NCBI GenBank assembly: GCA_000733915.1 | Contig: JPOM01000001.1 | Coordinates: 1,426,001 to 1,490,000 of the forward strand | Reading direction: 5' to 3' | Source of the DNA: Caulobacteraceae bacterium PMMR1 | Lineage (GTDB): Bacteria > Pseudomonadota > Alphaproteobacteria > Caulobacterales > Caulobacteraceae | Length of the DNA stretch: 64,000 bases | In this document: positions 1 through 64,000 of the stretch, one piece after another | Layout of the letters: every line of letters begins with the position of its first letter | Position numbering within the stretch: the stretch's first letter is position 1 | The notes under the pieces: generated by a model | Seen by the model: the letters and a program-made list of their open reading frames with translations, nothing else | What the model was told of the DNA's origin: nothing | Database searches by the model: none | Made by a program: the position numbers and the translations under genes

Positions 1-1301
<1,301 letters not shown>

Positions 1302-1306
1302 GGGTT

Positions 1307-2476
1307 TCACGCGAACTCCTTGACCTTGCGGCGGGCGGCCTGGCGCGCGTGGGCCGCCAGCCAGACGTCGGCGAAGGCGATCCAGTCGTCTCCGATGGTG
1401 GCCCAGCCTCCGGAGGCGCGGACCGCGTAGCCGGCGTCCGGGCCAAGACCCATGGCGGCCAGCACGTGGCTGGCTCCGACCTTGCCGGACGAGCAGGCCG
1501 AACCGGCGGAGACCATCACCCCCTCGAGGTCCAAGGCCATGACCTGACGCTCCGAGGGCCAGCCATGCCTCACGGCGCAGAGCACGCCCGGCAGACGCGG
1601 CGCCCCCTCGCCCGCGATCCTCGCCCCCGCCGCCCTGAGGCGCGCCTCGGCGGCGTCGCGCCAGGGCGCCTGGCGGTGCGCGCAGGGCAGGTCGCGAAGG
1701 GCCGCCTCGGCCGCGGCGCCGAAGCCCGCGATGCCGGCGACGTTTTCGGTCCCGGCGCGCAGGCCCTGCTCCTGGCCGGGCGACAGGGCGTAGGCACCCA
1801 CGACGGCCCGCCGCGCCCGCACCGGTCCGCCGGGCGTCACGATCAGGGCGCCGACGCCCTGCGGCGCGCCGAGCTTGTGGCCGGAGAGGCTGAGGGTGTG
1901 AGCCCCCAGCGCCGCCATGTCGAGGGCCAGCCGGCCCGCCGCCTGCACCGCGTCCACGTGCAGCACCCCGCCCGCCTCCCGCACCTTCGCGGCGATCTCG
2001 GCGATAGGCTGCAGGACGCCGGTCTCGCCATTGGCCAGGGACACGGCCACGAACGGAGCCCCATCGGTACGGTCCCAGCGGGCCAGGCGCCCGTGCAGCC
2101 AGTCGAGGTCCGCCACGCCGTCCGGCCGCACCGGCCAGACCTCCACCCCCGCGCCGGACGCCAGGGCCGGACGCAGCGTGCTGTCGTGCTCCGTCGCCAG
2201 CACGACGAGCCGGCGGCTGCCGGACGCCAGGGCCGCTTCGATCGCGAGGCGGTTGGCCTCCGTGCCGCCGGAGGTGAAGACGACCTGCTCCGGGCCGGCG
2301 CCCACGAGCGCCCCGACCTGGGCGCGGGCGGTCTCCACCGCGGCGCGGGCCCTTCGGCCGCGGGCGTGCACGGACGAGGGGTTGCCTCCGATCTGCAGGG
2401 CAAGCGCGGCCGCCTCCAGCGCCTCGGGCCGGATGGGGGCGGTGGCGTTATAATCGAGATAGACGGCCCGCTTCAC
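1307..2476 (-). CDS. Cysteine desulfurase (NifS/IscS-type, class V aminotransferase fold)
   Basis: PLP enzyme that takes sulfur from L-cysteine and hands it to the SUF scaffold. The 389-residue protein starts [14 protein letters not shown]. It has the PLP-binding lysine in [12 protein letters not shown] (about K201) and the catalytic cysteine in [10 protein letters not shown] (about C328), with the longer active-site loop of IscS/NifS-type enzymes. I chose GTG at 2476 because the family signature begins a few residues after it and because it overlaps the stop of the upstream regulator (GTGA). An open frame continues upstream of this GTG but only inside the regulator. It sits between the Rrf2 regulator and sufB, so it serves the SUF pathway. 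Confidence 0.93.
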
Positions 2477-2927
2477 GCCGCCTGCTCCACCCGTTGCGCA
2501 CCGTCGGCGAAGCGGCCGCTGACGATGTCCGCCAGGCTGACGCCCGCCAGGAACCGCGCGATCTCGCCGCCCAGCGCCGCCCAGAGGTAATGCGTCACGC
2601 AGCGCTCGCCCGACGCCATGCAGCCCCGCGCCGCGGCCCCGTCCCGTGAGGGGCAGCGGGTCGCCTGCAAGGGCTCGTCCACGGCGCGCACGATGTCGGC
2701 GACCGGGGTCTCCTCCGCCCGCCGAGCCAGGCGATAGCCTCCGCCGGGCCCGCGCACGCTGCGCACCAGCCCGCCCGCCGCAGGCGTGCGAACAGCTGCT
2801 CGAGATAGGGCAGCGAAATCTCCTGCCGGGCCGCGATCTCGGCCAGGGGCACGGGCCGGACGTCGCCATGGCGGGCGAGGTCGGTCATAGCCATGACGGC
2901 GTAGCGGCCTTTGGTGCTGAGCTGCAT
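2473..2927 (-). pseudogene. iscR: Rrf2/IscR-type iron-sulfur regulator, interrupted by a single-base deletion
   Basis: Rrf2-family winged-helix regulators such as IscR sense Fe-S status and control the following suf genes. The N-terminal half reads in one frame from ATG 2927 ([20 protein letters not shown] ... [16 protein letters not shown]). The C-terminal half reads in the next frame ([20 protein letters not shown] ... [10 protein letters not shown]). The break lies at the GC run near 2769-2772. Adding one base there restores a 151-residue protein of normal family length. The three cluster-ligand cysteines of IscR are present (TRC, GCM, ERC). The stop overlaps the GTG of the desulfurase. 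The intact flanking frames and normal residues suggest an assembly error or a very recent mutation. Confidence 0.85.
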
Positions 2928-3090
2928 GCCCTGTCGCGCAGCCGCCCCGCGGCCTGCGCCCTTGTGTGATCGGCGCCCGCTCCCTAGAGAAACGCTCGCT
3001 CCGCCTGCACTTAGGAAAACCAAGCGCGGCGATCAAGTATTCCACCCTCCGCCGGTCGTTCTTCGCCGGCGGGCAACCAGGGACCCGTCT

Positions 3091-3741
3091 ATGCCCGAGG
3101 TGATCCTGACCGGCGCCGCCGGCCGGCTGGAAGGGGCCTATTCGCCCGGCAAGACCGACAACGCCCCCATCGCCCTGATCCTGCATCCGCACCCCAAGGC
3201 GGGCGGACATATGAACAACCCGGTGGCGGTTCAGCTCTATCGCGTGTTCATGAAGCGCGGCTTTGCGACCCTGCGGTTCAACTTCCGCGGCGTGGGCAAG
3301 AGCCAGGGCGAGTTCGACCAGGGGATCGGAGAGCTGGCCGACGCGGCCTCCGCGCTGGACTGGCTGCAGGCTGAGAACCCGGCCGCCTCCCAGTGCTGGG
3401 TCGCGGGCTACCAGTTCGGCGCCTACATCGGGATGCAGCTCCTGATGCGCCGGCCGGAGACGGACGGCTTCATCTCGGTGTCGCCGCCGACCAATGTCTA
3501 CGACTTCAGCTTCCTGGCGCCCTGCCCCGCCTCGGGGCTGTTCCTGCACGGCACCGAAGATGCGGTGGCGACCCCGGCGGAGGTGGAGCGGGTCGTGGCG
3601 AAGCTGCGCACCCAGAAGGGCATTTCGATCGCCTATGAGCTGGTCGAGGGCGCAGACCACTTCTGGCGCAACCACATCGAGGCGGTGGAGGAGGTGGTCG
3701 GCCGCTACGTCGACCAACGCATGAACGCCCTGCCGGCCTGA
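3091..3741 (+). CDS. Alpha/beta hydrolase-fold protein lacking the serine nucleophile
   Basis: A 216-residue cytosolic alpha/beta hydrolase-fold protein. The oxyanion-side block LILHPHPKAGGHMNNPV and the strand FATLRFNFRGVGKSQGEFD are clear. The acid (HGTEDAVA, D157) and the histidine (EGADHFW, H190) are in place. The nucleophile elbow, normally G-x-S-x-G, reads GYQFGA, with glutamine at position 108 encoded by CAG. Classical ester hydrolysis is therefore unlikely. It may bind a ligand, act as a structural protein or use another chemistry. It is divergent from the suf operon with about 160 bp between them. The fold is clear, but substrate and role are unknown. Confidence 0.85.
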   Translation: MPEVILTGAAGRLEGAYSPGKTDNAPIALILHPHPKAGGHMNNPVAVQLYRVFMKRGFATLRFNFRGVGKSQGEFDQGIGELADAASALDWLQAENPAASQCWVAGYQFGAYIGMQLLMRRPETDGFISVSPPTNVYDFSFLAPCPASGLFLHGTEDAVATPAEVERVVAKLRTQKGISIAYELVEGADHFWRNHIEAVEEVVGRYVDQRMNALPA

Positions 3742-3773
3742 GCGGGTCGGAGGGAGCGCCGGCGCCGCCCGGA

Positions 3774-4880
3774 TCAGGGCTCGACGATCCGGCCGCCCGC
3801 CAGCGGCCTTGGCGCGCCGGTGGTGCCGGGGAAGCTGATCGGCAACCCCTTCAGCGTCCGCGCAGCGAGATAGGCGAAGGCCTCCGCTTCGATGGCGTCG
3901 CCGCGCCAGCCGACCTGCTCGGCGGTGAGCACGGGGCGTCGGGCGCGCGCGCCGAGTTCGCGCAGGATGGCGGGATTGCGCCGCCCTCCGCCGCAGACAA
4001 TGATAGCCGGGGCCGCAAAGGCGTGCGCTTCAAGGCCCAGGGCGGCCGCAGCCGCGGTGAAGGCGGACAGGGTCGACGCGCCATCCTCGGGCGACAGATC
4101 GGTCACGGGCTCAAGCGAGAAGTCGTAGCGGTCGAGCGACTTCGGCCCCCGCGCCTGGAAGTGCGCATGGCCGAGCATGGCGGCGACCACGTCTTCGTGC
4201 ACCCGCCCGGCCAGGGCCAGCGCGCCTCCCGCGTCAAAGCGCCCCCGCCCGTGCGCCTCCGCCCAGCTGTCGATCAGACCGTTGCCGGGTCCGGTATCGA
4301 AGGCGGTGAGCCCGCCGTCGCCCGCGATCAGGGTCAGGTTGGCGACCCCGCCGATGTTCAGGACGGCGATGGGCGGCTTCAGTCCCGACCGCTGAACCAT
4401 GGCGGCATGATAGATGGGGACCAGCGGGGCCCCCTGCCCTCCGGCGTGCACGTCCGCCGTGCGGAAGTCGAAGGCGACCGGACGTCCGGTGAGCCGCGCC
4501 AGGAGTTCGCCGTCGCCGAGCTGGCGTGTACGCCCCGCGACGCCCCCCGCCGGGGCCTCGTGCAGCACCGTCTGGCCGTGGAAGCCGATCAGGTCGATGT
4601 CGGACCAGTCAAGGCCGTGCGCCTTCAGGAACGCCGAACCGGCCTCCCAATGCGCCCGCGCGATCGTCTCGGCGAGGTGGTGGAAGAGGTTCGGCTCCGG
4701 CTCGCCGCGCCGCCAGCTCCGCCCCGCCCCGATCGCCTCGAGCGCCAAACTGCGCAGCGCGTCCGGCATCGGCGCTTCACCGGCGGGACCGAAGGCCTGC
4801 ACGGCCACGCCGTCGGTCTCCAGCACCGCCATGTCGATGCCGTCCAGCGACGTGCCGGTCATGAAGCCCAGGATGCGCAT
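3774..4880 (-). CDS. anmK: Anhydro-N-acetylmuramic acid kinase
   Basis: Phosphorylates and hydrolyses 1,6-anhydro-N-acetylmuramic acid from peptidoglycan turnover to MurNAc-6-phosphate, in the cytoplasm. The 368-residue length is normal for the family. Visible signatures are the N-terminal ILGFMTGTSLDGIDMAVLE, the catalytic-site block GFHGQTVLHEAP, LNIGGVANLTLI, AFDTGPGNGLIDSWAE and the C-terminal nucleotide-site VCGGGRRNPAIL. It is convergent with the hydrolase upstream in coordinates and divergent from tyrS, with an 82 bp intergenic region that must contain both promoters, an arrangement also seen in other alphaproteobacteria. Confidence 0.96.
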   Translation of the reverse strand: MRILGFMTGTSLDGIDMAVLETDGVAVQAFGPAGEAPMPDALRSLALEAIGAGRSWRRGEPEPNLFHHLAETIARAHWEAGSAFLKAHGLDWSDIDLIGFHGQTVLHEAPAGGVAGRTRQLGDGELLARLTGRPVAFDFRTADVHAGGQGAPLVPIYHAAMVQRSGLKPPIAVLNIGGVANLTLIAGDGGLTAFDTGPGNGLIDSWAEAHGRGRFDAGGALALAGRVHEDVVAAMLGHAHFQARGPKSLDRYDFSLEPVTDLSPEDGASTLSAFTAAAAALGLEAHAFAAPAIIVCGGGRRNPAILRELGARARRPVLTAEQVGWRGDAIEAEAFAYLAARTLKGLPISFPGTTGAPRPLAGGRIVEP

Positions 4881-4962
4881 GAGGCCGTGCTTAGCCTGCC
4901 CGGGCGTTCGCGCAACTGACGGCTTGGACGCCGCACGTCTTGGGCATTAGACAGCGCCGGTC

Positions 4963-6225
4963 ATGACCGGCCCAAACGACTTCCACTCCGACTTCCTGCG
5001 CAGCCTGCAGGCGCGGGGCTACATCCATCAGATCAGCCATCCCGAAGAGCTCGACGCCGCCGCCGCGAGGGGGCGGATCGCGGCCTATATCGGCTTTGAC
5101 GCGACCGCGGCTTCGTTCCACGTCGGGAACCTCGTCTCGATCATGCTGCTCCGGCGGCTGCAGCAGGCGGGGCACAGGCCGATCGTGGTGATCGGCGGCG
5201 GCACCACCAAGGTCGGCGATCCTTCCGGCAAGGACTCCACGCGCCAATTGCTTAGCGACGACCAGATCACGGCCAACATCGCGTCGCTGAAGACGACCTT
5301 CGCCAAGTTCCTGACCTTCGGCGACGGGCCGGGCGACGCGGTGCTGGTCGACAATGCGGAGTGGCTGGAGCGCTTCGGCTACATCCAGTTCCTGCGCGAC
5401 TATGGCGTGCACTTCACGATCAATCGCATGCTGACGTTCGACAGCGTGAAGCTGAGGCTCGACCGCGAGCAGCCGCTGACCTTCATCGAGTTCAACTACA
5501 TGCTGATGCAGGCGGTCGACTTCCTGGAGCTGTCCCGGCGCTACGACTGCGTGCTGCAGATGGGCGGCTCCGACCAGTGGGGAAACATCGTCAACGGCGT
5601 CGACCTGATCCGGCGGGTGGACCAGAAGCCCGCGTTCGCCTTGACCACGCCCCTGATCACCACCGCCTCGGGGGCCAAGATGGGCAAGACCGCGTCCGGC
5701 GCGGTGTGGCTGAACGCCGAACAGCTCGCCCCCTACGACTACTGGCAGTTCTGGCGCAACACCGAGGACGCCGATGTCGGGCGCTTCCTGAGGCTGTTCA
5801 CCGACCTTCCCCTGGACGAGATCGCGCAGCTGGAGGCGCTCCAGGGCGCTGAGATCAACGAGGCCAAGAAGGCGCTGGCCAATGCGGCGACCGCGATGCT
5901 GCACGGATCGCAGGCCGCCGAGCATGCGGCCGAGGCGGCGCGGGTCGCCTTTGAGCAGGGCGGGGTCTCCGCCGACCTGCCGACGTTTGAGATCCCCCGG
6001 GCGGCCCTGGCGCCGGGCATCGGCCTGGCGATCCTGGCGGTGGACGCGGGGCTGGCGGCCTCCCGCTCGGAGGTCCGTCGCCTGGCCCAGGGCGGGGGCC
6101 TGCGGGTCAACGACACAGTGGAGGCGGACGCCAATCGCCTGGTCACAGCGGCGGACCTCGGCGAAGGCGGCGTGATCAAGCTCGCCGCGGGCAAGAAGAA
6201 GATCGTGCTCGTCCGCCCCGTCTGA
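4963..6225 (+). CDS. tyrS: Tyrosyl-tRNA synthetase
   Basis: Class I aminoacyl-tRNA synthetase that charges tRNA-Tyr. The 420-residue protein has the HIGH-type motif as SFHVGN (residues 51-56), the tyrosine-site block [14 protein letters not shown] (about 199-212) and the KMSKS-type loop as KMGKT (239-243). A C-terminal S4-like RNA-binding domain covers roughly 355-415 ([18 protein letters not shown]). The ATG at 4963 gives the usual N-terminus ([16 protein letters not shown]). The next gene follows 72 bases downstream in the same direction and may be read through. Confidence 0.97.
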
Positions 6226-6297
6226 ACCTCGCCGCGCCCTTGCGCTTGCGCCCGCAAGGCCTAGCTGGAACGCCAGACCCTGACCCGCGGAGACCCC

Positions 6298-6765
6298 ATG
6301 CCTGAGCTGAAGCCCGGAGACGTCGCCCCCGACTTCGACCTGCCTACCGACGGCGGCGGCCGGGTGCGCCTTGCGGACCTGAAGGGTAAGCCGGTCGTGC
6401 TCTACTTCTACCCCAAGGACGATACCTCCGGCTGCACGAGCGAGGCGCAGCAGTTCTCGGCCGTCATGGGCGAGTTCCAGGCCGCCGGCGCGATCGTGGT
6501 CGGCGTCTCCAAGGACAGCGTGGCCAGCCACGACAAGTTCAAGGCCAAGTACGGCCTGGCCTTCCCGCTCGCCTCGGACGAGAGCGGTGAGACGGTCGAG
6601 CGCTACGGCGCCTGGGTCGAAAAGAGCATGTATGGCCGCAAGTACATGGGGATCGACCGCTCCACCTTCCTGATCGGGCCCGACGGCCGGCTGGTGCAGG
6701 TCTGGCGCAAGGTGAAGGTGCCCGGCCACGCGAAGGCGGTGTTGGACGCGTTGAAGGCGGCCTGA
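6298..6765 (+). CDS. bcp: Thioredoxin-dependent peroxiredoxin, Bcp/PrxQ family
   Basis: Reduces hydrogen and organic peroxides. The 155-residue protein has the AhpC/TSA fold with the peroxidatic cysteine in YFYPKDDTSGCTSEAQQF. The Thr three residues before it is conserved. Many Bcp proteins carry a resolving cysteine five residues later, and here that position is glutamine, so this is a one-cysteine form or one that resolves with another thiol. The C-terminal blocks STFLIGPDGRLVQVWRKV and GHAKAVLDAL are typical. The ATG at 6298 follows a GGAGA five bases upstream. Confidence 0.93.
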   Translation: MPELKPGDVAPDFDLPTDGGGRVRLADLKGKPVVLYFYPKDDTSGCTSEAQQFSAVMGEFQAAGAIVVGVSKDSVASHDKFKAKYGLAFPLASDESGETVERYGAWVEKSMYGRKYMGIDRSTFLIGPDGRLVQVWRKVKVPGHAKAVLDALKAA

Positions 6766-7411
6766 CCGGCTCCGGCCACGCATGCGGCATCTCGTCACAG
6801 CTTGGCCGTAAGCGAAGGGTCAAGCTTTGACTGTGACCAAGACGCGACACCGCCCGAACCCGCTCTGCAACGACCTAGGCAGGGTTCCAAACGTCCCCTT
6901 GAACAGGCCGAATCGGTTTCACCCGCCGCGGAGGCGAGATCAGAAAGATTCACAGCCTGTTAACCGTTGGTCGGAGCGGGCTCTCGTGCCGTTTCGGGAC
7001 AAAGCGAGCCGTCCTGGCGCGCGATGGCCCGCGAAGACTTCGGCTCTGTCTAGCCTGAGCTCCTGATGACTGTCGCTGTCGCGAAAGTATAGTCGGCGAC
7101 TGCCAGCTTCACAGTTCAGTTATCGGAGCGCCTGCGACGCCCCGACGCTTGTCTCCGCAGGCCGATTTTGGTGTGTGGTAAGCATCGGTTTCGAGGGCGT
7201 GCGGCCATGTCGGCCAATAGCGAGGGCGTGAGGTCTGCGGGCGGGGCAGTCAGCTCTGCCTTGACCAGGCCATCGTCTTCGCCCCTCACGCGAGCGGCGC
7301 TGGATTGCTTGGCCTCCCCGATCGCGGCCCGCCCCTTGCAGCCCTCCTTCCGCAAGACGCCCCCGGTCGGGGACCGTCCCGGTTCAACCCACCCCAACGA
7401 GAGCGGTCGCC
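6766..7411. other. 646-bp intergenic region without a convincing gene
   Basis: This is the longest gap in the window. Short open frames on both strands (for example 6827-7066 plus and 7116-7397 minus) have no recognisable domain and look like chance frames. Local base composition is less GC-rich than the surroundings, notably at 6930-6965 and 7060-7190. It should hold the bactofilin promoter and 5' leader. I found no riboswitch, tRNA or clear small-RNA signature by eye. A small RNA or long leader remains possible. Confidence 0.4.
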
Positions 7412-8002
7412 ATGTTCAATCGTTCAGCTAACGGCTCCCGGTCGCAGCCGCCTACGCCCCGCACCGACCTGCAAGTCGACCCTGCCGCCCCCGCCCCGGC
7501 TCCGGCCGCCGCCGCCCATCCGCAGGGCTTCGGCGCCGCGCCGCGCGCCCCCGTCCGCAACCCCTCCGGTTTCGGCGCCGACCTGGTGTTCGAAGGCAAG
7601 ATCTCCGGCGACGGCGAGCTTCTGATCGACGGCCTGGTCAAGGGCGAAATCCACGTCTCGCGTCTTGTGATCGGCGAGCACGCCCAGATCGAGGGCACGG
7701 TGCGCGGCAACTCCATCGAGGTGCGCGGCCGCGTTCACGGCAACATCGAAGGCAAGGCCGTCAAGCTCTACGAGTCGGCCCATGTCGAGGGCGACATCCT
7801 GCACGAGCAGCTGTCGATCGACACCGGCGCCTATTTCCAGGGCCGCTGCCAGCAGTACCGCCAGACGGCCGCCCAGGCTGCGCCGTCCGCCTCGGTCGGC
7901 TTCCACCCGCCCGCCCCGTCCGTGACGCCCGCCGCCGCGGCCGCCCCGGTCCAGGGCTTCGCCGGCCAAGTCATTGAGCTCGACCCCGCCGCGCGGAGCT
8001 GA
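7412..8002 (+). CDS. Bactofilin (polymerising cytoskeletal protein)
   Basis: Bactofilins form nucleotide-independent beta-helical filaments that place cell-wall and stalk factors. The 196-residue protein has a Pro/Ala-rich, disordered N-terminus (1-58), a bactofilin core at roughly 59-150 (FEGKISGDGELLIDGLVKGE, LVIGEHAQIEGTVRGN, GRVHGNIEGKAVKLYESA, VEGDILHEQLSIDTGAYFQG) with the regular Gly/hydrophobic spacing of the right-handed beta-helix, and a Pro/Ala-rich tail. This three-part layout matches Caulobacter BacA/BacB. An M23 peptidase often sits next to bactofilin genes, but none is seen here. A hairpin terminator follows at 8053. Confidence 0.93.
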   Translation: MFNRSANGSRSQPPTPRTDLQVDPAAPAPAPAAAAHPQGFGAAPRAPVRNPSGFGADLVFEGKISGDGELLIDGLVKGEIHVSRLVIGEHAQIEGTVRGNSIEVRGRVHGNIEGKAVKLYESAHVEGDILHEQLSIDTGAYFQGRCQQYRQTAAQAAPSASVGFHPPAPSVTPAAAAAPVQGFAGQVIELDPAARS

Positions 8003-8052
8003 GCCTCGCAAGTCAAAGGGGGAGCGGGTCTTCGAGCCGGCTCCAAAGGCGG

Positions 8053-8090
8053 GCGGGCCAGCGCAGGGATGGCGCCGGCCCGCTTGCGTT
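8053..8090 (+). terminator. Probable terminator after the bactofilin gene
   Basis: A GC-rich inverted repeat pairs GCGGGCC (8053-8059) with GGCCCGC (8077-8083), followed by a one-base mismatch and a further four-base GCGC pair around a seven-base loop. A short T-containing tail (TTGCGTT) follows. It lies between the convergent bactofilin and prfB genes, so it could serve either transcript. Confidence 0.5.
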
Positions 8091-8103
8091 GACGTCCCCG
8101 GCG

Positions 8104-9235
8104 CTACGCCGTCTCGCCCTCCGTGCGGGTGTGGCCGACCCGCTGCGACAGGGCCGCGCCCATGAACGCGTCCAGGTCGCCGTCCAGTACGCCCTGGATG
8201 TCGGAGGTCTCCACGTTCGTGCGCAGGTCCTTCACCAGCTGATAGGGCTGCAGCACGTAGGAGCGGATCTGATGGCCCCAGCCGATGTCGGTCTTCTGGG
8301 CCTCGATGGCGGCGGCGGCAGCCTCGCGCTTCTGCAGTTCGAGCTCGTAGAGGCGCGCCTTGAGCATCTTCCAGGCGCGATCGCGATTTTGGTGCTGCGA
8401 GCGCTCCGTCTGGCAGGCGACCGCGATCCCGGTCGGGATGTGCGTCAGGCGCACCGCGGAGTCCGTCTTGTTGACGTGCTGACCGCCGGCGCCCGACGCG
8501 CGATAGGTGTCGGTGCGCACATCGGCGGGATTGATCTCGATCTCGATGGTGTCGTCCACCACCGGATAGACCCAAACGCTGGCGAAACTCGTGTGACGCC
8601 GGGCATTGGAGTCGAACGGCGAGATGCGCACCAGCCGGTGCACGCCCGCTTCCGTCTTCAGCCAGCCGTAGGCGTTGGGGCCCTTCACCTGCAGGGTGGC
8701 GGACTTCAAGCCCGCCGTTTCCCCCGGCGTCTCTTCGATCACGTCTACGCTCATGCCGTGCTTCGCGGCCCAGCGGGAGTACATGCGGGTGAGCATCAAG
8801 GCCCAGTCGGCGGACTCCGTGCCGCCCGCACCTGAGTTCACCTCGACATAGGCGTCGTTGCCGTCGGCCTCGCCGGAGAGCAAAGCCTCGAGCTCCGCCC
8901 GGGCCGCCTTCTCCTTGAGCGCCTTCAGCGCCGCGGCGGCCTCGTCGCCCACGCCGGTGTCGCCCTCCATCTCCGCCAGCTCGGCGAGTTCCAGCGCCTC
9001 GGCGCGCTCACGCTCCAGCACGCGCACGGCCTCGATCGCGGAGGCCAGCCGCGTGCGCTCGCGCATCAGCGCCTGGGCTTCGTCGGGCTTGTCCCAGAGG
9101 GTCGGGTCTTCGACCCTGGCGTTCAGTTCGTCCAGCTTGCGGAGCGCGGGCTCCCAGTCAAAGACGCCTCCTGAGCAGTCCTATGGACTGCTCGATGTCG
9201 GCCGCCGCGGCCTCGACATCCGCTCTCACACGCAT
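8104..9235 (-). CDS. prfB: Peptide chain release factor 2, expressed by programmed +1 frameshift
   Basis: RF2 recognises UGA and UAA stops and triggers peptide release. The main frame carries the SPF anticodon-like tripeptide ([11 protein letters not shown]), the [12 protein letters not shown] catalytic GGQ loop and the usual C-terminus. A short 25-codon frame 0 starts at ATG 9235 and ends CTT TGA C at 9163-9157, preceded by AGGAGG (9172-9167). A +1 slip at CTT continues as [19 protein letters not shown], giving about 376 residues, the normal RF2 size. A GTG two codons in (9229) is better spaced from the GGAGA ribosome site and may be the true start. It ends convergent with the bactofilin. 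Confidence 0.96.
9157..9172 (-). promoter_or_regulatory. prfB: prfB autoregulatory +1 ribosomal frameshift signal
   Basis: On the minus strand the order is AGGAGG (internal Shine-Dalgarno-like element), three bases (CGT), then CTT TGA C. This is the arrangement known from E. coli prfB: low RF2 leaves UGA unread and favours slippage of the CUU-decoding tRNA into the +1 frame. Spacing and the C after UGA both match. Confidence 0.93.
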
Positions 9236-9297
9236 TCTCCTAAGCCAGAAGAGGGCGCGAGATAGAGCCTGCGCGGCCGGCGCGCAATGGAGGGGCG

Positions 9298-10089
9298 ATG
9301 GACGGTCTGGACCCGGAACGCGAGGCGGAGGCGCAGGCCATTGCGGCGCGGCTCATGGCCCCCAAGCGGCGAGGAGCGCCGCGGCTGGCTCGGGCGCTCT
9401 ACGACGCCGAGGCGACAGAAGCTCAGACCCGGTTCGGCTCTCTGGCCGCCTGGCGGACGGCGCCGGGCTCGGCGGTGCTGCTGATCCACGGCTGGGAGGA
9501 CGACCACGGCCTGTGGGAGCCGATGCTGGCCGCGCTGGCCGCCAACGGCCGGCCGGCGGTAGCGCTTGACCTGCCAGGCCACGGCTCCAGCGAGGCGCCC
9601 TTTACGGGTCTGAAGGACTGCGCGGCGGCCGTGGCGGAGGCCGCCCGCGAGCTCGGCCCCATCGACGCGGTCATCACCCACTCCTTCGGCGGCCCGGTCG
9701 CGATCGAGGCGGCGGCGCGCGGCCTGGCCTACGAGCGCGCCGTGCTGATCGCGCCGCCCCTGCCCTCGCAAGACCGCTGGATCGAGCGGCTGCGCGAGCG
9801 GGGCGTCGAGGCGCCGGTGGTCGCCCGGGTACGCGAGATCATGTCGGCCGCCGCAGTCCAGGACGCGGCGGGCTACGACGTGCTTGAGACCGCGGCCCGG
9901 ATGACCGCACGGGCCCTGGTCGTACATGCCCTAGACGACGATGAGACCCCGCCTGAGAGCGGCCGCAAGTTCGCCGAGACCTGGCCTGGCGCGAGTCTGT
10001 TGCTCGTGGACGCGCTGGGGTACCGCTGGATTACGCAGGACCGCGACGTGATTCGCCGTGCGACCAACTTCGTCGACGGTCTAGATTAA
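9298..10089 (+). CDS. Alpha/beta hydrolase with an altered catalytic histidine position
   Basis: A 263-residue alpha/beta hydrolase-fold protein: LLIHGWEDDHGLWEPM oxyanion block, ALDLPGHGSS, nucleophile elbow VITHSFGGPVA (S129), acid loop VVHALDDDETP (D213/D214). In relatives the histidine lies in a G-L-G-H-R-R type block near the C-terminus. Here that block reads DALGYRWITQD, with Tyr at 242. Another histidine may take its place, or the enzyme may be inactive. It is divergent from prfB, with 62 bp between the starts. Fold is certain, but substrate is unknown. Confidence 0.85.
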   Translation: MDGLDPEREAEAQAIAARLMAPKRRGAPRLARALYDAEATEAQTRFGSLAAWRTAPGSAVLLIHGWEDDHGLWEPMLAALAANGRPAVALDLPGHGSSEAPFTGLKDCAAAVAEAARELGPIDAVITHSFGGPVAIEAAARGLAYERAVLIAPPLPSQDRWIERLRERGVEAPVVARVREIMSAAAVQDAAGYDVLETAARMTARALVVHALDDDETPPESGRKFAETWPGASLLLVDALGYRWITQDRDVIRRATNFVDGLD

Positions 10090-10193
10090 CTTCGCTTCGC
10101 CCGCTCAGGTGCTCTGAACGTGACGACCTGGTATTGACCGGGCGCGACATTGCGCGCAAAGACGCAGACTTCACACCAGGATTGGAGAGAGCC

Positions 10194-10658
10194 TTGGAAG
10201 AGACGAACAGCGATGTTCTCGTGCTGACCGCAGAGATCGTGGCGGCCTACGTTGGCAACAACGCCCACGTGCCGGCGAGCGAAATACCGACGATCATACG
10301 CTCGGTGCGCGAGGCCCTGCTCGAGAAGCCGGCCTCTCAGGCTCCCGCCGAAGCGCCTCCGCAGCCGAAAGCGACGCCAGCCCAGATTCGCAAGTCGATC
10401 ACGCCGGACGCCCTGATCTCGTTCCTGGACGGCAAGTCCTACAAGACCCTGACCCGCCACCTGTCGGCCAACGGGCTGACCATGGAGCAGTACCGCGAGC
10501 GCTTCGGCCTGCCGCGCGACTATCCGTCGGTGGCCCCCAACTATTCAGCCCGCCGCTCCGAACTCGCCAAGCAGCTCGGCCTGGGCGCGCGTCGGGCCGC
10601 TGCCGCGGCCGAAAAGAAGAGCGCCGGCGGACGGGGTCGCAAGGCCGCAGCAGAATAA
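10194..10658 (+). CDS. MucR/Ros-family transcriptional regulator with degenerate zinc finger
   Basis: MucR/Ros proteins are nucleoid-associated regulators that in Caulobacterales help set cell-cycle gene expression. The body matches the family: LTAEIVAAYVGNNAHVPASEIP near the N-terminus, then KSITPDALISF, the finger helix KTLTRHLSANGLT, QYRERFGLPRDYP and SVAPNYSARRSELAKQLGLG, ending in a basic Ala/Lys tail. The finger cysteine expected before the DGK turn is absent, and the second metal histidine region reads ANGLT, so zinc binding is doubtful. I chose TTG at 10194 (EETNSDVLVL), with GGAGAG just upstream, over a TTG 60 bases earlier. The 154 residues fit the family length. Confidence 0.85.
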   Translation: MEETNSDVLVLTAEIVAAYVGNNAHVPASEIPTIIRSVREALLEKPASQAPAEAPPQPKATPAQIRKSITPDALISFLDGKSYKTLTRHLSANGLTMEQYRERFGLPRDYPSVAPNYSARRSELAKQLGLGARRAAAAAEKKSAGGRGRKAAAE

Positions 10659-10701
10659 GGCCGATCCGCGTTTCGAGCGTGCCGGAGACGCTATGTACAA
10701 G

Positions 10702-10736
10702 AGCCCTCTCCCGCCCGCGGGGGAGGGCTTTTGCTT
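10702..10736 (+). terminator. Rho-independent terminator after the MucR gene
   Basis: AGCCCTC (10702-10708) pairs with GAGGGCT (10723-10729) and the stem extends inward through CCC/GGG pairs to about 12 bp with a four-base loop. It is followed directly by TTTTGCTT. It lies 44 bases after the MucR stop. Confidence 0.8.
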
Positions 10737-10757
10737 GCCCGTCGCCTCGGGGATTGC

Positions 10758-11546
10758 TCAGCTCAGGCGACCGGGCGCCACGGGGTGGGAGCTCGACAGG
10801 CCGCCGTCGACGGCGATGGCCTGACCATTGACATAGCTCGCGTGGTCCGACGCCAGGAACGCGACGACCTCGGCGATCTCCTCGGGAGCGGCGGCGCGCC
10901 GCAGCGGGTTGAGCTGGCCGATCTTGCCTTCAGAGCCGCGCTGGCGGGCGTAGTCGAACATCGGCTGGGTCATGCCGGTCTCGGTCAGCCCCGGGCAGAC
11001 GGCGTTCACGCGGATGCCCGTTCCCGCGAGCTGGTTGGCGGCGGTCTGGACGAGGCTGATCACGCCCGCCTTGGACGCCGAATAGGGCGAGCCGCCCGCG
11101 CCTGAGCGCAGGCCCGCGACGCTGGCGGTGCAGATGATCGCGCCGCCCCGCCCCCGCGCCGTCATGCGTCGCGCCCCGCCCTGCAGGGCCAGGAAGACAC
11201 CGATCAGATTGACGCGCAGCACTTCGGCCCACAGCTCCTCGGAGAGCTCCAGCAACGGCGTGAGGCCGCCCGAGACGCCGGCGTTGGCGAACACCACGTC
11301 CAGCCCGCCGTGGCGGCCCTCGGCCAGGTCGAGCGCCTGCTCGATGACCGCGCGAGTGGCGACGTCGCCGACGACCGCCTCAGCCTCGCCGCCCTTGGCC
11401 CGCACGGCCTCAGCCGTCGCCTGCACGTCCGCTGCGCGGTCGGCCAGGACCAGGCGGGCGCCGCGCTCGGCGAAGATCAGGGCCGCGGCGCGTCCTATGC
11501 CGCTCGCCGCCCCGGTGATGACGGCGGACTTGCCGTGCAGGCTCAT
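10758..11546 (-). CDS. Short-chain dehydrogenase/reductase (SDR family)
   Basis: A 262-residue classical SDR: nucleotide-binding [13 protein letters not shown] motif ([10 protein letters not shown]), active-site Ser in ICTASVAGL, Tyr-x3-Lys in SPYSASKAG and the C-terminal [10 protein letters not shown]. This predicts NAD(P)-dependent oxidation or reduction of a hydroxyl/keto group, with the substrate not readable from sequence. ATG at 11546 has AGAAGGA upstream. An open frame extends further upstream but lacks SDR character. It lies 13 bases after a GPH transporter gene and near a thiolase, suggesting a catabolic operon that imports and degrades one compound. Confidence 0.92.
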
Positions 11547-11559
11547 GCTGACGTCCTTC

Positions 11560-13026
11560 TCAGGCTTCGGGGATGATCGGGAGCTGGCCGCTCGCGGCCA
11601 GGCGCGCGAGATTGGCCTCGTGCGCCCGCCGGTCGATGCGATAGCCGAGCAGGCAGACCATGGCGACCACATAGAGACCGCTCACGACGGGCAAGTAGAG
11701 CAGGATCAGGCGGCGGAGCACCTCCGGATCGACGGCCCGGGGATCGAGCGCCGTTCCCGCCTTGGCCGGAAATCCCGCGCCCGCCAGGATCAGGCCCGAG
11801 ATCAGCACGCCGAACCCCGAGACCGCCTTGGACACGAAGGCGCTGGAGGCGAAGAACAGGCCTTCCGAGCGCCGGCCGGTGCGCAGCTGGCTGTCCTCCA
11901 CCAGGTCCGCGATCATGGAGTTGGTCAGGATCGAGGTCGCGATCATAGGCGAAAGGCCGACGAGGCTGAACCCGACCAGGAGCGGAAACAGCCACGGGCT
12001 CCCGTTCTCTGGGAAGACGCCGGACAGCCGTCCGACCAGGGGCGCGCTCACGATCGCCAGCCCGGCCAGGAACAGCACGATGGCCGAGCGCTTCTTGTCC
12101 TCTCCGGAGGCGGCGCGGGCGATCATCACGCCCAAGCCCGCCGCCAGCAGGTTCACGACCGCGAAGATCGAGATCTGCGCCGTCGAGAGCCGCCAGACGT
12201 AGGTATAGAAATAGAGGTTCATCGAGAACGCCACGCCCGTGGCCATGGCGGAGAACAGGTTTGACGCCAGGAGCACGGCGAAGGAGCCGTGTCGCAGGGT
12301 CTCAGCCATCTCGCTTACGTACCGCCTGAGGCCGCCGCCAGGACGCTTCTCCGGCTTGCTGAAGGTCGGGATCAGGCGGTGGGTGCCGAGCGCGGAGACT
12401 AGGATCGAGATGGTCATCACCACGCCGGCGATCAGGCCGTAGCGCGCGTACCCCTCCGCGTTCAGCTGGCCCACGGCGTGGCCGGCCTGCGGCTTGAGCA
12501 GAACCGCAAAGGCCAGGAAATACATGGCGAGCCCGCCCAGCCAGGCGAAGAACACCCTGAGGCCCAAGAGGCTCGTGCGCTCGGCGTAGTCGACGGTCAG
12601 CTCCGGCGCCAGCGCCGAACTCGGGGCCTCGTAGAGGCTGATCAGGCTGCGCACGCCGATGGCGGTGGCGACCAGATACCAGAACTTGCCCGCCTCGCTG
12701 GCGTCGAACGGCGGCCGCCAGAGCAGCAGGTAGGCGGCGCCGAGCGGCAAGGCCGTGGCGTACATCAGCGGATGCCGTCGCCCCCAGGGCGTACGCAGCC
12801 CGTCGGAGAATTGGCCGATGATCGGGTCCAGCACCGCGTCGGCGGCCAGTGCGATCAGGATCGCCAGCCCGCTCAGCTCCGGCCGGAGCCCCACGACCTG
12901 ATTGTAGAAAAGCAGGAGAAAGGTCTGGAAGCCGTTGTCCTTCACCCCGAAGGCGATCGACCCAAAGCCATAGAACAGGCGCGTGAGCGGGCCCGCCCGC
13001 GGCGCAAGCCCTCCCGCGCTCGTCAC
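11560..13026 (-). CDS. MFS transporter of the GPH (glycoside-pentoside-hexuronide) type
   Basis: A 488-residue membrane protein with about 12 hydrophobic segments and the MFS_2 signature at the N-terminus (LFYGFGSIAFGVKDNGFQTF, FYNQVVGLRP, AADAVLDPIIGQFSDGLRT, GRRHPLMYATALPLGAAY). GPH carriers are sodium- or proton-coupled symporters for sugars, and some alphaproteobacterial members sit with fatty-acid or steroid degradation genes. The start is GTG at 13026. It lies between a thiolase (28 bases upstream) and an SDR (13 bases downstream), so the three are probably one transcript. The substrate may be a small organic acid or lipid-like compound instead of a sugar. Confidence 0.88.
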   Translation of the reverse strand: MTSAGGLAPRAGPLTRLFYGFGSIAFGVKDNGFQTFLLLFYNQVVGLRPELSGLAILIALAADAVLDPIIGQFSDGLRTPWGRRHPLMYATALPLGAAYLLLWRPPFDASEAGKFWYLVATAIGVRSLISLYEAPSSALAPELTVDYAERTSLLGLRVFFAWLGGLAMYFLAFAVLLKPQAGHAVGQLNAEGYARYGLIAGVVMTISILVSALGTHRLIPTFSKPEKRPGGGLRRYVSEMAETLRHGSFAVLLASNLFSAMATGVAFSMNLYFYTYVWRLSTAQISIFAVVNLLAAGLGVMIARAASGEDKKRSAIVLFLAGLAIVSAPLVGRLSGVFPENGSPWLFPLLVGFSLVGLSPMIATSILTNSMIADLVEDSQLRTGRRSEGLFFASSAFVSKAVSGFGVLISGLILAGAGFPAKAGTALDPRAVDPEVLRRLILLYLPVVSGLYVVAMVCLLGYRIDRRAHEANLARLAASGQLPIIPEA

Positions 13027-13054
13027 GCCTGGCCCTCCCCCCGCCGGTTCGGGC

Positions 13055-14293
13055 TCAGAGCCGCTCGATGATGATCGCCGGCGCCATGCCGCCGGCGGCG
13101 CACATGGTGACCAGGCCGCGCTTCAAGTCGCGACGCTCGAGTTCGTCCAGCATGGTCCCGATCAGGATCGAGCCGGTCGCCCCGATCGGATGGCCGAGCG
13201 CTATCGCACCGCCGTTAACGTTCACCTTCTCCCGGTCGAGCTCAAGGTCCCGGATGAACTTCTCGGCCACGACCGCGAAGGCCTCGTTGATCTCCCAGAG
13301 GTCGATGTCGTCCTTGGTCAGCCCCGCCTTGGCCAGCACCTTCTTCGCGGCGGGGACGGGCGCGTTCAGCATCAGCGTCGGGCTGTCGCCGACATTGGCC
13401 ATGGCCACCACGCGGGCGCGGGGCTTCAGTCCGTTCCTGCGCGCGTAGTCCGGGGAGGCCAGCAGCACGGCCGCGGCCCCGTCCACGACGCCCGACGAGT
13501 TGCCGGCATGGTGGATGTGCCTGATCTTCAGGTCCGGATAGACCTGCCGGATCAGGCCGCCGTAGGTCGTGCCCTGCTCGTCCAGGGGAAACTCGGCCAT
13601 GGCCTCGAACGAGGGCTTCAGCGCCGCCAGGCCCTCCAGCGTCGTCTGGGGCCGGGGAAACTCTTCGCGGTCGAGCGCCAGGCGGCCGTCCTCGTGGTGC
13701 ACAGGCACCAGGCTCTTGTCGAAGGCGCCCTCGGCCAGCGCCTTGGCCGCGCGCTGCTGGCTGACGTAGGCGAGCTCGTCGGCGGCCTCGCGGCTGATCC
13801 CTTCCAGGGTCGCGATGGCGTCCGCGCAGACGCCCTGGTGCGACTGGGGATGGCGCGCCCGCAGACGCAGGTTGCCGGCGTCCATAAAGGGCGGGTTCTT
13901 CGGGTCGGCGGTCGAGGACGTATAGCTCATCATCTCCGTGCCGCCGGCGATGACGAGGTCCTCCATGCCCGACATGATCTGGGCCGCGGCCATGTTCACG
14001 CTGGTGATGCCCGAGCCGCAGAAGCGGTCGAGGGTCACCCCCGAGGCGCGGATATCGTAGCCCGCGTCCAGCGCCGCCATGCGCCCGAGATCCGCGCCCT
14101 GCTTCCCGCGCTGGCTCGAGGTGCCCCAGATGATGTCGTCGACCTCTTCGGTCTTCAGCGCGTTGCGCTCGGCGATCGCCTTCAGGACGCTGGCCGCGAG
14201 CTGCTGCGGATGGATGTCGGCGAGGGCCCCCTTGCCCACCTTGCCGATGCCCCGGGGCGTTCGGCAGGCGTCGATGATCAGGGCGTCAGGCAT
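13055..14293 (-). CDS. Acetyl-CoA C-acyltransferase (thiolase)
   Basis: Thiolases cleave or form 3-ketoacyl-CoA in beta-oxidation and related pathways. The 412-residue protein has the nucleophilic cysteine in LDRFCGSGITSVN (C92), the NEAFA block (INEAFAVVAEKF), GHPIGATGS (H368) and the second active-site cysteine in CAAGGMAPA (C398). Length and the insert around 140-180 fit the FadA/AtoB degradative group. It is probably the first gene of the thiolase-transporter-SDR run. Confidence 0.95.
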   Translation of the reverse strand: MPDALIIDACRTPRGIGKVGKGALADIHPQQLAASVLKAIAERNALKTEEVDDIIWGTSSQRGKQGADLGRMAALDAGYDIRASGVTLDRFCGSGITSVNMAAAQIMSGMEDLVIAGGTEMMSYTSSTADPKNPPFMDAGNLRLRARHPQSHQGVCADAIATLEGISREAADELAYVSQQRAAKALAEGAFDKSLVPVHHEDGRLALDREEFPRPQTTLEGLAALKPSFEAMAEFPLDEQGTTYGGLIRQVYPDLKIRHIHHAGNSSGVVDGAAAVLLASPDYARRNGLKPRARVVAMANVGDSPTLMLNAPVPAAKKVLAKAGLTKDDIDLWEINEAFAVVAEKFIRDLELDREKVNVNGGAIALGHPIGATGSILIGTMLDELERRDLKRGLVTMCAAGGMAPAIIIERL

Positions 14294-14418
14294 TGGCGGC
14301 TCCTCCCGTGGGCGCTCGAGGCGTGTGTTTGTTACCGCCGATCACAGACGCATGGCGTAGGGGAAGTCAAATGCTCTCGGCCTGCGCCTGCGCCGCCGTC
14401 GGGCGGGGGCGCGGGACC

Positions 14419-15036
14419 TCAGACCCCGGCGGAGGCGGCCTCGCGCTGGCGCATGCCGTCCGCCCAGCGGCGGACGTGTTCGGCGCTCTCGGGCGGCTGG
14501 AACTTCACCATGCGGGCGAAGTCCAGACCCGTGAAGGCCACGATATCGGCGATCGTCAACCGGTCCGCGGCGATGAAGGGACTCTCGGCCAAGCGACGGT
14601 CAAAGACCTTGATGGCGCGCTCTGCTTGGGCACGGTTCGCCTCCGCGATCTCCGGCACCTGCTGTTCGAGGGCCGCCAGCGCCGGGTGGCCGTGGCGGAC
14701 CGTCATCATCAGCGGGGTGGCCAGCAGCATCTCCGCCCGCCGGGTCCACATCTCGATGACCGCGGTCTCCTTCGGGTCGCGCCCGAAAAGGTTCGGCTCC
14801 GGATAGAGCGCCTCCAGGTAGCGGCAGATCGCCAGGGACTCGGTGATGGCGGAGCCGTCGTCCAGTTCCAGCGCCGGCACGTTCGGCAGGCCCGCCTTGG
14901 CGAGGTAATCCGGCGTGCGATGTTCGCCGGCGAAGATGTTCACCTCCACGATCTCGATGTCGCTGATGCCCTTTTCGGCCATGAACCAGCGGACACGGCG
15001 AGGGTTGGGGGCGCGGCGGCTGTCGTAGAGTTTCAT
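14419..15036 (-). CDS. Glutathione S-transferase family protein
   Basis: A 205-residue GST. The N-terminal thioredoxin-like domain (1-80) begins MKLYDSRRAPNPRRVRWF and has the cis-proline block LPNVPALELDDGSAITESLA, whose SES/TES turn binds the glutathione gamma-glutamyl group. The C-terminal helical domain has the conserved SPFIAADRLTIADIVAF block. The first-strand catalytic position (S/P around residues 6-12) suggests a serine-type or beta-like GST. Its start lies 32 bases downstream of the nucleoside transporter stop in the same direction. Confidence 0.93.
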   Translation of the reverse strand: MKLYDSRRAPNPRRVRWFMAEKGISDIEIVEVNIFAGEHRTPDYLAKAGLPNVPALELDDGSAITESLAICRYLEALYPEPNLFGRDPKETAVIEMWTRRAEMLLATPLMMTVRHGHPALAALEQQVPEIAEANRAQAERAIKVFDRRLAESPFIAADRLTIADIVAFTGLDFARMVKFQPPESAEHVRRWADGMRQREAASAGV

Positions 15037-15068
15037 GGGGCCATCCTCACGGGGCTTCTGGCGGAGGC

Positions 15069-16355
15069 TCAGGATGCGCGGAAGAGAGCGGCCGGCAAAG
15101 CCCCGATCACCGAGGCCGTCATGCAGGTCGCCAGGAAGCCGGCCAACAGCGCTCGCCAGCCCAGGCCCAGGATCTCACGCCGTCGCGACGGCACGAGCGT
15201 TGAGAAGCCCGACACGGTGATGCCCACCGAAGCGACGTTGGCGAAGCCGCACAGCGCATAGGTCATGATCATGCGGGTGCGTTCGGAAAGCTCGCCGGGC
15301 GGGATCTTGCCCAGGTCCAGGAAGGCGGAGAACTCGGTCAGCACCAGCTTCACGCCGAGCAGGCCCCCGGCCTTGCCCGCCTCGCCCCAGGGCACGCCCA
15401 GGGACCAGGCCACCGGCGCGAAGACCGCGCCCAGCAGACGCTCCAGCGTGATCGGCTGGCCGTCCCAGGCGGGCAGCACGCTCAGCATCCGATCGACCAG
15501 GGCGACCAGGGCCACGAACACGATCAGGGTCGCCGCGACGTTCAGAAGCACGGTCAGGCCGTCGCCGGTCCCGCGGATCACCGCGTCGATGGCGCTGTCG
15601 TAGCGGCGCTCGTCCTCCTCCAGCGGGGCGTCGCCGATGCGCTCCTCCGCCTGGGCCGGGACCAGGATGCGCGCCAGCAAGACGCCCGCCGGCGCGGAGA
15701 TGATCGAGGCGGTCAGCACGTGGGCGGCGGCGTTGGGCAGGCTCGCCTTCAGGATCGCCGCATAGGCCACCATGGTGGACCCGGATACGCAGCTCAGCCC
15801 CACCGCCATCAGCATGAACAGCTCCGAGCGCGAGAGCTTGTCGAGATAGGCGCGGATGAAGATCGGACCCTCCACCTGGCCCATGAAGATGGTGGCCGCG
15901 GTGGCGAGCGCCGGCGGGCCGCGCAGGTCCAGGGTCTTCTGGAACACGAAGCCGAACGCGCGGGTGATCCACTTCAGCACGCGCCAGTGCCAGAGCAGGG
16001 CCGAAAGGGCGCAGATCAGCAGGATGACCGGCAGGACGCGGAAGGCGAAGATGAAAAGCGGCTGGCCGTCGACGGGCATGTAGGGCGGAACGCCCGCCCC
16101 GCTGAGGAAGCCGAACACGAAGCCGGTGCCCGCCTGGGCGCTGGCGGAGAGCGCGTCCACGGCGCCGTTGACGCCCTCCAACGCGGCCCGCGCCTGGGGC
16201 AGGCCGAACAGCAGCAGGACCAGCCCCACCTGCACCGCCACCGAGGCGATGGCGAGCCGGAGCGGAAAGCGCGCCCGGGCCTCCGACAGAGCCCAGCACA
16301 GGCCCATAGCCAGGACGAGCCCCGCCAGACTCTGCAGATTCTCCGCCTGGATCAT
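15069..16355 (-). CDS. Concentrative nucleoside transporter (NupC/CNT family)
   Basis: A 428-residue inner-membrane symporter for nucleosides. Typical CNT blocks are visible: FVFGFLSGAG, FIFAFRVLPVILLICALSA, TIFMGQVEGPIFIRAYL (QxEAP-like QVEGP motif), ELFMLMAVGLSCVSGSTMVA, KLVLTEFSAFLDLG and TYALCGFANVASVGITVSG. Multiple hydrophobic segments cover most of the chain. The ATG at 16355 gives an N-terminal membrane segment starting AENLQSLAGLVLAMGLCW. It is divergent from ligD across about 120 bp. Confidence 0.94.
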   Translation of the reverse strand: MIQAENLQSLAGLVLAMGLCWALSEARARFPLRLAIASVAVQVGLVLLLFGLPQARAALEGVNGAVDALSASAQAGTGFVFGFLSGAGVPPYMPVDGQPLFIFAFRVLPVILLICALSALLWHWRVLKWITRAFGFVFQKTLDLRGPPALATAATIFMGQVEGPIFIRAYLDKLSRSELFMLMAVGLSCVSGSTMVAYAAILKASLPNAAAHVLTASIISAPAGVLLARILVPAQAEERIGDAPLEEDERRYDSAIDAVIRGTGDGLTVLLNVAATLIVFVALVALVDRMLSVLPAWDGQPITLERLLGAVFAPVAWSLGVPWGEAGKAGGLLGVKLVLTEFSAFLDLGKIPPGELSERTRMIMTYALCGFANVASVGITVSGFSTLVPSRRREILGLGWRALLAGFLATCMTASVIGALPAALFRAS

Positions 16356-16477
16356 GCGGCTGCCCCCGAACGCGGGCCGTAGCAGCATGCGTGCGGGGTC
16401 AAGCGCAAGCGTCCGACCCGTGACGAATGGCGCAGGACCGGCGCGGAACCGCACCCGACCTCCGCAATTGTGCCGGC

Positions 16478-19164
16478 ATGGCGGACAAGCTCGCCCCTTA
16501 CCGCGCCAAGCGCGACTTCGCCGTTACCGCCGAGCCCTCCGGCGCCCGCGCCGTGGCCCCTGCGCCGCGCCTGCGCTTCGTGATCCAGAAGCATGCGGCG
16601 ACGCGCCTGCACTACGACTTCCGCCTGGAGTGGGCGGGCGTGCTGAAGTCCTGGGCGGTCACGAAAGGCCCCTCGCTCGATCCCCACGACCGCCGGCTAG
16701 CGGTCGAGGTCGAGGACCACCCGCTCGACTACGGCGACTTCGAGGGAACCATTCCCAAGGGCCAGTATGGCGGCGGCACGGTGATGCTGTGGGACCGCGG
16801 CTACTGGGCGCCTGAGCCTGGCACGACGGTGGAAGCCGGATTGGCCAAGGGCGATCTGAAGCTCGTGCTGGAGGGCGAGCGTCTTCACGGGTCCTGGGTG
16901 CTGGTCCGCATGAAGCACGACCGAGAGGCGCGCGGCTCGCCGCGGACCAACTGGCTGCTGATCAAGCACCACGACGGCTACGCCCGCGAGGGCGACGGCG
17001 ACGCCGCCGTGCGCGAGTTCACGACCTCGGTGGCGTCGGGCCGCTCGATGGAGGAGATCGCGACGGGCCAGGGGCGCGGGCCCTCGCCCTTCATCACCGC
17101 CCCCGCCGCGGGCCGGGCCAAACGCGCCGCCGCCGACGCGGTCTGGCGCTCGCGCGGGAATCCGGAGGCCTCCGCCGAGGCCGCCACGCCGCCGCGCGAT
17201 CCGCCCCTGCCCGCCCGCCCGCACCCGCCAGGACGCCCCGCGCCAAGGCCGCGAAGGGCGCCCCCGCCCGCGCCATCCCCGACTTCGTCGAGCCTCAGCT
17301 CGCCAGCTCCACGCCCCACGCGCCGACGGGCGGGGACTGGGTGCACGAGATCAAGTTCGACGGCTATCGCCTGCAGCTCCGGGTCGAGGGCGGCCGGGCG
17401 ACCTTACGCACCCGCAAGGGGCTGGACTGGACGCATCGCTTTCCGGAGATCGCGGCGGACGGCGCGCGCCTGCCCGACTGCCTCATCGACGGGGAGGCGG
17501 TCGCGCTGGACGCGGACGGGGCGCCGGACTTCGCCGGGCTGCAGGCGGCCCTGTCGTCAAGCCGGACGGCCGATCTTGTCTTCTTTGCCTTCGATCTCCT
17601 GTTCGCCGCAGGCGAGGACCTGCGCGAGCTGCCGCTGCTGGAGCGCAAAGCGCGGCTGAGGTCGCTGCTGGAGGCCGATCACAGCCCGCGCCTCCGCTAT
17701 GTGGAGCATTTCGAAACCGGCGGCGACGCCGTGCTGAGCTCCGCCTGCCGCATGCACCTGGAAGGCATCGTCTCCAAGCGCCGCGACGCCCCCTATCGCT
17801 CCGGACGCCAGGAGAGCTGGCTGAAGGCCAAGTGCCGGGGCGGCCAGGAGGTGGTGATCATCGGCTGGACCAGCGAGCCGTCCAAGCCCTTCCGGTCCCT
17901 GCTCGCGGCGGTGAACCGGGACGGCGGGCTCGTGCCCGTGGGCAGGATCGGAACGGGCTTCAGCCGCACCGTCGTCGAGACGCTTCTGCCCAGGCTCCAG
18001 GCGCTGGAGACGCAGGCGTGCCCGATCGCCGGCCCCACCGCTCCGCGCAAGACGGCCGGGGTGCACTGGGTGAAGCCCGTGCTGGTCGCAGAGATCGAGA
18101 GCGAGGGCTTCACCGGCGCAGGGCAGCTTCGCCAGGCCAGCTTCAAGGGCCTGCGCGAGGACAAGCCGGCCGAGGAGGTGGTGCAGGAGACGCCCGATGC
18201 CCCCCGCGCCGACCCTGAGCCGCGCGCCGCTCCCGCGCCCAAGCCGGCCGCTCGGCCGAAGGGCGCGGAGGTCGTGCAGGGCGTCGCCATCAGCCATCCC
18301 GAAAAGGCGCTTTGGCCGGAGGAGGACCCGCCGATCACCAAGCTCGAGCTGGCGCGCTACTACGAGACCGTCGCTCCGCTCATGCTGCCGCACATCGCCG
18401 GGCGGCCCTGTTCGCTGATCCGCGCGCCGGACGCCGTGAATGGGGAGCGGTTCTTCCAACGCCATGCCGCCCGGGGGACCTCGGCGCTGCTGACCGTCGT
18501 GCAGGTGTTCGGCGATCGCCAGCCCTATCTCCAGATCGACCGGCCCGAGGCCCTAGTCGCCGTCGCCCAGACCGGGACGGTGGAGCTGCACCCCTGGAAC
18601 TGCCTGCCGGGCCAGCCCGAGGTCCCGGGGCGCTTCGTCTTCGACCTCGACCCCGCCCCCGACGTGCCCTTCGAGCGGGTGATCGAGGCCGCGAAGGAGG
18701 TGCGCGAGCGGCTGGAGGCGCTGGGCCTCGTCGCCTTCTGCAAGACGACCGGCGGAAAGGGGCTGCACGTGGTGACCCCGATCTCTCCCGACCCGACGCT
18801 GACCTGGCCCGAGGCCAAGGCCTTCGCCCGCGCATTCTGCGACGCCATGGCGGCCGACAGCCCCGAACTCTACCTGACCAACATGGCCAAGGCGAAGCGC
18901 ACCGGCCGCATCTTCCTGGACTACCTGCGCAACGACCGCATGGCGACGGCGGTCGCGCCCTTCTCGCCGCGGGGGCGGCCCGCCGCGCCGGTCTCCTGGC
19001 CCTTGACCTGGACGCAGGTGAAGCGCAGCCTGGACCCGCTCGCGTTCACGGTGCGCACGGTCCCGAAGCTCCTGCCCAAGCTGAAGGCGTGGGCGGAGTA
19101 CGACAAGGCCGCCCGGCCGCTGCGCCCCGCCCTGGAGCGGCTCGGCGGCAGGCGCGCGGCTTAG
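16478..19164 (+). pseudogene. ligD: ATP-dependent DNA ligase D (PE-LIG-POL), interrupted by a single-base deletion
   Basis: LigD with Ku carries out bacterial non-homologous end joining. Domain order is 3'-phosphoesterase (residues 1-190: RFVIQKHAATRLHYDFRLEW, VTKGPSLDP, GQYGGGTVMLWDRG), a Pro/Ala linker, ligase (PDFVEPQLA, motif [32 protein letters not shown]) and C-terminal primase/polymerase ([32 protein letters not shown]). The first part reads in one frame to about 17155 and the second in another from about 17200. One added base in the C-rich linker near 17200-17226 restores an 895-residue protein. No ku gene is in the window. The stop overlaps that of convergent pheT. Confidence 0.88.
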
Positions 19165-21566
19165 CCCCTCAGCGTCGCCCCGGCCTTGCCCGCAGCGGCC
19201 ACGATCCGGGCGGAAAGGGCCTCGATCTCCGCCTCGGTCAGGGTTTTGTCGCGCGGCTGGATCACGACCTCCACAGCGACCGACTTCGCGCCTTCGGGCA
19301 CGCCCGGCCCGGCATAAACATCGAACACGCGCACCGCCTCGATCAGCGTCTTGTCGGCGCTTTGGACCGCACGGACGAGCTCGCCCGCCGCCATGTCGGC
19401 CGTCGTCACGAACGCGAAGTCGCGGGTCAGCGGCATCAGCGGCGAGAGATCAGCGGCGGGGCGGGTCTTGGTGGCCTTGCGCTTGGGCTCTGGGATCGCC
19501 TCCACAAAGAGCTCGAAGCCGAAAAGCCGCTCGTCGGCGCCCATCGCCTTAAGCACCCTCGGGTGCAGCTGGCCGAACTCCGCGATGACCGTACGGGGGC
19601 CGAGTTGCAGCCGCGCCGAGCGGCCCGGACGCCACCAGGACGAGGTCGACCCCTGCACGATCTGCAAAGCGCCCGTCGGCGCCTCGAGGGTCTCCAGCAG
19701 GGCCACAAGGTCGCCCTTGAGCTGAAAAAGCGGATCGCCCGCCTCCCCCGCCCAGCTCCGCGGCGGATGCGGCGCCAGCACGGCGGCGATGACCGTACGC
19801 TGATCGGCGGGCTTAGGGCCGTCGAACACCGGGCCGATCTCGAACAGGGCGCAGTCGGGAAAGCCCCGGTCGGCGTTGCGCCGGCAAGCCTCGATCAGCC
19901 CCGGCAGGGCGGAGGGCCGCATGGTGTCGAGCTCCGATGCGATTGGGTTGGCCAGCACCAGGGCGGGGTCGCCGCCTCCGAACAGCTCCGCATTGCGCCG
20001 CGAGGTGAAGGACCAGCCGACCGTCTCCTGCCAGCCCAGGGCCGCCATGGCGCGCCGGGCCGTGCGGATGCGGTTCTGGCGCAGCGTCAGGACGCCTGCG
20101 GGGTCCGGAGCGACCTCGGGAAGGGGCGTGGACGGCAGGGCGGCGAAGCCCGCAATGCGCGCCACCTCCTCCACCAGGTCCGCCGGCCCCTCGACGTCGC
20201 GCCGCCAGGTCGGAGGCTGGACCACGAGCGCCGCGCCGTGGCCGGCCACCTCGAAGCCCAGCCGCTGCAGGATCTCGATCACGCCCTCGCGGCCGATGGA
20301 AAGCCCCGACAGCTGGTGGACATAGGCCGGGTCGAAGGCGAAGGCCGTCGGCGGCGCGGGCGCGGCGCCTGCCACGACGACCTCCGACGGCTCGCCGCCG
20401 CAAAGCTCCAGGATCAGCCGGGTCGCGAGCTCCAGTCCCGGAACCACAAAGCCCGGATCGACACCCCTGGCGAAGCGGTACTGGGCGTCGGAGAAGAGGC
20501 CAAGCGCACGGCCGGTCTCGGCGGTGCGGATGGGATCGAACCAGGCCGCCTCGACGAAGACCTCCGTGGTGGCGTCCGACACCGCCGTGCTCTCGCCGCC
20601 CATGACGCCGCCCAGGCCGATCGGCCGCTCCCCGTCGGCGTCGGCGATGACGCACATCTGCGGCCCCACGTCGTAGGTCTTGCCGTCCAGGGCGATCAGG
20701 CGCTCGTCCCCATGCGGCGCATGCTGACCCTGGCGCGCCACGATCGTCGTCCCGACCAGCTTGGCGGCGTCATAGACGTGCAGCGGGCGGCACCGGTCCA
20801 GGCTCAGGTAGTTGGTCACATCCACGAGGGCGGAGATCGGGCGCAGGCCCACCGCGCGCAGGCGCTTCTGCAGCCACTCCGGCGAGGGGCCGTTCTTCAC
20901 CCCCCGGATCAGCCGGCCGGCGAACATCGGGCAAGCGTCCGGCGCGTCCAGCCGGATCGCGAGCGGGCACGGGAAGCGACCCGGCACGGCCTCCACAGCG
21001 GGCGTCTTGAGGCGGCCCAGCCCGGCGGCGGCGAGGTCGCGGGCGATGCCCGCCACGCCCAGCCAATCCGGCCGGTTCGGCGTCACCTCGAAGTCGATCA
21101 CGGGCTCCGCGCCGAACACCTCGGCGACGCGGGCGCCCACGGGCAGGTCCCCCGGCAGCTCCAGGATGCCGTCGCTCTCTTCCGACAGCTCCAGCTCCTT
21201 GGCCGAGCAGAGCATGCCGTGGGAGACCACGCCCCGCACCGGCCGCGGCTCCAGGGTGATGCCCGTCCCGGGGATATAGGCCCCGATGGGCGCGTAGACC
21301 GTCGTCAGGCCCGCCCGCGCGTTCGGGGCGCCGCAGACGATCTCCAGCCGGCCGTCCTCGGTATCGACCTGGCAGACGCGCAGCCGGTCGGCGTTGGGGT
21401 GCTGCACGGCTTCGACGATCTTGGCGACCGAGAAGGCGGCGAGCTTGGCGGAGGGATCGTGGACGTGCTCGACCTCCAGCCCTGCATTGGTCATGGCCTC
21501 GGCCACGTGGGCGACATCGGCGTCGGTCTCGAGGTGATCGCGCAGCCAGGAGAGAGTGAACTTCAT
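19161..21566 (-). CDS. pheT: Phenylalanyl-tRNA synthetase beta subunit
   Basis: The large subunit of the alpha2-beta2 PheRS, for tRNA binding and editing. The 801-residue protein starts [18 protein letters not shown], followed by an EMAP/tRNA-binding-like domain (about 40-150: [19 protein letters not shown]), the B3/B4 editing domain (about 200-380: [40 protein letters not shown]), the B5 domain and a C-terminal ferredoxin-like anticodon-binding fold ([19 protein letters not shown]). The ATG at 21566 overlaps the stop of the GNAT gene (ATGA). In most bacteria pheT directly follows pheS. Confidence 0.96.
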
Positions 21567-22105
21567 CGCGCAAGGTCCGGTGGGCGGAGCTTCGCCTCGG
21601 CGCGGATGCGGGCGGCCTCGGCCTGGGCGTCCAGCGCGTCGGGGGTCGTGGCGGCGAGGTCGAAGCGCAGGTCGCATCGCTCGCCGCCCGCGCGATAGCC
21701 GTGCGGCCAGCGCGCGTAAAGCTCAAGGCCGCAGCGCTGGAAGAAGGGCGCTATGTCGGGAGCGGTGTCCACGGTCACCCAGCGGGTGGGCGGCGTCTCC
21801 CTCGCGATCCTGGCCAGCCGCGCGAACAGCAGGAAGCGTCCGAGGCCCGTCCCGTGCAGCGCCGGGTCCGCCAGCCCCCAGACAAGGCCGGCGAGGTTAT
21901 AGTGGTCCCAGAGCTCATAGCCCCCGAAGGCCGCCGGCCGACCGTCCGCCTCGACCAGGAACAGCGGGCCGTCCGGCTCGTCCAAGGTCTCGCCGAACCA
22001 GCCGAACTCTTCGGGCCCGAAGAAGCGCGGCATGTTGGCCTGGAAGAGCGCCTCGGCCGCCGCCCGATCCTTGGGCGTGTAGAGGCGGATGGAGATGCGG
22101 CTCAT
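21563..22105 (-). CDS. GNAT-family acetyltransferase-like protein inserted between pheS and pheT
   Basis: A 180-residue protein with a GNAT fold: N-terminal [20 protein letters not shown], the central strand [20 protein letters not shown], the acetyl-CoA-binding turn [20 protein letters not shown] and [20 protein letters not shown] before a C-terminal extension. It probably acetylates an amine, but the substrate is unknown. The extension after about residue 140 ([16 protein letters not shown]) is not typical. Its stop overlaps the pheT start (ATGA), and it lies 80 bases after pheS, so it is co-expressed with the synthetase. Confidence 0.82.
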
Positions 22106-22185
22106 GGGCCCCCAAAGCGCCGAGTTCGCGCACGACCTGGCCGCCGGGCCAGGACTAGTCGCGCCGGCCCGCCGGGGCAAGGCGC

Positions 22186-23301
22186 TCAGCTGAGGCCGGC
22201 GGCGGTCGTGGGCGTCGCGAAGGGCGAAAAGCCGTAATGGCCGAGCCAGCGCACGTCGGAGGCGAACATCTCGCGCAGGTCCGGCATGCCGTACTTCAGC
22301 ATGCCGAGGCGATCGACGCCGAAGCCGAAGGCGAAGCCCTGCCACTCCTGCGGATCAAGTCCGCAGTTGCGCAGCACGTTGGGGTGCACCATCCCGCAGC
22401 CCACGATCTCCATCCAGTCGCGCCCCTGCCCGATGCGCACCTCTGAGCCTGAGCGGTCGCACTGCACGTCCATCTCGGCGGAGGGTTCGGTGAACGGGAA
22501 GTGATGCGGGCGAAAGCGCGTCACCACCGAGGGCGTCTCGAAGAAGCGCGAGACGAACCGATCGAGCGTCCACTTCAGGTGGCCCATGTGGATGCCGCGA
22601 TCGATCACCAGCCCCTCCATCTGATGGAACATGGGCGTATGCGTCGCGTCGCTGTCGCAGCGGTAGGTCCGCCCGGGGGCGACGATGCGGATCGGGGGCG
22701 ACTGGCCGTTGGCGATCCAGGGCGCGGGCGCGGGCGCATCGGTCCGCTGCAGGGTGCGCACCTGAACCGGCGAGGTGTGGGTCCGCAGCAGGCGGCGCTC
22801 GCCCGTCTCCGGATCGGGGTGGAAGAAGAAGGTGTCGTGCATCTCCCGCGCCGGATGCTTGGGCGGGAAATTCAGAGCCGTGAAGTTGTGGAAGTCGTCC
22901 TCGATGTCCGGCCCCTCGGCGACCCGGAACCCCAGGTCGGCGAAGATGGCGATCATCTCGTCCATGACCTGCATCGTCGGATGCACCGCGCCGCGGCGGC
23001 GGGGCGGCGGCGGCAGGGACAGGTCGACGCGCTCGGCCGCCAGCTGAGCGTCGAGCGCCGCCTGATCCAGCGCCTCGCGCCGGGCGGCGATCAGGGCCGC
23101 GATCCGGTCGCGCAAGCCGTTGATCTCGGGCCCACGCGCCTTGCGCTCGTCGGGCGACATAGCCCCCAGCGACTTCAGCAGGCCCGAGACGGACCCCTGC
23201 TTGCCGAGCGCCTCGATGCGGATCGCTTCCAGCGCCCCAAGGTCGGCGGCCTCGGCGATGCGGCGGGTCAGGTCGGCGTCGAGGGCGACGAGGTCGGTCA
23301 T
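22186..23301 (-). CDS. pheS: Phenylalanyl-tRNA synthetase alpha subunit
   Basis: Catalytic subunit of PheRS, a class II synthetase. The 371-residue protein has an N-terminal coiled-coil arm (1-95, charged and Ala/Leu-rich), then the class II core: motif 2-like [37 protein letters not shown], and motif 3 [32 protein letters not shown] is a family hallmark. It lies 49 bases downstream of rplT with a strong inverted repeat in the gap. Confidence 0.97.
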
Positions 23302-23312
23302 GCCTTGGGCTC

Positions 23313-23344
23313 CCGCTCACCGCCGCGACGGCGGAGATGAGCGG
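23313..23344 (-). terminator. Inverted repeat between rplT and pheS (attenuator or partial terminator)
   Basis: CCGCTCA (23313-23319) plus CCGCC (23320-23324) pair with GGCGG (23330-23334) plus TGAGCGG (23338-23344), giving 12 bp with a three-base bulge and a five-base loop. There is no T run on the minus strand after it, so full termination is doubtful. It could lower readthrough from the ribosomal genes into pheS or stabilise RNA ends. Confidence 0.45.
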
Positions 23345-23350
23345 CTACGC

Positions 23351-23707
23351 TTACGCCAAAGCGGCCCGGACCCGGTCGGCGATCGCCTTGAAGGCGGTCG
23401 GGTCAGCGCCGGCGATGTCGGCCAGCACCTTGCGGTCCATCGCGATCCCGGCCTCGTTCAGACCGTGGATGAACTGGCTGTAGGTGAAGCCCTCCAGCCG
23501 CGCCGCCGCATTGATCCGCTGGATCCACAAGGACCGGAAGGTCCGCTTGCGCACCTTGCGGTCGCGATAGGCGTACTGCCCGGCGCGGTCCACCGCCGCC
23601 TTGGCCGCCCGGATGGTGTTTTTGCGACGGCCGTAGAAGCCCTTCGCCTGCTCCAGCACCTTCTTGTGCTTGGCATGGGACGTTACGCCCCGCTTGACGC
23701 GCGCCAT
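23351..23707 (-). CDS. rplT: 50S ribosomal protein L20
   Basis: A 118-residue basic protein that binds 23S rRNA early in large-subunit assembly. It starts [20 protein letters not shown] and contains [20 protein letters not shown] and [20 protein letters not shown], all family hallmarks. Length is normal. It lies 28 bases after rpmI. In enterobacteria L20 represses its own operon by binding the leader, but I cannot identify such a leader here. Confidence 0.98.
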
Positions 23708-23735
23708 ATGTCTCTAGCTCCTCAAACTGATCGGG

Positions 23736-23936
23736 TCACAGGCCGTAGGGCAGGAATGCCTTGATGATCTTGGCGTCGCTGTCGCTCATGACCTTGGTGC
23801 CGCGGTTGGAGCGGATGTACTTGGCGTTATGGCTGATCAGGCGGTGGCGCTTACCGGCGACGCCCGCCTTCACCTTGCCACCGGCGGTCAGCTTGAAGCG
23901 CTTCTTGGCGCCCGATTTGGTCTTCAACTTCGGCAT
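23736..23936 (-). CDS. rpmI: 50S ribosomal protein L35
   Basis: A 66-residue basic ribosomal protein starting [20 protein letters not shown] and continuing [20 protein letters not shown]. The ATG at 23936 was chosen because the family begins [13 protein letters not shown]. An open frame extends 42 codons upstream but has no family character. Because infC is followed by its own terminator and an MFS gene, rpmI-rplT probably has a separate promoter in 23937-24081. Confidence 0.98.
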
Positions 23937-24081
23937 TTCGCTGCGGAGCCTTTGAGGGGACCCCGTCCTTCTGAGATTAAGCATGAGAGTCGCCACGGCA
24001 TGCCTTGGGCCGGGCGGTTCCTGGGAGCGGGCGGACATACGCGATGCCGCTCGCCGGCGCAACCATAAGACTCAGACTGGC

Positions 24082-25323
24082 TCAGACGCCGCCCGGCCCC
24101 GCGCGCGCGATCCGCCCGGCCTTCAGCGCCAGCCACACCGCGGGCGCGGCGATCAGGCCCGCCAGCACGAACGGCCCGTCGATGTGCCGGTCCATCGCCA
24201 GTCCGCAGCCGAACGGCCCCAGCACCCGCGCCAGGGCGCCCGTGGCGTTGTTGAGCCCCAGGAGCTGGCCCTGGTGGTCGGGGTCGCTGCGCTCGCTGAT
24301 CAGGGCGGACACGTTCGGGAAGGCGACCGACTGCCCGAAGGCCGAGACGGCCAGGAGCGCGATCACCGCAAAGCCGCCGGCCGTGAAAGGCTGCAGCCAC
24401 AGGCACGCGACCATCAGCGCCATGCCGCCGGCCAGCATGGGCGCAGGCCCGAACCGGCGCGACAGCCGCCCCGTCAGCGCGATCTGGCACGTCGCGCTCA
24501 CAAGGCCCGTGACCATGAAGGCGGTCGCGACCTGGCGCGGCCCCCAGGCGAAGCGCGCATGGGTCCAAAGGCCGAAGATGCTCTCCACGCCCATGAAGGC
24601 CGCGCCAGCCAGAAGCGTCACCAGCATCAGCCGGCCGATGGCGGGGTCGCGCACGGCGAAGCCCAGCAGGGCCCAGCGGTTGGCGCGCGTGCTGGCGGCG
24701 CGGGTGCGCGTGCGGCTCTCGCGCACGAAGACGAGGATGCTGAGGCAGGACAAGGCGGCCAGCCCCGATGCGGCCAAGAGCGGGATGCGGAAGCCGGTCG
24801 GCCCGGCCTCGGGCTGGGCGAGATAGCCGCCCAGCGTCGGCCCCAGGATGAAGCCGAGGTTCCAGGCCGCCCCCAGCCAGCTCATCCGTCCGGGACGGTC
24901 CTCCACCGGCGTCACGTCGGCAATATAGCCCTGCACCACCGAGCCATTGCCCGACGCCAGCCCGCCCAGGAGCCGCACCCCGAAGGCGATGTAGACGTTG
25001 GGCGCGAACGCCAGCGCGCCGTAGCAGAGACAGTTGCCCGCGATCGTCGAGAGCAGCAGCGGCTTGCGCCCGATCCGGTCCGACAGCCGCCCCCAGAACG
25101 GCTCGCCGAAGAAGGCGCCGATGGAGTAGGCCGAGAAGATCAGTGCGACCTGCCAGGCCGGCGCCTGGAACGACTTGGCGTAGAAGGGCAACAGCGGCAC
25201 TACGACGCCGAAGCCCAGCATGTTGATGAACACCGCCGCGAGCAGGGTCAGCAGCGCCGCTCGGGGCGAGCGCCCCTGCCCGCGTGCTTGTGCGGCGGCG
25301 ATCTGGGCGGCGGGGGCGGTCAC
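24082..25323 (-). CDS. MFS drug-efflux-like transporter (TetA-type)
   Basis: A 413-residue, 12-segment inner-membrane transporter. The N-terminal motif FINMLGFGVVVPLLPFYA and the A-like motif GEPFWGRLSDRIGRKPLLL identify the TCR/Tet-like MFS group. RLLGGLASGNGSVVQGYIAD and LGFILGPTLGGYLA (motif C-like) point to an antiporter. The substrate cannot be assigned. It sits between infC and rpmI, which are normally adjacent, in the same direction. It begins about 100 bases after the infC terminator hairpin. Confidence 0.9.
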   Translation of the reverse strand: MTAPAAQIAAAQARGQGRSPRAALLTLLAAVFINMLGFGVVVPLLPFYAKSFQAPAWQVALIFSAYSIGAFFGEPFWGRLSDRIGRKPLLLSTIAGNCLCYGALAFAPNVYIAFGVRLLGGLASGNGSVVQGYIADVTPVEDRPGRMSWLGAAWNLGFILGPTLGGYLAQPEAGPTGFRIPLLAASGLAALSCLSILVFVRESRTRTRAASTRANRWALLGFAVRDPAIGRLMLVTLLAGAAFMGVESIFGLWTHARFAWGPRQVATAFMVTGLVSATCQIALTGRLSRRFGPAPMLAGGMALMVACLWLQPFTAGGFAVIALLAVSAFGQSVAFPNVSALISERSDPDHQGQLLGLNNATGALARVLGPFGCGLAMDRHIDGPFVLAGLIAAPAVWLALKAGRIARAGPGGV

Positions 25324-25424
25324 GCCTGCGGGTTAGACCGCTCCGTCGCGGCTCGCAAACCGTATCGCTGCGCCCGAGGCGCGCAGCGGGGCGACGCTCG
25401 CAGGGCCGGATCGCGCCCGCGGGC

Positions 25425-25463
25425 GGCGGAAAGAAGAAGGCGCTGCGGGGGGCCGCAGCGCCT
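25425..25463 (-). terminator. Rho-independent terminator of infC
   Basis: A perfect 11-bp inverted repeat, AGGCGCTGCGG (25438-25448) with CCGCAGCGCCT (25453-25463) around a four-G loop. On the minus strand it is followed by a pyrimidine-rich tail, CCTTCTTCTTTCC. It starts 28 bases after the infC stop and separates infC from the MFS gene. Confidence 0.82.
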
Positions 25464-25490
25464 CAGCCTCACTGAACAGATCGAAATGCC

Positions 25491-26024
25491 TCAGCGTGGG
25501 GCGAGGATCATGATCATCTGCTTGCCTTCCATGCGGGGCTCGTACTCGACCTTGGCCACCGGCTCGAAGTCGGACTTCACCTGCTGCAGCAGCTTCATCC
25601 CCAGTTCCGGGTGCGCCAGCTCGCGGCCGCGGAAGCGCAACGTGACCTTCACCTTGTCGCCTTCTTCGAAGAAGCGATGCATCGCCTTGGCCTTCACATC
25701 GTAGTCGTGGGTATCGATGTTGGGCCTGAGCTTGATCTCCTTGACCTCGACCACCTTCTGCCGCTTGCGCGCTTCGCTCTTTTTCTTCTGCTCCTGGAAC
25801 TTGAACTTACCGTAGTCCAGGATCTTGCAGACCGGCGGATCGGCGGTTGAGACGATTTCGACCAGATCGAGCCCGGCCTCTTCGGCGGCTTCCAGGGCGG
25901 CGGAGGTGGGCATCACTCCCTGCTTCTCACCATTCTGGTCGATCAAAAGAACGCGCGGCGCGCGAATCTCCTCGTTCATCCGCGGCCCGTCCTTCACGGG
26001 CGGCGCTTGCATGGGACGGCGAAT
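25491..26024 (-). CDS. infC: Translation initiation factor IF-3 (ATT start)
   Basis: IF-3 binds the 30S subunit and checks start-codon choice. Core blocks are [50 protein letters not shown], the C-domain [20 protein letters not shown] and [18 protein letters not shown]. The best-spaced start is ATT at 26024-26022, seven bases after AGGAGA (26036-26031). Translation from there gives an [15 protein letters not shown]-terminus that matches alphaproteobacterial IF-3. The nearest ATG (26012) is about 19 bases from that ribosome site. An AUU start allows IF-3 to repress its own synthesis, as known in E. coli. Length 177 residues. Confidence 0.95.
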
Positions 26025-26036
26025 AGGCAGGTCTCC
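26022..26036 (-). promoter_or_regulatory. infC: infC ribosome-binding site with AUU initiation codon
   Basis: On the minus strand AGGAGA is followed by seven bases and ATT, in frame with the whole IF-3 coding sequence and with no intervening stop. IF-3 discriminates against AUU, so this is a known autoregulatory design. The site decides the start. Confidence 0.82.
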
Positions 26037-26165
26037 TAAGGCTGTTGAAAAGACGGCTGTCGCGAGGTGGCGAACCCGCAGGCTCGATCTCACGTTCCGC
26101 AACCATGAATATGATTGATCAGGCCGGGATTTTCAAGGCGCTCGGCAAGAGTAGCGGGGGCGCTC

Positions 26166-27146
26166 TCAAGACTTCGCGCCCGGCAGAAGTCCGTATTCAT
26201 AAAGCGCCTCGCTTACCCGATCCGTCTCGAGATCAGCCAGGCGCGCGACCTGCAGGATGGCGGTGCGCGCGCCCCTGGGCGCACAGAGCTCAGGCTGCGA
26301 TTCGCTGGAGAACAGCACCAGCATGGGCGCGCCGGCCGCGGCGATCAGATGGCTCGGGCCCGTGTCGTTGCCGACCGCCAGGGCGGCGCGGACGCCGAGG
26401 GCCGCGATCTGGGCGAAGTCGGTCTTGGTCGTGAGGTCGACCGCGCCGTGCGCCGCTGCAGCGATCACCGCGGCCGCCTCCCGCTCCAGGGCGCCGCCGA
26501 TGACGGCGACCTGCAGGCCTTGACCCTGAAGCCGCGCCGCCAGCTCGCCATAGCGTGCGGCCGGCCAGCGTTTGCCCGGGCGCCGGGCCGAGGCGCCGGG
26601 GACCAGCAGGGCGTAGGGCTCGCTCAGCCCGAAATAGGCGGGGCTGCGCTCCGGGCGGGGGTCGTTCACCAGGAAGCTGAGGTCGGGCGCAGGCGCGGTC
26701 CCGGGCGCGGTCGGCGCATCGGGCCAGATGCCGGCGTCCTTCAACTGGCTGGCCTGGCGCTCCAGCGTGTGGACCCGCGTCCGGTCCGGGTTGCGGTCCG
26801 GGTGCGAGGCGCCGAGGGCGATGCCGGACCACTCGGGAATGCGCGGCCAAAGCGCCTTGTGCAGGAAGGACGACCGGCTGGAGGTCTGCAGGTCGTAGAC
26901 GCGGTCGAAGCGCGCCCGGCGCAGGCGCGCGACCATGGCCAGGGTGTCCCTGAGCCGCTTCGGACGCCCGTCGGTCCAGATGCGGTCGAACACGCCCAGG
27001 GTCTCGACCAGCGGCGAATACGGCGGGGTGGTGAGCAGGGTGATCTCCGCTTCCGGGTGGGCGGCGCGGATACGGCGCATGGGCCCGATCGCCTGCACGA
27101 CGTCGCCGAGCGCGGCGAACTTGATGACCAGGATGCGAGAACTCAT
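26166..27146 (-). CDS. Glycosyltransferase family 9 (heptosyltransferase-like)
   Basis: GT9 enzymes transfer heptose to the lipopolysaccharide core at the cytoplasmic face of the inner membrane. The 326-residue protein starts RILVIKFAALGDVVQAIGPM, the hallmark GT9 N-terminus. It has YALLVPGASARRPGKRWP and the C-terminal donor-site block AVGNDTGPSHLIAAAGAPML. The start overlaps the last codons of the preceding glycosyltransferase gene, so both are one transcript for surface polysaccharide or LPS core. The acceptor sugar is not readable. Confidence 0.93.
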   Translation of the reverse strand: MSSRILVIKFAALGDVVQAIGPMRRIRAAHPEAEITLLTTPPYSPLVETLGVFDRIWTDGRPKRLRDTLAMVARLRRARFDRVYDLQTSSRSSFLHKALWPRIPEWSGIALGASHPDRNPDRTRVHTLERQASQLKDAGIWPDAPTAPGTAPAPDLSFLVNDPRPERSPAYFGLSEPYALLVPGASARRPGKRWPAARYGELAARLQGQGLQVAVIGGALEREAAAVIAAAAHGAVDLTTKTDFAQIAALGVRAALAVGNDTGPSHLIAAAGAPMLVLFSSESQPELCAPRGARTAILQVARLADLETDRVSEALYEYGLLPGAKS

Positions 27147-28311
27147 CGCAGCGCAGCGATCAACCGGCGATAGACGTCCAGGGTCGAGGCCTGCATGGCG
27201 GCCAGGGAATAGAGCCGCTCCACCCGCGCCCGCCCGGCCTGGCCCATGCGCGCCCGCGCCTCGGGCGGCAGCTCGAGCGCGTGGGCGAGGGCCGCGGCCC
27301 AGGCGTCCACGTCGCCGGGCGCGACCAGCCAGCCGGTCTGGCCGTCGGCCACCGTCTCGGTCAGGGCGCCCAGGCGCGAGGCGAGGACGGGGCGCTGCAT
27401 GGCCTGCGGCTCAACCCCCGTTCGCCCGAACGCCTCGGGCCGAACGGAGGGCGCGGCGACGATATCGGCGGCGAGGTAGGCCGCCGGCATGTCGCTCACG
27501 TGGCCCACGATCTGGACCTGGAGCTGCAGGCCCGCGTTGGCGACCTGCCTGCGGAGCTCGGCGTCATAGGCGTCGCGCCCCTGCGCATCCCCGGCCATCA
27601 CCAGCACGACGGTCTGGCGCAGCGCCGCGGGCAGGCGCGACAGGGCCTCGATCAGCACCCCCTGCCCCTTCCAGCGCGTCAGCCGCCCGGGCAGCAGGAC
27701 GAGGCTCCGCCCGTCCTGCGGCTCCAGCCGCCAGGCCCTGCGCAGATCAGCGACGCGATGGGGCTCCACCGCCTCAGGCGCGAAGGTCTTGAGGTCGACG
27801 CCGCGCGGTATGGTGACCACGCGGGCGGGGTCGACGCCATGCTCCTGCAGGACGTGAGCGCGGGTGTAGTCGGAGTTGGCGATGACCAGGTCCACCCGGG
27901 TCATGACGCCATTGTACCAGCGCTTCAGCCCCGACTTGGCGCTGTAGACCCCGTGATAGGTCGCCACGATCGGCACGCCGGCCGCCCGCGCGGCCCAGGC
28001 GGCGGCGAAGGCGGGGCGCGGGAGCGTACGTGCACGAGGCTCACCCGCTCGCGCGTGATGAGCCCGCGCAGGCGGGCCGCGTTGGCCGCCATGGCCAGCG
28101 GGTTCTTGGCGTGCACGGGCATAGGGACCAGCTCGCCCCCGACTCGCTTGAGCTGCGCCTCCAGCCGCCCGCCGCGGCTGGCCACCAGAGCCCGCCCGCC
28201 GGCCGCCGTTACCGCTTCGGCGATCTCCAGCGTCGTGCGCTCCACCCCTCCGGCATTCAGCTCGGGGGTGACCTGCAGGAGGGTGAAGCCATCGGGCAAG
28301 GGCTGGACCAC
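27143..28311 (-). pseudogene. Glycosyltransferase family 4, interrupted by a single-base deletion
   Basis: A retaining GT-B glycosyltransferase. The N-terminal part from ATG 28311 reads LLQVTPELNAGGVERTTLEI, ALVASRGGRLEAQLKR and LVHVRSRAP. The remainder is in the next frame: AFAAAWAARAAGVPIVATYH, YTRAHVLQEHGVDPARVVTI, LLPGRLTRWKGQGVLIEALS and the E-x7-E-like donor site RPEAFGRTGVEPQAMQ. The break is at the four-G run 28013-28016. One added base restores 389 residues of normal GT4 length. It overlaps the GT9 gene by four bases. Both halves are well conserved, so this is probably a consensus error. Confidence 0.87.
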
Positions 28312-28365
28312 CCTGCCTGTCTGGCCCGGTTCCCAAATGACGTCCAGAGCAGCGGGCGCGGCGCC

Positions 28366-29211
28366 TCACCCCACGAAGGCGCGTTCCAGCACGTAGTCGC
28401 CGGGCTCAGCGTTGGAGCCTTCGGTCAGGCCGTGGCGCTCCAGGATTTGGGCGACGGACTTGATCATCGCCATGGAGCCGCAGAGCATGACGCGGTCCTT
28501 CGCCGGGTCGAACTGCGTCTGCCCGACGCCCAGGTCGCGGAACACGCGGCCGCTCTCGATCAGGTCGGTGATGCGGCCGGGCGTCTCGAACGGCTCGCGC
28601 GTCACAGTCGGGTAGTAGCTGAAGCGCTCCGCCGCGAGCTCGCCCACCAGCGGGTCCTGCGCCAGCTCGCGCGTGAAGAAGTCGCGATAGGCGAGGTCCT
28701 TCACCTCGCGCACCGTGTGGGTCACGATCACCCGCCCGAAGCGCTCGTAGGCGTCCGGGTCGCGCGCCACCGCCAGCCAGGGCGCGAGGCCTGTGCCGGT
28801 CCCGATCAGCCACAGCCGCTCGCCGGGCGTCAGCGCGTCCAGAACCAGGGTGCCGGTGGGCTTCTTGCCCAGGAACAGCTGGTCCCCGGGACGGATGTGC
28901 TGCAGGCGCGAGGTCAGCGGGCCGTCGGCAACCTTGATGGAGAAGAACTCCAGCTCCTCGGCGAAGCAGGGCGAGGCGACGCTGTAGGCGCGCAGGATCG
29001 GCTTGCCGCCCTCGCCGGGCAGGCCGATCATCACGAACTCGCCGGAGCGGAAGCGGAAGGTCTCCGGCCGGGAGACGGCGAAGGAGAAGTACTGATCCGT
29101 CCAGTGCCTGACCCAGAGCACGTCGACGACGTGGTGGACCGCGCTCTCCAAGCGGATCGCGGGGGGCGTGGTCTCGGCCTGCGCGTCGCGCGCGGCGGCG
29201 GATTGGCTCAT
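28366..29211 (-). CDS. fpr: Ferredoxin/flavodoxin-NADP reductase
   Basis: FAD enzyme that moves electrons between NADPH and ferredoxin or flavodoxin. The 281-residue protein has the FAD-binding RxYS block (ILRAYSVASPCFAEELEFFS), the NADP-binding LWLIGTGTGLAPWLAVARDP and the C-terminal DYVLERAFVG with a terminal aromatic/hydrophobic tail. An N-terminal extension of about 20 residues precedes the usual start. It closes the cys operon, 19 bases after cysH, and may supply electrons to CysI, since no cysJ flavoprotein is present. Confidence 0.94.
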   Translation of the reverse strand: MSQSAAARDAQAETTPPAIRLESAVHHVVDVLWVRHWTDQYFSFAVSRPETFRFRSGEFVMIGLPGEGGKPILRAYSVASPCFAEELEFFSIKVADGPLTSRLQHIRPGDQLFLGKKPTGTLVLDALTPGERLWLIGTGTGLAPWLAVARDPDAYERFGRVIVTHTVREVKDLAYRDFFTRELAQDPLVGELAAERFSYYPTVTREPFETPGRITDLIESGRVFRDLGVGQTQFDPAKDRVMLCGSMAMIKSVAQILERHGLTEGSNAEPGDYVLERAFVG

Positions 29212-29230
29212 GGGGCGGCGAGGGTCCGTG

Positions 29231-30022
29231 TCAGATGGTGTCGCCCAGCCCCCGGTCGGGGGTCGAGGCGTCGGCGGCTCGAGGCGTATGTATGCCGCAT
29301 TCGCTCTTGTCGGAACCCGCCCAGCGCCCGGCCCGCACGTCCGCGTTGGGATCGTCCACCGCGCTGGTGCAGGGCCAGCAGCCCACCGAGGGGTAGCCGA
29401 AGGCCACCAGCGGATGGGGCGGGAGGTCGTGCCGGGCGGCGTAGGCGTCCAGCTCGGCCTTCGACAGATTGGCGAGGGGATTGTACTTCACGCGCCCGTC
29501 CTCGGCGCGCTCCACCACCGGCAGGCTGAGCCGCGCCCCGCCGTGGAACCGCTTGCGACCGGTGATCCAGGCGTCGAAGCCGCCCAGCGCCCGGTCGAGC
29601 GGCAGCACCTTGCGGATGCGGCAGCAGGCGTCGGTGTCGCTCTTCCAGAGGTCGGCCCTGGGATCGGCGACGGCAAGGTCGGCGAAGCTCGGGCGGATGT
29701 CGCGCACGTCCCTCAGGCCCAGCCGCTTGGCCAGGTTTTGGCGGTAGTCCAGCGTCTGGGCGAAGAGCTGGCCGGTATCCAAGAAGACGACCGGGATCGC
29801 CGGATCGACCTCGGCGGCCATGTGCAGCAGCACCGCGGACTCCGCCCCGAAGGACGACACCAGGGCCAGCCGGCCGGGGTGAGCGGCCAGGGCGGCGCGG
29901 ATGATCTCGACGGGGGCGGCGTGGCGGAGCCGGGCCCCTTCCCCGCCGAGCGAAGCCGGATCGGCCCGCTGAGCGGCGTCGCCGTCGCGCTCCCGCGGCG
30001 GGGGCGAAAGTCGGTTCATCAC
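29231..30022 (-). CDS. cysH: Adenylylsulfate (APS) reductase, CysH family with [4Fe-4S] cysteines
   Basis: Reduces activated sulfate to sulfite. The 263-residue protein has the PP-loop-like LVSSFGAESAVLLHMAAEVD, the cluster cysteines CC at 133-134 (TDACCRIRK) and C-x2-C at 215/218 (GCWPCTSAVD). The catalytic cysteine is in the ECGIH motif (C242). The cluster cysteines indicate that APS, not PAPS, is the substrate. In the KRF block the residue after F is His where many relatives have Gln. Its start overlaps the DUF934 stop. Confidence 0.94.
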   Translation of the reverse strand: MMNRLSPPPRERDGDAAQRADPASLGGEGARLRHAAPVEIIRAALAAHPGRLALVSSFGAESAVLLHMAAEVDPAIPVVFLDTGQLFAQTLDYRQNLAKRLGLRDVRDIRPSFADLAVADPRADLWKSDTDACCRIRKVLPLDRALGGFDAWITGRKRFHGGARLSLPVVERAEDGRVKYNPLANLSKAELDAYAARHDLPPHPLVAFGYPSVGCWPCTSAVDDPNADVRAGRWAGSDKSECGIHTPRAADASTPDRGLGDTI

Positions 30023-30525
30023 GACCTCCGTTCCGCCCAGGCGGGCGGGCGGGCGTCGGAGGCGGCCTGGTAGACGTGGCGGTAGAGGCTGAGCTTGGCC
30101 TCCAGCTGCTCGGGCGTCGTGCCGTCCGCGAAGACGAAGGCGTCCACGCCCACCCGCGCCAGAAGGTGCGCCTGCTCGCGCAACACCTCGCCCACCGCTC
30201 GCACCTCGCCCTTGAAGGCGTAGCGCTGTCGAAGGAGGGCGGCTGTGGAGTAGGCGCGGCCGTCGCGGAACTTCGGCAGGTTGAGCGCCACCATCGAGAG
30301 CCGCGGCAGGTCGTAGGCGAGGTCCTCCACCGCCTCCTCCGGCTGCAGCAACACGCCGATCCGAAGGCCCTCGTCCAGGAGCGCCGGTCCCTGCTGCTGG
30401 AAGCGCGCGAGCGGCATCAGCACCGCCGGGCCGTCCGGCAGCGGGCCGTCCAGCGGCGCCTCGGCGAAGGGATCGCGCGCCGCGATCACCGCACGCCCGC
30501 CTTCAAGCCGGATGAGCGTCGGCAT
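30019..30525 (-). CDS. DUF934 family protein of sulfate assimilation
   Basis: A 168-residue protein with the DUF934 core: GVLLQPEEAVEDLAYDLPRL, VALNLPKFRDGRAYSTAALL, RQRYAFKGEVRAVGEVLREQ and the Cys-free but conserved GVDAFVFADG. The function has not been established biochemically, but the family is almost always found between the sulfite reductase and CysH genes of proteobacteria, as here, and is thought to help sulfite reduction. It overlaps cysI by 23 bases and cysH by 4. Confidence 0.92.
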   Translation of the reverse strand: MPTLIRLEGGRAVIAARDPFAEAPLDGPLPDGPAVLMPLARFQQQGPALLDEGLRIGVLLQPEEAVEDLAYDLPRLSMVALNLPKFRDGRAYSTAALLRQRYAFKGEVRAVGEVLREQAHLLARVGVDAFVFADGTTPEQLEAKLSLYRHVYQAASDARPPAWAERRS

Positions 30526-32191
30526 AGACCGCCTCCTTGAAGGGCTGCAGCCCGACCCGGGCGTAGGTGTCCACGAAGCGCTCGCCCGGAGCGCGGGCCC
30601 GGCGATAAGCGCCCACGACGGCCTCCACCGCCTCGGCGACGCGGGCGTAGGGCAGCGCAGGGCCCAAAAGGTCGCCCAGACGCGAACGGTCGCCGGCGGC
30701 GTCCCCGTCCGCCTCGCCCCCCAGGGTCAGCTGGTAGAACTCTTCTCCGCGCTTATCGACGCCCAGGATGCCGATGTGGCCCACGTGGTGGTGTCCGCAG
30801 GCGTTGATGCAGCCGGAGATCTTGATCTTCAGCTCGCCCACGTCCTCGGCGAGTTCGGGGTCGGCGAAGCGGGCCGCGATCTGCTGGGCGATGGGGATGG
30901 CCCGTGCATTGGCCAGGGCGCAGTAGTCCAGGCCCGGACAGGCGATGATGTCGCTGGCGAGGTCGAGGTTGGGCGTGGCCAGCCCGATCTCGGCCAGTCT
31001 CGCGTGCACCGCTGGCACGTCGTCGAGCGCCACATGCGGCAGCACGAGGTTCTGCGCATAGGTCAGGCGCACCTCGTCGAAGCTGAACCGCGCCGCCAGC
31101 TCGGCGATGGCGTCCATCTGGTCCGCAGAGCAGTCGCCGGGAACCTCGCCGGGAGTCTTCAGGGCGATGTTCACGAGCGCATAGCCGGCCTGCTTGTGCG
31201 CCACGACGTTGCGCCGGGCGAAGCGGGCGAAGGCCGGATCGGCCGCCTTGGCCGCTTCGAAGGCTGCCGAACGGGCCGGACGCGCCTCGAAGGCGGGCGC
31301 TCCGAAGGCGCCGCGGATGCGGGCGAGCTCATCGTCGGGCAAATCGACCGCGGCGTGGTCCATGGCGCGCCACTCGGCCTCGACTTGACGGCCGAACTCC
31401 TCTGCGCCCAGGCTCTGCACCAGGACCTTGATGCGCGCCTTGTGGATGTTGTCGCGCCGGCCGTGGCGATTGTAGACCCGCAGGATCGCAGCCACGTAGC
31501 TCAGCAGGTGCTGTGCAGGCAGGTGCTCGCGGATGGTCTGGCCGAGGATGGGCGTGCGTCCGAGCCCGCCGCCGACCAGAACCCCGAACCCAAGCGCGCC
31601 GTCGCGATTGCGACGAAGCTTCAGACCGATGTCATAAACCCTTACTGCCGTTCGATCTCTCGCCGAAGCGGTGACAGCGATTTTGAACTTGCGCGGCAGA
31701 TAGCTGAACTCGGGGTGGACGGTGGACCACTGCCGGAGCGCCTCGGTCCAGACGCGCGGGTCGTCGACCTCGTCCGCCACCGCGCCCGCATAAGGGTCCG
31801 AGGTGATGTTGCGAATGGTGTTGCCCGAAGTCTGGATGGCGTGCAGCCCGACCTCCGCCAGGCTGTCCAGGATGTCGGGGGCGTCCTTTAGCCGGATCCA
31901 GTGCAGCTGCAGGTTCGTGCGCGTCGTGAAGTGGCCGTAGCCGCGATCCCACGTCCGCGCGACGTGCGCCAGCCGGTGCAGCTTGGCGGAGTTCAGCGAC
32001 CCATAGGGGATCGCGATGCGCAGCATATAGGCGTGCAGCTGCAGATAGAGGCCGTTCATGAGCCGCAAAGGCTTGAACTGATCCTCGCTCAGCTCGCCGG
32101 AGAGGCGCCGGGCCACCTGGGCGCGGAACTCCGCGCAACGGTCGGCGACGATGTCGCGGTCGATCTGGTCGTAGCGGTACATCGCGCTCAC
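30503..32191 (-). CDS. cysI: Assimilatory sulfite (nitrite/sulfite) reductase hemoprotein
   Basis: Siroheme-[4Fe-4S] enzyme that reduces sulfite to sulfide with six electrons. The 562-residue protein has two ferredoxin-like plus siroheme half-domains. The cluster cysteines are in CPGLDYCALANARA and KISGCINACGHHHVGHIGIL (C-x5-C and C-x3-C). Basic siroheme-site residues lie in HFTTRTNLQLHWIRL and SGNTIRNITSDPYAG. The ATG overlaps the upstream DUF2849 stop by four bases. The electron donor is probably ferredoxin or the adjacent fpr product, as there is no cysJ. Confidence 0.95.
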   Translation of the reverse strand: MSAMYRYDQIDRDIVADRCAEFRAQVARRLSGELSEDQFKPLRLMNGLYLQLHAYMLRIAIPYGSLNSAKLHRLAHVARTWDRGYGHFTTRTNLQLHWIRLKDAPDILDSLAEVGLHAIQTSGNTIRNITSDPYAGAVADEVDDPRVWTEALRQWSTVHPEFSYLPRKFKIAVTASARDRTAVRVYDIGLKLRRNRDGALGFGVLVGGGLGRTPILGQTIREHLPAQHLLSYVAAILRVYNRHGRRDNIHKARIKVLVQSLGAEEFGRQVEAEWRAMDHAAVDLPDDELARIRGAFGAPAFEARPARSAAFEAAKAADPAFARFARRNVVAHKQAGYALVNIALKTPGEVPGDCSADQMDAIAELAARFSFDEVRLTYAQNLVLPHVALDDVPAVHARLAEIGLATPNLDLASDIIACPGLDYCALANARAIPIAQQIAARFADPELAEDVGELKIKISGCINACGHHHVGHIGILGVDKRGEEFYQLTLGGEADGDAAGDRSRLGDLLGPALPYARVAEAVEAVVGAYRRARAPGERFVDTYARVGLQPFKEAVYADAHPA

Positions 32192-32547
32192 TTCTTTCGG
32201 ATCAGGCCGAGGCGTCCGGCCGAGCGCGCCGCGCCCGTGGCGGCTTGCATGGCGCGGATCACCGCCCCGCCTTCCGCCTGCTTGCCCAGGTCGGGATGGA
32301 TGGTCGGGCCGAGCGCGCGCACCCGCTCGCGGAAGGCCACGGGCACGAGGACGCCGTCCGCCTCCTCGAGGTCAATCAGGTACGGGTCCACGACAACGGT
32401 GGGCTGGGCGCGCGCAAGGGCCGCCGCCGCCTCGGCGGGCCCGGACTCGGCGAAGAGCTCCGCGTCGGCGAAGCGCCTGACCCAACGGCCCTCGCACCAG
32501 AACACGACGTCGCCGTCGTCCAGGCGATTTGCGGTGAGGGCTTTCAC
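32188..32547 (-). CDS. DUF2849 family protein of the cys operon
   Basis: A 119-residue protein beginning KALTANRLDDGDVVFWCEGR and ending with a basic KK tail. The block DPYLIDLEEADGVLVPVAFR is typical of the family. The biochemical role is unknown. The gene is consistently found between the siroheme methyltransferase and sulfite reductase genes in alphaproteobacteria, which implies a part in sulfite reduction or siroheme handling. It overlaps both neighbours by four bases. Confidence 0.9.
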   Translation of the reverse strand: MKALTANRLDDGDVVFWCEGRWVRRFADAELFAESGPAEAAAALARAQPTVVVDPYLIDLEEADGVLVPVAFRERVRALGPTIHPDLGKQAEGGAVIRAMQAATGAARSAGRLGLIRKK

Positions 32548-33413
32548 GCGCCCCTCCGCCTGGCGCCGAGGGCGGGCCCTTCCCCGGCGAGGGCGGCAAG
32601 CGCCGCGGCTCGGAGGCTGTCGCGCGCGGGAGCGAGCCTCTCAGCCACGCCTGCCGCCTCGCCCACGATCAGCACCGCCGGGCCGTCGAGGTCCGCCACC
32701 GCCTCGGGTAAGGTGGCGAGCGTCGCCAGGCGGCTCCGCTGGCCGGGGAGCGAGGCGTTCTCGACCACCGCGACGGGGGTGCCGGGCGCGCGCCCGGCCG
32801 CGATCAGCCGCTCGGCGATCGTCCCCGCCGTGGACACCGCCATGTAGAAGACCACGGTGTGATTGGGCCGCGCCAGGCTCACCCAATCTAGGTCGGGGGC
32901 GCGACCCTCAGGGGCGGCGTGACCCGTCGCCAGCGTCACGGCCTGGGCCAGCCCGCGGTGGGTCAGGGGCGCGCCGACGGCTGCAGCCGCAGCCAAGCCG
33001 GCGGTGATCCCGGGCACGACCTCGCAGGCGACGCCAGCCTCCAGGCAAGCGATCAGCTCCTCGCCGCCGCGGCCGAACACGAAGGGATCGCCGCCCTTCA
33101 GCCTCACGACCGTCTGGCCCTCGCCGGCAAGCGCCACGAGGAGCGCGCAGATGTCGTCCTGGGGCAGGCTGTGGTTCGACTTGCGCTTGCCGACGTAGAG
33201 TCGCCGGGCGTCGGGCCGGGCGAGGTCCAAGATCGCTTCCGGCACGAGGCGGTCGTGCACGACCACGTCGGCTGCGGCGAGCGCGCGCGCGGCCTTGAGC
33301 GTCAGGAGCTCCGGGTCGCCAGGACCTGCGCCCACCAGCCAGACCTTGCCCGCATGCGCCGGCGTCCCGCCGGACAGGGGCGCAAGATGGCGGGCGGAGC
33401 GTGGGCGGGACAT
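32544..33413 (-). CDS. cobA: Uroporphyrinogen-III C-methyltransferase (siroheme synthesis)
   Basis: SAM-dependent enzyme making precorrin-2 for siroheme, the CysI cofactor. The 289-residue protein has the P1 loop VWLVGAGPGDPELLTLKAAR, the P2 loop VVRLKGGDPFVFGRGGEEL, VVPGITAGLAAAAAVGAPLT and FYMAVSTAG. It resembles the C-terminal half of CysG only. The ferrochelatase/dehydrogenase half is absent and must be encoded elsewhere. ATG at 33413 was chosen over an upstream open frame because the family sequence begins shortly after it. It is the first gene of the sulfate operon. Confidence 0.94.
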   Translation of the reverse strand: MSRPRSARHLAPLSGGTPAHAGKVWLVGAGPGDPELLTLKAARALAAADVVVHDRLVPEAILDLARPDARRLYVGKRKSNHSLPQDDICALLVALAGEGQTVVRLKGGDPFVFGRGGEELIACLEAGVACEVVPGITAGLAAAAAVGAPLTHRGLAQAVTLATGHAAPEGRAPDLDWVSLARPNHTVVFYMAVSTAGTIAERLIAAGRAPGTPVAVVENASLPGQRSRLATLATLPEAVADLDGPAVLIVGEAAGVAERLAPARDSLRAAALAALAGEGPALGARRRGA

Positions 33414-33602
33414 CGGGAGAGCCTGGTCCTCATGCGCGTCGTCACGCCCCCGGCCATTGCGGAAAGGCGGAGCGGACCTAACAAGGTCCACCCCGCCGCC
33501 GCCCGGAACCGAGGGCCTTCTACGGCGCCGGATGCTTGCAAAGTGGGCGGTCGCGGGCCACCTCGCAAACGACCAAGTCTTCAGGGGGCATCAGCAAATC
33601 TG

Positions 33603-34547
33603 ATGGAGCGTCGTCGCCTGCCGCCCTTGAACGCGCTACGTGCGTTCGAGGCTGCGGCCCGTCACATGAACTTCAGCCGCGCGGCGGACGAGCTGTCGGT
33701 CACGCCGGGCGCGGTAAGCCAGCAGATTCAGAACCTCGAGGACTATATCGGCGCAGCGCTTTTCCGGCGCACGCCGAAGGGCCTGCTCCTGACCGACGCC
33801 GCCCAGACCGCCCTGCCTGCGCTCCGCGAAGCCTTCGACCGCCTGGCCGAGGCTGCGTCCCAGCTGACCGCCAATGTCGACGGGCGGCGCGTGACCGTGT
33901 CCGCCCCGCCCTCCTTCGCGGCCAAGTGGCTGGTGCCGCGGCTCGGGCGCTTCGAGCAGGCCCACCCGGAGGTGGACGTCTGGCTGTCGGCCGGCATGGA
34001 GCTGGTGGACTTCGCCAACGGCGAAATCGACTTGGCGGTGCGCTATGGCTCGGGTCGCTATCCGGGGCTGGAGGTGACGCGCCTGATGTCGGAGACGGTG
34101 GGGCCCGTCGCCGCCCCGGCCCTCCTGGCCGAAAAGCCGCTGCGCACGCCCGAGGATCTGGCTCACCACGTCCTGCTTCACGACGGCTCGCCCGATGCCG
34201 ACGAGAGCTGCCCGGACTGGTCCATGTGGCTGGCGGCGCGCGGCGTGAAGGGGGTCGACGGCGCCCGCGGACCGCGCTTCAACCAGTCGAGCCTGGTCAT
34301 CGAGGCGGCGATCAGCGGCCGGGGGGTGGCGCTCGCCAAGTCCGCTCTGGCCCAGAACGACCTCGACACCGGCAAGCTGGTGGCGCCGCTGCAGATCTCG
34401 ACCGCCGTCGACTTCGCCTACTATGTGGTGCACCCCAAGGCGAAGGGGCGCATGAAGCAGGTGCGGGCCTTCGTGAGCTGGCTCCAGGCCGAGGCCGCCC
34501 AGCACGAGGCGGCGCTCCGCGCCCTCGACATCGGCGCCGGCATCTGA
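33603..34547 (+). CDS. LysR-family transcriptional regulator (GcvA-like)
   Basis: A 314-residue LysR regulator. The winged helix-turn-helix covers residues 1-62 (LPPLNALRAFEAAARHMNFS, VTPGAVSQQIQNLEDYIGAA). The effector domain continues with VSAPPSFAAKWLVPRLGRFE and SLVIEAAISGRGVALAKSAL, the GcvA/AmpR-like subgroup. The ATG at 33603 was chosen because the helix-turn-helix follows at once. A long open frame extends upstream, but it is antisense to cobA. It is divergent from the sulfate operon across 189 bp and only 13 bases from chorismate mutase, so it could control either side. Confidence 0.93.
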   Translation: MERRRLPPLNALRAFEAAARHMNFSRAADELSVTPGAVSQQIQNLEDYIGAALFRRTPKGLLLTDAAQTALPALREAFDRLAEAASQLTANVDGRRVTVSAPPSFAAKWLVPRLGRFEQAHPEVDVWLSAGMELVDFANGEIDLAVRYGSGRYPGLEVTRLMSETVGPVAAPALLAEKPLRTPEDLAHHVLLHDGSPDADESCPDWSMWLAARGVKGVDGARGPRFNQSSLVIEAAISGRGVALAKSALAQNDLDTGKLVAPLQISTAVDFAYYVVHPKAKGRMKQVRAFVSWLQAEAAQHEAALRALDIGAGI

Positions 34548-34560
34548 CAGCCACGCCGGC

Positions 34561-34902
34561 ATGAGCGATCCGACCCGTCCGACGTCCCTCGCCGTCGATC
34601 CGCGCCCTGCGCCGGAGGCCTGCCAGACCATGGCGGAGGTCCGCGTCGGGGTGGACGCGCTGGACCGCGCGCTCGTCCAGCTCCTGGCCGAGCGCCAGCG
34701 CTACATGGACGCTGCCGCGCGCATCAAGGGCGACCGGGGCGTGGTGCGCGATGCGGCCCGCATCGAGGACGTCGTGGCCAAGGTGAAGGCGAGCGCGCGC
34801 ACGGCCGGCCTTTCGGAGGCCATCGCCGAACCCGTCTGGCGCACCCTGATCGACCGCTGCATCGCCTATGAGTTCGGCGTCTGGGACCGGCTGCGGGGCT
34901 GA
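34561..34902 (+). CDS. Monofunctional chorismate mutase (AroQ class)
   Basis: Converts chorismate to prephenate for phenylalanine and tyrosine. The 113-residue all-alpha protein has the AroQ pattern: RVGVDALDRALVQLLAERQR on helix 1, RYMDAAARIKGDRGVVRDAA with the catalytic Arg/Lys, and PVWRTLIDRCIAYEF on the last helix. The 25-residue N-terminal extension before the helix is disordered-looking. It lies 13 bases after the LysR gene and 44 bases before the ATP-grasp gene, all in the same direction. Confidence 0.92.
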   Translation: MSDPTRPTSLAVDPRPAPEACQTMAEVRVGVDALDRALVQLLAERQRYMDAAARIKGDRGVVRDAARIEDVVAKVKASARTAGLSEAIAEPVWRTLIDRCIAYEFGVWDRLRG

Positions 34903-34946
34903 GGCGCCCTTGACCCGCCCGTCTCCGGCGTGATTTGCCGCCCCCT

Positions 34947-35882
34947 ATGGACGCCGCTCTCCCCGACCTCGCCGTGTTCTACGAGCACCCGCAGTGGTTC
35001 CGGCCGCTGTTCGAGGTGCTGGACCGGCGCCGGCTGAACTGGACGGCGATCCCGATCCAGGACCACGTGTTTGATCCCGCCGACCGCCGACCGCCAGCGC
35101 GGGTCGTGCTGAACCGGCTGGCCATGTCGTCCTTCCTGCGCCAGTCGGAGCACGCGCTCTTCTACACCCAGGCGGTGCTCGACCACTGGGCGGGGGCGGG
35201 GGCGCAGGTCGTGAACGGCGCGGGCGTCCTGAACTACGACCTGAACAAGGCCCGCCAGCTCAGCCTGTTCGCGCGCCTTGGCCTCGCCATTCCTAAGACC
35301 CGGGTGGCGCACCGGCGCGAGGACACGCCCCGCCTGGCCGCCGAGATCGGCTATCCTGTGCTGGTGAAGGCCAATGTGGGCGGCTCGGGCGCGGGCATGA
35401 TCCGCTATGACGATCCCGACCAGCTGGCGGAGGACGCCGCCTCGTGCCTCACCCCCGTGGGCGTGGACGGCGTGGCGCTGGTGCAGGCCTATGTGCCGGC
35501 GCGCGGCGGCCGGGTGATCCGCTGCGAGGTGCTGGCCGGGCGCCTGCTCTACGCCATCGCCCTGGACGGCGCGGGCTCGACCTTCGACCTTTGCCCGGCC
35601 GACGTCTGCATGGTGGACAAGCCCAGCGTCACCATCAGCGCCTTCGAGCCGCCGCCGGAGATCGCCGCCGCCGTGGAGCGGGTCGCAGCGGCGGCGGGCC
35701 TGGATGTCGGGGGGATCGAGTACATGATCGACGACCGGGACGGCGCGCCCCGCTTCTATGACCTGAACGCGCTTTCCAACTTCGTCGCCAAGCCGCTGGA
35801 AGTGCTGGGCTGGGACCCGCACGAGCGCCTGGTCGACGAGCTGCAGCGCCGGATCGGCGAGGGAGCGCGCGCGGCCGCATGA
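34947..35882 (+). CDS. ATP-grasp ligase-like protein (RimK/D-Ala ligase fold)
   Basis: A 311-residue ATP-grasp protein. The pre-ATP-grasp half (1-110) has YEHPQWFRPLFEVLDRRRLN and ends at NYDLNKARQLSLFARLGLA. The ATP-grasp half has the glycine-rich loop YPVLVKANVGGSGAGMIRYD, VQAYVPARGGRVIRCEVLAG and the metal-site block RFYDLNALSNFVA. Such enzymes form an amide or ester from a carboxylate and an amine or thiol using ATP. The substrate is unknown. ATG at 34947 is preferred to a TTG twelve bases upstream. It overlaps the next gene (ATGA), so the two act together. Confidence 0.85.
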   Translation: MDAALPDLAVFYEHPQWFRPLFEVLDRRRLNWTAIPIQDHVFDPADRRPPARVVLNRLAMSSFLRQSEHALFYTQAVLDHWAGAGAQVVNGAGVLNYDLNKARQLSLFARLGLAIPKTRVAHRREDTPRLAAEIGYPVLVKANVGGSGAGMIRYDDPDQLAEDAASCLTPVGVDGVALVQAYVPARGGRVIRCEVLAGRLLYAIALDGAGSTFDLCPADVCMVDKPSVTISAFEPPPEIAAAVERVAAAAGLDVGGIEYMIDDRDGAPRFYDLNALSNFVAKPLEVLGWDPHERLVDELQRRIGEGARAAA

Positions 35883-36916
35883 GATACGGTTTCTGGACTC
35901 CCGTCTTCGGCGGCTGGCTGCGCAACGTGCGCGACGAGGGCATGAGCGCGAGCTGGGACTATGTCAGCCGCCTGTGCCGCCGCGCGGAGCAGATCGGCTA
36001 TGACCTGACGCTCGTCGCCGAGCTGAATCTGAACGACATCAAAGGGATCGAGCAACCCGCGCTCGACGCCTGGTCCACCGCCGCAGCCCTCGCCGCCGTC
36101 ACCGAGCGGCTGGAGCTGATGGTGGCGGTGCGACCCAACTTCCACCACCCGGCGCTCCTGGCCAAGCAGGCGGCCAACATCGACAACATCGCGGGCGGGC
36201 GGCTGGCGCTGAACGTCGTATCCTCCTGGTGGGCGCAGGAAGCCGAGAGCTACGGCCTGCAGTTCGACCAGCACGACGACCGCTATGCGCGCACGTCGGA
36301 GTGGCTGGACGTGGTGGACGGCCTCTGGCGGGAACCGCGCTTCACGTACCAGGGACAACGCTACCAGCTTCAGGACGCGATCTGCGCGCCCAAGCCTGTG
36401 CGCAAGCCGGTGATCTACGCGGGCGGCGAATCGGAAGCCGCCAAGTCGATGATCGCCGCCCAGTGCGACGCCTACGTCATGCATGGCGACACGCCCGAGG
36501 TGATCGCGCCCAAGATCGCCGACATGCGCGCCCGCCGCGACGCCGCAGGCAAGCCGCCGATGATCTACGGCATGGCGGCCTACGCCATTGTGCGCGACAC
36601 CAAAGCGGAGGCGAAGTCGGAGGTTGAGCGGATCACGACCCTTGATCCCGCCGCGCCCGGTTTCGCCAACTTCGACCAGTGGCTCTCCGGCACCCAGCTG
36701 GAGCGCGAGCTGAAGATCCAGGAGTACAGCGTCTCCAACCGCGGCCTGCGGCCCGGTCTGGTCGGCACGCCCGAGCAGGTGCGGGCGCGCATCGCGGAGT
36801 TCGAGGCCGCGGGCGTTGACCTGCTCCTGCTCCAGATGAGCCCGCAGCTGGAAGAGATGGAGCGCTTCGCCGCAACGGTGATCGCCCCCGTGGCGGAACA
36901 TAGCGCGCCGGCTTAA
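35879..36916 (+). CDS. Luciferase-like (LLM class) flavin-dependent monooxygenase
   Basis: A 345-residue bacterial-luciferase-fold oxygenase that would use reduced FMN and O2. Visible blocks are RYGFWTPVFGGWLRNVRDEG, DLTLVAELNLNDIKGIEQPA, VAVRPNFHHPALLAKQAANI, DNIAGGRLALNVVSSWWAQE and YAGGESEAAKSMIAAQCDAY. It is nearest in feel to the SsuD/SfnG group that acts on organosulfur or organonitrogen compounds, but the substrate is unknown. It overlaps the ATP-grasp gene and ends 45 bases before cyoA. No flavin reductase is adjacent. Confidence 0.88.
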   Translation: MRYGFWTPVFGGWLRNVRDEGMSASWDYVSRLCRRAEQIGYDLTLVAELNLNDIKGIEQPALDAWSTAAALAAVTERLELMVAVRPNFHHPALLAKQAANIDNIAGGRLALNVVSSWWAQEAESYGLQFDQHDDRYARTSEWLDVVDGLWREPRFTYQGQRYQLQDAICAPKPVRKPVIYAGGESEAAKSMIAAQCDAYVMHGDTPEVIAPKIADMRARRDAAGKPPMIYGMAAYAIVRDTKAEAKSEVERITTLDPAAPGFANFDQWLSGTQLERELKIQEYSVSNRGLRPGLVGTPEQVRARIAEFEAAGVDLLLLQMSPQLEEMERFAATVIAPVAEHSAPA

Positions 36917-36961
36917 GGTTCAGGTCGCGCGGGCGGGACCTTGCGGGCCGGCGGACCGGAA

Positions 36962-37873
36962 ATGGCCAGGCGTTCGATATCGGGTTGCGATAGACTGATC
37001 GTCCTTGGCCTGGCGGCGGTGTCCCTGTTCGGCTGCTCCGGCGTTCTGAACCCGGCCGGCCCCGTCGGGCGCGACGACGCGATCATCCTAATCGACGCGC
37101 TCTTGATCATGCTGGCGATCGTGATCCCCACGATCCTGCTCGCCTTCTGGATGGCCTGGCGCTATCGCGCGTCCAACACCAAGGTCGAGTACCTGCCGAA
37201 CTGGTCCTACTCGGGCCGCATCGAGGCGGTGGTCTGGTCGGTGCCGATCCTGACCATCATCTTCATCAGCGGTGTGATCTGGATCGGCTCCAACCGGCTA
37301 GACCCCTACCGCCCCCTCCCCTCCAAGACGCCGCCCGAAGAGGTCCAGGTGGTGGCGCTCGATTGGAAGTGGCTGTTCCTCTATCCGCGCGAGGGCGTGG
37401 CCACCGTGAACCAGCTGGTGGTGCCTGCGGGCGCGCCGGTGCATTTCCAGATCACCTCGGCCAGCGTCTTCAATGTCTTCTTCATCCCGCGCCTGGGCTC
37501 GATGATCTATGCCATGCCGGGGATGACATCGCGGTTGTGGCTGCAAGCCGATCGACCGGGGGTGCTCTGGGGCCAGTCGGCGCATTTCAGCGGCGACGGC
37601 TTTTCCGACATGCAGTTTCAGGTCCGAAGCGTCGCCCCCGGCGAGTTCGCCGCCTGGGCGCAGCAGGCGAAGAGCGCGGGCCCGCCGCTGAACGAAGCGG
37701 CCTACGCGCGCCTCACCCGGCAGAGCCAGCACGTCCCGCCCATGAGCTTCAGCCGGTTCGACCCCGACCTGTTCAAGTTGATCGCGTCCCAGAAGGTGGC
37801 GCCCGGACCCGGCCCGGAGCCAGAGAACCCGAGCCACGCCGGCCGCGTAACCTCCACGGGGGGGCGTCACTGA
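36962..37873 (+). CDS. cyoA: Cytochrome o ubiquinol oxidase subunit II
   Basis: Periplasm-facing subunit of the heme-copper quinol oxidase. The 303-residue protein has a lipoprotein signal with lipobox LFGC (C25), two membrane helices (about 40-65 and 85-110) and a cupredoxin-like domain. [19 protein letters not shown] lacks the CuA cysteines and histidines of cytochrome c oxidases, so quinol is the electron donor. ATG at 36962 was chosen to give the signal peptide directly. The stop overlaps the cyoB start (TGATG). Confidence 0.95.
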
Positions 37874-39903
37874 TGTTCGGCAAGCTGAGCTGGTCGGCGA
37901 TCCCCTTGTCCGAGCCGATCCCGCTGATCACCTCGATCGTGGTCCTGCTCGCGCTGTTCGGGACCCTGGCGCTGATCACGGTGAAGGGCTGGTGGCCCTA
38001 CCTCTGGCAGGAGTGGATCACCAGCGTCGACCACAAGCGCATCGGCGTCATGTACTGCGTGCTAGGCCTGATGATGCTGATCCGGGGCTTCTCCGACGCC
38101 ATCCTGATGCGCACGCAGCAGGCGGTCGCAATCAACGCCCCCGGCTACCTGCCGCCCGAGCACTACGACCAGATCTTCTCGGCGCACGGGACGATTATGA
38201 TCTTCTTCGGCGCCATGCCGCTGATCATCGGGGTGATCAACTTCGTCGTGCCGCTGCAGCTCGGCGTGCGCGACGTCGCCTTCCCCACCTTCAACAACGT
38301 CAGCTTCTGGCTGACCGCGTCCGGCGCCCTTCTGGTCAACGTCTCGCTGTTTATCGGCGAATTCGCCCGCACCGGCTGGCTACCCTATCCGCCGTTGAGC
38401 GAGGCGACCTACTCGCCCGGCGTCGGCGTGGACTACTACCTCTGGGCCATCCAGATCTCAGGCATAGGCACCCTGATCACGGGCATAAACTTCGTGACCA
38501 CCATCCTGAAGATGCGTTGCCCCGGGATGACCTATCTGCGCATGCCGATGTTCACATGGACGGCCTTCGCGGCCAGCCTTTTGATCGTTGCGGTCTTTCC
38601 CATCCTGACCGCTACCCTGGCGATGCTGTCGCTGGACCGCTACTTCGGCTTCCACTTCTTCACGAACGACCGCGGCGGCAACGCCATGATGTTCATGAAC
38701 CTGATCTGGGCCTGGGGCCACCCGGAGGTCTATATCCTTGTGCTGCCGGCCTTCGGCATCTTTTCCGAGATCTTCTCGACCTTCTCGGGCAAGCCCTTGT
38801 TCGGGTATCGCTCCATGGTGGCGGCGACGCTCTTCATCTGCGTGGTGTCGCTGATGGTGTGGCTGCACCACTTCTTCACGATGGGGGCAGGCGCGGCCGT
38901 CAACACCGCCTTCGGCATCTCCACCAGCGTGATCGCGGTCGGCACCGGCGTGAAGGTCTTCAACTGGATCTTCACCATGTACGGCGGCAGGGTGCGGATG
39001 AGCGTGCCCATGCTGTGGTCGCTCGGTTTCATCTTCACCTTCGTCATCGGCGGGATGACGGGCGTGCTGCTGGCCGTGCCTCCGGCCGACTTCTTGACCC
39101 ACAACTCGATGTTCCTGGTGGCGCACTTCCACAATGTGATTGTGGGCGGCGTGATCTTCGGCCTCTTCGCCGGGCTGATCTACTGGTTCCCCAAGGCCTT
39201 CGGGTTCCGCCTGCACGAGGGCTGGGGCAAGGCGGCCTTCTGGTTCGCCTTCTTCGGCTTTTGGGTGACGTTCGCGCCGCTCTACGTCCTGGGGCTAGAA
39301 GGCATGACCCGCCGCCTGCAGCACGTGAACATCCCGGAGTGGCGGCCCTGGCTGCTGATCTCGCTCTTCGGCGTCGCCCTAATCGCGATCTCCGTCGCCT
39401 GCCAGATCACCCAGCTGGTGGTCAGCATCAGGGACCGCGACAAGCTCCGCGACGACACCGGCGACCCCTGGGACGGACGATCTCTGGAATGGGCGACGCC
39501 CTCGCCCGCGCCGTTCTTCAACTTCGCGGTGCTGCCCAGCGTAGAGGGCGAAGACGCCTACTGGCGCATCAAGGAAAAGGCCATCGAGACCCAGCGGCTC
39601 GGACCTGAGCCGCACTATGAGCCCATCGACATGCCGCTGAACAGCCCGGTCGGCTTCTTCACCGCCTTCTTCGCGAGCGCCACGGGCTTCGCGCTGATCT
39701 GGCACATCTGGTGGCTGGCGTGGGCCGGGATTGTGGGAGCCTTCATCGGCTTCGTGATCTTCGCCTGGCGGGACGTGCACGAGTACGAAGTGCCCGCCGA
39801 GAAGGTCGCCGTCATCGACCGCGCTCGCCGCGCCGCACGGCAGGCGGCGCTCGCCCGCATGGAGGCGCGCCGGGAGGCGCTGGACGGAGGCGTCGCCTCA
39901 TGA
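37873..39903 (+). CDS. cyoB: Cytochrome o ubiquinol oxidase subunit I
   Basis: Catalytic subunit with low-spin heme b, high-spin heme o and CuB, which pumps protons. The 676-residue protein has the family blocks [60 protein letters not shown] (CuB histidine and cross-linked Tyr), [20 protein letters not shown] (CuB HH pair) and [16 protein letters not shown] (heme histidines). Extra N- and C-terminal helices match bo-type oxidases. The stop overlaps the cyoC start (ATGA). Confidence 0.97.
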
Positions 39904-40595
39904 GCGACACCACCTACACGACCAGCCGCGAAGCCCTGCGCCGTCGCCAGCAGGACCCCCACCGGGTCGGGCATACCGGCCACCCCAAGAATGAACCCGT
40001 CCCCGGCACCGGTCAGGGCGCGAGCGGCCCCGCCACGAAGCGGATCATCGTCGGCTACGGCTTCTGGGTGTTCCTGCTGAGCGACATCGTCATATTCTCG
40101 GCCTTCTTTGCGGCCTACGCCGTCCTGCAAGGCCAGACAGCGGGCGGACCCGGGGCGCGTGACATCGTGGAGCTGCCGCGCACTGCGTGGGAGACCGGGG
40201 CGCTCCTGCTCTCCAGCTTCACCTGCGGCCTGAGCTTTGCGGCGACCAACGCGCGCAACAAGCTCTGGACGCAGGTCTTCTTCGTCGTCACCGGTCTGCT
40301 GGGGCTGGTGTTCTTGGGCCTGGAGCTGCAGGAGTTCCTGAGCCTGGCGGCGCGCGGCGTCACGCCCCAGCGCTCGGCGTTCCTCAGCGCCTTCTTCGCT
40401 GTCGTGGGCTTGCACGGCCTTCACGTGACGGTGGGTCTGCTCTGGCTCGGCACCATGGTGGCGCAGCTGCAGGTGAAGGGCTTCCGGCGCGAGATCGTCC
40501 ACCGGATCATCTGCTTCAACCTGTTCTGGCACGCCCTGGACATCGTCTGGGTGGGCCTCTTCTCGGTCGTCTATCTCCTGGGAGCGGTCCGATGA
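39900..40595 (+). CDS. cyoC: Cytochrome o ubiquinol oxidase subunit III
   Basis: A 231-residue membrane subunit with five hydrophobic segments. [13 protein letters not shown]-type residues, [20 protein letters not shown] and [20 protein letters not shown] with the final [20 protein letters not shown] match CyoC. The N-terminal 45 residues are polar and longer than usual. It overlaps cyoB by four bases and cyoD by four. Confidence 0.95.
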
Positions 40596-40990
40596 GCCAG
40601 GCCGACGACTACGATCACGGCCGCGACCTCGCGCCGGGCGACGAACCGGAGGAGAGCGCCGGCCACTGGGTCCGCAACTATCTGATCGGCCTGGGCTTCG
40701 CCTCGGTGCTGACGGCGGCCTCGTTCTGGGCGGTGGGCGCGCAGCTGATCTGGGGCCCCGCGATCCCGGTGGCGATCATCGTGCTGGCCATCGCTCAGAT
40801 GGGCGTGCACCTCGTCTTCTTCCTGCATGTGACGACGGGGCCGGACAACACCAACAATGTGCTAGCCCTGGCGTTCGGCCTGCTGGTGGTCTTCCTCCTG
40901 ATCGCAGGTTCGGTCTGGATCATGGGTCACTTGAACCAGCGCATGATGCAGCCCATGCCCATGAGCCAGATGCTCGACATGCAGCGCTGA
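40592..40990 (+). CDS. cyoD: Cytochrome o ubiquinol oxidase subunit IV
   Basis: A 132-residue protein with three membrane segments (about 27-50, 53-75, 88-110), containing YLIGLGFASVLTAASFWAVG and MGVHLVFFLHVTTGPDNTNN, the CyoD hallmark. It helps assemble the CuB site in E. coli. The Met-rich C-terminus (QRMMQPMPMSQMLDM) could handle copper, but this is only suggested by composition. No cyoE (heme o synthase) follows, so that enzyme is encoded elsewhere. Confidence 0.94.
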   Translation: MSQADDYDHGRDLAPGDEPEESAGHWVRNYLIGLGFASVLTAASFWAVGAQLIWGPAIPVAIIVLAIAQMGVHLVFFLHVTTGPDNTNNVLALAFGLLVVFLLIAGSVWIMGHLNQRMMQPMPMSQMLDMQR

Positions 40991-41101
40991 CGCCCTCCCG
41001 CCCGCCCCGGGTCAAGGATTGCGGCGATTCAGGCGTGAACGCGGCTTTAAGATCGCTTGTAGAACGCCTGTTCGGCCGCACCGGCATTTCAGGCGAAGTC
41101 A

Positions 41102-41177
<76 letters not shown>

Positions 41178-41268
41178 GCGCCAACGCCGCCTTAGGGGCG
41201 GGTTAAGCGAGGGCGCGGAACATACAGTCTTTGAACCGCTTGGCAAGCGGGGCGACGGGGGATCTCGG

Positions 41269-41643
41269 ATGGCGCGACGTGACCTGTCGGGCGCGGTGGA
41301 TTTCGCTCACCTGGAGCGGTTCACAGCCGGCGATGCGGCCTTGGCCGAGGAGGTGCTGGGGCTCTTCCGCGAGCAGGCGGAGCTCTGGATCCGGCTGCTC
41401 GATCCGACCTCTGATCAGCCCGGCTGGCGCGATGCGGCGCACACCTTGAAGGGTTCCGCCGCCGGGATCGGGGCGTTTCGCCTGGCGTCCGCCTGCGCGG
41501 AGGCCGAGGCCGGCGCCTGCGCAAGCGTGGTCGAGCGCCGCGCCCTGAGCAATCGCGTCAAGGACGCCCTGGACGCCGCCCTGCTGGACGTCGCCGCCTA
41601 CCTGCACGAGCTGCGCCTGCGCGAGCTGAAAGGCGCGGCGTGA
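41269..41643 (+). CDS. Hpt-domain phosphotransfer protein
   Basis: A 124-residue single-domain histidine phosphotransfer protein. The phosphoacceptor is H58 in AHTLKGSAAGIGAFRLA, which is the HPt signature, and helices before and after are amphipathic. It would relay phosphate between a hybrid histidine kinase and a response regulator. Caulobacter uses such a protein in the ShkA-ShpA-TacA pathway, but I cannot say whether this is that relay. ATG at 41269 was chosen. An earlier in-frame start would overlap the tRNA. It is convergent with nuoF. Confidence 0.9.
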   Translation: MARRDLSGAVDFAHLERFTAGDAALAEEVLGLFREQAELWIRLLDPTSDQPGWRDAAHTLKGSAAGIGAFRLASACAEAEAGACASVVERRALSNRVKDALDAALLDVAAYLHELRLRELKGAA

Positions 41644-41649
41644 GCGGCC

Positions 41650-42966
41650 CTATTCCGCCGCGAGGAGACTAGCGCCCTGCACGTGAGGGCGGCCGCGGCG
41701 ATAGGCGGCGATGCGCTCTTCGATCTCGGGACGGAAGTGGCGGAACAGGCCCTGGATCGGCCAGGCCGCCGCATCGCCCAGCGCGCAGATGGTGTGCCCC
41801 TCGACCTGGGTCGTGACGTCGAGCAGAAGGTCGATCTCGCGCATCTCCGCCTCGCCGCGGGCCATGCGCTCCATCACGCGCCACATCCAGCCCGTGCCCT
41901 CGCGGCAGGGCGTGCACTGGCCGCAGCTCTCGTGCTTGTAGAAGTAGCTGATCCGGGCGATGGCGCGCACGAGGTCGGTGGACTTGTCCATCACGATCAC
42001 CGCGGCGGTCCCCAGGCCGCTCTTCAGGTCCCGCAGGCTGTCGAAGTCCATGAGGGCCTCCTCGCACTGCTCCGCGGGGATCATCGGCACCGACGAGCCG
42101 CCCGGGATCACGGCCTTCAGGTTGCCCCAGCCGCCGAGCACGCCGCCGCAGTGCTCTTCGAGCAGCTGCTTCAGCGGGATGCTCATCACCTCTTCCACAT
42201 TGCAGGGCCGGTTCACGTGCCCGGAGATGCACATCAGCTTGGTGCCAGTGTTGTTCGGCCGGCCGAAGCTCGCAAACCAGTCCGCCCCGCGGCGCAGGAT
42301 CGTGCCCACGACCGCGATGCTCTCCACGTTGTTGACCGTCGTGGGGCAGCCGTAGAGGCCCGCGCCGGCGGGGAACGGGGGCTTCAGGCGCGGCTGGCCC
42401 TTCTTGCCCTCTAAGCTCTCCAGCAGCGCCGTCTCCTCGCCGCAGATATAAGCGCCCGCGCCGTGGTGGACGTAGAGATCGAAGTCCCAGCCGTGGACGT
42501 TGTCCTTTCCGATCAGGCGGGCCTCGTAGGCCTCCTTCACCGCACGCTCGAGCACCTCGCGCTCATACACGTACTCGCCGCGGATGTAGACGTAGGCGGC
42601 GTGCGCCTTCATGGCGAAGGCGGCGATCAGGCAGCCCTCGATCAGGAGGTGCGGGTCGTGCCGCATGATCTCCCGGTCCTTGCAGGTGCCGGGCTCCGAC
42701 TCATCGGCGTTGACCACGAGATAGTGCGGCCGCTCCTTCACCTCCTTGGGCATGAAGGACCACTTCAGCCCGGTGCCGAAGCCCGCCCCGCCTCGCCCGC
42801 GCAGGCCGGAATTCTTGATCTGAGCGATGATCCAGTCCGGGCCCAGGTCCAGCATGTCCTTGGTCGCGTTCCAGGCGCCCCGCGCCCGCGCGCCCTCCAG
42901 GTAGGGATCCTGGAAGCCGTAGAGATTGAGGAAAATGCGATCCTTGTCTTCAAGGATGCCGACCAT
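41650..42966 (-). CDS. nuoF: NADH-quinone oxidoreductase subunit F (NADH-binding)
   Basis: The NADH- and FMN-binding subunit of respiratory complex I. The 438-residue protein has FMN/NADH loops [18 protein letters not shown] and [16 protein letters not shown], and [20 protein letters not shown]. The N3 cluster cysteines are in [18 protein letters not shown] at 42966 follows GGGAG by a normal spacing. The frame stays open another 136 codons upstream (see next entry). It is oriented opposite to nuoA-D in this window, which is unusual. Confidence 0.96.
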
Positions 42967-43489
42967 TTGCGAACTCCCAAGCCGGGTCCGCCCCTTGGCG
43001 CCCCGACGCAGTTCCATGCCGTTGCGGCGCGTGCGCTCCACGTCGCGGTCGATCGCCTCAGGCGCGGGGGCCTGTGGCGGAACGCTTTCGCGCCCCTCGC
43101 CGTTCGGAGCGCCGCCGTCGCGGGGCGCGGATTCGTGCTGCGACATAGCGCCGGACATTGCGGAAACCAACGGGGAAGTTGGGCCCGAGGGCGCTGGCGC
43201 ACGGCCCCCCTCGATCCCCGCCTTCGCGGGCGCGCCGCCCGCGCCCATGGCCAGGGCGCCGAGCAGGTTCAGCAGCACCTTGGAAACGCCGATGCGGGGC
43301 GGCGACGGCGCGCCCTCCTCCTCGCCTGACCCACGCCCCTCGGACGGCGGCTCTCGCCCCCTGCCCTCGCTCACGTCGAACCCCCGACGGCCGCCGAACT
43401 CTGTGGATAAGCTTTAGCGCGGCGCACATGGCGTGCCTATGACAATCGCCCGGCGCGGGTCGAACAAGCGGCCGGAGCGACGAGATGTC
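42967..43489 (-). other. 523-bp nuoE-nuoF spacer with an open frame fused to nuoF
   Basis: The minus-strand frame of nuoF stays open from GTG at 43374, giving 136 Pro/Gly/Arg-rich residues. The last part (from ATG 43146: [20 protein letters not shown], then [20 protein letters not shown]) looks protein-like but low-complexity. Hydrophobic [16 protein letters not shown] appears near the start. It could be an N-terminal extension of NuoF, a small separate gene damaged by a lost stop, or non-coding. nuoF has its own good ribosome site. The 43214-43230 stretch resembles a palindromic repeat of alphaproteobacteria, but only one copy is seen. Confidence 0.35.
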
Positions 43490-44167
43490 TTAGGCGGCGG
43501 GGGCGGGTTTGGGAGCCGGCTCGGGGCGGTTGGGCAGGGTGATCGGCTTGGCCAGCCGGCCGTCATAGAGGCTCTCGTCCAGCAAGGTTAGCGGCCCGCC
43601 TGCGGGCTCGGAGCTGCGCCGCCCGGCGTAGGAGCCGGCCTTGGGCGTCTTGCCCTCCCGGAACTCGGCGATGATCTGCTTTAGGCTCTCCGGCGTCAGG
43701 TCCTCGAAGTAGAGATCGTTGATCTGGGCCATGGGCGCATTCACGCAGGCGCCCAGACACTCGACTTCCTGCCAGGTGAAGAGCCCGTCCGAGGACAGCC
43801 TGTCCTTCGGCCCGATTTCCGCCTTGCAGGTCTCCATCAGGGCGCTTGCGCCGCGGAGCTGACAGGGCGTGGTGCCGCAGACCTGAATCAGGGCAGCCCT
43901 TCCCACCGGCTCCAGCTGGAACATGGTGTAGAACGTCGCGACCTCGAGCACGCGTATGACGTCGAGGTCCAGAAGGTCGGCGACGGTGCGGATGGCGGGT
44001 TCCGACACCCAGCCCTCCTGCTTCTGAACCAGCCACAGGATCGGAATCACTGCGGAGCGCTGACGGCCCTCGGGGTACTTGCCGATCCACCAGTGAACCT
44101 TTTCCAGGGTCTCGGGCGTGAAGGCGAAGCTCTCCGGCTGTTCCTTCGCGAGGCGGCGGACGGACAT
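43490..44167 (-). CDS. nuoE: NADH-quinone oxidoreductase subunit E
   Basis: Thioredoxin-fold subunit carrying the N1a [2Fe-2S] cluster of complex I. The four ligands are C97 and C102 (QVCGTTPCQLRGA) and C137 and C141 (ECLGACVNAPM). IPILWLVQKQEGWVSEPAIR and VLEVATFYTMFQL are typical. The 225-residue length includes a Pro-rich C-terminal tail of about 50 residues (ending PAPKPAPAA), as in some alphaproteobacteria. It lies upstream of nuoF on the same strand. Confidence 0.96.
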   Translation of the reverse strand: MSVRRLAKEQPESFAFTPETLEKVHWWIGKYPEGRQRSAVIPILWLVQKQEGWVSEPAIRTVADLLDLDVIRVLEVATFYTMFQLEPVGRAALIQVCGTTPCQLRGASALMETCKAEIGPKDRLSSDGLFTWQEVECLGACVNAPMAQINDLYFEDLTPESLKQIIAEFREGKTPKAGSYAGRRSSEPAGGPLTLLDESLYDGRLAKPITLPNRPEPAPKPAPAA

Positions 44168-44199
44168 GGGCGATCGGCTCCTGAACGCGCCCGCGCCGC

Positions 44200-44519
44200 T
44201 CAGCGGCGGGGCTTGAGCGCCGCACGAAGCCAGGACGCCTCGCGATGCGCTCGCGCGTGCTCCCTAATCAGCCACGCGGTCGGAGGGAAGAGGTTCAGGG
44301 CGATGCGGCCGCCACGATGAACACGACGCTGAAGAGCACGCTGAGCACGCCCGCCGTGAACGGGTCGCGTCCCTCCGCGCGATAGCCCTGCAGCAGCGCC
44401 GCGCGCACCACGACCACCCCTGCCAGCGGCACCCCAGCGATCAGCGCCCGCCCGGCGAGGAAGCGCAGGTTGCCCACCGCCCGCCGCCTCCGGGGGGAGA
44501 CGACGAAGGCGGCCGCCAT
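44200..44519 (-). pseudogene. Small membrane protein upstream of nuoE, frame broken by a single-base deletion
   Basis: Unrecognised family. From ATG 44519 the frame reads AAAFVVSPRRRRAVGNLRFL, then a hydrophobic segment (LIAGVPLAGVVVVRAAL), then FTAGVLSVLFSVVFIVAA, and then stops. One base added near 44304-44311 lets it continue as IALNLFPPTAWLIREHARAH to ALKPRR, giving about 106 residues with at least two membrane segments. Upstream codons RWLWFAALLALS look coding too, but a TAA at 44567 is in frame, so the true start is unclear. It lies 32 bases before nuoE and is probably in the same transcript. Inference is from hydrophobicity only. Confidence 0.45.
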
Positions 44520-44713
44520 GCTGAGGGCGAGCAGGGCGGCGAACCAGAGCCAGCGCCCGGGCTGTTAGACGGGATGTCCGATCAGGCCCATGGCGCGCCA
44601 ACGGTGGAGCCCTCGCGCGGGCTCCCGTCAGCTTGACACGTCCGGGGGACGCGTGCCCCTAGCGCGCTTCGCAAAACGCCCTATCGGCGCACGACCGCCC
44701 CGAGTTCGATCCG

Positions 44714-46504
44714 ATGCACGCCTATCGCACCCACACCTGCGGCGCCCTCCGCCTTGCCGACGCCGGGCGACCGGTCCGGCTGTCCGGCTGGATCCACCGC
44801 AAGCGCGACCACGGCGGCCTGCTCTTCATCGACCTGCGCGACCACTATGGCCTGACGCAGCTGGTCTTCTCGCCGAGCTCGCCGGGATTTGCCGCCGCCG
44901 AGCGCCTGCGGGCGGAAAGCGTGATCCGCATCGACGGCGAGGTCGTCGCCCGCGCGCCCGAGACGGTGAACCCGAACCTGCCGACCGGAGAGATCGAGGT
45001 CCGCGTGCGCGACCTTGAGGTGCTGTCGGAGGCCGCCGAGCTGCCCCTGCCCGTCTTTGGCGAGCCGGACTATCCGGAGGACATTCGGCTGAAGCACCGC
45101 TATCTGGATCTCAGGCGCGAGACGCTTCACCGCAACATCATGCTGCGCGCCAGCGTGATCGCCTCGATCCGCCGGCGCATGGTCGAACAGGGCTTCACCG
45201 AGTTCCAGACCCCGATCCTGACCGCCTCCAGCCCGGAGGGCGCGCGCGACTTCCTGGTGCCCGCCCGCCTGCACCCCGGCCAGTTTTACGCGCTCCCCCA
45301 GGCGCCGCAGCAGTTCAAGCAGCTGCTGATGGTCTCCGGCTTCGACCGCTATTTCCAGATCGCGCCCTGCTTCCGCGACGAGGCTCTGCGCTCTGACCGT
45401 TCGCTGGAGTTCTACCAGCTCGACCTGGAGATGAGCTTCGTCACCCAGGAGGACGTCTTCCAGGCGGTGGAGCCCGTCATGCGCGGCGTCTTCGAGGAGT
45501 TTGCGGTCTGGGGGGGCATGACCCGCCGCGTGGCCGAGGGCCCCTTTCCCCGCATTCCCTACCGCGAGGCCATCGCCAAGTTCGGCAGCGACAAGCCGGA
45601 CCTGCGCAACCCGATCGAGATGCAGAACGTGTCGGAGCACTTCCGCGGCGGCGGCTTCGGGGTCTTTGCGCGCATCCTGGAGACGCCAGGGAACGCCATC
45701 TGGGCCATTCCCGCGCCGGGCGGCGGCTCGCGGGCCTTCTGCGACCGCATGGACAGCTGGGCCAAGGGCGAGGGCCTGCCCGGCATGGCCTATGTGTTCT
45801 GGCGGGAGGGCGAGGCCGAGGGAGCGGGTCCGGTCGCCAAGAATCTCGGGCCTGAGCGCACCGAGGCCCTGCGCATGCAGCTGGGCCTCGAGCCCGGGGA
45901 CGCGGTGTTCTTCGCCGCGGGCGATCCCAAGTCCTTCTACAAGTTCGCCGGGGCCGCGCGCACCAAGGTGGGCGGCGACCTCAATCTGATCGAGGACCGC
46001 GTCTTCCGCTTCTGCTGGATCGTCGACTTCCCGATGTTCGAGTGGAACGAGGAGGAGAAGAAGATCGACTTCTCCCACAATCCCTTCTCCATGCCCCAGG
46101 GCGAGATGCACGCGCTGGAGACGCAGGACCCGCTCGAGATCCTGGCCTACCAGTACGACATCGTCTGCAACGGGGTTGAGCTCTCCTCCGGCGCGATCCG
46201 CAACCACCGCCCAGACATCATGCTGAAGGCGTTCGAGATCGCCGGCTATCCCGCCTCGATGGTCGAGGAAAGGTTCGGCGGCATGCTGAATGCCTTCCGC
46301 TACGGCGCCCCGCCGCACGGCGGCATCGCGCCCGGCATCGATCGCATCGTCATGCTTCTGGCCGGCCAGGAGGCGATCCGCGAGGTCATCGCCTTCCCCA
46401 TGAACCAGCAGGGCCAGGACCTCCTGATGGGCGCGCCCTCGCCGGTGTCCGACAGGCAGCTGAAGGAGCTGCACCTGCGCACCGTCCCGCCCATCAAGGC
46501 TTGA
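44714..46504 (+). CDS. aspS: Aspartyl-tRNA synthetase
   Basis: Class II synthetase charging tRNA-Asp, and in organisms lacking AsnRS also tRNA-Asn. The 596-residue protein has an OB-fold anticodon domain (1-110: [20 protein letters not shown]), the class II core ([49 protein letters not shown]), the bacterial GAD insertion domain (about 300-420) and motif 3 [20 protein letters not shown]. Length matches the bacterial type. It separates the two oppositely oriented complex I blocks. Confidence 0.96.
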
Positions 46505-46668
46505 GGCTAAAAGCCTGCACCTGCAGGGTGGCGATCCGACCCGCCCTCACCCGTCCGGGCGGAGCGCGGTCGGCCTGAGCCGCGGCGCCGTCGCGACGAG
46601 CCGGCTTTGGCCCTTTCGCCCCGGGCCGCGCTTGGATAGAAGGCGCGTCGATCCACATGAGGGGCGCG

Positions 46669-47046
46669 ATGACCGCGTTTCTGCTGCAGTACCTGCCGAT
46701 CCTGATCTTCCTGGGCGTCGCCGCCGCGCTGGGGGTCGTGTTCATCCTGGCCGCCTGGGTGCTGGCGCCCAAGCACCCCGATCCCGAGAAGATCTCGGCT
46801 TACGAGTGCGGCTTCAACGCGTTCGAGGACGCGCGCATGAAGTTCGACGTGCGCTTCTACCTCGTGTCCATCCTGTTCATCATCTTCGACCTTGAGGCGG
46901 CGTTCCTGTTTCCGTGGGCGACCAGCCTCATGCACATGCCCCATGGCGTCGCCGTCTTCGCCTTCTGGTCCATGATGGCCTTCCTGTTCGTCTTGGCGGT
47001 GGGCTTCGTCTACGAGTGGAAGAAAGGCGCCCTGGAGTGGGAGTAG
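46669..47046 (+). CDS. nuoA: NADH-quinone oxidoreductase subunit A
   Basis: A 125-residue inner-membrane subunit of complex I with three helices. [19 protein letters not shown], the loop [20 protein letters not shown] (with the conserved ECG) and [20 protein letters not shown] are hallmarks. ATG at 46669 was preferred over ATG at 46657 because GAGGGG then sits just upstream and the family starts here. Its stop overlaps the nuoB start. Confidence 0.96.
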
Positions 47047-47642
47047 AGATCAAGGATCCCTCGAGCCTGCCCGTGCCGGTCCTGGAGCGGGCGGTCGCGT
47101 TCGGCCAGGCCGGCCGGGCCGGCGTGCAGGGCTATGACCCCAAGCTGCACGACGCGGGTTTCGGCATGCTGTCCGACCAGCTGGCGGACAAGGGCTTCGT
47201 TACTGCGGCGCTCGACGACGTGATCACCTGGGCGCGCACGGGCTCGCTCATGTGGATGACCTTCGGCCTGGCGTGCTGCGCGGTGGAGATGATGCACGCC
47301 TCCATGCCGCGCTACGATGCGGAGCGGTTCGGCATGGCGCCGCGCGCCTCGCCGCGCCAGTCCGACCTGATGATCGTGGCCGGCACCTTGACCAACAAGA
47401 TGGCCCCGGCCCTGCGCAAGGTCTACGACCAGATGCCGGAGCCGCGCTACGTCGTCTCCATGGGCAGCTGCGCCAACGGCGGCGGCTATTATCACTTCAG
47501 CTACAGCGTGGTGCGCGGCTGCGACCGGGTCGTGCCAGTGGATGTCTATGTGCCGGGCTGCCCGCCGACGGCGGAGGCGCTGCTCTACGGCCTTCTGCTG
47601 CTCCAGAAGAAGATCCGCCGCGACGGGACGATCGACCGATGA
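47037..47642 (+). CDS. nuoB: NADH-quinone oxidoreductase subunit B
   Basis: Carries the N2 [4Fe-4S] cluster next to the quinone site. The 201-residue protein has the ligand cysteines in [30 protein letters not shown] and [18 protein letters not shown] at 47037, inside the end of nuoA, gives the start [13 protein letters not shown]. Other start choices would either cut into or extend far upstream of the family N-terminus, so I prefer this one. The stop overlaps the nuoC start (ATGA). Confidence 0.95.
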
Positions 47643-48283
47643 GTTATCCGCCCGCCCCCGACGAGCTGGCTCAGCTCGGCCAGGCGATCCTGGCGGACCT
47701 GCCGGGCGCGGTGACCTCCGCGGAGGTACGCTTTGGCGAGCTGACTCTGCACGCGGTCGCGCACCGGATCGTCGAGGTTCTGACCCTGCTCAGGGACAAC
47801 CCGAACTACCGCTTCGTCCAGCTGATCGACCTCTGCGGCGCCGATTATCCTGAGCGCGCGTTGCGGTTCGACGTCGTCTATCACCTGCTTTCCTACACCA
47901 AGAATCGTCGCATCCGGGTCAAGGTGCAGACGGACGAAGACACGCCGGTTCCGAGCATCGTGGGCGTGCATCCGGCCGCGAACTGGTACGAGCGCGAAGC
48001 CTTCGACATGTACGGGATCTTCTTCGAAGGCCATCCCGACCTGCGCCGCATCCTGACCGACTACGGCTTCTCCGGGCACCCGTTGCGCAAGGACTTCCCG
48101 ATGACGGGCTACGTCGAGGTGCGCTGGGACGAGGCCCTGAAGCGCGTCGTCTACGAGCCGGTGAAGCTGAACCAGGAGTTCCGCGCCTTCGACTTCTTGT
48201 CCCCGTGGGAAGGCTCGCGCCAGGCGCTGGCGGGGCAGGGCTATCCCTACACCTTGCCCGGCGACGAGAAGGCCAAGACATGA
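47639..48283 (+). CDS. nuoC: NADH-quinone oxidoreductase subunit C
   Basis: Peripheral-arm subunit of complex I, 30-kDa type. The 214-residue protein has [20 protein letters not shown], the hallmark [20 protein letters not shown] and [20 protein letters not shown]. Single-domain form, not fused to NuoD. The start overlaps nuoB and the stop overlaps the following NTF2-like gene (ATGA). Confidence 0.96.
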
Positions 48284-48779
48284 CCCCTCTGGCGGCCTCG
48301 TTGCTGCTGCTTGCGGCCCCGCCCCGCCCCCGGCCTCGTCCGCTGCCTCGTCCCTGGCCGATAGCGGGCTTGCGCGCGAGCTGACCGCGGTGGAGCGCCG
48401 GCTGTATGAGGGCTGGAAGGGCAAGAACCCCGACCTCTACATGAGCGCCTGGGCGGACGGTGCGGTGGCCCAAAGCCCCTTCGGCCCGCTGAACCGGGCG
48501 ACGCTGCGGGCCTGGCAGGTCAAGGCGGAGGCGGCCTGTGCGGTCGCCTCGTACGGCTTTTCCAACGTGCGCGCGGTCCAGATCGCGCCCGACGCGGCGC
48601 GCCTGACCTATGTGCTCGACCAGGATGCGACGTGCGGCGGCGGCAAGGCGCCCGCGCGCCAGAGCGTGCTGTCCGTCTACGTCCGCACCCCCGCCGGCTG
48701 GCGGCTCGCCGCCCAGTCCGTGCAGGGCTATCAGGACCTGCCGGCCGGCCTGACCCTGGAACCGGAGGACGGCCGATGA
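48280..48779 (+). pseudogene. NTF2-like (DUF4440-type) secreted protein, frame broken by a single-base deletion
   Basis: The ATG at 48280 overlaps the nuoC stop and opens a signal-peptide-like start ([13 protein letters not shown]). That frame stops at 48382. In the next frame a coherent protein continues: SAASSLADSGLARELTAVER, RRLYEGWKGKNPDLYMSAWA, VRAVQIAPDAARLTYVLDQD and SVYVRTPAGWRLAAQSVQGY. One base added in the C-run region 48317-48331 joins them to 166 residues. The pattern resembles the SnoaL/DUF4440 fold, often small-molecule-binding or ketosteroid-isomerase-like. Function in the nuo cluster is unknown. Similar unrelated genes occur within nuo operons of relatives. Confidence 0.72.
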
Positions 48780-48851
48780 TCGATCGCGAGGAATGTGTTA
48801 ACCACGTGCGGGAAGCTCGGCCGTCCGGCCGCGCCCACGGGGGACACGATC

Positions 48852-49250
48852 ATGAGCAGCAACCACGCGATCCGCGCGGCCCTGGCCTTCTTCCTGGTGA
48901 CCTTCTCGACCGCCTTCCTGATGACGGTGGGCATCCGTCTCACCGGGTGGTTCACCACGCTTCCGCAGATCTCGCCCAAGGGGGCGCGGGACCTCGGGGT
49001 GACCATCATGATCGCGGTGACGATCCTGGCGGTCGGGGCGACGATCCGCCGGATGGACGCGGGGGAGCTGCGCAGCGCCTTGCTCGGGGCGGCGGCGGTG
49101 CTGCTGTCGATCTCGCTGTCGAGCGCGGCGATCAACCACGACTGGGGCGTCAGCTCCACCATCACCACGGTGACTGGTCTGCTGCTCCTGGCCGGGGGCA
49201 TGCTGGTGGCCCTGACCCTGCGTTCGGCGACCCCGCCGCATAACGAATAG
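48852..49250 (+). CDS. Small four-helix membrane protein of unknown function between nuoC and nuoD
   Basis: Unrecognised 132-residue protein. Hydrophobic segments lie at about 8-30 ([20 protein letters not shown]), 45-62 ([17 protein letters not shown]), 74-92 ([19 protein letters not shown]) and 100-122 ([17 protein letters not shown]). No catalytic motif is visible. ATG at 48852 gives the first helix directly. An upstream in-frame start would add 19 polar residues. It is on the nuo strand, 20 bases before nuoD, so it is likely co-expressed with complex I. Confidence 0.7.
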
Positions 49251-49270
49251 AGAGCCTGAGCACCCGCCTG

Positions 49271-50494
49271 ATGCCCGACGCGTCCGATCAAGGCCTCGCC
49301 ACCCTCGCGCCGCCCACAAGCGACGATCGCAAGTTCACGATCAACTTCGGCCCCCAGCACCCCGCCGCCCACGGCGTGCTGCGCCTGGTGCTCGAGCTCG
49401 ACGGCGAGGTTGTCGAGCGCGTCGATCCGCACATCGGCCTGCTCCACCGGGGCACCGAGAAGCTGATGGAGGCGCGCACCTATCTGCAGAGCGTCCCCTA
49501 CTTCGACCGCCTCGACTATGTGGCGCCGATGAACCAGGAGCACGCCTACTGCCTGGCCATCGAGAAGCTGGTCGGGGCGGACGTGCCGCCCCGCGCGCAG
49601 CTGATCCGCGTGCTCTTCAGCGAGATCGGCCGCATCCTGAGCCACCTGCTGAACGTCACCACCCAGGCCATGGACGTCGGCGCCCTCACCCCGCCGCTGT
49701 GGGGCTTCGAGGAGCGCGAGAAGCTGATGATCTTCAACGAGCGCGCGTCGGGCGCTCGCCTGCATTCCAACTACTTCCGGCCCGGCGGCGTGCACCAGGA
49801 CCTGACGCCGGCCCTGATCGACGACATCGAAGCCTGGTGCCACAGCTTCCCCAAGGTGCTGGACGATATCGACGGCCTCATCACCCCGAACCGCATCTTC
49901 AAGCAGCGCAACGTCGACATCGGCGTGGCGTCCAAGGAGGAAGCCTTTGCGCGAGGCTTCACCGGGGTGATGCTGCGGGGCTCGGGCGTGGCGTGGGACC
50001 TGCGCAAGGCCCAGCCCTACGAGTGCTACGCCGACCTGGAGTTCGATGTCCCGGTCGGCAAGAACGGCGACTGCTACGACCGCTATCTCGTCCGCATGGA
50101 GGAGATGCGTCAGTCGGTACGGATCATGCTCCAGTGCCTGGAGCGCCTGCGCAGGACGGACGGCCCCGTCCTGACCGACGACGGCAAGGTCGCGCCGCCG
50201 CGGCGAGCCCAGATGAAGGCCTCGATGGAGGCGCTCATCCACCACTTCAAGCTCTACACCGAGGGCTTCCACGTGCCTGCCGGCGAGGTCTACGCCTGCA
50301 TCGAGGCGCCCAAGGGCGAGTTCGGCGTCTATCTGGTCTCCGACGGCACCAACAAGCCGTGGCGCTGCAAGATTCGGGCGCCCGGCTTCCCGCACCTGCA
50401 GGCGATGGACTGGTTGAACCGGGGCCACATGCTGGCCGACGTCTCCGCCATACTAGGCTCGCTCGACATTGTCTTCGGCGAAATCGACCGCTAA
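49271..50494 (+). CDS. nuoD: NADH-quinone oxidoreductase subunit D
   Basis: 49-kDa-type subunit that forms the quinone pocket with NuoB. The 407-residue protein has [78 protein letters not shown] and the C-terminal [32 protein letters not shown] ending. Length is normal. The gene that normally follows, nuoE, is instead 5 kb upstream on the opposite strand. Confidence 0.97.
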
Positions 50495-50648
50495 GGTCCT
50501 TCGAAGCCGCGCCGCAGACGGCGGGAAGGGCCGGCGAGGGTCCGGGCGGGTCGGCTCCCGACCGAGGGCTGCTAATCTGTGTCCGCAGAGCGCTTTACAG
50601 AACAAAGCTGAAAGGCTAGAGCAGAGTCATCATCAGTAGGGGTTCCTC

Positions 50649-51608
50649 ATGTCGATTCGCAGCCTGCTCGCATCCGCAGCCTTCGTGGCCTTTGCGGCCG
50701 CGGCCCCAGCTCCCAGCGTCGCCGCAGCGCAACCCGCGCCGGCGGCCGGCGCGGCCACGGCCCCCGCGGACCTGAAGCTCTTCCCCGACAGCAAGATGGA
50801 GGTCGGCGACCGTTTCAGTGTCGAGGTCGTGGGCAAGGGCCCTGACATTGTGCTGATCCCCGGCCTCGCCTCCACCCGCGAGACCTGGCGGCGTACGGCC
50901 GAGCGCCTGCGGGGCCGTTATCGCCTGCACCTGATCCAGGTGGCGGGCTTTGGCGGGGAGTCTGCGCGGGCAAATGCGTCCGGACCCGTGCTCGCCCCCA
51001 CCGCGGAGGCCATCGACGCCTACATCGTCGAGCAAAAGCTTAACAAGCCGCTCGTGATCGGCCATTCGCTGGGCGGGACCACCGCGCTCTATCTGGTCGA
51101 AAAGCATCCTGACCACATCGGGCGCATCCTGGTCGTGGACGCCCTGCCCTTCTTGCCGGTGCTGGTGGCCGGGCCGAGCGCAACTGTAGAGCAGATCAAG
51201 CCGATGGCGGAGGCCATGCGCACTCAGATGGCGAAGCTGTCGCCGGAGGCGAGAGCCAGCGCCAACCGCCAGACGGTCACCGGCATGGTGACGGCCCCGG
51301 CGGACGTGGACCGCGTCGCCGGATGGGGCGCGAAGAGCGACGGAGCGGTCGTGGCCCAGGCCATGGCCGACGACATGACCCTCGACCTGCGGCCCGACCT
51401 CGGCAAGATCATCACGCCGGTGACCTTGATCTATCCCTTCGACGCCAAGATGGGCGTGCCCCTCGAGCGCTGGGACGGGATCTACCAAAGCCAGTACGCG
51501 CCCCTGAAGGGCGCCAAGCTCGTCCGTATCGACGACAGCCGACACTTCGTCATGTTCGATCAGCCGGCCAAGTTCGACGCGGCGGTCGACGCCTGGCTGA
51601 AGGGCTAG
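50649..51608 (+). CDS. Secreted alpha/beta hydrolase
   Basis: A 319-residue protein with an N-terminal signal peptide (about 1-27, hydrophobic core LLASAAFVAFAAAAPAPSVA, cleavage near AAA-Q). The hydrolase core has VLIPGLASTRETWRRTAERL, the nucleophile elbow VIGHSLGGTTALYLV (S140), an acid in YPFDAKMG and the histidine in DDSRHFVMFDQP. The usual triad is intact. It probably acts in the periplasm on esters or a lactone. The real substrate is unknown. It follows nuoD after about 150 bp, where I see no strong terminator. Confidence 0.88.
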   Translation: MSIRSLLASAAFVAFAAAAPAPSVAAAQPAPAAGAATAPADLKLFPDSKMEVGDRFSVEVVGKGPDIVLIPGLASTRETWRRTAERLRGRYRLHLIQVAGFGGESARANASGPVLAPTAEAIDAYIVEQKLNKPLVIGHSLGGTTALYLVEKHPDHIGRILVVDALPFLPVLVAGPSATVEQIKPMAEAMRTQMAKLSPEARASANRQTVTGMVTAPADVDRVAGWGAKSDGAVVAQAMADDMTLDLRPDLGKIITPVTLIYPFDAKMGVPLERWDGIYQSQYAPLKGAKLVRIDDSRHFVMFDQPAKFDAAVDAWLKG

Positions 51609-51626
51609 GCCGGCCCTTCTCGCACC

Positions 51627-52484
51627 TTACACCCCGAGCGCCTGCGCCACCGCGACCAGCTTCTCCGCCTGGGCCAGGTGCAGGCGCTCGGCCATCCGCC
51701 CCTCGACACGGATCGCGCCCTTGCCGGCGTTCTCAGGCTGGGCGAAGGCGGCGATGACCGCGCGGGCGAAGGCGACCTCCTCCGCCGCCGGGGTGAAGAC
51801 GCGGTTGCAGGTCTCGATCTGATTAGGATGGATCAGGGTCTTGCCGTCAAAGCCAAAATCCAGGCCCTGGCGGCAGATGCGCTCGAACCCCTCCGCATCG
51901 TCGATCCCGTTGTAAACCCCGTCAAGGATGACGAGCCCGTGCGCGCGCGCCGCGGCCACGCTCAGGCCCAGCGCGCCCAGGAACGGCTCCCGCCCCGGCG
52001 TCTGGCGCGCGCCCATTTCTTTGGCGAGATCGTTTGTGCCCATGACGAAGGCGGAAAGGCGCGAGGTGCGGGCCGCCGCCGCGATCCCCTCCAGGTGGAA
52101 CAAGCAGCGGCAGGTCTCGATCATGACCCAAAGGCGCGTGCGCTCCGGAGCGCGGCCGAGGCGGCCGTCATAGCGGGCGACGTCGCCTGCGTCGTTCACC
52201 TTCGGGACGAGGACTGCGTCCGCCCCCGCCTCTAAGACGGCGGCGAGGTCCGCCTCGCCCCACGGCGTCTCCAGCCCGTTCACGCGCACGATCACCTCGC
52301 GCCGGCCAAAGCCGCCGCTCCGCACCGCCTCCGCCGCCTGGGCGCGGGCGGTCTCCTTCGCCTCGGGGGCGACGGCGTCCTCCAGGTCCAGGATGATCGC
52401 GTCGCAGTCGAGCCCGCGCGCCTTCTCGATGGCCTTGGGGTTGGAGGCGGGCATGTAGAGCACGCTGCGGCGGGGGCGGATCAT
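51627..52484 (-). CDS. CitE-like lyase (HpcH/HpaI aldolase family)
   Basis: A 285-residue CoA-ester lyase-like enzyme. RPRRSVLYMPASNPKAIEKA, CDAIILDLEDAVAPEAKETA (metal-site Glu/Asp), EVIVRVNGLETPWGEADLAA and VMIETCRCLFHLEGIAA are family blocks, with FGFDGKTLIHPNQIETCNRV near the C-terminus. Members cleave malyl-CoA, beta-methylmalyl-CoA or citramalyl-CoA. The exact substrate is not determined. It is convergent with the secreted hydrolase and 14 bases after thpR. Confidence 0.92.
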   Translation of the reverse strand: MIRPRRSVLYMPASNPKAIEKARGLDCDAIILDLEDAVAPEAKETARAQAAEAVRSGGFGRREVIVRVNGLETPWGEADLAAVLEAGADAVLVPKVNDAGDVARYDGRLGRAPERTRLWVMIETCRCLFHLEGIAAAARTSRLSAFVMGTNDLAKEMGARQTPGREPFLGALGLSVAAARAHGLVILDGVYNGIDDAEGFERICRQGLDFGFDGKTLIHPNQIETCNRVFTPAAEEVAFARAVIAAFAQPENAGKGAIRVEGRMAERLHLAQAEKLVAVAQALGV

Positions 52485-52498
52485 CGGGGCTCCTCGGG

Positions 52499-53035
52499 TC
52501 AGGCCAGGGGGTAGCTGCGCTCCAGCTCATACGCGGAGCCGTCCCGGCCCAGCCAGCTGGAGTAGAGATCGAAGCGCTCCACGCGCCAGGGCGCGCAGCG
52601 GTAGAGGTTGTTGGCGGCCACCCAGGCCGCGACCTTGTCCGGGCTCGCGTCGCGGAGGTAGGCCAGCGTAAGGTGCGGACGATAGGCGCGGGTCTCCGGC
52701 TTCAGGCCCGCGCGGCGGGCGGCGGCCTCCAGGCGACCCGCCAGGTGGCGAAGCGGCGCGCTCTCCTCCACCCCGGCCCAGACGGTGCGCACCTGATGGC
52801 CCTCTCCAAAGGCGCCGACGCCGCTCAGCGCGAGGTCGAACGCCGGCGCCGAGACCTGCGCCAGGGCCGAATTGAGATCGCGGGCCAGCGGCGGGTTCAG
52901 CTCGCCGAAGAAGCGGAGGGTGACATGCAGGTTGGCAAGCGGGCTCCAGCGCGCCCCGGGCACGCCCCGCTGCAGCGCCCTCAGGCCCTCGGCCACATCC
53001 TGGGGCGGCGCGATCGCGGCGAAGAGGCGCAGCAT
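52499..53035 (-). CDS. thpR: RNA 2',3'-cyclic phosphodiesterase (2H family)
   Basis: Opens 2',3'-cyclic phosphates on RNA. The 178-residue protein has both catalytic HxTx motifs, HVTLRFFG (His 37) and HLTLAYLR (His 121), about 84 residues apart as expected. Start ATG at 53035 gives LRLFAAIAPPQDVAEGLRAL, the family N-terminus. A longer frame upstream has no family character. It is divergent from rfbB (82 bp). Confidence 0.94.
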   Translation of the reverse strand: MLRLFAAIAPPQDVAEGLRALQRGVPGARWSPLANLHVTLRFFGELNPPLARDLNSALAQVSAPAFDLALSGVGAFGEGHQVRTVWAGVEESAPLRHLAGRLEAAARRAGLKPETRAYRPHLTLAYLRDASPDKVAAWVAANNLYRCAPWRVERFDLYSSWLGRDGSAYELERSYPLA

Positions 53036-53116
53036 CCCGTCTGAGTGGCGAGCCCGCGGCGGTTCGTCAACGCCGCCGGGGTTCCGCGCCCCGGGCGGCG
53101 CGGCTAAGACGCCAGC

Positions 53117-54169
53117 ATGAGATATGTCGTGACCGGAGGAGCGGGGTTTATCGGGTCGGCGGTCTGCCGCGCGGCGATCGCGGCGGGCGCTTCGGTGCTG
53201 AACCTCGACAAGCTGACCTATGCGGCGTCCCTGGAATCCCTGGCCGAGGTCGAGGGCTGCCCCCGCTACGCCTTCCGGCAAGCCGACATCTGCGACGCGG
53301 CCGCGGTCAAGGCGGCGCTCGCCGACGTCCAGCCGGATGCGATCTTGAACCTCGCCGCAGAGACCCACGTCGACCGCTCCATCGACGGCCCCTCCGCCTT
53401 CGTGCAGACCAACATGGTCGGCACGGCGACCCTGCTTGAGGGCGCCCTCGCCTACTGGCGCAGCCTTTCGCCCGAGCGGCAGGGGCGGTTCCGCTTCGTT
53501 CAGGTCTCCACCGACGAGGTCTATGGCAGCCTGGGGGCGGAGGGCCGCTTCGATGAGAACAGCCGCTATCAGCCGAACTCGCCCTATGCGGCCAGCAAGG
53601 CGGGCGGCGACCACCTCGCCCGGGCGTTCGCGCACACCTACGGCCTGCCGGTCGTGGTCTCCAACTGCTCCAACAATTACGGCCCGTTCCAATTCCCGGA
53701 GAAGCTGATCCCGCTCGTCATCCTGAACGCCGTCGAGGGGCGGCCCCTACCGGTCTACGGCGACGGCGGGCAGGTGCGGGACTGGCTGCACGTGGAGGAT
53801 CACGCCGCGGCCCTGCTTCGCCTGGCCGCCCGCGGCCGCCCGGGCGAGACCTATTGCATCGGCGCGCGGGCAGAGCGGCGCAACCTCGACGTGGTTCAAG
53901 CGATCTGCGCGGCTCTGGACGCGCTCAGGCCTTCGGGCGCGCCTCACGCCCGGCTGATCGCCCACGTGCAGGACCGGGCGGGTCATGATCGTCGCTACGC
54001 CATCGACCCCGGCAAGATCGAGTCCGAGCTGGGGTGGCGCCCTCGCATCGCCTTCGAAGCCGGGCTGCGCGAGACCGTGGCGTGGTACCTCGACCACCGC
54101 GCCTGGTGGGAGCCCCTGCGCGCCCGCTACGACCGCAGCCGACTGGGGCTGGCGGGGGCCGCGGCGTGA
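53117..54169 (+). CDS. rfbB: dTDP-glucose 4,6-dehydratase
   Basis: Second enzyme of dTDP-L-rhamnose synthesis. The 350-residue protein has the NAD-binding Rossmann start [40 protein letters not shown], the catalytic TDEVYGSLG with Y-x3-K in [17 protein letters not shown], and [20 protein letters not shown]. It begins a run with rfbA and rfbC that share overlapping or near starts. Length normal. Confidence 0.97.
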
Positions 54170-55053
54170 AAGGCATCATCCTGGCGGGCGGATCGGGCAC
54201 GCGCCTGCATCCCGTGACCCGCGCGGTCTGCAAGCAGCTCCTGCCCATCTACGACAAGCCGATGATCTATTATCCGCTCAGCACCCTGATGCTGGCGGGG
54301 GTGCGCGAGATGCTGATCATCACCACGCCCGGCGATCTCGCGCTGTTTCAGCGGCTGCTCGGCGACGGCGCGCCCTGGGGCGTCAGCCTCGCCTATGCGG
54401 TCCAGGACCGGCCCCGCGGACTGGCGGACGCCTACCGCCTGGGCGCCGACTTTGTGGCGGGCCAGCCCAGCGTGCTGATCCTGGGCGACAACCTGTTCTT
54501 CGGCGCAGGCCTGGGCGAGCTGCTGGGCCAGGCCGCCGCCCGCCCGGAAGGCGCTCAGGTCTTCGCCTATCGCGTGCGCGATCCAGACCGCTACGGCGTG
54601 GTGGAGTTCGACGCCGACGGCCGCGCGGTGTCGCTGGAGGAGAAACCGAGCGCGCCCCGCTCCGACTGGGCGGTCACGGGTCTTTATTTCTACGACGCCG
54701 ACGTGGTGGACATCGCAGCGGACCTTAAGCCCTCCGCCCGCGGCGAACTGGAGATCACCGACGTGAACCGCGCCTATCTGGAGCGGGGGCGGCTTCGGGT
54801 GAACCGGCTCGGGCGCGGCTATGCCTGGCTCGATACCGGGACGCACGAGTCGCTGCTGGAGGCGGCGGAGTTCATCAAGGCCATAGAGCACCGCCAGGGG
54901 GTGAAGATCGCCTGCCCGGAGGAGGTCGCCCTGTCCCGCGGCTGGATCAGCGCCGACCAGGCGTTCGCGCTCGGCGAGGCGATGCGCGGGACCGACTACG
55001 GCCGCTATCTGATGGAGATCGCCCGCGAACACGCCCCCGGCGGGCAGGGCTGA
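54166..55053 (+). CDS. rfbA: Glucose-1-phosphate thymidylyltransferase
   Basis: First enzyme of dTDP-rhamnose synthesis, making dTDP-glucose. The 295-residue protein has [50 protein letters not shown] and the [14 protein letters not shown] block. GTG at 54166 overlaps the rfbB stop (GTGA) and gives the family start. Four bases separate it from rfbC. Confidence 0.97.
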
Positions 55054-55057
55054 GCCG

Positions 55058-55609
55058 ATGCGGATCGAGGCGACCGCGCTGCCCGGAGTGATGCGCCTCA
55101 CCCCCGTCCGCTTCGGCGACGCCCGGGGCTGGTTCAGCGAGACCTTCCGGCGCGACGCCTTGGCCGAGGCCGGGTGCGTCGCGGACTTCGTGCAGGACAA
55201 CCAGGCCTACAGCCGTCGCGCCGGCGTCGTGCGCGGCCTGCACTTCCAGGCGCCGCCCGCCGCCCAGGCCAAGCTGATCCGGGTTCTGAGGGGCGCGATC
55301 TTAGACGCCGTCGTCGACATCCGGCCGGCCTCGCCGACCTTTGGACAGTCCGCCGCCTTCGAGCTGACGGCGGAAGGCGGCGAGCAGCTGCTCGTGCCCG
55401 AGGGTTTCGCCCACGGCTATTGCACCCTGAGCCAGGACACCGAGGTCTTCTACAAGGTGAGCGCGCCCTATGCGCCCGACCGCGAGGGGGGGCTGCTCTG
55501 GTGCGATCCGGCGCTGAACATTCCCTGGCCGGTGAGCGCGGCGGACGCGATCGTGTCTGAGCGCGACCGCCTGTGGCCGCAATGGCCGTGGTTCCGCTCG
55601 CCGTTCTGA
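55058..55609 (+). CDS. rfbC: dTDP-4-dehydrorhamnose 3,5-epimerase
   Basis: Third enzyme of the pathway, a cupin. The 183-residue protein has TPVRFGDARGWFSETFRRDA, the catalytic-His block VVRGLHFQAPPAAQAKLIRV, EGFAHGYCTLSQDTEVFYKV and YAPDREGGLLWCDPALNIPW. rfbD (the final reductase) does not follow. The next gene is on the opposite strand. Confidence 0.97.
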   Translation: MRIEATALPGVMRLTPVRFGDARGWFSETFRRDALAEAGCVADFVQDNQAYSRRAGVVRGLHFQAPPAAQAKLIRVLRGAILDAVVDIRPASPTFGQSAAFELTAEGGEQLLVPEGFAHGYCTLSQDTEVFYKVSAPYAPDREGGLLWCDPALNIPWPVSAADAIVSERDRLWPQWPWFRSPF

Positions 55610-55616
55610 GCGGACC

Positions 55617-56821
55617 TCACTCCGCCGCGACCAAGGCGGCTTGGCTCCGAACCAGATCGAACACGCGCCGGCGAGCCGCCACGTTGTCGCCCCGGTGCGC
55701 GATCCTGGCGAGCTCGTCCAGCTCCGCCTCGCTCAGCACCGGCGCCCGACCGCGGGGGACGACGCGCATGATGGCCGGGTCTGCGCTGGGGCAGACCGCC
55801 TCGTCCGCATCGACCAGCTCTTCGGTCAGCTTTTCGCCGGGGCGCAGTCCCGTGATCTCGATCCGGATGTCGCGGCCGGGCTTCAGGCCGTTCAGCTCGA
55901 TCATCTGCCGCGCCAGGTCCATGATCCTGACCGGCTTGCCCATCTCCAGCACGAAGACGTCCGCGCTCGCCTGCCCGCTGGCGGCGCCCAGGGCCGCGGC
56001 TCGCAGCACGAGCTGCACCGCCTCGGCGATGGTCATGAAGAAGCGCTCCACGTCCGGATGGGTCACCGTGACCGGCCCGCCGCGCGCGATCTGGTCCTGG
56101 AACAGCGGCACCACCGACCCGGTGGAGCCCAGCACGTTGCCGAAGCGCACGATGGCGAAGTGCGTCCCACCCCCGCCGTTGGTGAAGCCGCGGACATAGT
56201 TTTCCGCCAAGCGCTTGGTGGCGCCCATCAGGTTCGAGGGGCTGACCGCCTTGTCGGTGGAGATCAGCACCATGTGCCGCACGGCCCGCCGACGGGCGGC
56301 AAGGGCGACGTTACGGGTGCCCAGCACGTTGGTGAGCACGCCCTCGCAGGCGTGGTTCTCCACCATGGGGATGTGTTTCAGCGCCGCGGCGTGGAAGATC
56401 AGGTCCGGCCGCTCGCGCACCAAGGCGGCGTCGACCGTGCCCTCGTCGCGGATATCGCAGAGCACCGCCGAGCGCGACAGCGTCGGAAAGCGGTAGACGA
56501 TCTCGTTGTCGATGCGGAACAGGCCGAATTCCGAGTTGTCCAGCAAGGAAAGATGGGCGCAGCCCAGCGCGGCCAACTGGCGCGACAGCTCCGACCCGAT
56601 GCTGCCCCCGCCCCTGTCACCAGCACGCGACGCCCGGCGACCAGCTCCCGCACAGGCTTGGGGTCGAACCCGACCTGAGGCCGGAAAAGCAGGTCCGCGA
56701 TGGAGGCCGGCGGCTCCGTCCGGCCGTCAAGACGCGCGGCGACCTGGGCCAGGCTGGCCGATGCGCGAGCCAGGGCGCGGGCGAGCGGGTTTCGAAAGCC
56801 CCGGGGCACGACGCCGCTCAC
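55617..56821 (-). pseudogene. CapD-like nucleoside-diphosphate-sugar 4,6-dehydratase, interrupted by a single-base deletion
   Basis: A soluble relative of CapD/WbpM/PseB, NAD-dependent dehydratases of UDP-GlcNAc used in surface polysaccharide. From GTG 56821 the frame reads to FDPKPVRELVAGRRVLVTGA and is then lost. The next frame holds AALGCAHLSLLDNSEFGLFR, IFHAAALKHIPMVENHACEG, ISTDKAVSPSNLMGATKRLA (catalytic SxDK and MxxxK), RFGNVLGSTGSVVPLFQ and GLRPGEKLTEELVDADE. Restoring one G in the run at 56605-56609 gives TGAGGSIGSELSRQL and a 401-residue protein. It lacks the four membrane helices of full WbpM-type enzymes. GTG overlaps the esterase stop. Confidence 0.87.
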
Positions 56822-57396
56822 CGCGAGGCGCTCCGAAGCAGGGGCGCGAGCACGGCCGCGAGCCGATCGGCGATAAGGCGCACGCCCGCCGCGTTCGGAT
56901 GCAGCCGGTCGGCCTGCAGCAAGGCTGGACGCCCTGCGACACCTTGAAGCAGGCGGGGCGCGAGCGGCACGCTGAGCCTGAGCGCCAGGTCCAGGAACAC
57001 CGCCTCGAAGGCGTGCGCGTAGGACCGAGGGACGCCGAACGGAACGCTGCTGGACGCCAGGAGGGCGCGGGTCCGGCGGGCGCGAAGCTCGCTCAGGATC
57101 GCAGCCAGGTTCCGCTCCACGGCCGCCGGCGCGATCCCCTGCAGGAGATCGTTGGCCCCGAGCGCCACGACGCAGATGCTGCTGTCAGACCCCACGTCGG
57201 CCCTCACGCGCCTCGCCCCCGCCGCTGTCGTGTCGCCGGACACGCCAGCATTGCGGACGACAGCCGCAATTCCCCGAGTGTGTAGCGCAATTCGCAACTG
57301 CGCGGGAAGCGCCTCCGACGCCGCAAGGCCGTAGCCCGCGACGAGGGAGTCGCCAAGCAGGGTGGCGACGGGCGCTTTCCCGACTTGGACAGGCAT
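56818..57396 (-). CDS. SGNH/GDSL esterase (TesA-like)
   Basis: A 192-residue SGNH hydrolase with all four blocks: LLGDSLVAGYGL (nucleophile Ser), NAGVSGDTTAAG (Gly), VALGANDLLQGI (Asn) and the C-terminal DRLHPNAAGV (Asp and His). Probable lysophospholipase or thioesterase in the TesA style. No signal peptide is obvious on this start, unlike periplasmic TesA. Most hydrophobic signal sequences would need a longer N-terminus. The stop overlaps the capD-like start (GTGA). Confidence 0.93.
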   Translation of the reverse strand: MPVQVGKAPVATLLGDSLVAGYGLAASEALPAQLRIALHTRGIAAVVRNAGVSGDTTAAGARRVRADVGSDSSICVVALGANDLLQGIAPAAVERNLAAILSELRARRTRALLASSSVPFGVPRSYAHAFEAVFLDLALRLSVPLAPRLLQGVAGRPALLQADRLHPNAAGVRLIADRLAAVLAPLLRSASR

Positions 57397-57512
57397 GGCG
57401 TTCGGTTGAAGTCCTCGTGAACGGGCCGTCGTTCCCCCGCCCTTGCGCGGAACCCTGGCTCGGCCGATATTTCCCCTGCGTCCAAACGGGCGCGGATGAG
57501 GAAACCTTCGCC

Positions 57513-58259
57513 ATGAGCGACTTCAACCGAGGCTTCATACGCCCTGTCGCGGGGACCGCCGACATGGCGGTCGACGCGGGCCTGCGCGCGTTCATGCTCG
57601 GCGTCTACAACAAGCTGGCGCTCGGCCTGGTGCTGTCCGGGGTGCTGGCCTACCTCACGTCGCACCAGCCGTTCGTGAGTTCGCTTTACGTACTCACCCC
57701 CGACGGGCGCCTGGCCGGCTTCACGGGCCTGGGCCTGGCCGTGCGGTTCGCGCCGCTGATCGCGATCCTGATCGGCCTGTTCGCCATGCGCAGCCCCACG
57801 GCGCGCAGCTCCGGCCTGTTCTATTGGCTGATCGTGTCCCTGATCGGGGCCGGATCGGGCCTGTGGTTCCTGCTCTACACGAGCGAGTCGATCGCCGAGG
57901 CCTTCTTCGTGACGGCGGGCGCGTTCGCCGGGTTGAGCCTCTTCGGCTACACGACCAAGCGCGACCTGACGGGCGTCGGCTCGTTCCTGATCATGGGCCT
58001 TTGGGGCATCATCCTGGCGGGCCTGGCGAACATATTCCTGCACTCGCCGGGGATCAATTTCGTCGTCAGCGTGCTGGGCGTGTTCATCTTCGCCGGCCTG
58101 ATCGCCTTCGATACCCAGCGCCTGAAGCTGTCGTACTACGACCTCGGCGGGAACACCGAGGCCATGGGCGTCCTGACCAACTACGGCGCGCTGAACCTCT
58201 ACCTGAACTTCGTGAACCTGTTCCAGCTGCTGCTGTCGCTCTTCGGCAACCGGCGCTGA
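57513..58259 (+). CDS. Bax-inhibitor-1/YccA-family membrane protein
   Basis: A 248-residue, seven-helix inner-membrane protein. LRAFMLGVYNKLALGLVLSG, FAPLIAILIGLFAMRSPTAR, AFFVTAGAFAGLSLFGYTTK and the C-terminal FAGLIAFDTQRLKLSYYDL with the paired Asp residues are UPF0005/TMBIM hallmarks. The family acts in membrane stress and perhaps calcium or proton leak. In bacteria YccA binds FtsH. ATG at 57513 was chosen over upstream in-frame codons that are not hydrophobic. A hairpin terminator follows. Confidence 0.93.
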   Translation: MSDFNRGFIRPVAGTADMAVDAGLRAFMLGVYNKLALGLVLSGVLAYLTSHQPFVSSLYVLTPDGRLAGFTGLGLAVRFAPLIAILIGLFAMRSPTARSSGLFYWLIVSLIGAGSGLWFLLYTSESIAEAFFVTAGAFAGLSLFGYTTKRDLTGVGSFLIMGLWGIILAGLANIFLHSPGINFVVSVLGVFIFAGLIAFDTQRLKLSYYDLGGNTEAMGVLTNYGALNLYLNFVNLFQLLLSLFGNRR

Positions 58260-58267
58260 TCCTGGGT

Positions 58268-59440
58268 TCAAGCTTCAGACCCGACGCCCCGGAGCGCCCG
58301 CTCCGGGGCGCTTCTGTCTGGGCGGTCAGGCGCGCAAGGCTTCGACCGCAGACCGTTCGGGGGGGCCAGATCCGACGGCGCCGCCGCCCGGGCCTTGTAG
58401 GCCTCAACCAGCTTTTTGACGTCCTGGGCGCGATCGAGCGGCCCGACCATGACGACGTCCCCGGCCGCCACGACCATGACGCCCTTCAGCCCCAGCGCGG
58501 CGACCAGCGGCCCTTCGCTCAGCACCAGCGCGCCTTCGGTGTCGAGCAGGACGGCGGGGCCGCTGACCGCATTGCCCGCCGCGTCCTTGGGCGAGAGCCG
58601 CCAGAGCTCACTGAACGAGCCCACATCCGCCCAGCCGATGTCGCACGGCGCGACCGCCGCCAAGGTCGTGGCCTCCATCACCGCGTAGTCGATCGACTCC
58701 GACGGGCATGCCAGGAACAGCCCGGGGTCGAGCTCGATGTAGGCCCCTGTGCGCAAGCTGCCCTGAAGCGCGCGGATCGCCGCATCGGCGATATCGGGCC
58801 GTGCGAGGCGGAGTTCGCTCAGCATCACCTCGGGCGCATAGAGGAAGATGCCGCCGTTCCAATGATATCCGCCCCGGGCGAGGTAGCGCTCCGCGGTCGC
58901 GAGGTCCGGCTTCTCGGCGAAGCGGCGCACGGCGAACACGCCCTCCGACAGCGCCTCGCCCTGTTCGATGTAGCCGTAGCCGGTCTCAGGCCCGCTCGGA
59001 TGGATGCCGAAGGTGACGATCCGCTCGGCCGAGACCGCCAACGCCCGATCGATGGCGGCGAGGAAGGCGCCCCGGTCCTGCACCACGTGATCGGCGGGCA
59101 GCAGCAGCACCCGAGCGTCGGGATCGAGGGTCTGGCCGAGCGCGGCGGCGATCGCCGCCACCGCTGCGGTGTTGCGGCCGAAGGGCTCCAGCACGACGGC
59201 GGCCGGCGCCACGCCCACCTCGGCGAGCTGGCGGGTCACCATGTCCCGGTGCCGCCCGCTGCAGATCACCACCGGCGCAAGGAAGTCCGCGCCCCGCACG
59301 CGCTCGGCCGTCTCCTGAATCATGGTCAGGCCAGAGGTCAGGGCATGAAACTGCTTGGGCGCGGCGTCCGTGGACAGGGGCCACAGGCGCGTCCCGGAGC
59401 CGCCGGACATAATCACGGGCAGGATCTTCGGCTTGGTCAC
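58268..59440 (-). CDS. Mannose-1-phosphate guanylyltransferase
   Basis: Makes GDP-mannose from mannose-1-phosphate and GTP for surface sugars. The 390-residue protein has ILPVIMSGGSGTRLWPLSTD, APKQFHALTSGLTMIQET, LLLPADHVVQDRGAFLAAID, TFGIHPSGPETGYGYIE, FAEKPDLATAERYLARGGYH and DIGWADVGSFSELW. The C-terminal 40 residues (after KKLVEAYKA) extend beyond the usual end and are encoded across the terminator hairpin of the convergent gene, so the natural stop may have been lost or moved. Confidence 0.94.
   Translation of the reverse strand: MTKPKILPVIMSGGSGTRLWPLSTDAAPKQFHALTSGLTMIQETAERVRGADFLAPVVICSGRHRDMVTRQLAEVGVAPAAVVLEPFGRNTAAVAAIAAALGQTLDPDARVLLLPADHVVQDRGAFLAAIDRALAVSAERIVTFGIHPSGPETGYGYIEQGEALSEGVFAVRRFAEKPDLATAERYLARGGYHWNGGIFLYAPEVMLSELRLARPDIADAAIRALQGSLRTGAYIELDPGLFLACPSESIDYAVMEATTLAAVAPCDIGWADVGSFSELWRLSPKDAAGNAVSGPAVLLDTEGALVLSEGPLVAALGLKGVMVVAAGDVVMVGPLDRAQDVKKLVEAYKARAAAPSDLAPPNGLRSKPCAPDRPDRSAPERALRGVGSEA
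58285..58319 (+). terminator. Hairpin terminator between the Bax-inhibitor-1 gene and convergent GDP-mannose gene
   Basis: A perfect ten-base inverted repeat CGCCCCGGAG (58285-58294) with CTCCGGGGCG (58301-58310) and a six-base loop, followed by CTTCTGTCT. It starts 26 bases after the Bax-inhibitor-1 stop and lies within the last codons of the convergent guanylyltransferase. The T tail is weak, so efficiency is uncertain. Confidence 0.6.
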
Positions 59441-59510
59441 GGCAGGTCACGGCCCCCAGCGCAGCATCGTCCCACTAGCACAGGCCGGCTCGCCTCGCGA
59501 GCGGCGCCCC

Positions 59511-59816
59511 TCAGCCGAGCTCGGCAGGGAAGAAGCCGCGCAGCCAGGGCAGAAGATAGCTCTGCGCCGCCTGGATCACGATCAGGGCGAACACCGGCGT
59601 GATGTCGATCCCCCCCAGCGCCGGGATGAAGCGGCGGAAGGGCGCCAGCACCGGGTCGGTCACCGCGTCCAGCGCCCGGCCGATCTGATATACGAAGCGA
59701 TTGCGCGCATTCAGCACGTCGAAGGCGACGAGCCAGCTCAGGATCGCGGACGCGATGATCGCCAGCGAAAGCAGGCTGAGCAGTCCGTAGAGGATAGCGA
59801 AGATGAAGCTGATCAT
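59511..59816 (-). CDS. YggT family membrane protein
   Basis: A 101-residue two-helix membrane protein. Hydrophobic segments cover roughly 1-27 (FIFAILYGLLSLLSLAIIAS) and 68-90 (ITPVFALIVIQAAQSYLL). Between them lie the conserved YQIGRALDAVTDPVLAPFRR and FIPALGGIDITP. The family acts in osmotic or cell-division-linked processes in other bacteria, but its biochemical role is unclear. Confidence 0.93.
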   Translation of the reverse strand: MISFIFAILYGLLSLLSLAIIASAILSWLVAFDVLNARNRFVYQIGRALDAVTDPVLAPFRRFIPALGGIDITPVFALIVIQAAQSYLLPWLRGFFPAELG

Positions 59817-60000
59817 GGGCGGCCCCGGCGTGTGCGACCCTTAGCCCGCGTCGCGCGTCGGCGGCAAGCCACCGCTAGTCGTCCGCGAAGGCAGCGGTCC
59901 GACACGCCCGCTTCCACCCCTAGCCGACTCTGAGGCCACGCCGGAAAGCGGCCCCTGCGATTTCAACTGAGACACTACCCGACCACGGCTCCGCTGGACG

Positions 60001-60015
60001 GAACGCAACAAGAAC
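60001..60015 (+). promoter_or_regulatory. LexA (SOS) box in front of the radical SAM/UdgX operon
   Basis: GAACgcaacaaGAAC is a perfect direct repeat of GAAC separated by seven bases. Its reverse complement is GTTC-N7-GTTC, the alphaproteobacterial LexA site. It lies 15 bases before the start codon of the radical SAM gene, overlapping where RNA polymerase or the leader would be, so the operon should be repressed by LexA and induced by DNA damage. Only a binding or mutational test can prove this. Confidence 0.85.
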
Positions 60016-60030
60016 ACTAGGGTCGCCGCG

Positions 60031-61281
60031 ATGGCGACTCTGACCCTGCGGCGCAAGCTCGAGATCCTGGCGGACGCGGCCAAATACGACGCCTCCTGCG
60101 CCTCGTCAGGAGGCCGCAAGCGGGACAGCCGCGATGGCCAGGGCATCGGCGCGATCAACGGCATGGGCGTCTGCCACGCCTATACGCCGGACGGGCGCTG
60201 CGTCTCCTTGCTGAAGATCCTGCTGACGAACTTCTGCGTCTTCGACTGCGCCTATTGCATCAACCGCTTATCGAGCAACGTGGAGCGGGCACGGTTCAGC
60301 GTCGAAGAGGTCGTTCGGCTGACGCTCGACTTCTACAAGCGCAACTATATCGAGGGCCTGTTCCTGTCGTCCGGCGTGATCCGCAGCGCCGACTACACGC
60401 AGGAGCAGCTGAACCTGGTCGCCAAGACGCTGCGGGAAACGCACGGCTACCGCGGCTACATCCACCTGAAAATCGTCGCAGGCGCGAGCCCGGAGCTGGC
60501 GACCGAGGCGGGGTTCTACGCCGACCGCCTGTCGGTGAATGTGGAGCTTCCGGACGAGACGGCGCTGGCTCGCCTGGCGCCAGAGAAGACGCCGGGCGAG
60601 ATCAAGCGCGCCATGGGGGTGGTGCGGCTCGGGATCGAGGGCGGCAAGGGGCGCTCGTACACGGGCAAGACGGCGCGCGTCTTCGCCTCCGCCGGTCAGA
60701 GCACCCAGATGATCGTGGGCGCGGACGCCGCCACCGACACCGAGATCTTGGCGCGGTCCGAAAGCCTCTACGGTTCCTACGGCCTGAAGCGCGTCTACTA
60801 TTCCGCCTTCAGCCCCATCCCCGACTCCTCCGCCGCCCTGCCGTCGGAGCGGCCGCATTTGATGCGCGAGCACCGCCTCTATCAGGCCGACTGGCTGATG
60901 CGCTTCTACGGCTTCGAGCGCGAGGAGATCGCGTCGGCCGCGCCGGGCGGCATGCTGGACCCGGCGCTCGACCCAAAGCTGGCCTGGGCTCTGGCGAACC
61001 GGGATCGCTTCCCGGTGAACGTAAACCGGGCGGACCGGGAGCTCCTGCTGCGCATCCCCGGCCTGGGCGTCAAGGCGGTGAACCGCCTCATCGGCGTGCG
61101 CCGGCACAAACGGCTGACGCTGGAGGACCTGCGCCGCGCGTCCGGCGGACTGAAGCGCGTGCGTCCTTTCGTGACCACGGCGGACTGGAGCCCGGGCGGC
61201 CTCACCGACTCCGAGACCCTGTCGGCCCGCTTGGCCGGGGCGGCCAAGGCGGCGGAGCCGCATCAGCTGACGCTGTTCTGA
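60031..61281 (+). CDS. Radical SAM protein of the DNA repair type
   Basis: A 416-residue radical SAM enzyme of the family listed as putative DNA modification/repair protein. The SAM-binding cysteines are C69-x3-C73-x2-C76 in LLTNFCVFDCAYCINRLSSN. Other blocks are MGVCHAYTPDGRCVSLLKIL, LFLSSGVIRSADYTQEQLNL, HLKIVAGASPELATEAGFYA and SPIPDSSAALP. The C-terminus has a helix-hairpin-helix DNA-binding unit (LLRIPGLGVKAVNRLIGVRR, about 340-360). Its stop shares one base with the next start (TGATG), and an SOS box lies 15 bases upstream. The substrate is unknown, probably a damaged base or crosslink. Confidence 0.9.
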   Translation: MATLTLRRKLEILADAAKYDASCASSGGRKRDSRDGQGIGAINGMGVCHAYTPDGRCVSLLKILLTNFCVFDCAYCINRLSSNVERARFSVEEVVRLTLDFYKRNYIEGLFLSSGVIRSADYTQEQLNLVAKTLRETHGYRGYIHLKIVAGASPELATEAGFYADRLSVNVELPDETALARLAPEKTPGEIKRAMGVVRLGIEGGKGRSYTGKTARVFASAGQSTQMIVGADAATDTEILARSESLYGSYGLKRVYYSAFSPIPDSSAALPSERPHLMREHRLYQADWLMRFYGFEREEIASAAPGGMLDPALDPKLAWALANRDRFPVNVNRADRELLLRIPGLGVKAVNRLIGVRRHKRLTLEDLRRASGGLKRVRPFVTTADWSPGGLTDSETLSARLAGAAKAAEPHQLTLF

Positions 61282-62738
61282 TGTACGGCGTTCGCCTGCA
61301 GGACCCGCTGGACCTTGCGGGCTGGCGCAGGGCGGCGCGGGCGCTGCGCCTGGGCGGCGTGGCGCCTGAGCAGGTGGCGTGGCGCGTCGGCGACGCCAGC
61401 GGCGGCCTTTTCGACGGCCCGCCCCCGCCCGAGCCGCCCTCCGGCGCAGGCTTCAGCGCGCCGCGCGAGCTCCTCGACCTCGCCGCGGACCTGGTCTGCC
61501 ACCGCAGCGACGACCGCTTCGACCTCCTCTACCGCCTGCTCTGGCGCCTGAAGGACGAGCCGGCGCTCCTGCGCATCACGACCGATGCGGACGTGGCCGA
61601 GGCGCACCTGCGCCGCAAGGCCGTGCAGCAGGCCACCCACAAGATGCACGCCTTTGTGCGCTTCCGCCTGGTCAATCCCGCCTTCGAGGCCGCCGGCGAA
61701 CGCGAGACCTACGTGGCCTGGTTCGAGCCGCCGCACCGGGTGCTGACGCGCGGGATCGACTATTTCGTCAAGCGCATGGGGCGGCTCGCGTTCTCGATCC
61801 TGACGCCCGACGCCTGCGCCCACTGGGACGGGGCGGGTGGGCTCAGCTTCACCCCCGGCCTGGAGCGGCGCGAGGCGCCGGGCGAGGACGAGCTGGAGAC
61901 CTACTGGCGGACCTACTTCGCCTCGGTGTTCAACCCCGCGCGGGTCAATCCGAGGCTGATGACCCAGCACATGCCCCGCCGCTACTGGGGGAACCTGCCC
62001 GAAGCCGCCGTCATTCCCGAGCTGGCCGCCGCCGCCCGAGGAAGGACCGACGCCATGGTCGAGGCCGCGCCGACCCCGCCCTCCCCGCGCACCGGCCGGG
62101 TGCAGGTGAAGCGCGCGCCGGCGCCGCCCCCGCCCGACGCCGCGCCCGCCGACCTGCCGGAGGTCGCCGCCGCGATCCAGGCCTGCCGCCGCTGCGACCT
62201 GTGGCGCCACGCGACCCAGGGCGTGCCGGGCGAGGGGCCGCCGCAGGCGCCCTTGATGCTGGTGGGCGAACAGCCCGGCGACATGGAGGACCTTGCGGGC
62301 CATCCGTTCGTGGGGCCTGCGGGCGAGGTGCTAAACCGCGCCCTGGCCGAAGCCGGGGTGAACCGCGAAGAGGCCTACGTCACCAATGCGGTGAAGCACT
62401 TCAAGCACGAGCTTCGCGGCAAGCGGCGGCTGCATTCGCGCCCGAACGGCACAGAGATCGAGGCCTGCCGCTGGTGGCTGCAGACCGAGCGACGCCTGGT
62501 GCGGCCCAAGGTGATCGTGGCGCTCGGCGCCACCGCCGCCACGGCCGTCTTCGGCCGCGCGCTGAGCGTTCTTAAGAACCGCGGCGTGGTCGGCGAGGTC
62601 GAGGGCGGCGGCCTCGGCTTCCTGACGGTGCACCCGTCGTACCTGCTGCGCATCCCCGAGCCGGGCGAGAAGGCTCGCGCCTACGACGCCTTCGTAGCCG
62701 ACCTCGCCGCGGCGCACGCCTTGCTGAAGGCGGCCTGA
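61281..62738 (+). CDS. udgX: DUF4130-UdgX fusion: uracil-DNA crosslinking glycosylase-like protein
   Basis: A 485-residue two-part protein. Residues 1-250 are the DUF4130 domain that usually pairs with the radical SAM gene (LWRLKDEPALLRITTDADVA, KMHAFVRFRLVNPAFEA, YFVKRMGRLAFSILTPD). Residues about 285-485 are a family-4-like uracil-DNA glycosylase of the UdgX type: motif A GEQPGDMEDLAGHPFVGPAG (329-348), the R-loop KRRLHSRPNG with H385 that in Mycobacterium smegmatis UdgX (H109) bonds covalently to the DNA abasic sugar, and motif B VHPSYLLRIP (450-459). Cluster-type cysteines are C302, C305 and C396. DNA binding and a Pro-rich linker join the halves. Confidence 0.92.
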   Translation: MYGVRLQDPLDLAGWRRAARALRLGGVAPEQVAWRVGDASGGLFDGPPPPEPPSGAGFSAPRELLDLAADLVCHRSDDRFDLLYRLLWRLKDEPALLRITTDADVAEAHLRRKAVQQATHKMHAFVRFRLVNPAFEAAGERETYVAWFEPPHRVLTRGIDYFVKRMGRLAFSILTPDACAHWDGAGGLSFTPGLERREAPGEDELETYWRTYFASVFNPARVNPRLMTQHMPRRYWGNLPEAAVIPELAAAARGRTDAMVEAAPTPPSPRTGRVQVKRAPAPPPPDAAPADLPEVAAAIQACRRCDLWRHATQGVPGEGPPQAPLMLVGEQPGDMEDLAGHPFVGPAGEVLNRALAEAGVNREEAYVTNAVKHFKHELRGKRRLHSRPNGTEIEACRWWLQTERRLVRPKVIVALGATAATAVFGRALSVLKNRGVVGEVEGGGLGFLTVHPSYLLRIPEPGEKARAYDAFVADLAAAHALLKAA

Positions 62739-62741
62739 GGC

Positions 62742-64000
62742 TCAGCTCGCGCCCGAGGTGACCACGGACTCCTCGCCCTCGGCGATCGGCGCGTCGTCGC
62801 CGGGCTGCTTGGGCGTGATCAGGCGGGCGAGCTTGGGCTTCAGCCCGCCCTCGAAACCGTCGACGAACTCGTAGACCACAGGCACCAGCACGAGCGACAG
62901 GGCCGTTGAGCTCAGCAGGCCGCCGATCACGGCGATGGCCATGGGCTGGCGGAACTCCGACCCCTGACCCAGCCCCAGCGCCGTCGGCAGCATGCCCGCC
63001 ATCATGGCGACCGTGGTCATGATGATGGGACGGGCGCGCTCCCGGCAGGCGTTGATCAGGGCGTCATGCAGGCTCTGGCCCGCGCGCTGATCCTCGATGG
63101 CGAACTCCACCAGCAGGATGGAGTTCTTGGCCGCGATCCCGAACAGCATCAGGCAGCCAATCAGCACCGGCATGGTCACCGCCTGGCCGGTCAGGAGCAG
63201 CAACAGGAACGCGCCCCCGATCGAGAGCGGCAGAGCCGACAGGATCGTCGCCGGCTTGAAGAAGCTGCGGAAGAGCAGCACCAGCACGGCATAGATGAGC
63301 GCGATGCCGGAGAAAAGCGCGGCCAGGAAGTTGGTCATCAGGTCGATGAGGGCCTCGGTGTCGCCGGCGTTGGCGCGCGAGACGCCCGGAATCTGGCCGG
63401 CGAGGATCTTCTTCATGGTCGGCAGCTTGCTGATCGCCGCATTGGCGCTGCCCAGGATGGCGCCGTTGGCGAAGTCCGCGTCGATGGCCGCTTGGCGCTT
63501 ACGGTCGTAGCGCACGATCGTGCCGGGTCCGGACTCAAAGCCGATGTCCGCCACGGTGGAGAGCGCCGTCGTCTTGCCGGACGTGGTCGGGACCTGCAGA
63601 TTGGCGAGGGTCTGCAGGTCGGTGCGCGCGCGCTCCGGCAGGCGGGCGCGTATCGGGATGCGCCGCTCGCCCTCCGAGAACTTCGCGACATTGGGGTCGA
63701 TGTCGCCGATGGTGGCCACGCGCACCACGCTGGAGAGCGCAAGCGCATTGACGCCCAGGCGCGCAGCCTCGTCGGGCTTGGGCCGGATGATCAGCTCAGG
63801 ACCGGGCGCCGGGGGCGAGGGCCGCGGGTCGCTGACCTCGCGAAGGCCGCGCATTTCGGTCATCAGCTGGGCGCGGGTGCGCTCGAGCAGCGGCCCGTTC
63901 TCGGAAGACAGCACGATGTTGACGTCGGAGGACCCGAAGTCGGACCGTGTCGTGATCCGGACATCGGGGATGGAGCGCAGGAGCGGCCGGGTGGCGGCGC
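62742..64000 (-). CDS. RND efflux transporter, C-terminal part (N-terminus beyond window)
   Basis: The C-terminal 419 residues of an inner-membrane resistance-nodulation-division pump, open to the right edge. After a periplasmic stretch (LVLSSENGP-like, ELIIRPKPDEAARLGVNALA, FSEGERRIPIRARLPERART) come membrane helices VLVLLFRSF, ATILSALPLSIGGAFLLLLL, MPVLIGCLMLFGIAAKNSIL, and RPIIMTTVAMMAGMLPTALG. The order and the GIAAKNSILLVEFAIE block match AcrB/MexB-type HAE1 pumps. The usual partner genes (membrane-fusion protein) would lie outside the window. It is convergent with the udgX gene. Confidence 0.93.
   Translation of the reverse strand, partial: AATRPLLRSIPDVRITTRSDFGSSDVNIVLSSENGPLLERTRAQLMTEMRGLREVSDPRPSPPAPGPELIIRPKPDEAARLGVNALALSSVVRVATIGDIDPNVAKFSEGERRIPIRARLPERARTDLQTLANLQVPTTSGKTTALSTVADIGFESGPGTIVRYDRKRQAAIDADFANGAILGSANAAISKLPTMKKILAGQIPGVSRANAGDTEALIDLMTNFLAALFSGIALIYAVLVLLFRSFFKPATILSALPLSIGGAFLLLLLTGQAVTMPVLIGCLMLFGIAAKNSILLVEFAIEDQRAGQSLHDALINACRERARPIIMTTVAMMAGMLPTALGLGQGSEFRQPMAIAVIGGLLSSTALSLVLVPVVYEFVDGFEGGLKPKLARLITPKQPGDDAPIAEGEESVVTSGAS

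Follow-up and report, generated by a model that had tools for sequence, protein, structure and literature searches.

Possible sulfur scavenging by a linked gene pair encoding an ATP-grasp ligase and an LLM-class monooxygenase in Caulobacteraceae

Background

Soil and water commonly contain amino-acid sulfonates and oxidised sulfur amino acids, and to our knowledge the use of such compounds as sulfur sources by aerobic bacteria is only partly known. Several described systems are relevant here. The alkanesulfonate monooxygenases SsuD and MsuD are FMNH2 enzymes of sulfur starvation. SfnG acts on a sulfone that has no amine. CuyA and CuyB degrade cysteate by a lyase route without oxygen. The ligases LysX, ArgX and RimK join an acidic amino acid through its amine. 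The scm (yxe) and cmo (ytm/ytn) operons of Bacillus subtilis include transporters.

In the Bacillus salvage of S-modified cysteine, according to the relevant parts of two papers (PMC12757645, PMC10863075), the sulfur amino acid is N-acylated before a flavin (LLM) monooxygenase cleaves the C-S bond. For group C SsuD/MsuD monooxygenases, the part of PMC8234197 that deals with sulfonate binding assigns it in MsuD to W195, R225 and R296.

Results and discussion

The gene pair and its surroundings in the window

We analyzed a pair of genes in a stretch of 64,000 nucleotides from Caulobacteraceae bacterium PMMR1, which we call the window. A previous sequence-only reading had described an ATP-grasp gene that overlaps an LLM gene by ATGA, behind a LysR gene and a chorismate mutase gene and before cyoA. 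The sequence and the Pfam matches bear out the overlap and the intactness of both frames (the junction reads ...GCCGCATGAG), and the order of the genes, with LysR and chorismate mutase upstream on the same strand, agrees with the Pfam and NCBIfam assignments (Table 1). The sulfur and amino-acid surroundings of the pair were absent from that reading.

The divergent genes upstream of LysR include CysH (268 bits, NCBIfam cut-off 154), a uroporphyrinogen-III methyltransferase above its cut-off, a reductase below every cut-off, and genes which we take to be DUF934-like and DUF2849-like. Among the pair loci compared, such a sulfate assimilation set was matched beside the pair in the window only. No promoter or terminator patterns were found in positions 33300-37100, and a search for RNA switches at Rfam gathering scores in the window and 11 sulfur-context loci returned only tRNAs.

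Table 1 Coordinates of the gene pair and of neighbouring features in the window
Feature	Position	Strand	Basis
Divergent sulfate assimilation genes, CysH, CysI/NirA-like and CobA/CysG among them (context)	29231..33413	-	NCBIfam
LysR-family regulator, GcvA type (context, not conserved with the pair)	33603..34547	+	NCBIfam GcvA 360 bits, cut-off 288
Chorismate mutase type II domain protein (context, not conserved with the pair)	34561..34902	+	Pfam CM_2 64.6, cut-off 27
RimK-like ATP-grasp carboxylate-amine ligase, 311 aa	34947..35882	+	Open frame from ATG to stop; Pfam RimK and CPSase_L_D2 above cut-off; structure model; fold matches
FDLCPADVC motif, ligase residues 213-221	35583..35609	+	Two cysteines invariant in 56/56 aligned sequences
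ATGA stop/start overlap of ligase and LLM, 4 bases	35879..35882	+	Sequence
LLM-class FMN-dependent monooxygenase, 345 aa	35879..36916	+	Open frame from ATG; Pfam Bac_luciferase; closest solved chains 3rao and 8vw6, then SfnG
cyoA-like terminal oxidase subunit II (context)	36962..37873	+	Pfam COX2 and COX_ARM

Joint occurrence of the two genes

The ligase was found in 26 of 199 Caulobacteraceae genomes and the LLM in 25, all of which also have the ligase. Thus 25 genomes contain both genes, one the ligase only, none the LLM only, and 173 neither (Fisher p 7e-31, phylogeny not corrected). Because of this distribution we conclude that the ligase and the LLM are a genuine, functionally linked two-gene module, a conclusion that is strongly supported. 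Adjacency holds for 23 of 26 Caulobacteraceae loci and for 76 of 80 named loci; one genome (G016) has both genes far apart. Among 24 loci with both genes the overlap is 4 bases in 19 and 1 base in three. A +14 junction class (19/95 loci) is probably due to the gene caller picking an internal Met 18 bases downstream. Over 70 loci the ligase and LLM distances are correlated (r 0.84; the largest value in 2000 permutations was 0.12), with shared ancestry not corrected.

The distribution of the pair is patchy, and its surroundings vary widely. The pair reaches past close relatives, into Sphingomonadales and Xanthomonadales, and its carriers are bacteria of soil and water. Three divergent ligases of Sphingomonadaceae have no LLM, and no relative of the ligase lies within 1.5 kb of three weak LLM relatives (36-40% identity, L147-L149). 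The linkage of the two genes, which had been suggested from their tight overlap, is upheld by joint occurrence and adjacency, while LysR and chorismate mutase fall away as companions, since they are not conserved beside the pair. Both were rejected as module members: chorismate mutase was not found to adjoin the pair at any other locus, and LysR has elsewhere just one distant relative upstream (28% identity, L027).

We infer that the two enzymes work on one and the same molecule. It could be argued that the genes are linked without a common molecule, as hitch-hiking or co-regulated enzymes, and indeed 81 of 103 unique pair loci are uninformative: the sulfur and amino-acid transport genes that were searched for are all missing within 6 kb. 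However, genes of this kind would hardly be expected to give no LLM-only genomes, to occur together without adjacency in G016, or to be re-paired each with another partner (see below), and we regard this explanation as improbable.

Protein families, folds and residues

The ligase exceeds the Pfam gathering scores of the RimK-like ATP-grasp domain PF08443 (31.4 bits, cut-off 21) and of CPSase_L_D2 (29.7 bits, cut-off 19.8). Its structure model (pLDDT 88.8) is closest to the solved folds of LysX, ArgX and RimK (Z 25-27 over 249-276 residues, 16-23% identity). Yet it stays below the NCBIfam cut-offs of both TIGR00768, the RimK family alpha-L-glutamate ligase (59.1 bits, cut-off 143.4), and TIGR02144, the archaeal equivalog model of LysX (42.2 bits, cut-off 275.6), and small carrier-like genes are not a recurring feature of the neighbourhoods compared.

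The match to Pfam Bac_luciferase PF00296 (207.9 bits, cut-off 27.9) places the second enzyme in the LLM class. Its top-scoring named NCBIfam model is the dimethylsulfone monooxygenase SfnG TIGR04021, with a score of 233 bits that is below the equivalog cut-off of 382.95; the score for SsuD alkanesulfonate monooxygenase TIGR03565, 169 bits, is likewise below its equivalog cut-off of 518.2. The solved chains 3rao (Bacillus cereus) and 8vw6 (deposited as SsuD) are 52-54% identical to the LLM (Z 42-43); a literature search found no paper on 8vw6. SfnG follows with Z 38.5-39.5 and 30-32% identity, SsuD and MsuD with Z 34-36, and YtnJ/CmoJ, the solved enzyme of the Bacillus route, with Z 32-33 and 22-23% identity.

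In an alignment with SsuD and MsuD, the positions of the MsuD residues W195 and R225 are occupied by H202 and A233, which are invariant in 45/45 sequences, and no LLM arginine aligns with R296. Thus the LLM lacks the sulfonate residues named in the cited part of PMC8234197. A nearby NRGLRP stretch with the invariant R288 and R291 might substitute. The window LLM differs from SsuD and MsuD in these residues and in its score, and also in being accompanied by a ligase.

Neighbours at other pair loci

The recurrent neighbours of the pair suggest sulfur amino acids. MetN-MetI-MetQ-like ABC importers were found on the same strand at 11 loci, behind the LLM in eight and before the ligase in three. 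An SDF-family symporter gene on the same strand overlaps the LLM gene by 4 bases in four loci, and ProV-like and OpuAC-permease genes lie upstream of the pair on the same strand in three. CysE-like genes are near five pair loci and TauE near four. At one locus (L066) a gamma-glutamyltransferase gene is 15 bases upstream of the ligase. The order in Novosphingobium olei (L104) is NtaA/DmoA-family monooxygenase, TauD-like, MetNIQ-like, the pair, SsuA family, SsuD-like. A small GNAT-family gene directly follows the LLM in L084 and L093 and is near it in L088. Two relatives on the opposite strand, of SDF (27% identity, L107) and of gamma-glutamyltransferase (30%, L196), were left out as operon members.

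With E. coli queries that included MetQ, MetI and CysE, sulfur genes lie within 6 kb in 13 of 103 pair loci, which are related to each other and not independent, versus 0 of 60 control stretches. An initial comparison of neighbours against 20 controls did not reach significance (15/103 versus 0/20, p 0.13), and the controls were then enlarged to 60. The queries for MetQ, MetI, CysE, TauE and transporters were added after sightings at L144 and other loci. Without these post-hoc queries, two of 103 pair loci match (L104 and the window) versus none of the 60 controls, which is not significant and slightly lowers our confidence in the sulfur-module and desulfonation readings given below. MetQ was rejected as a required partner, as its presence across 179 Caulobacteraceae genomes does not track the cassette: MetQ-family lipoproteins were found in 67, four of these with the cassette, and the window's genome has none.

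The low number of matches without the post-hoc queries, together with the patchy spread of a two-gene cassette in shifting surroundings, could also mean that the sulfur neighbours are incidental and that ligation followed by oxygenation yields a small natural product, a modified dipeptide or amide. ATP-grasp ligases make dipeptide antibiotics. However, the adjoining transporters are members of families of the importer type (binding-protein ABC, SDF, APC), and the neighbourhoods compared show no additional biosynthetic gene that recurs; we consider a natural product quite unlikely. The patchy two-gene cassette with amino acid transporters nearby may likewise be thought to serve in detoxification, with an amino-acid-like antimetabolite being conjugated and oxidised after import. 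We give this only a slim chance, as the CysE-like, CuyAB, SsuA and TauE neighbours suggest sulfur use rather than resistance.

Two crotonase candidates were rejected as partners. Crotonase genes adjoin the LLM in L252 and L253; elsewhere there is one weak match only (L077), which by appearance stands beside acyl-CoA genes. The downstream gene common to L071 and L068, a suspected crotonase, has no similarity to those of L252 and L253.

A proposed sulfur-scavenging module

Our main reading, with a probability of roughly 40%, is that the ligase and the LLM are a self-contained sulfur-scavenging module for an amino-acid-type organosulfur compound, in which the amine is capped and the C-S bond is then cleaved. 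The RimK/LysX-like ligase would form an ATP-driven amide on the amino group of the compound, most plausibly an amino-acid sulfonate; cysteate and homocysteate, which are analogous to Asp and Glu, are examples. Capping would make the former zwitterion acceptable as a substrate to an alkanesulfonate-type monooxygenase. Once the compound is capped, its C-S bond would be cut by the FMNH2- and O2-dependent LLM. The products would be an aldehyde and either sulfite or some other oxidised form of sulfur, and the latter would pass to sulfite reductase and cysteine synthesis. The peptide-like cap may be removable by ordinary peptidases, and two genes would suffice because cap removal is left to them. 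Weighing against this reading are the many pair loci that lack sulfur or amino-acid transport neighbours, the few matches obtained without post-hoc queries, and the missing MsuD-type sulfonate residues of the LLM.

The sequence-only reading knew of no characterised pathway with this pair, and searches of the open-licence PubMed Central literature turned up nothing to contradict it. By analogy, blocking of the amine before C-S cleavage would liken the pair to the Bacillus subtilis scm/cmo route, as outlined in the parts of the literature cited above, but an N-acetyltransferase and a deacetylase act there, whereas the pair relies on an ATP-grasp ligase, and no deacylase is conserved with it. An N-acetyltransferase and a deacetylase, as in a Bacillus-type cluster, do not recur widely with the pair; only the ligase and the LLM do, and neither a flavin reductase nor a deacylase partner was identified.

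Re-paired members in distant bacteria

On plasmids, the window ligase has a single relative, in Spirosoma (E up to 1e-20), and the window LLM has two, in Deinococcus (E up to 1e-60); the evidence for re-pairing comes from these three plasmids. The Spirosoma ligase (40% identity) stands with two APC permeases and an SsuD-like LLM, which resembles the SsuD/MsuD type and keeps the W, R, H, R and Y positions. In Deinococcus deserti, an LLM relative (59%) is accompanied by a different ATP-grasp protein, the cysteate racemase CuyB (271 bits, cut-off 190) and the D-cysteate sulfo-lyase CuyA (535 bits, cut-off 450). Only in D. deserti were CuyA and CuyB seen next to an ATP-grasp gene and a member of this LLM subfamily. 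Their oxygen-free route differs from that proposed here, a comparison of proteobacterial pair loci gave no homologues of either (E 1e-12), and the pair is not assigned to it.

A bolder and rather doubtful proposal is that the pair represents a new desulfonation strategy, in which the ligase would peptide-cap an amino-acid sulfonate (cysteate, homocysteate and kin) and an LLM of a new sulfonate-binding type would free sulfite. The pairing would have arisen more than once, with another ligase in Deinococcus and another monooxygenase in Spirosoma, and would spread as a two-gene cassette. If true, an ATP-dependent capping step would be added to flavin-driven C-S cleavage, and two genes annotated so far by fold alone would gain functions.

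The same neighbours bear on the possibility that the pair salvages S-alkylated cysteine or methionine-type thioethers, sulfoxides or sulfones, the ligase standing in for the scm/cmo N-acetyltransferase. The SfnG model as the best named match of the LLM, its lack of sulfonate residues, the MetNIQ-like importers, the gamma-glutamyltransferase gene in L066 and the analogous Bacillus pathway, as far as the cited parts describe it, are in line with such salvage. We nevertheless find it unlikely, as CuyA/CuyB in D. deserti, the SsuD-like partner in Spirosoma, SsuA in L104 and the TauE genes favour a sulfonate and sulfite.

The Spirosoma ligase also matches a 29% identical alpha-L-glutamate ligase on five Pediococcus plasmids.

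The gene pair and its surroundings

The ATP-grasp ligase gene and the LLM monooxygenase gene are a real, conserved two-gene module, and their linkage is solid. The sequence-only reading had described an ATGA overlap between them, with LysR and chorismate mutase genes in front of the pair and cyoA behind it; the window annotation bears this out, with LysR and chorismate mutase on the same strand, and both frames are intact. The genome holding the window is a single contig of 2.67 Mb (99.9% complete), in which no second relative of the LLM protein was found at E 1e-5. Among the best 25 NCBIfam models listed, neither protein reaches any cut-off: the top model is rimK_fam for the ligase (59 bits, cut-off 143) and SfnG for the LLM protein (233 bits, cut-off 383).

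Features of the window discussed in this part
Feature	Position	Strand	Remarks
ATP-grasp ligase	34947-35882	+	frame intact; Pfam RimK / CPSase_L_D2
LLM monooxygenase	35879-36916	+	frame intact; Pfam Bac_luciferase
Sulfate assimilation set	28366-33413	-	divergent from the pair; CysH, CysI/NirA-like reductase and CobA/CysG within 29231-33413

An FNR-like reductase also belongs to the sulfate assimilation set, and the CysI/NirA-like reductase is accompanied by two short proteins that match no NCBIfam model.

Conservation and distribution

The conservation check proposed in that reading, across Caulobacterales, was run on 199 Caulobacteraceae genomes. The ligase is present in 26 of them (E up to 1e-40) and the LLM protein in 25 (E up to 1e-90), all among those 26; the genes are adjacent at 23 of the 26 loci. 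In the Brevundimonas genome G185 (loci L026 / L143) the LLM is reduced to a 47-residue match to its positions 291-337 (identity 55%) where an intact ligase gene ends, on a draft or MAG contig. In genome G124 the locus is interrupted by a contig end, and another contig of this genome starts with the tail of a ligase gene, behind which the LLM stands in two frames. In genome G016 the ligase maps to 0.32 Mb, and the LLM is present twice, at 1.50 and 1.56 Mb, with 99% identity between the copies over 1080 bases. These copies (contig C1, ~1501728 and ~1564585; L255, L256) lie 63 kb apart, both distant from the ligase, and next to one of them is a gene of the nitrilase family whose score stays under the cut-off of its model. 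Both genes are present at 24 loci, the 23 adjacent ones plus L044; there the junction is a 4-base overlap in 19 cases, a 1-base overlap in three, and a gap of 15 or 21 bases in two.

A scan of named genomes gave 287 relatives. Among the best 80 of these the LLM adjoins the ligase in 76; the other four are L085, L124, L143 and L086, the last at a contig end. By record titles, these best 80 belong to Caulobacterales, Sphingomonadales (including Sphingomonas, Novosphingobium and Glacieibacterium) and Xanthomonadales (Rhodanobacter, Luteibacter, Dyella, Pinirhizobacter). In the family of the Sphingomonas genome G755, which carries locus L144, the ligase was found in 21 of 199 genomes at 1e-60: 18 have an adjacent LLM, and three divergent ligases (44-45% identity) have none.

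In wider draws, the ligase was found at class level in 14 of 289 genomes at 1e-30: the genome of the window and 13 with weak relatives (27-36% identity) that have no LLM within 1.5 kb. At phylum level the ligase was found in two of 299 genomes at 1e-30, one being the window's own, and the LLM in five of 249 at 1e-60: the window's own, G685 (with ligase), and three at 36-40% identity with no ligase relative within 1.5 kb. In the class of genome G756, the LLM was found at 1e-90 in G756 itself (1 of 321). The record of L132 (genome G757) is titled Candidatus Eremiobacteraeota; this title seems wrong, because its LLM shares 83% identity with that of the window, and its phylum draw has G848, G958 and G985 in common with the Sphingomonas-family and G756-class draws.

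The two genes are a cassette rather than part of a larger cluster. In the window and 20 further neighbourhoods the ligase family occurs 21 times, the LLM 19 times and the next commonest family four times; in 88 neighbourhoods (80 named loci, the window and seven others) the counts are 84, 81 and 14, the last for mixed ABC ATPases. Ligase and LLM distance matrices correlate with r 0.84 over 70 loci (maximum of 2000 permutations 0.12), a figure that still includes shared ancestry. In unrooted trees of both proteins, Xanthomonadales cluster with Caulobacter and Phenylobacterium, leaving Brevundimonas outside; this order differs from that of the species and fits joint transfer.

Neighbouring genes

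At Sphingomonas locus L144 six genes stand head to tail, with overlaps at four of five junctions: CysE-like (EpsC model 166 bits, cut-off 150), ligase, LLM, and MetN-, MetI- and MetQ-like genes. The last three are under their NCBIfam cut-offs, and the MetQ-like protein passes the Pfam NlpA lipoprotein cut-off. Such MetNIQ-like genes stand behind the LLM at eight loci and before the ligase at three (L089, L100, L104); at L074 (G027, a Caulobacter MAG) the final 48-50 residues of a MetQ remain 15 bases 5' of the ligase. An SDF-family symporter gene overlaps the LLM by 4 bases at L138, L184, L185 and L190; its top NCBIfam models, GltP (L138) and DctA (L184), are both far under cut-off. At Rhodanobacter loci L086, L095 and L097 a ProV-like gene stands 5' of the pair together with a gene that fuses OpuAC to a permease. 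TauE genes occur near L079, L082, L127 and L193, CysE-like genes near L126, L127, L128, L138 and L144, and a gamma-glutamyltransferase gene ends 15 bases 5' of the ligase at L066. The array of Novosphingobium olei (L104) runs from a monooxygenase of the NtaA/DmoA family (569 bits, cut-off 280) through a TauD-like gene (226 bits, under its cut-off of 313) and MetNIQ-like genes to the pair, and on to a gene of the SsuA family (184 bits, cut-off 164) and an SsuD-like one (245 bits, under its cut-off of 510).

At L079 (2603-3268) and L082 (4034-4714) a gene for a DsbA-like thioredoxin-fold protein lies 1 base 5' of the ligase, and a second DsbA-like gene and the TauE gene lie on the far side of the LLM.

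Escherichia coli sulfur queries found a match within 6 kb at 13 of the 103 unique loci of the pair and at none of the 60 control stretches (p 0.0019, overstated because the loci are related), with MetQ, MetI and CysE having joined the set only after being noticed at L144. L100, L128 and L187, at which gene calling gave no ligase, are not among the 103. Including post hoc queries, the counts are 22 of 103 and 0 of 60; with MetQ, MetI and CysE left out of the E. coli set, they are two of 103 (L104 and the window) and 0 of 60, which proves nothing alone. The weight therefore falls on the overlapping operons, the two MetNIQ/pair orders and the exchanges of partners.

Exchange of partners

A plasmid of Spirosoma oryzicola carries a ligase with 40% identity to the window's, behind which stand genes for two amino acid permeases and an LLM. 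This LLM is 25% identical to the window's (SsuD model 227 bits, cut-off 518) and in the alignment retains the SsuD residues W, R, H, R and Y. In Deinococcus peraridilitoris and D. deserti, plasmids carry an LLM with 58-59% identity to the window's, behind a 426-residue ATP-grasp protein that matches the window's ligase over at most 64 residues (26%). Thus each partner has been swapped for another with the combination kept, a stronger argument for joint function than adjacency.

In D. deserti, these genes are preceded, with 4-base overlaps, by genes for CuyB (cysteate racemase; 271 bits, cut-off 190) and CuyA (D-cysteate sulfo-lyase; 535 bits, cut-off 450), which the record annotates as an amino acid racemase and a D-cysteine desulfhydrase. 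CuyA and CuyB are described in PMC11382572.

Structure and possible function

The ligase model (pLDDT 88.8) is closest in fold to LysX (3vpd; Z 27.1, rmsd 2.5, 273 aligned, 22%), followed by ArgX (3vpb, Z 26.8) and RimK (7qyr, Z 25.6). Its K101, K141, E258, D272 and N274, presumably catalytic by analogy with ATP-grasp enzymes, are invariant in 56 of 56 aligned sequences. The LLM model (pLDDT 85.7) is closest to 3rao (Z 42.8, 54%) and 8vw6 (Z 42.4, 52%), compared with Z 39.5 for SfnG and 36.2 for MsuD. MsuD holds the sulfonate through W195, R225 and R296 (PMC8234197); in the window's LLM the first two places are taken by H202 and A233, and the third has no Arg aligned with it. A stretch reading NRGLRP, in which R288 and R291 are invariant, lies by eye roughly at the place of the sulfonate loop RGGA and would be a candidate for sulfonate binding.

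We estimate at about three in five the probability that the role of the pair is sulfur scavenging of some kind. Most likely, the ligase would cap a sulfur amino acid and the LLM would then cleave the capped compound oxygenolytically. In RimK/LysX-type ligases an acidic amino acid is the amine donor. Cysteate and homocysteate, mimics of Asp and Glu, would be candidate substrates, and because of this mimicry both ligases of this type and an SDF-type symporter would fit. Sulfite as a product would fit the TauE, CysI and CysE neighbours. For N-acetyl-S-(2-succino)cysteine (PMC12757645) and S-alkylcysteines (PMC10863075), published work describes an amine that is blocked first, with flavin-dependent cleavage following. 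The sequence-only reading knew of no characterised pathway with this pair, and searches of open-licence papers in PubMed Central, for the ligase-LLM combination and for homocysteate with a monooxygenase, do not contradict it: judging by titles and the first lines of abstracts, none of the papers listed describes it, so the module seems to be without a published description within that scope.

Distant relatives of the ligase

By the pattern used, 11 of 13 distant members of the wider ATP-grasp family carry the motif F-x-L-C-P-A-[DE]-x-C. Relatives 35-36% identical to the ligase occur at L031 (3-2454) and L032, in two genomes of one genus. There the gene stands behind an O-succinylhomoserine sulfhydrylase-like gene (scored for L031 only), again sulfur, and is also preceded by a small gene, which from its look we take to be OsmC-like.
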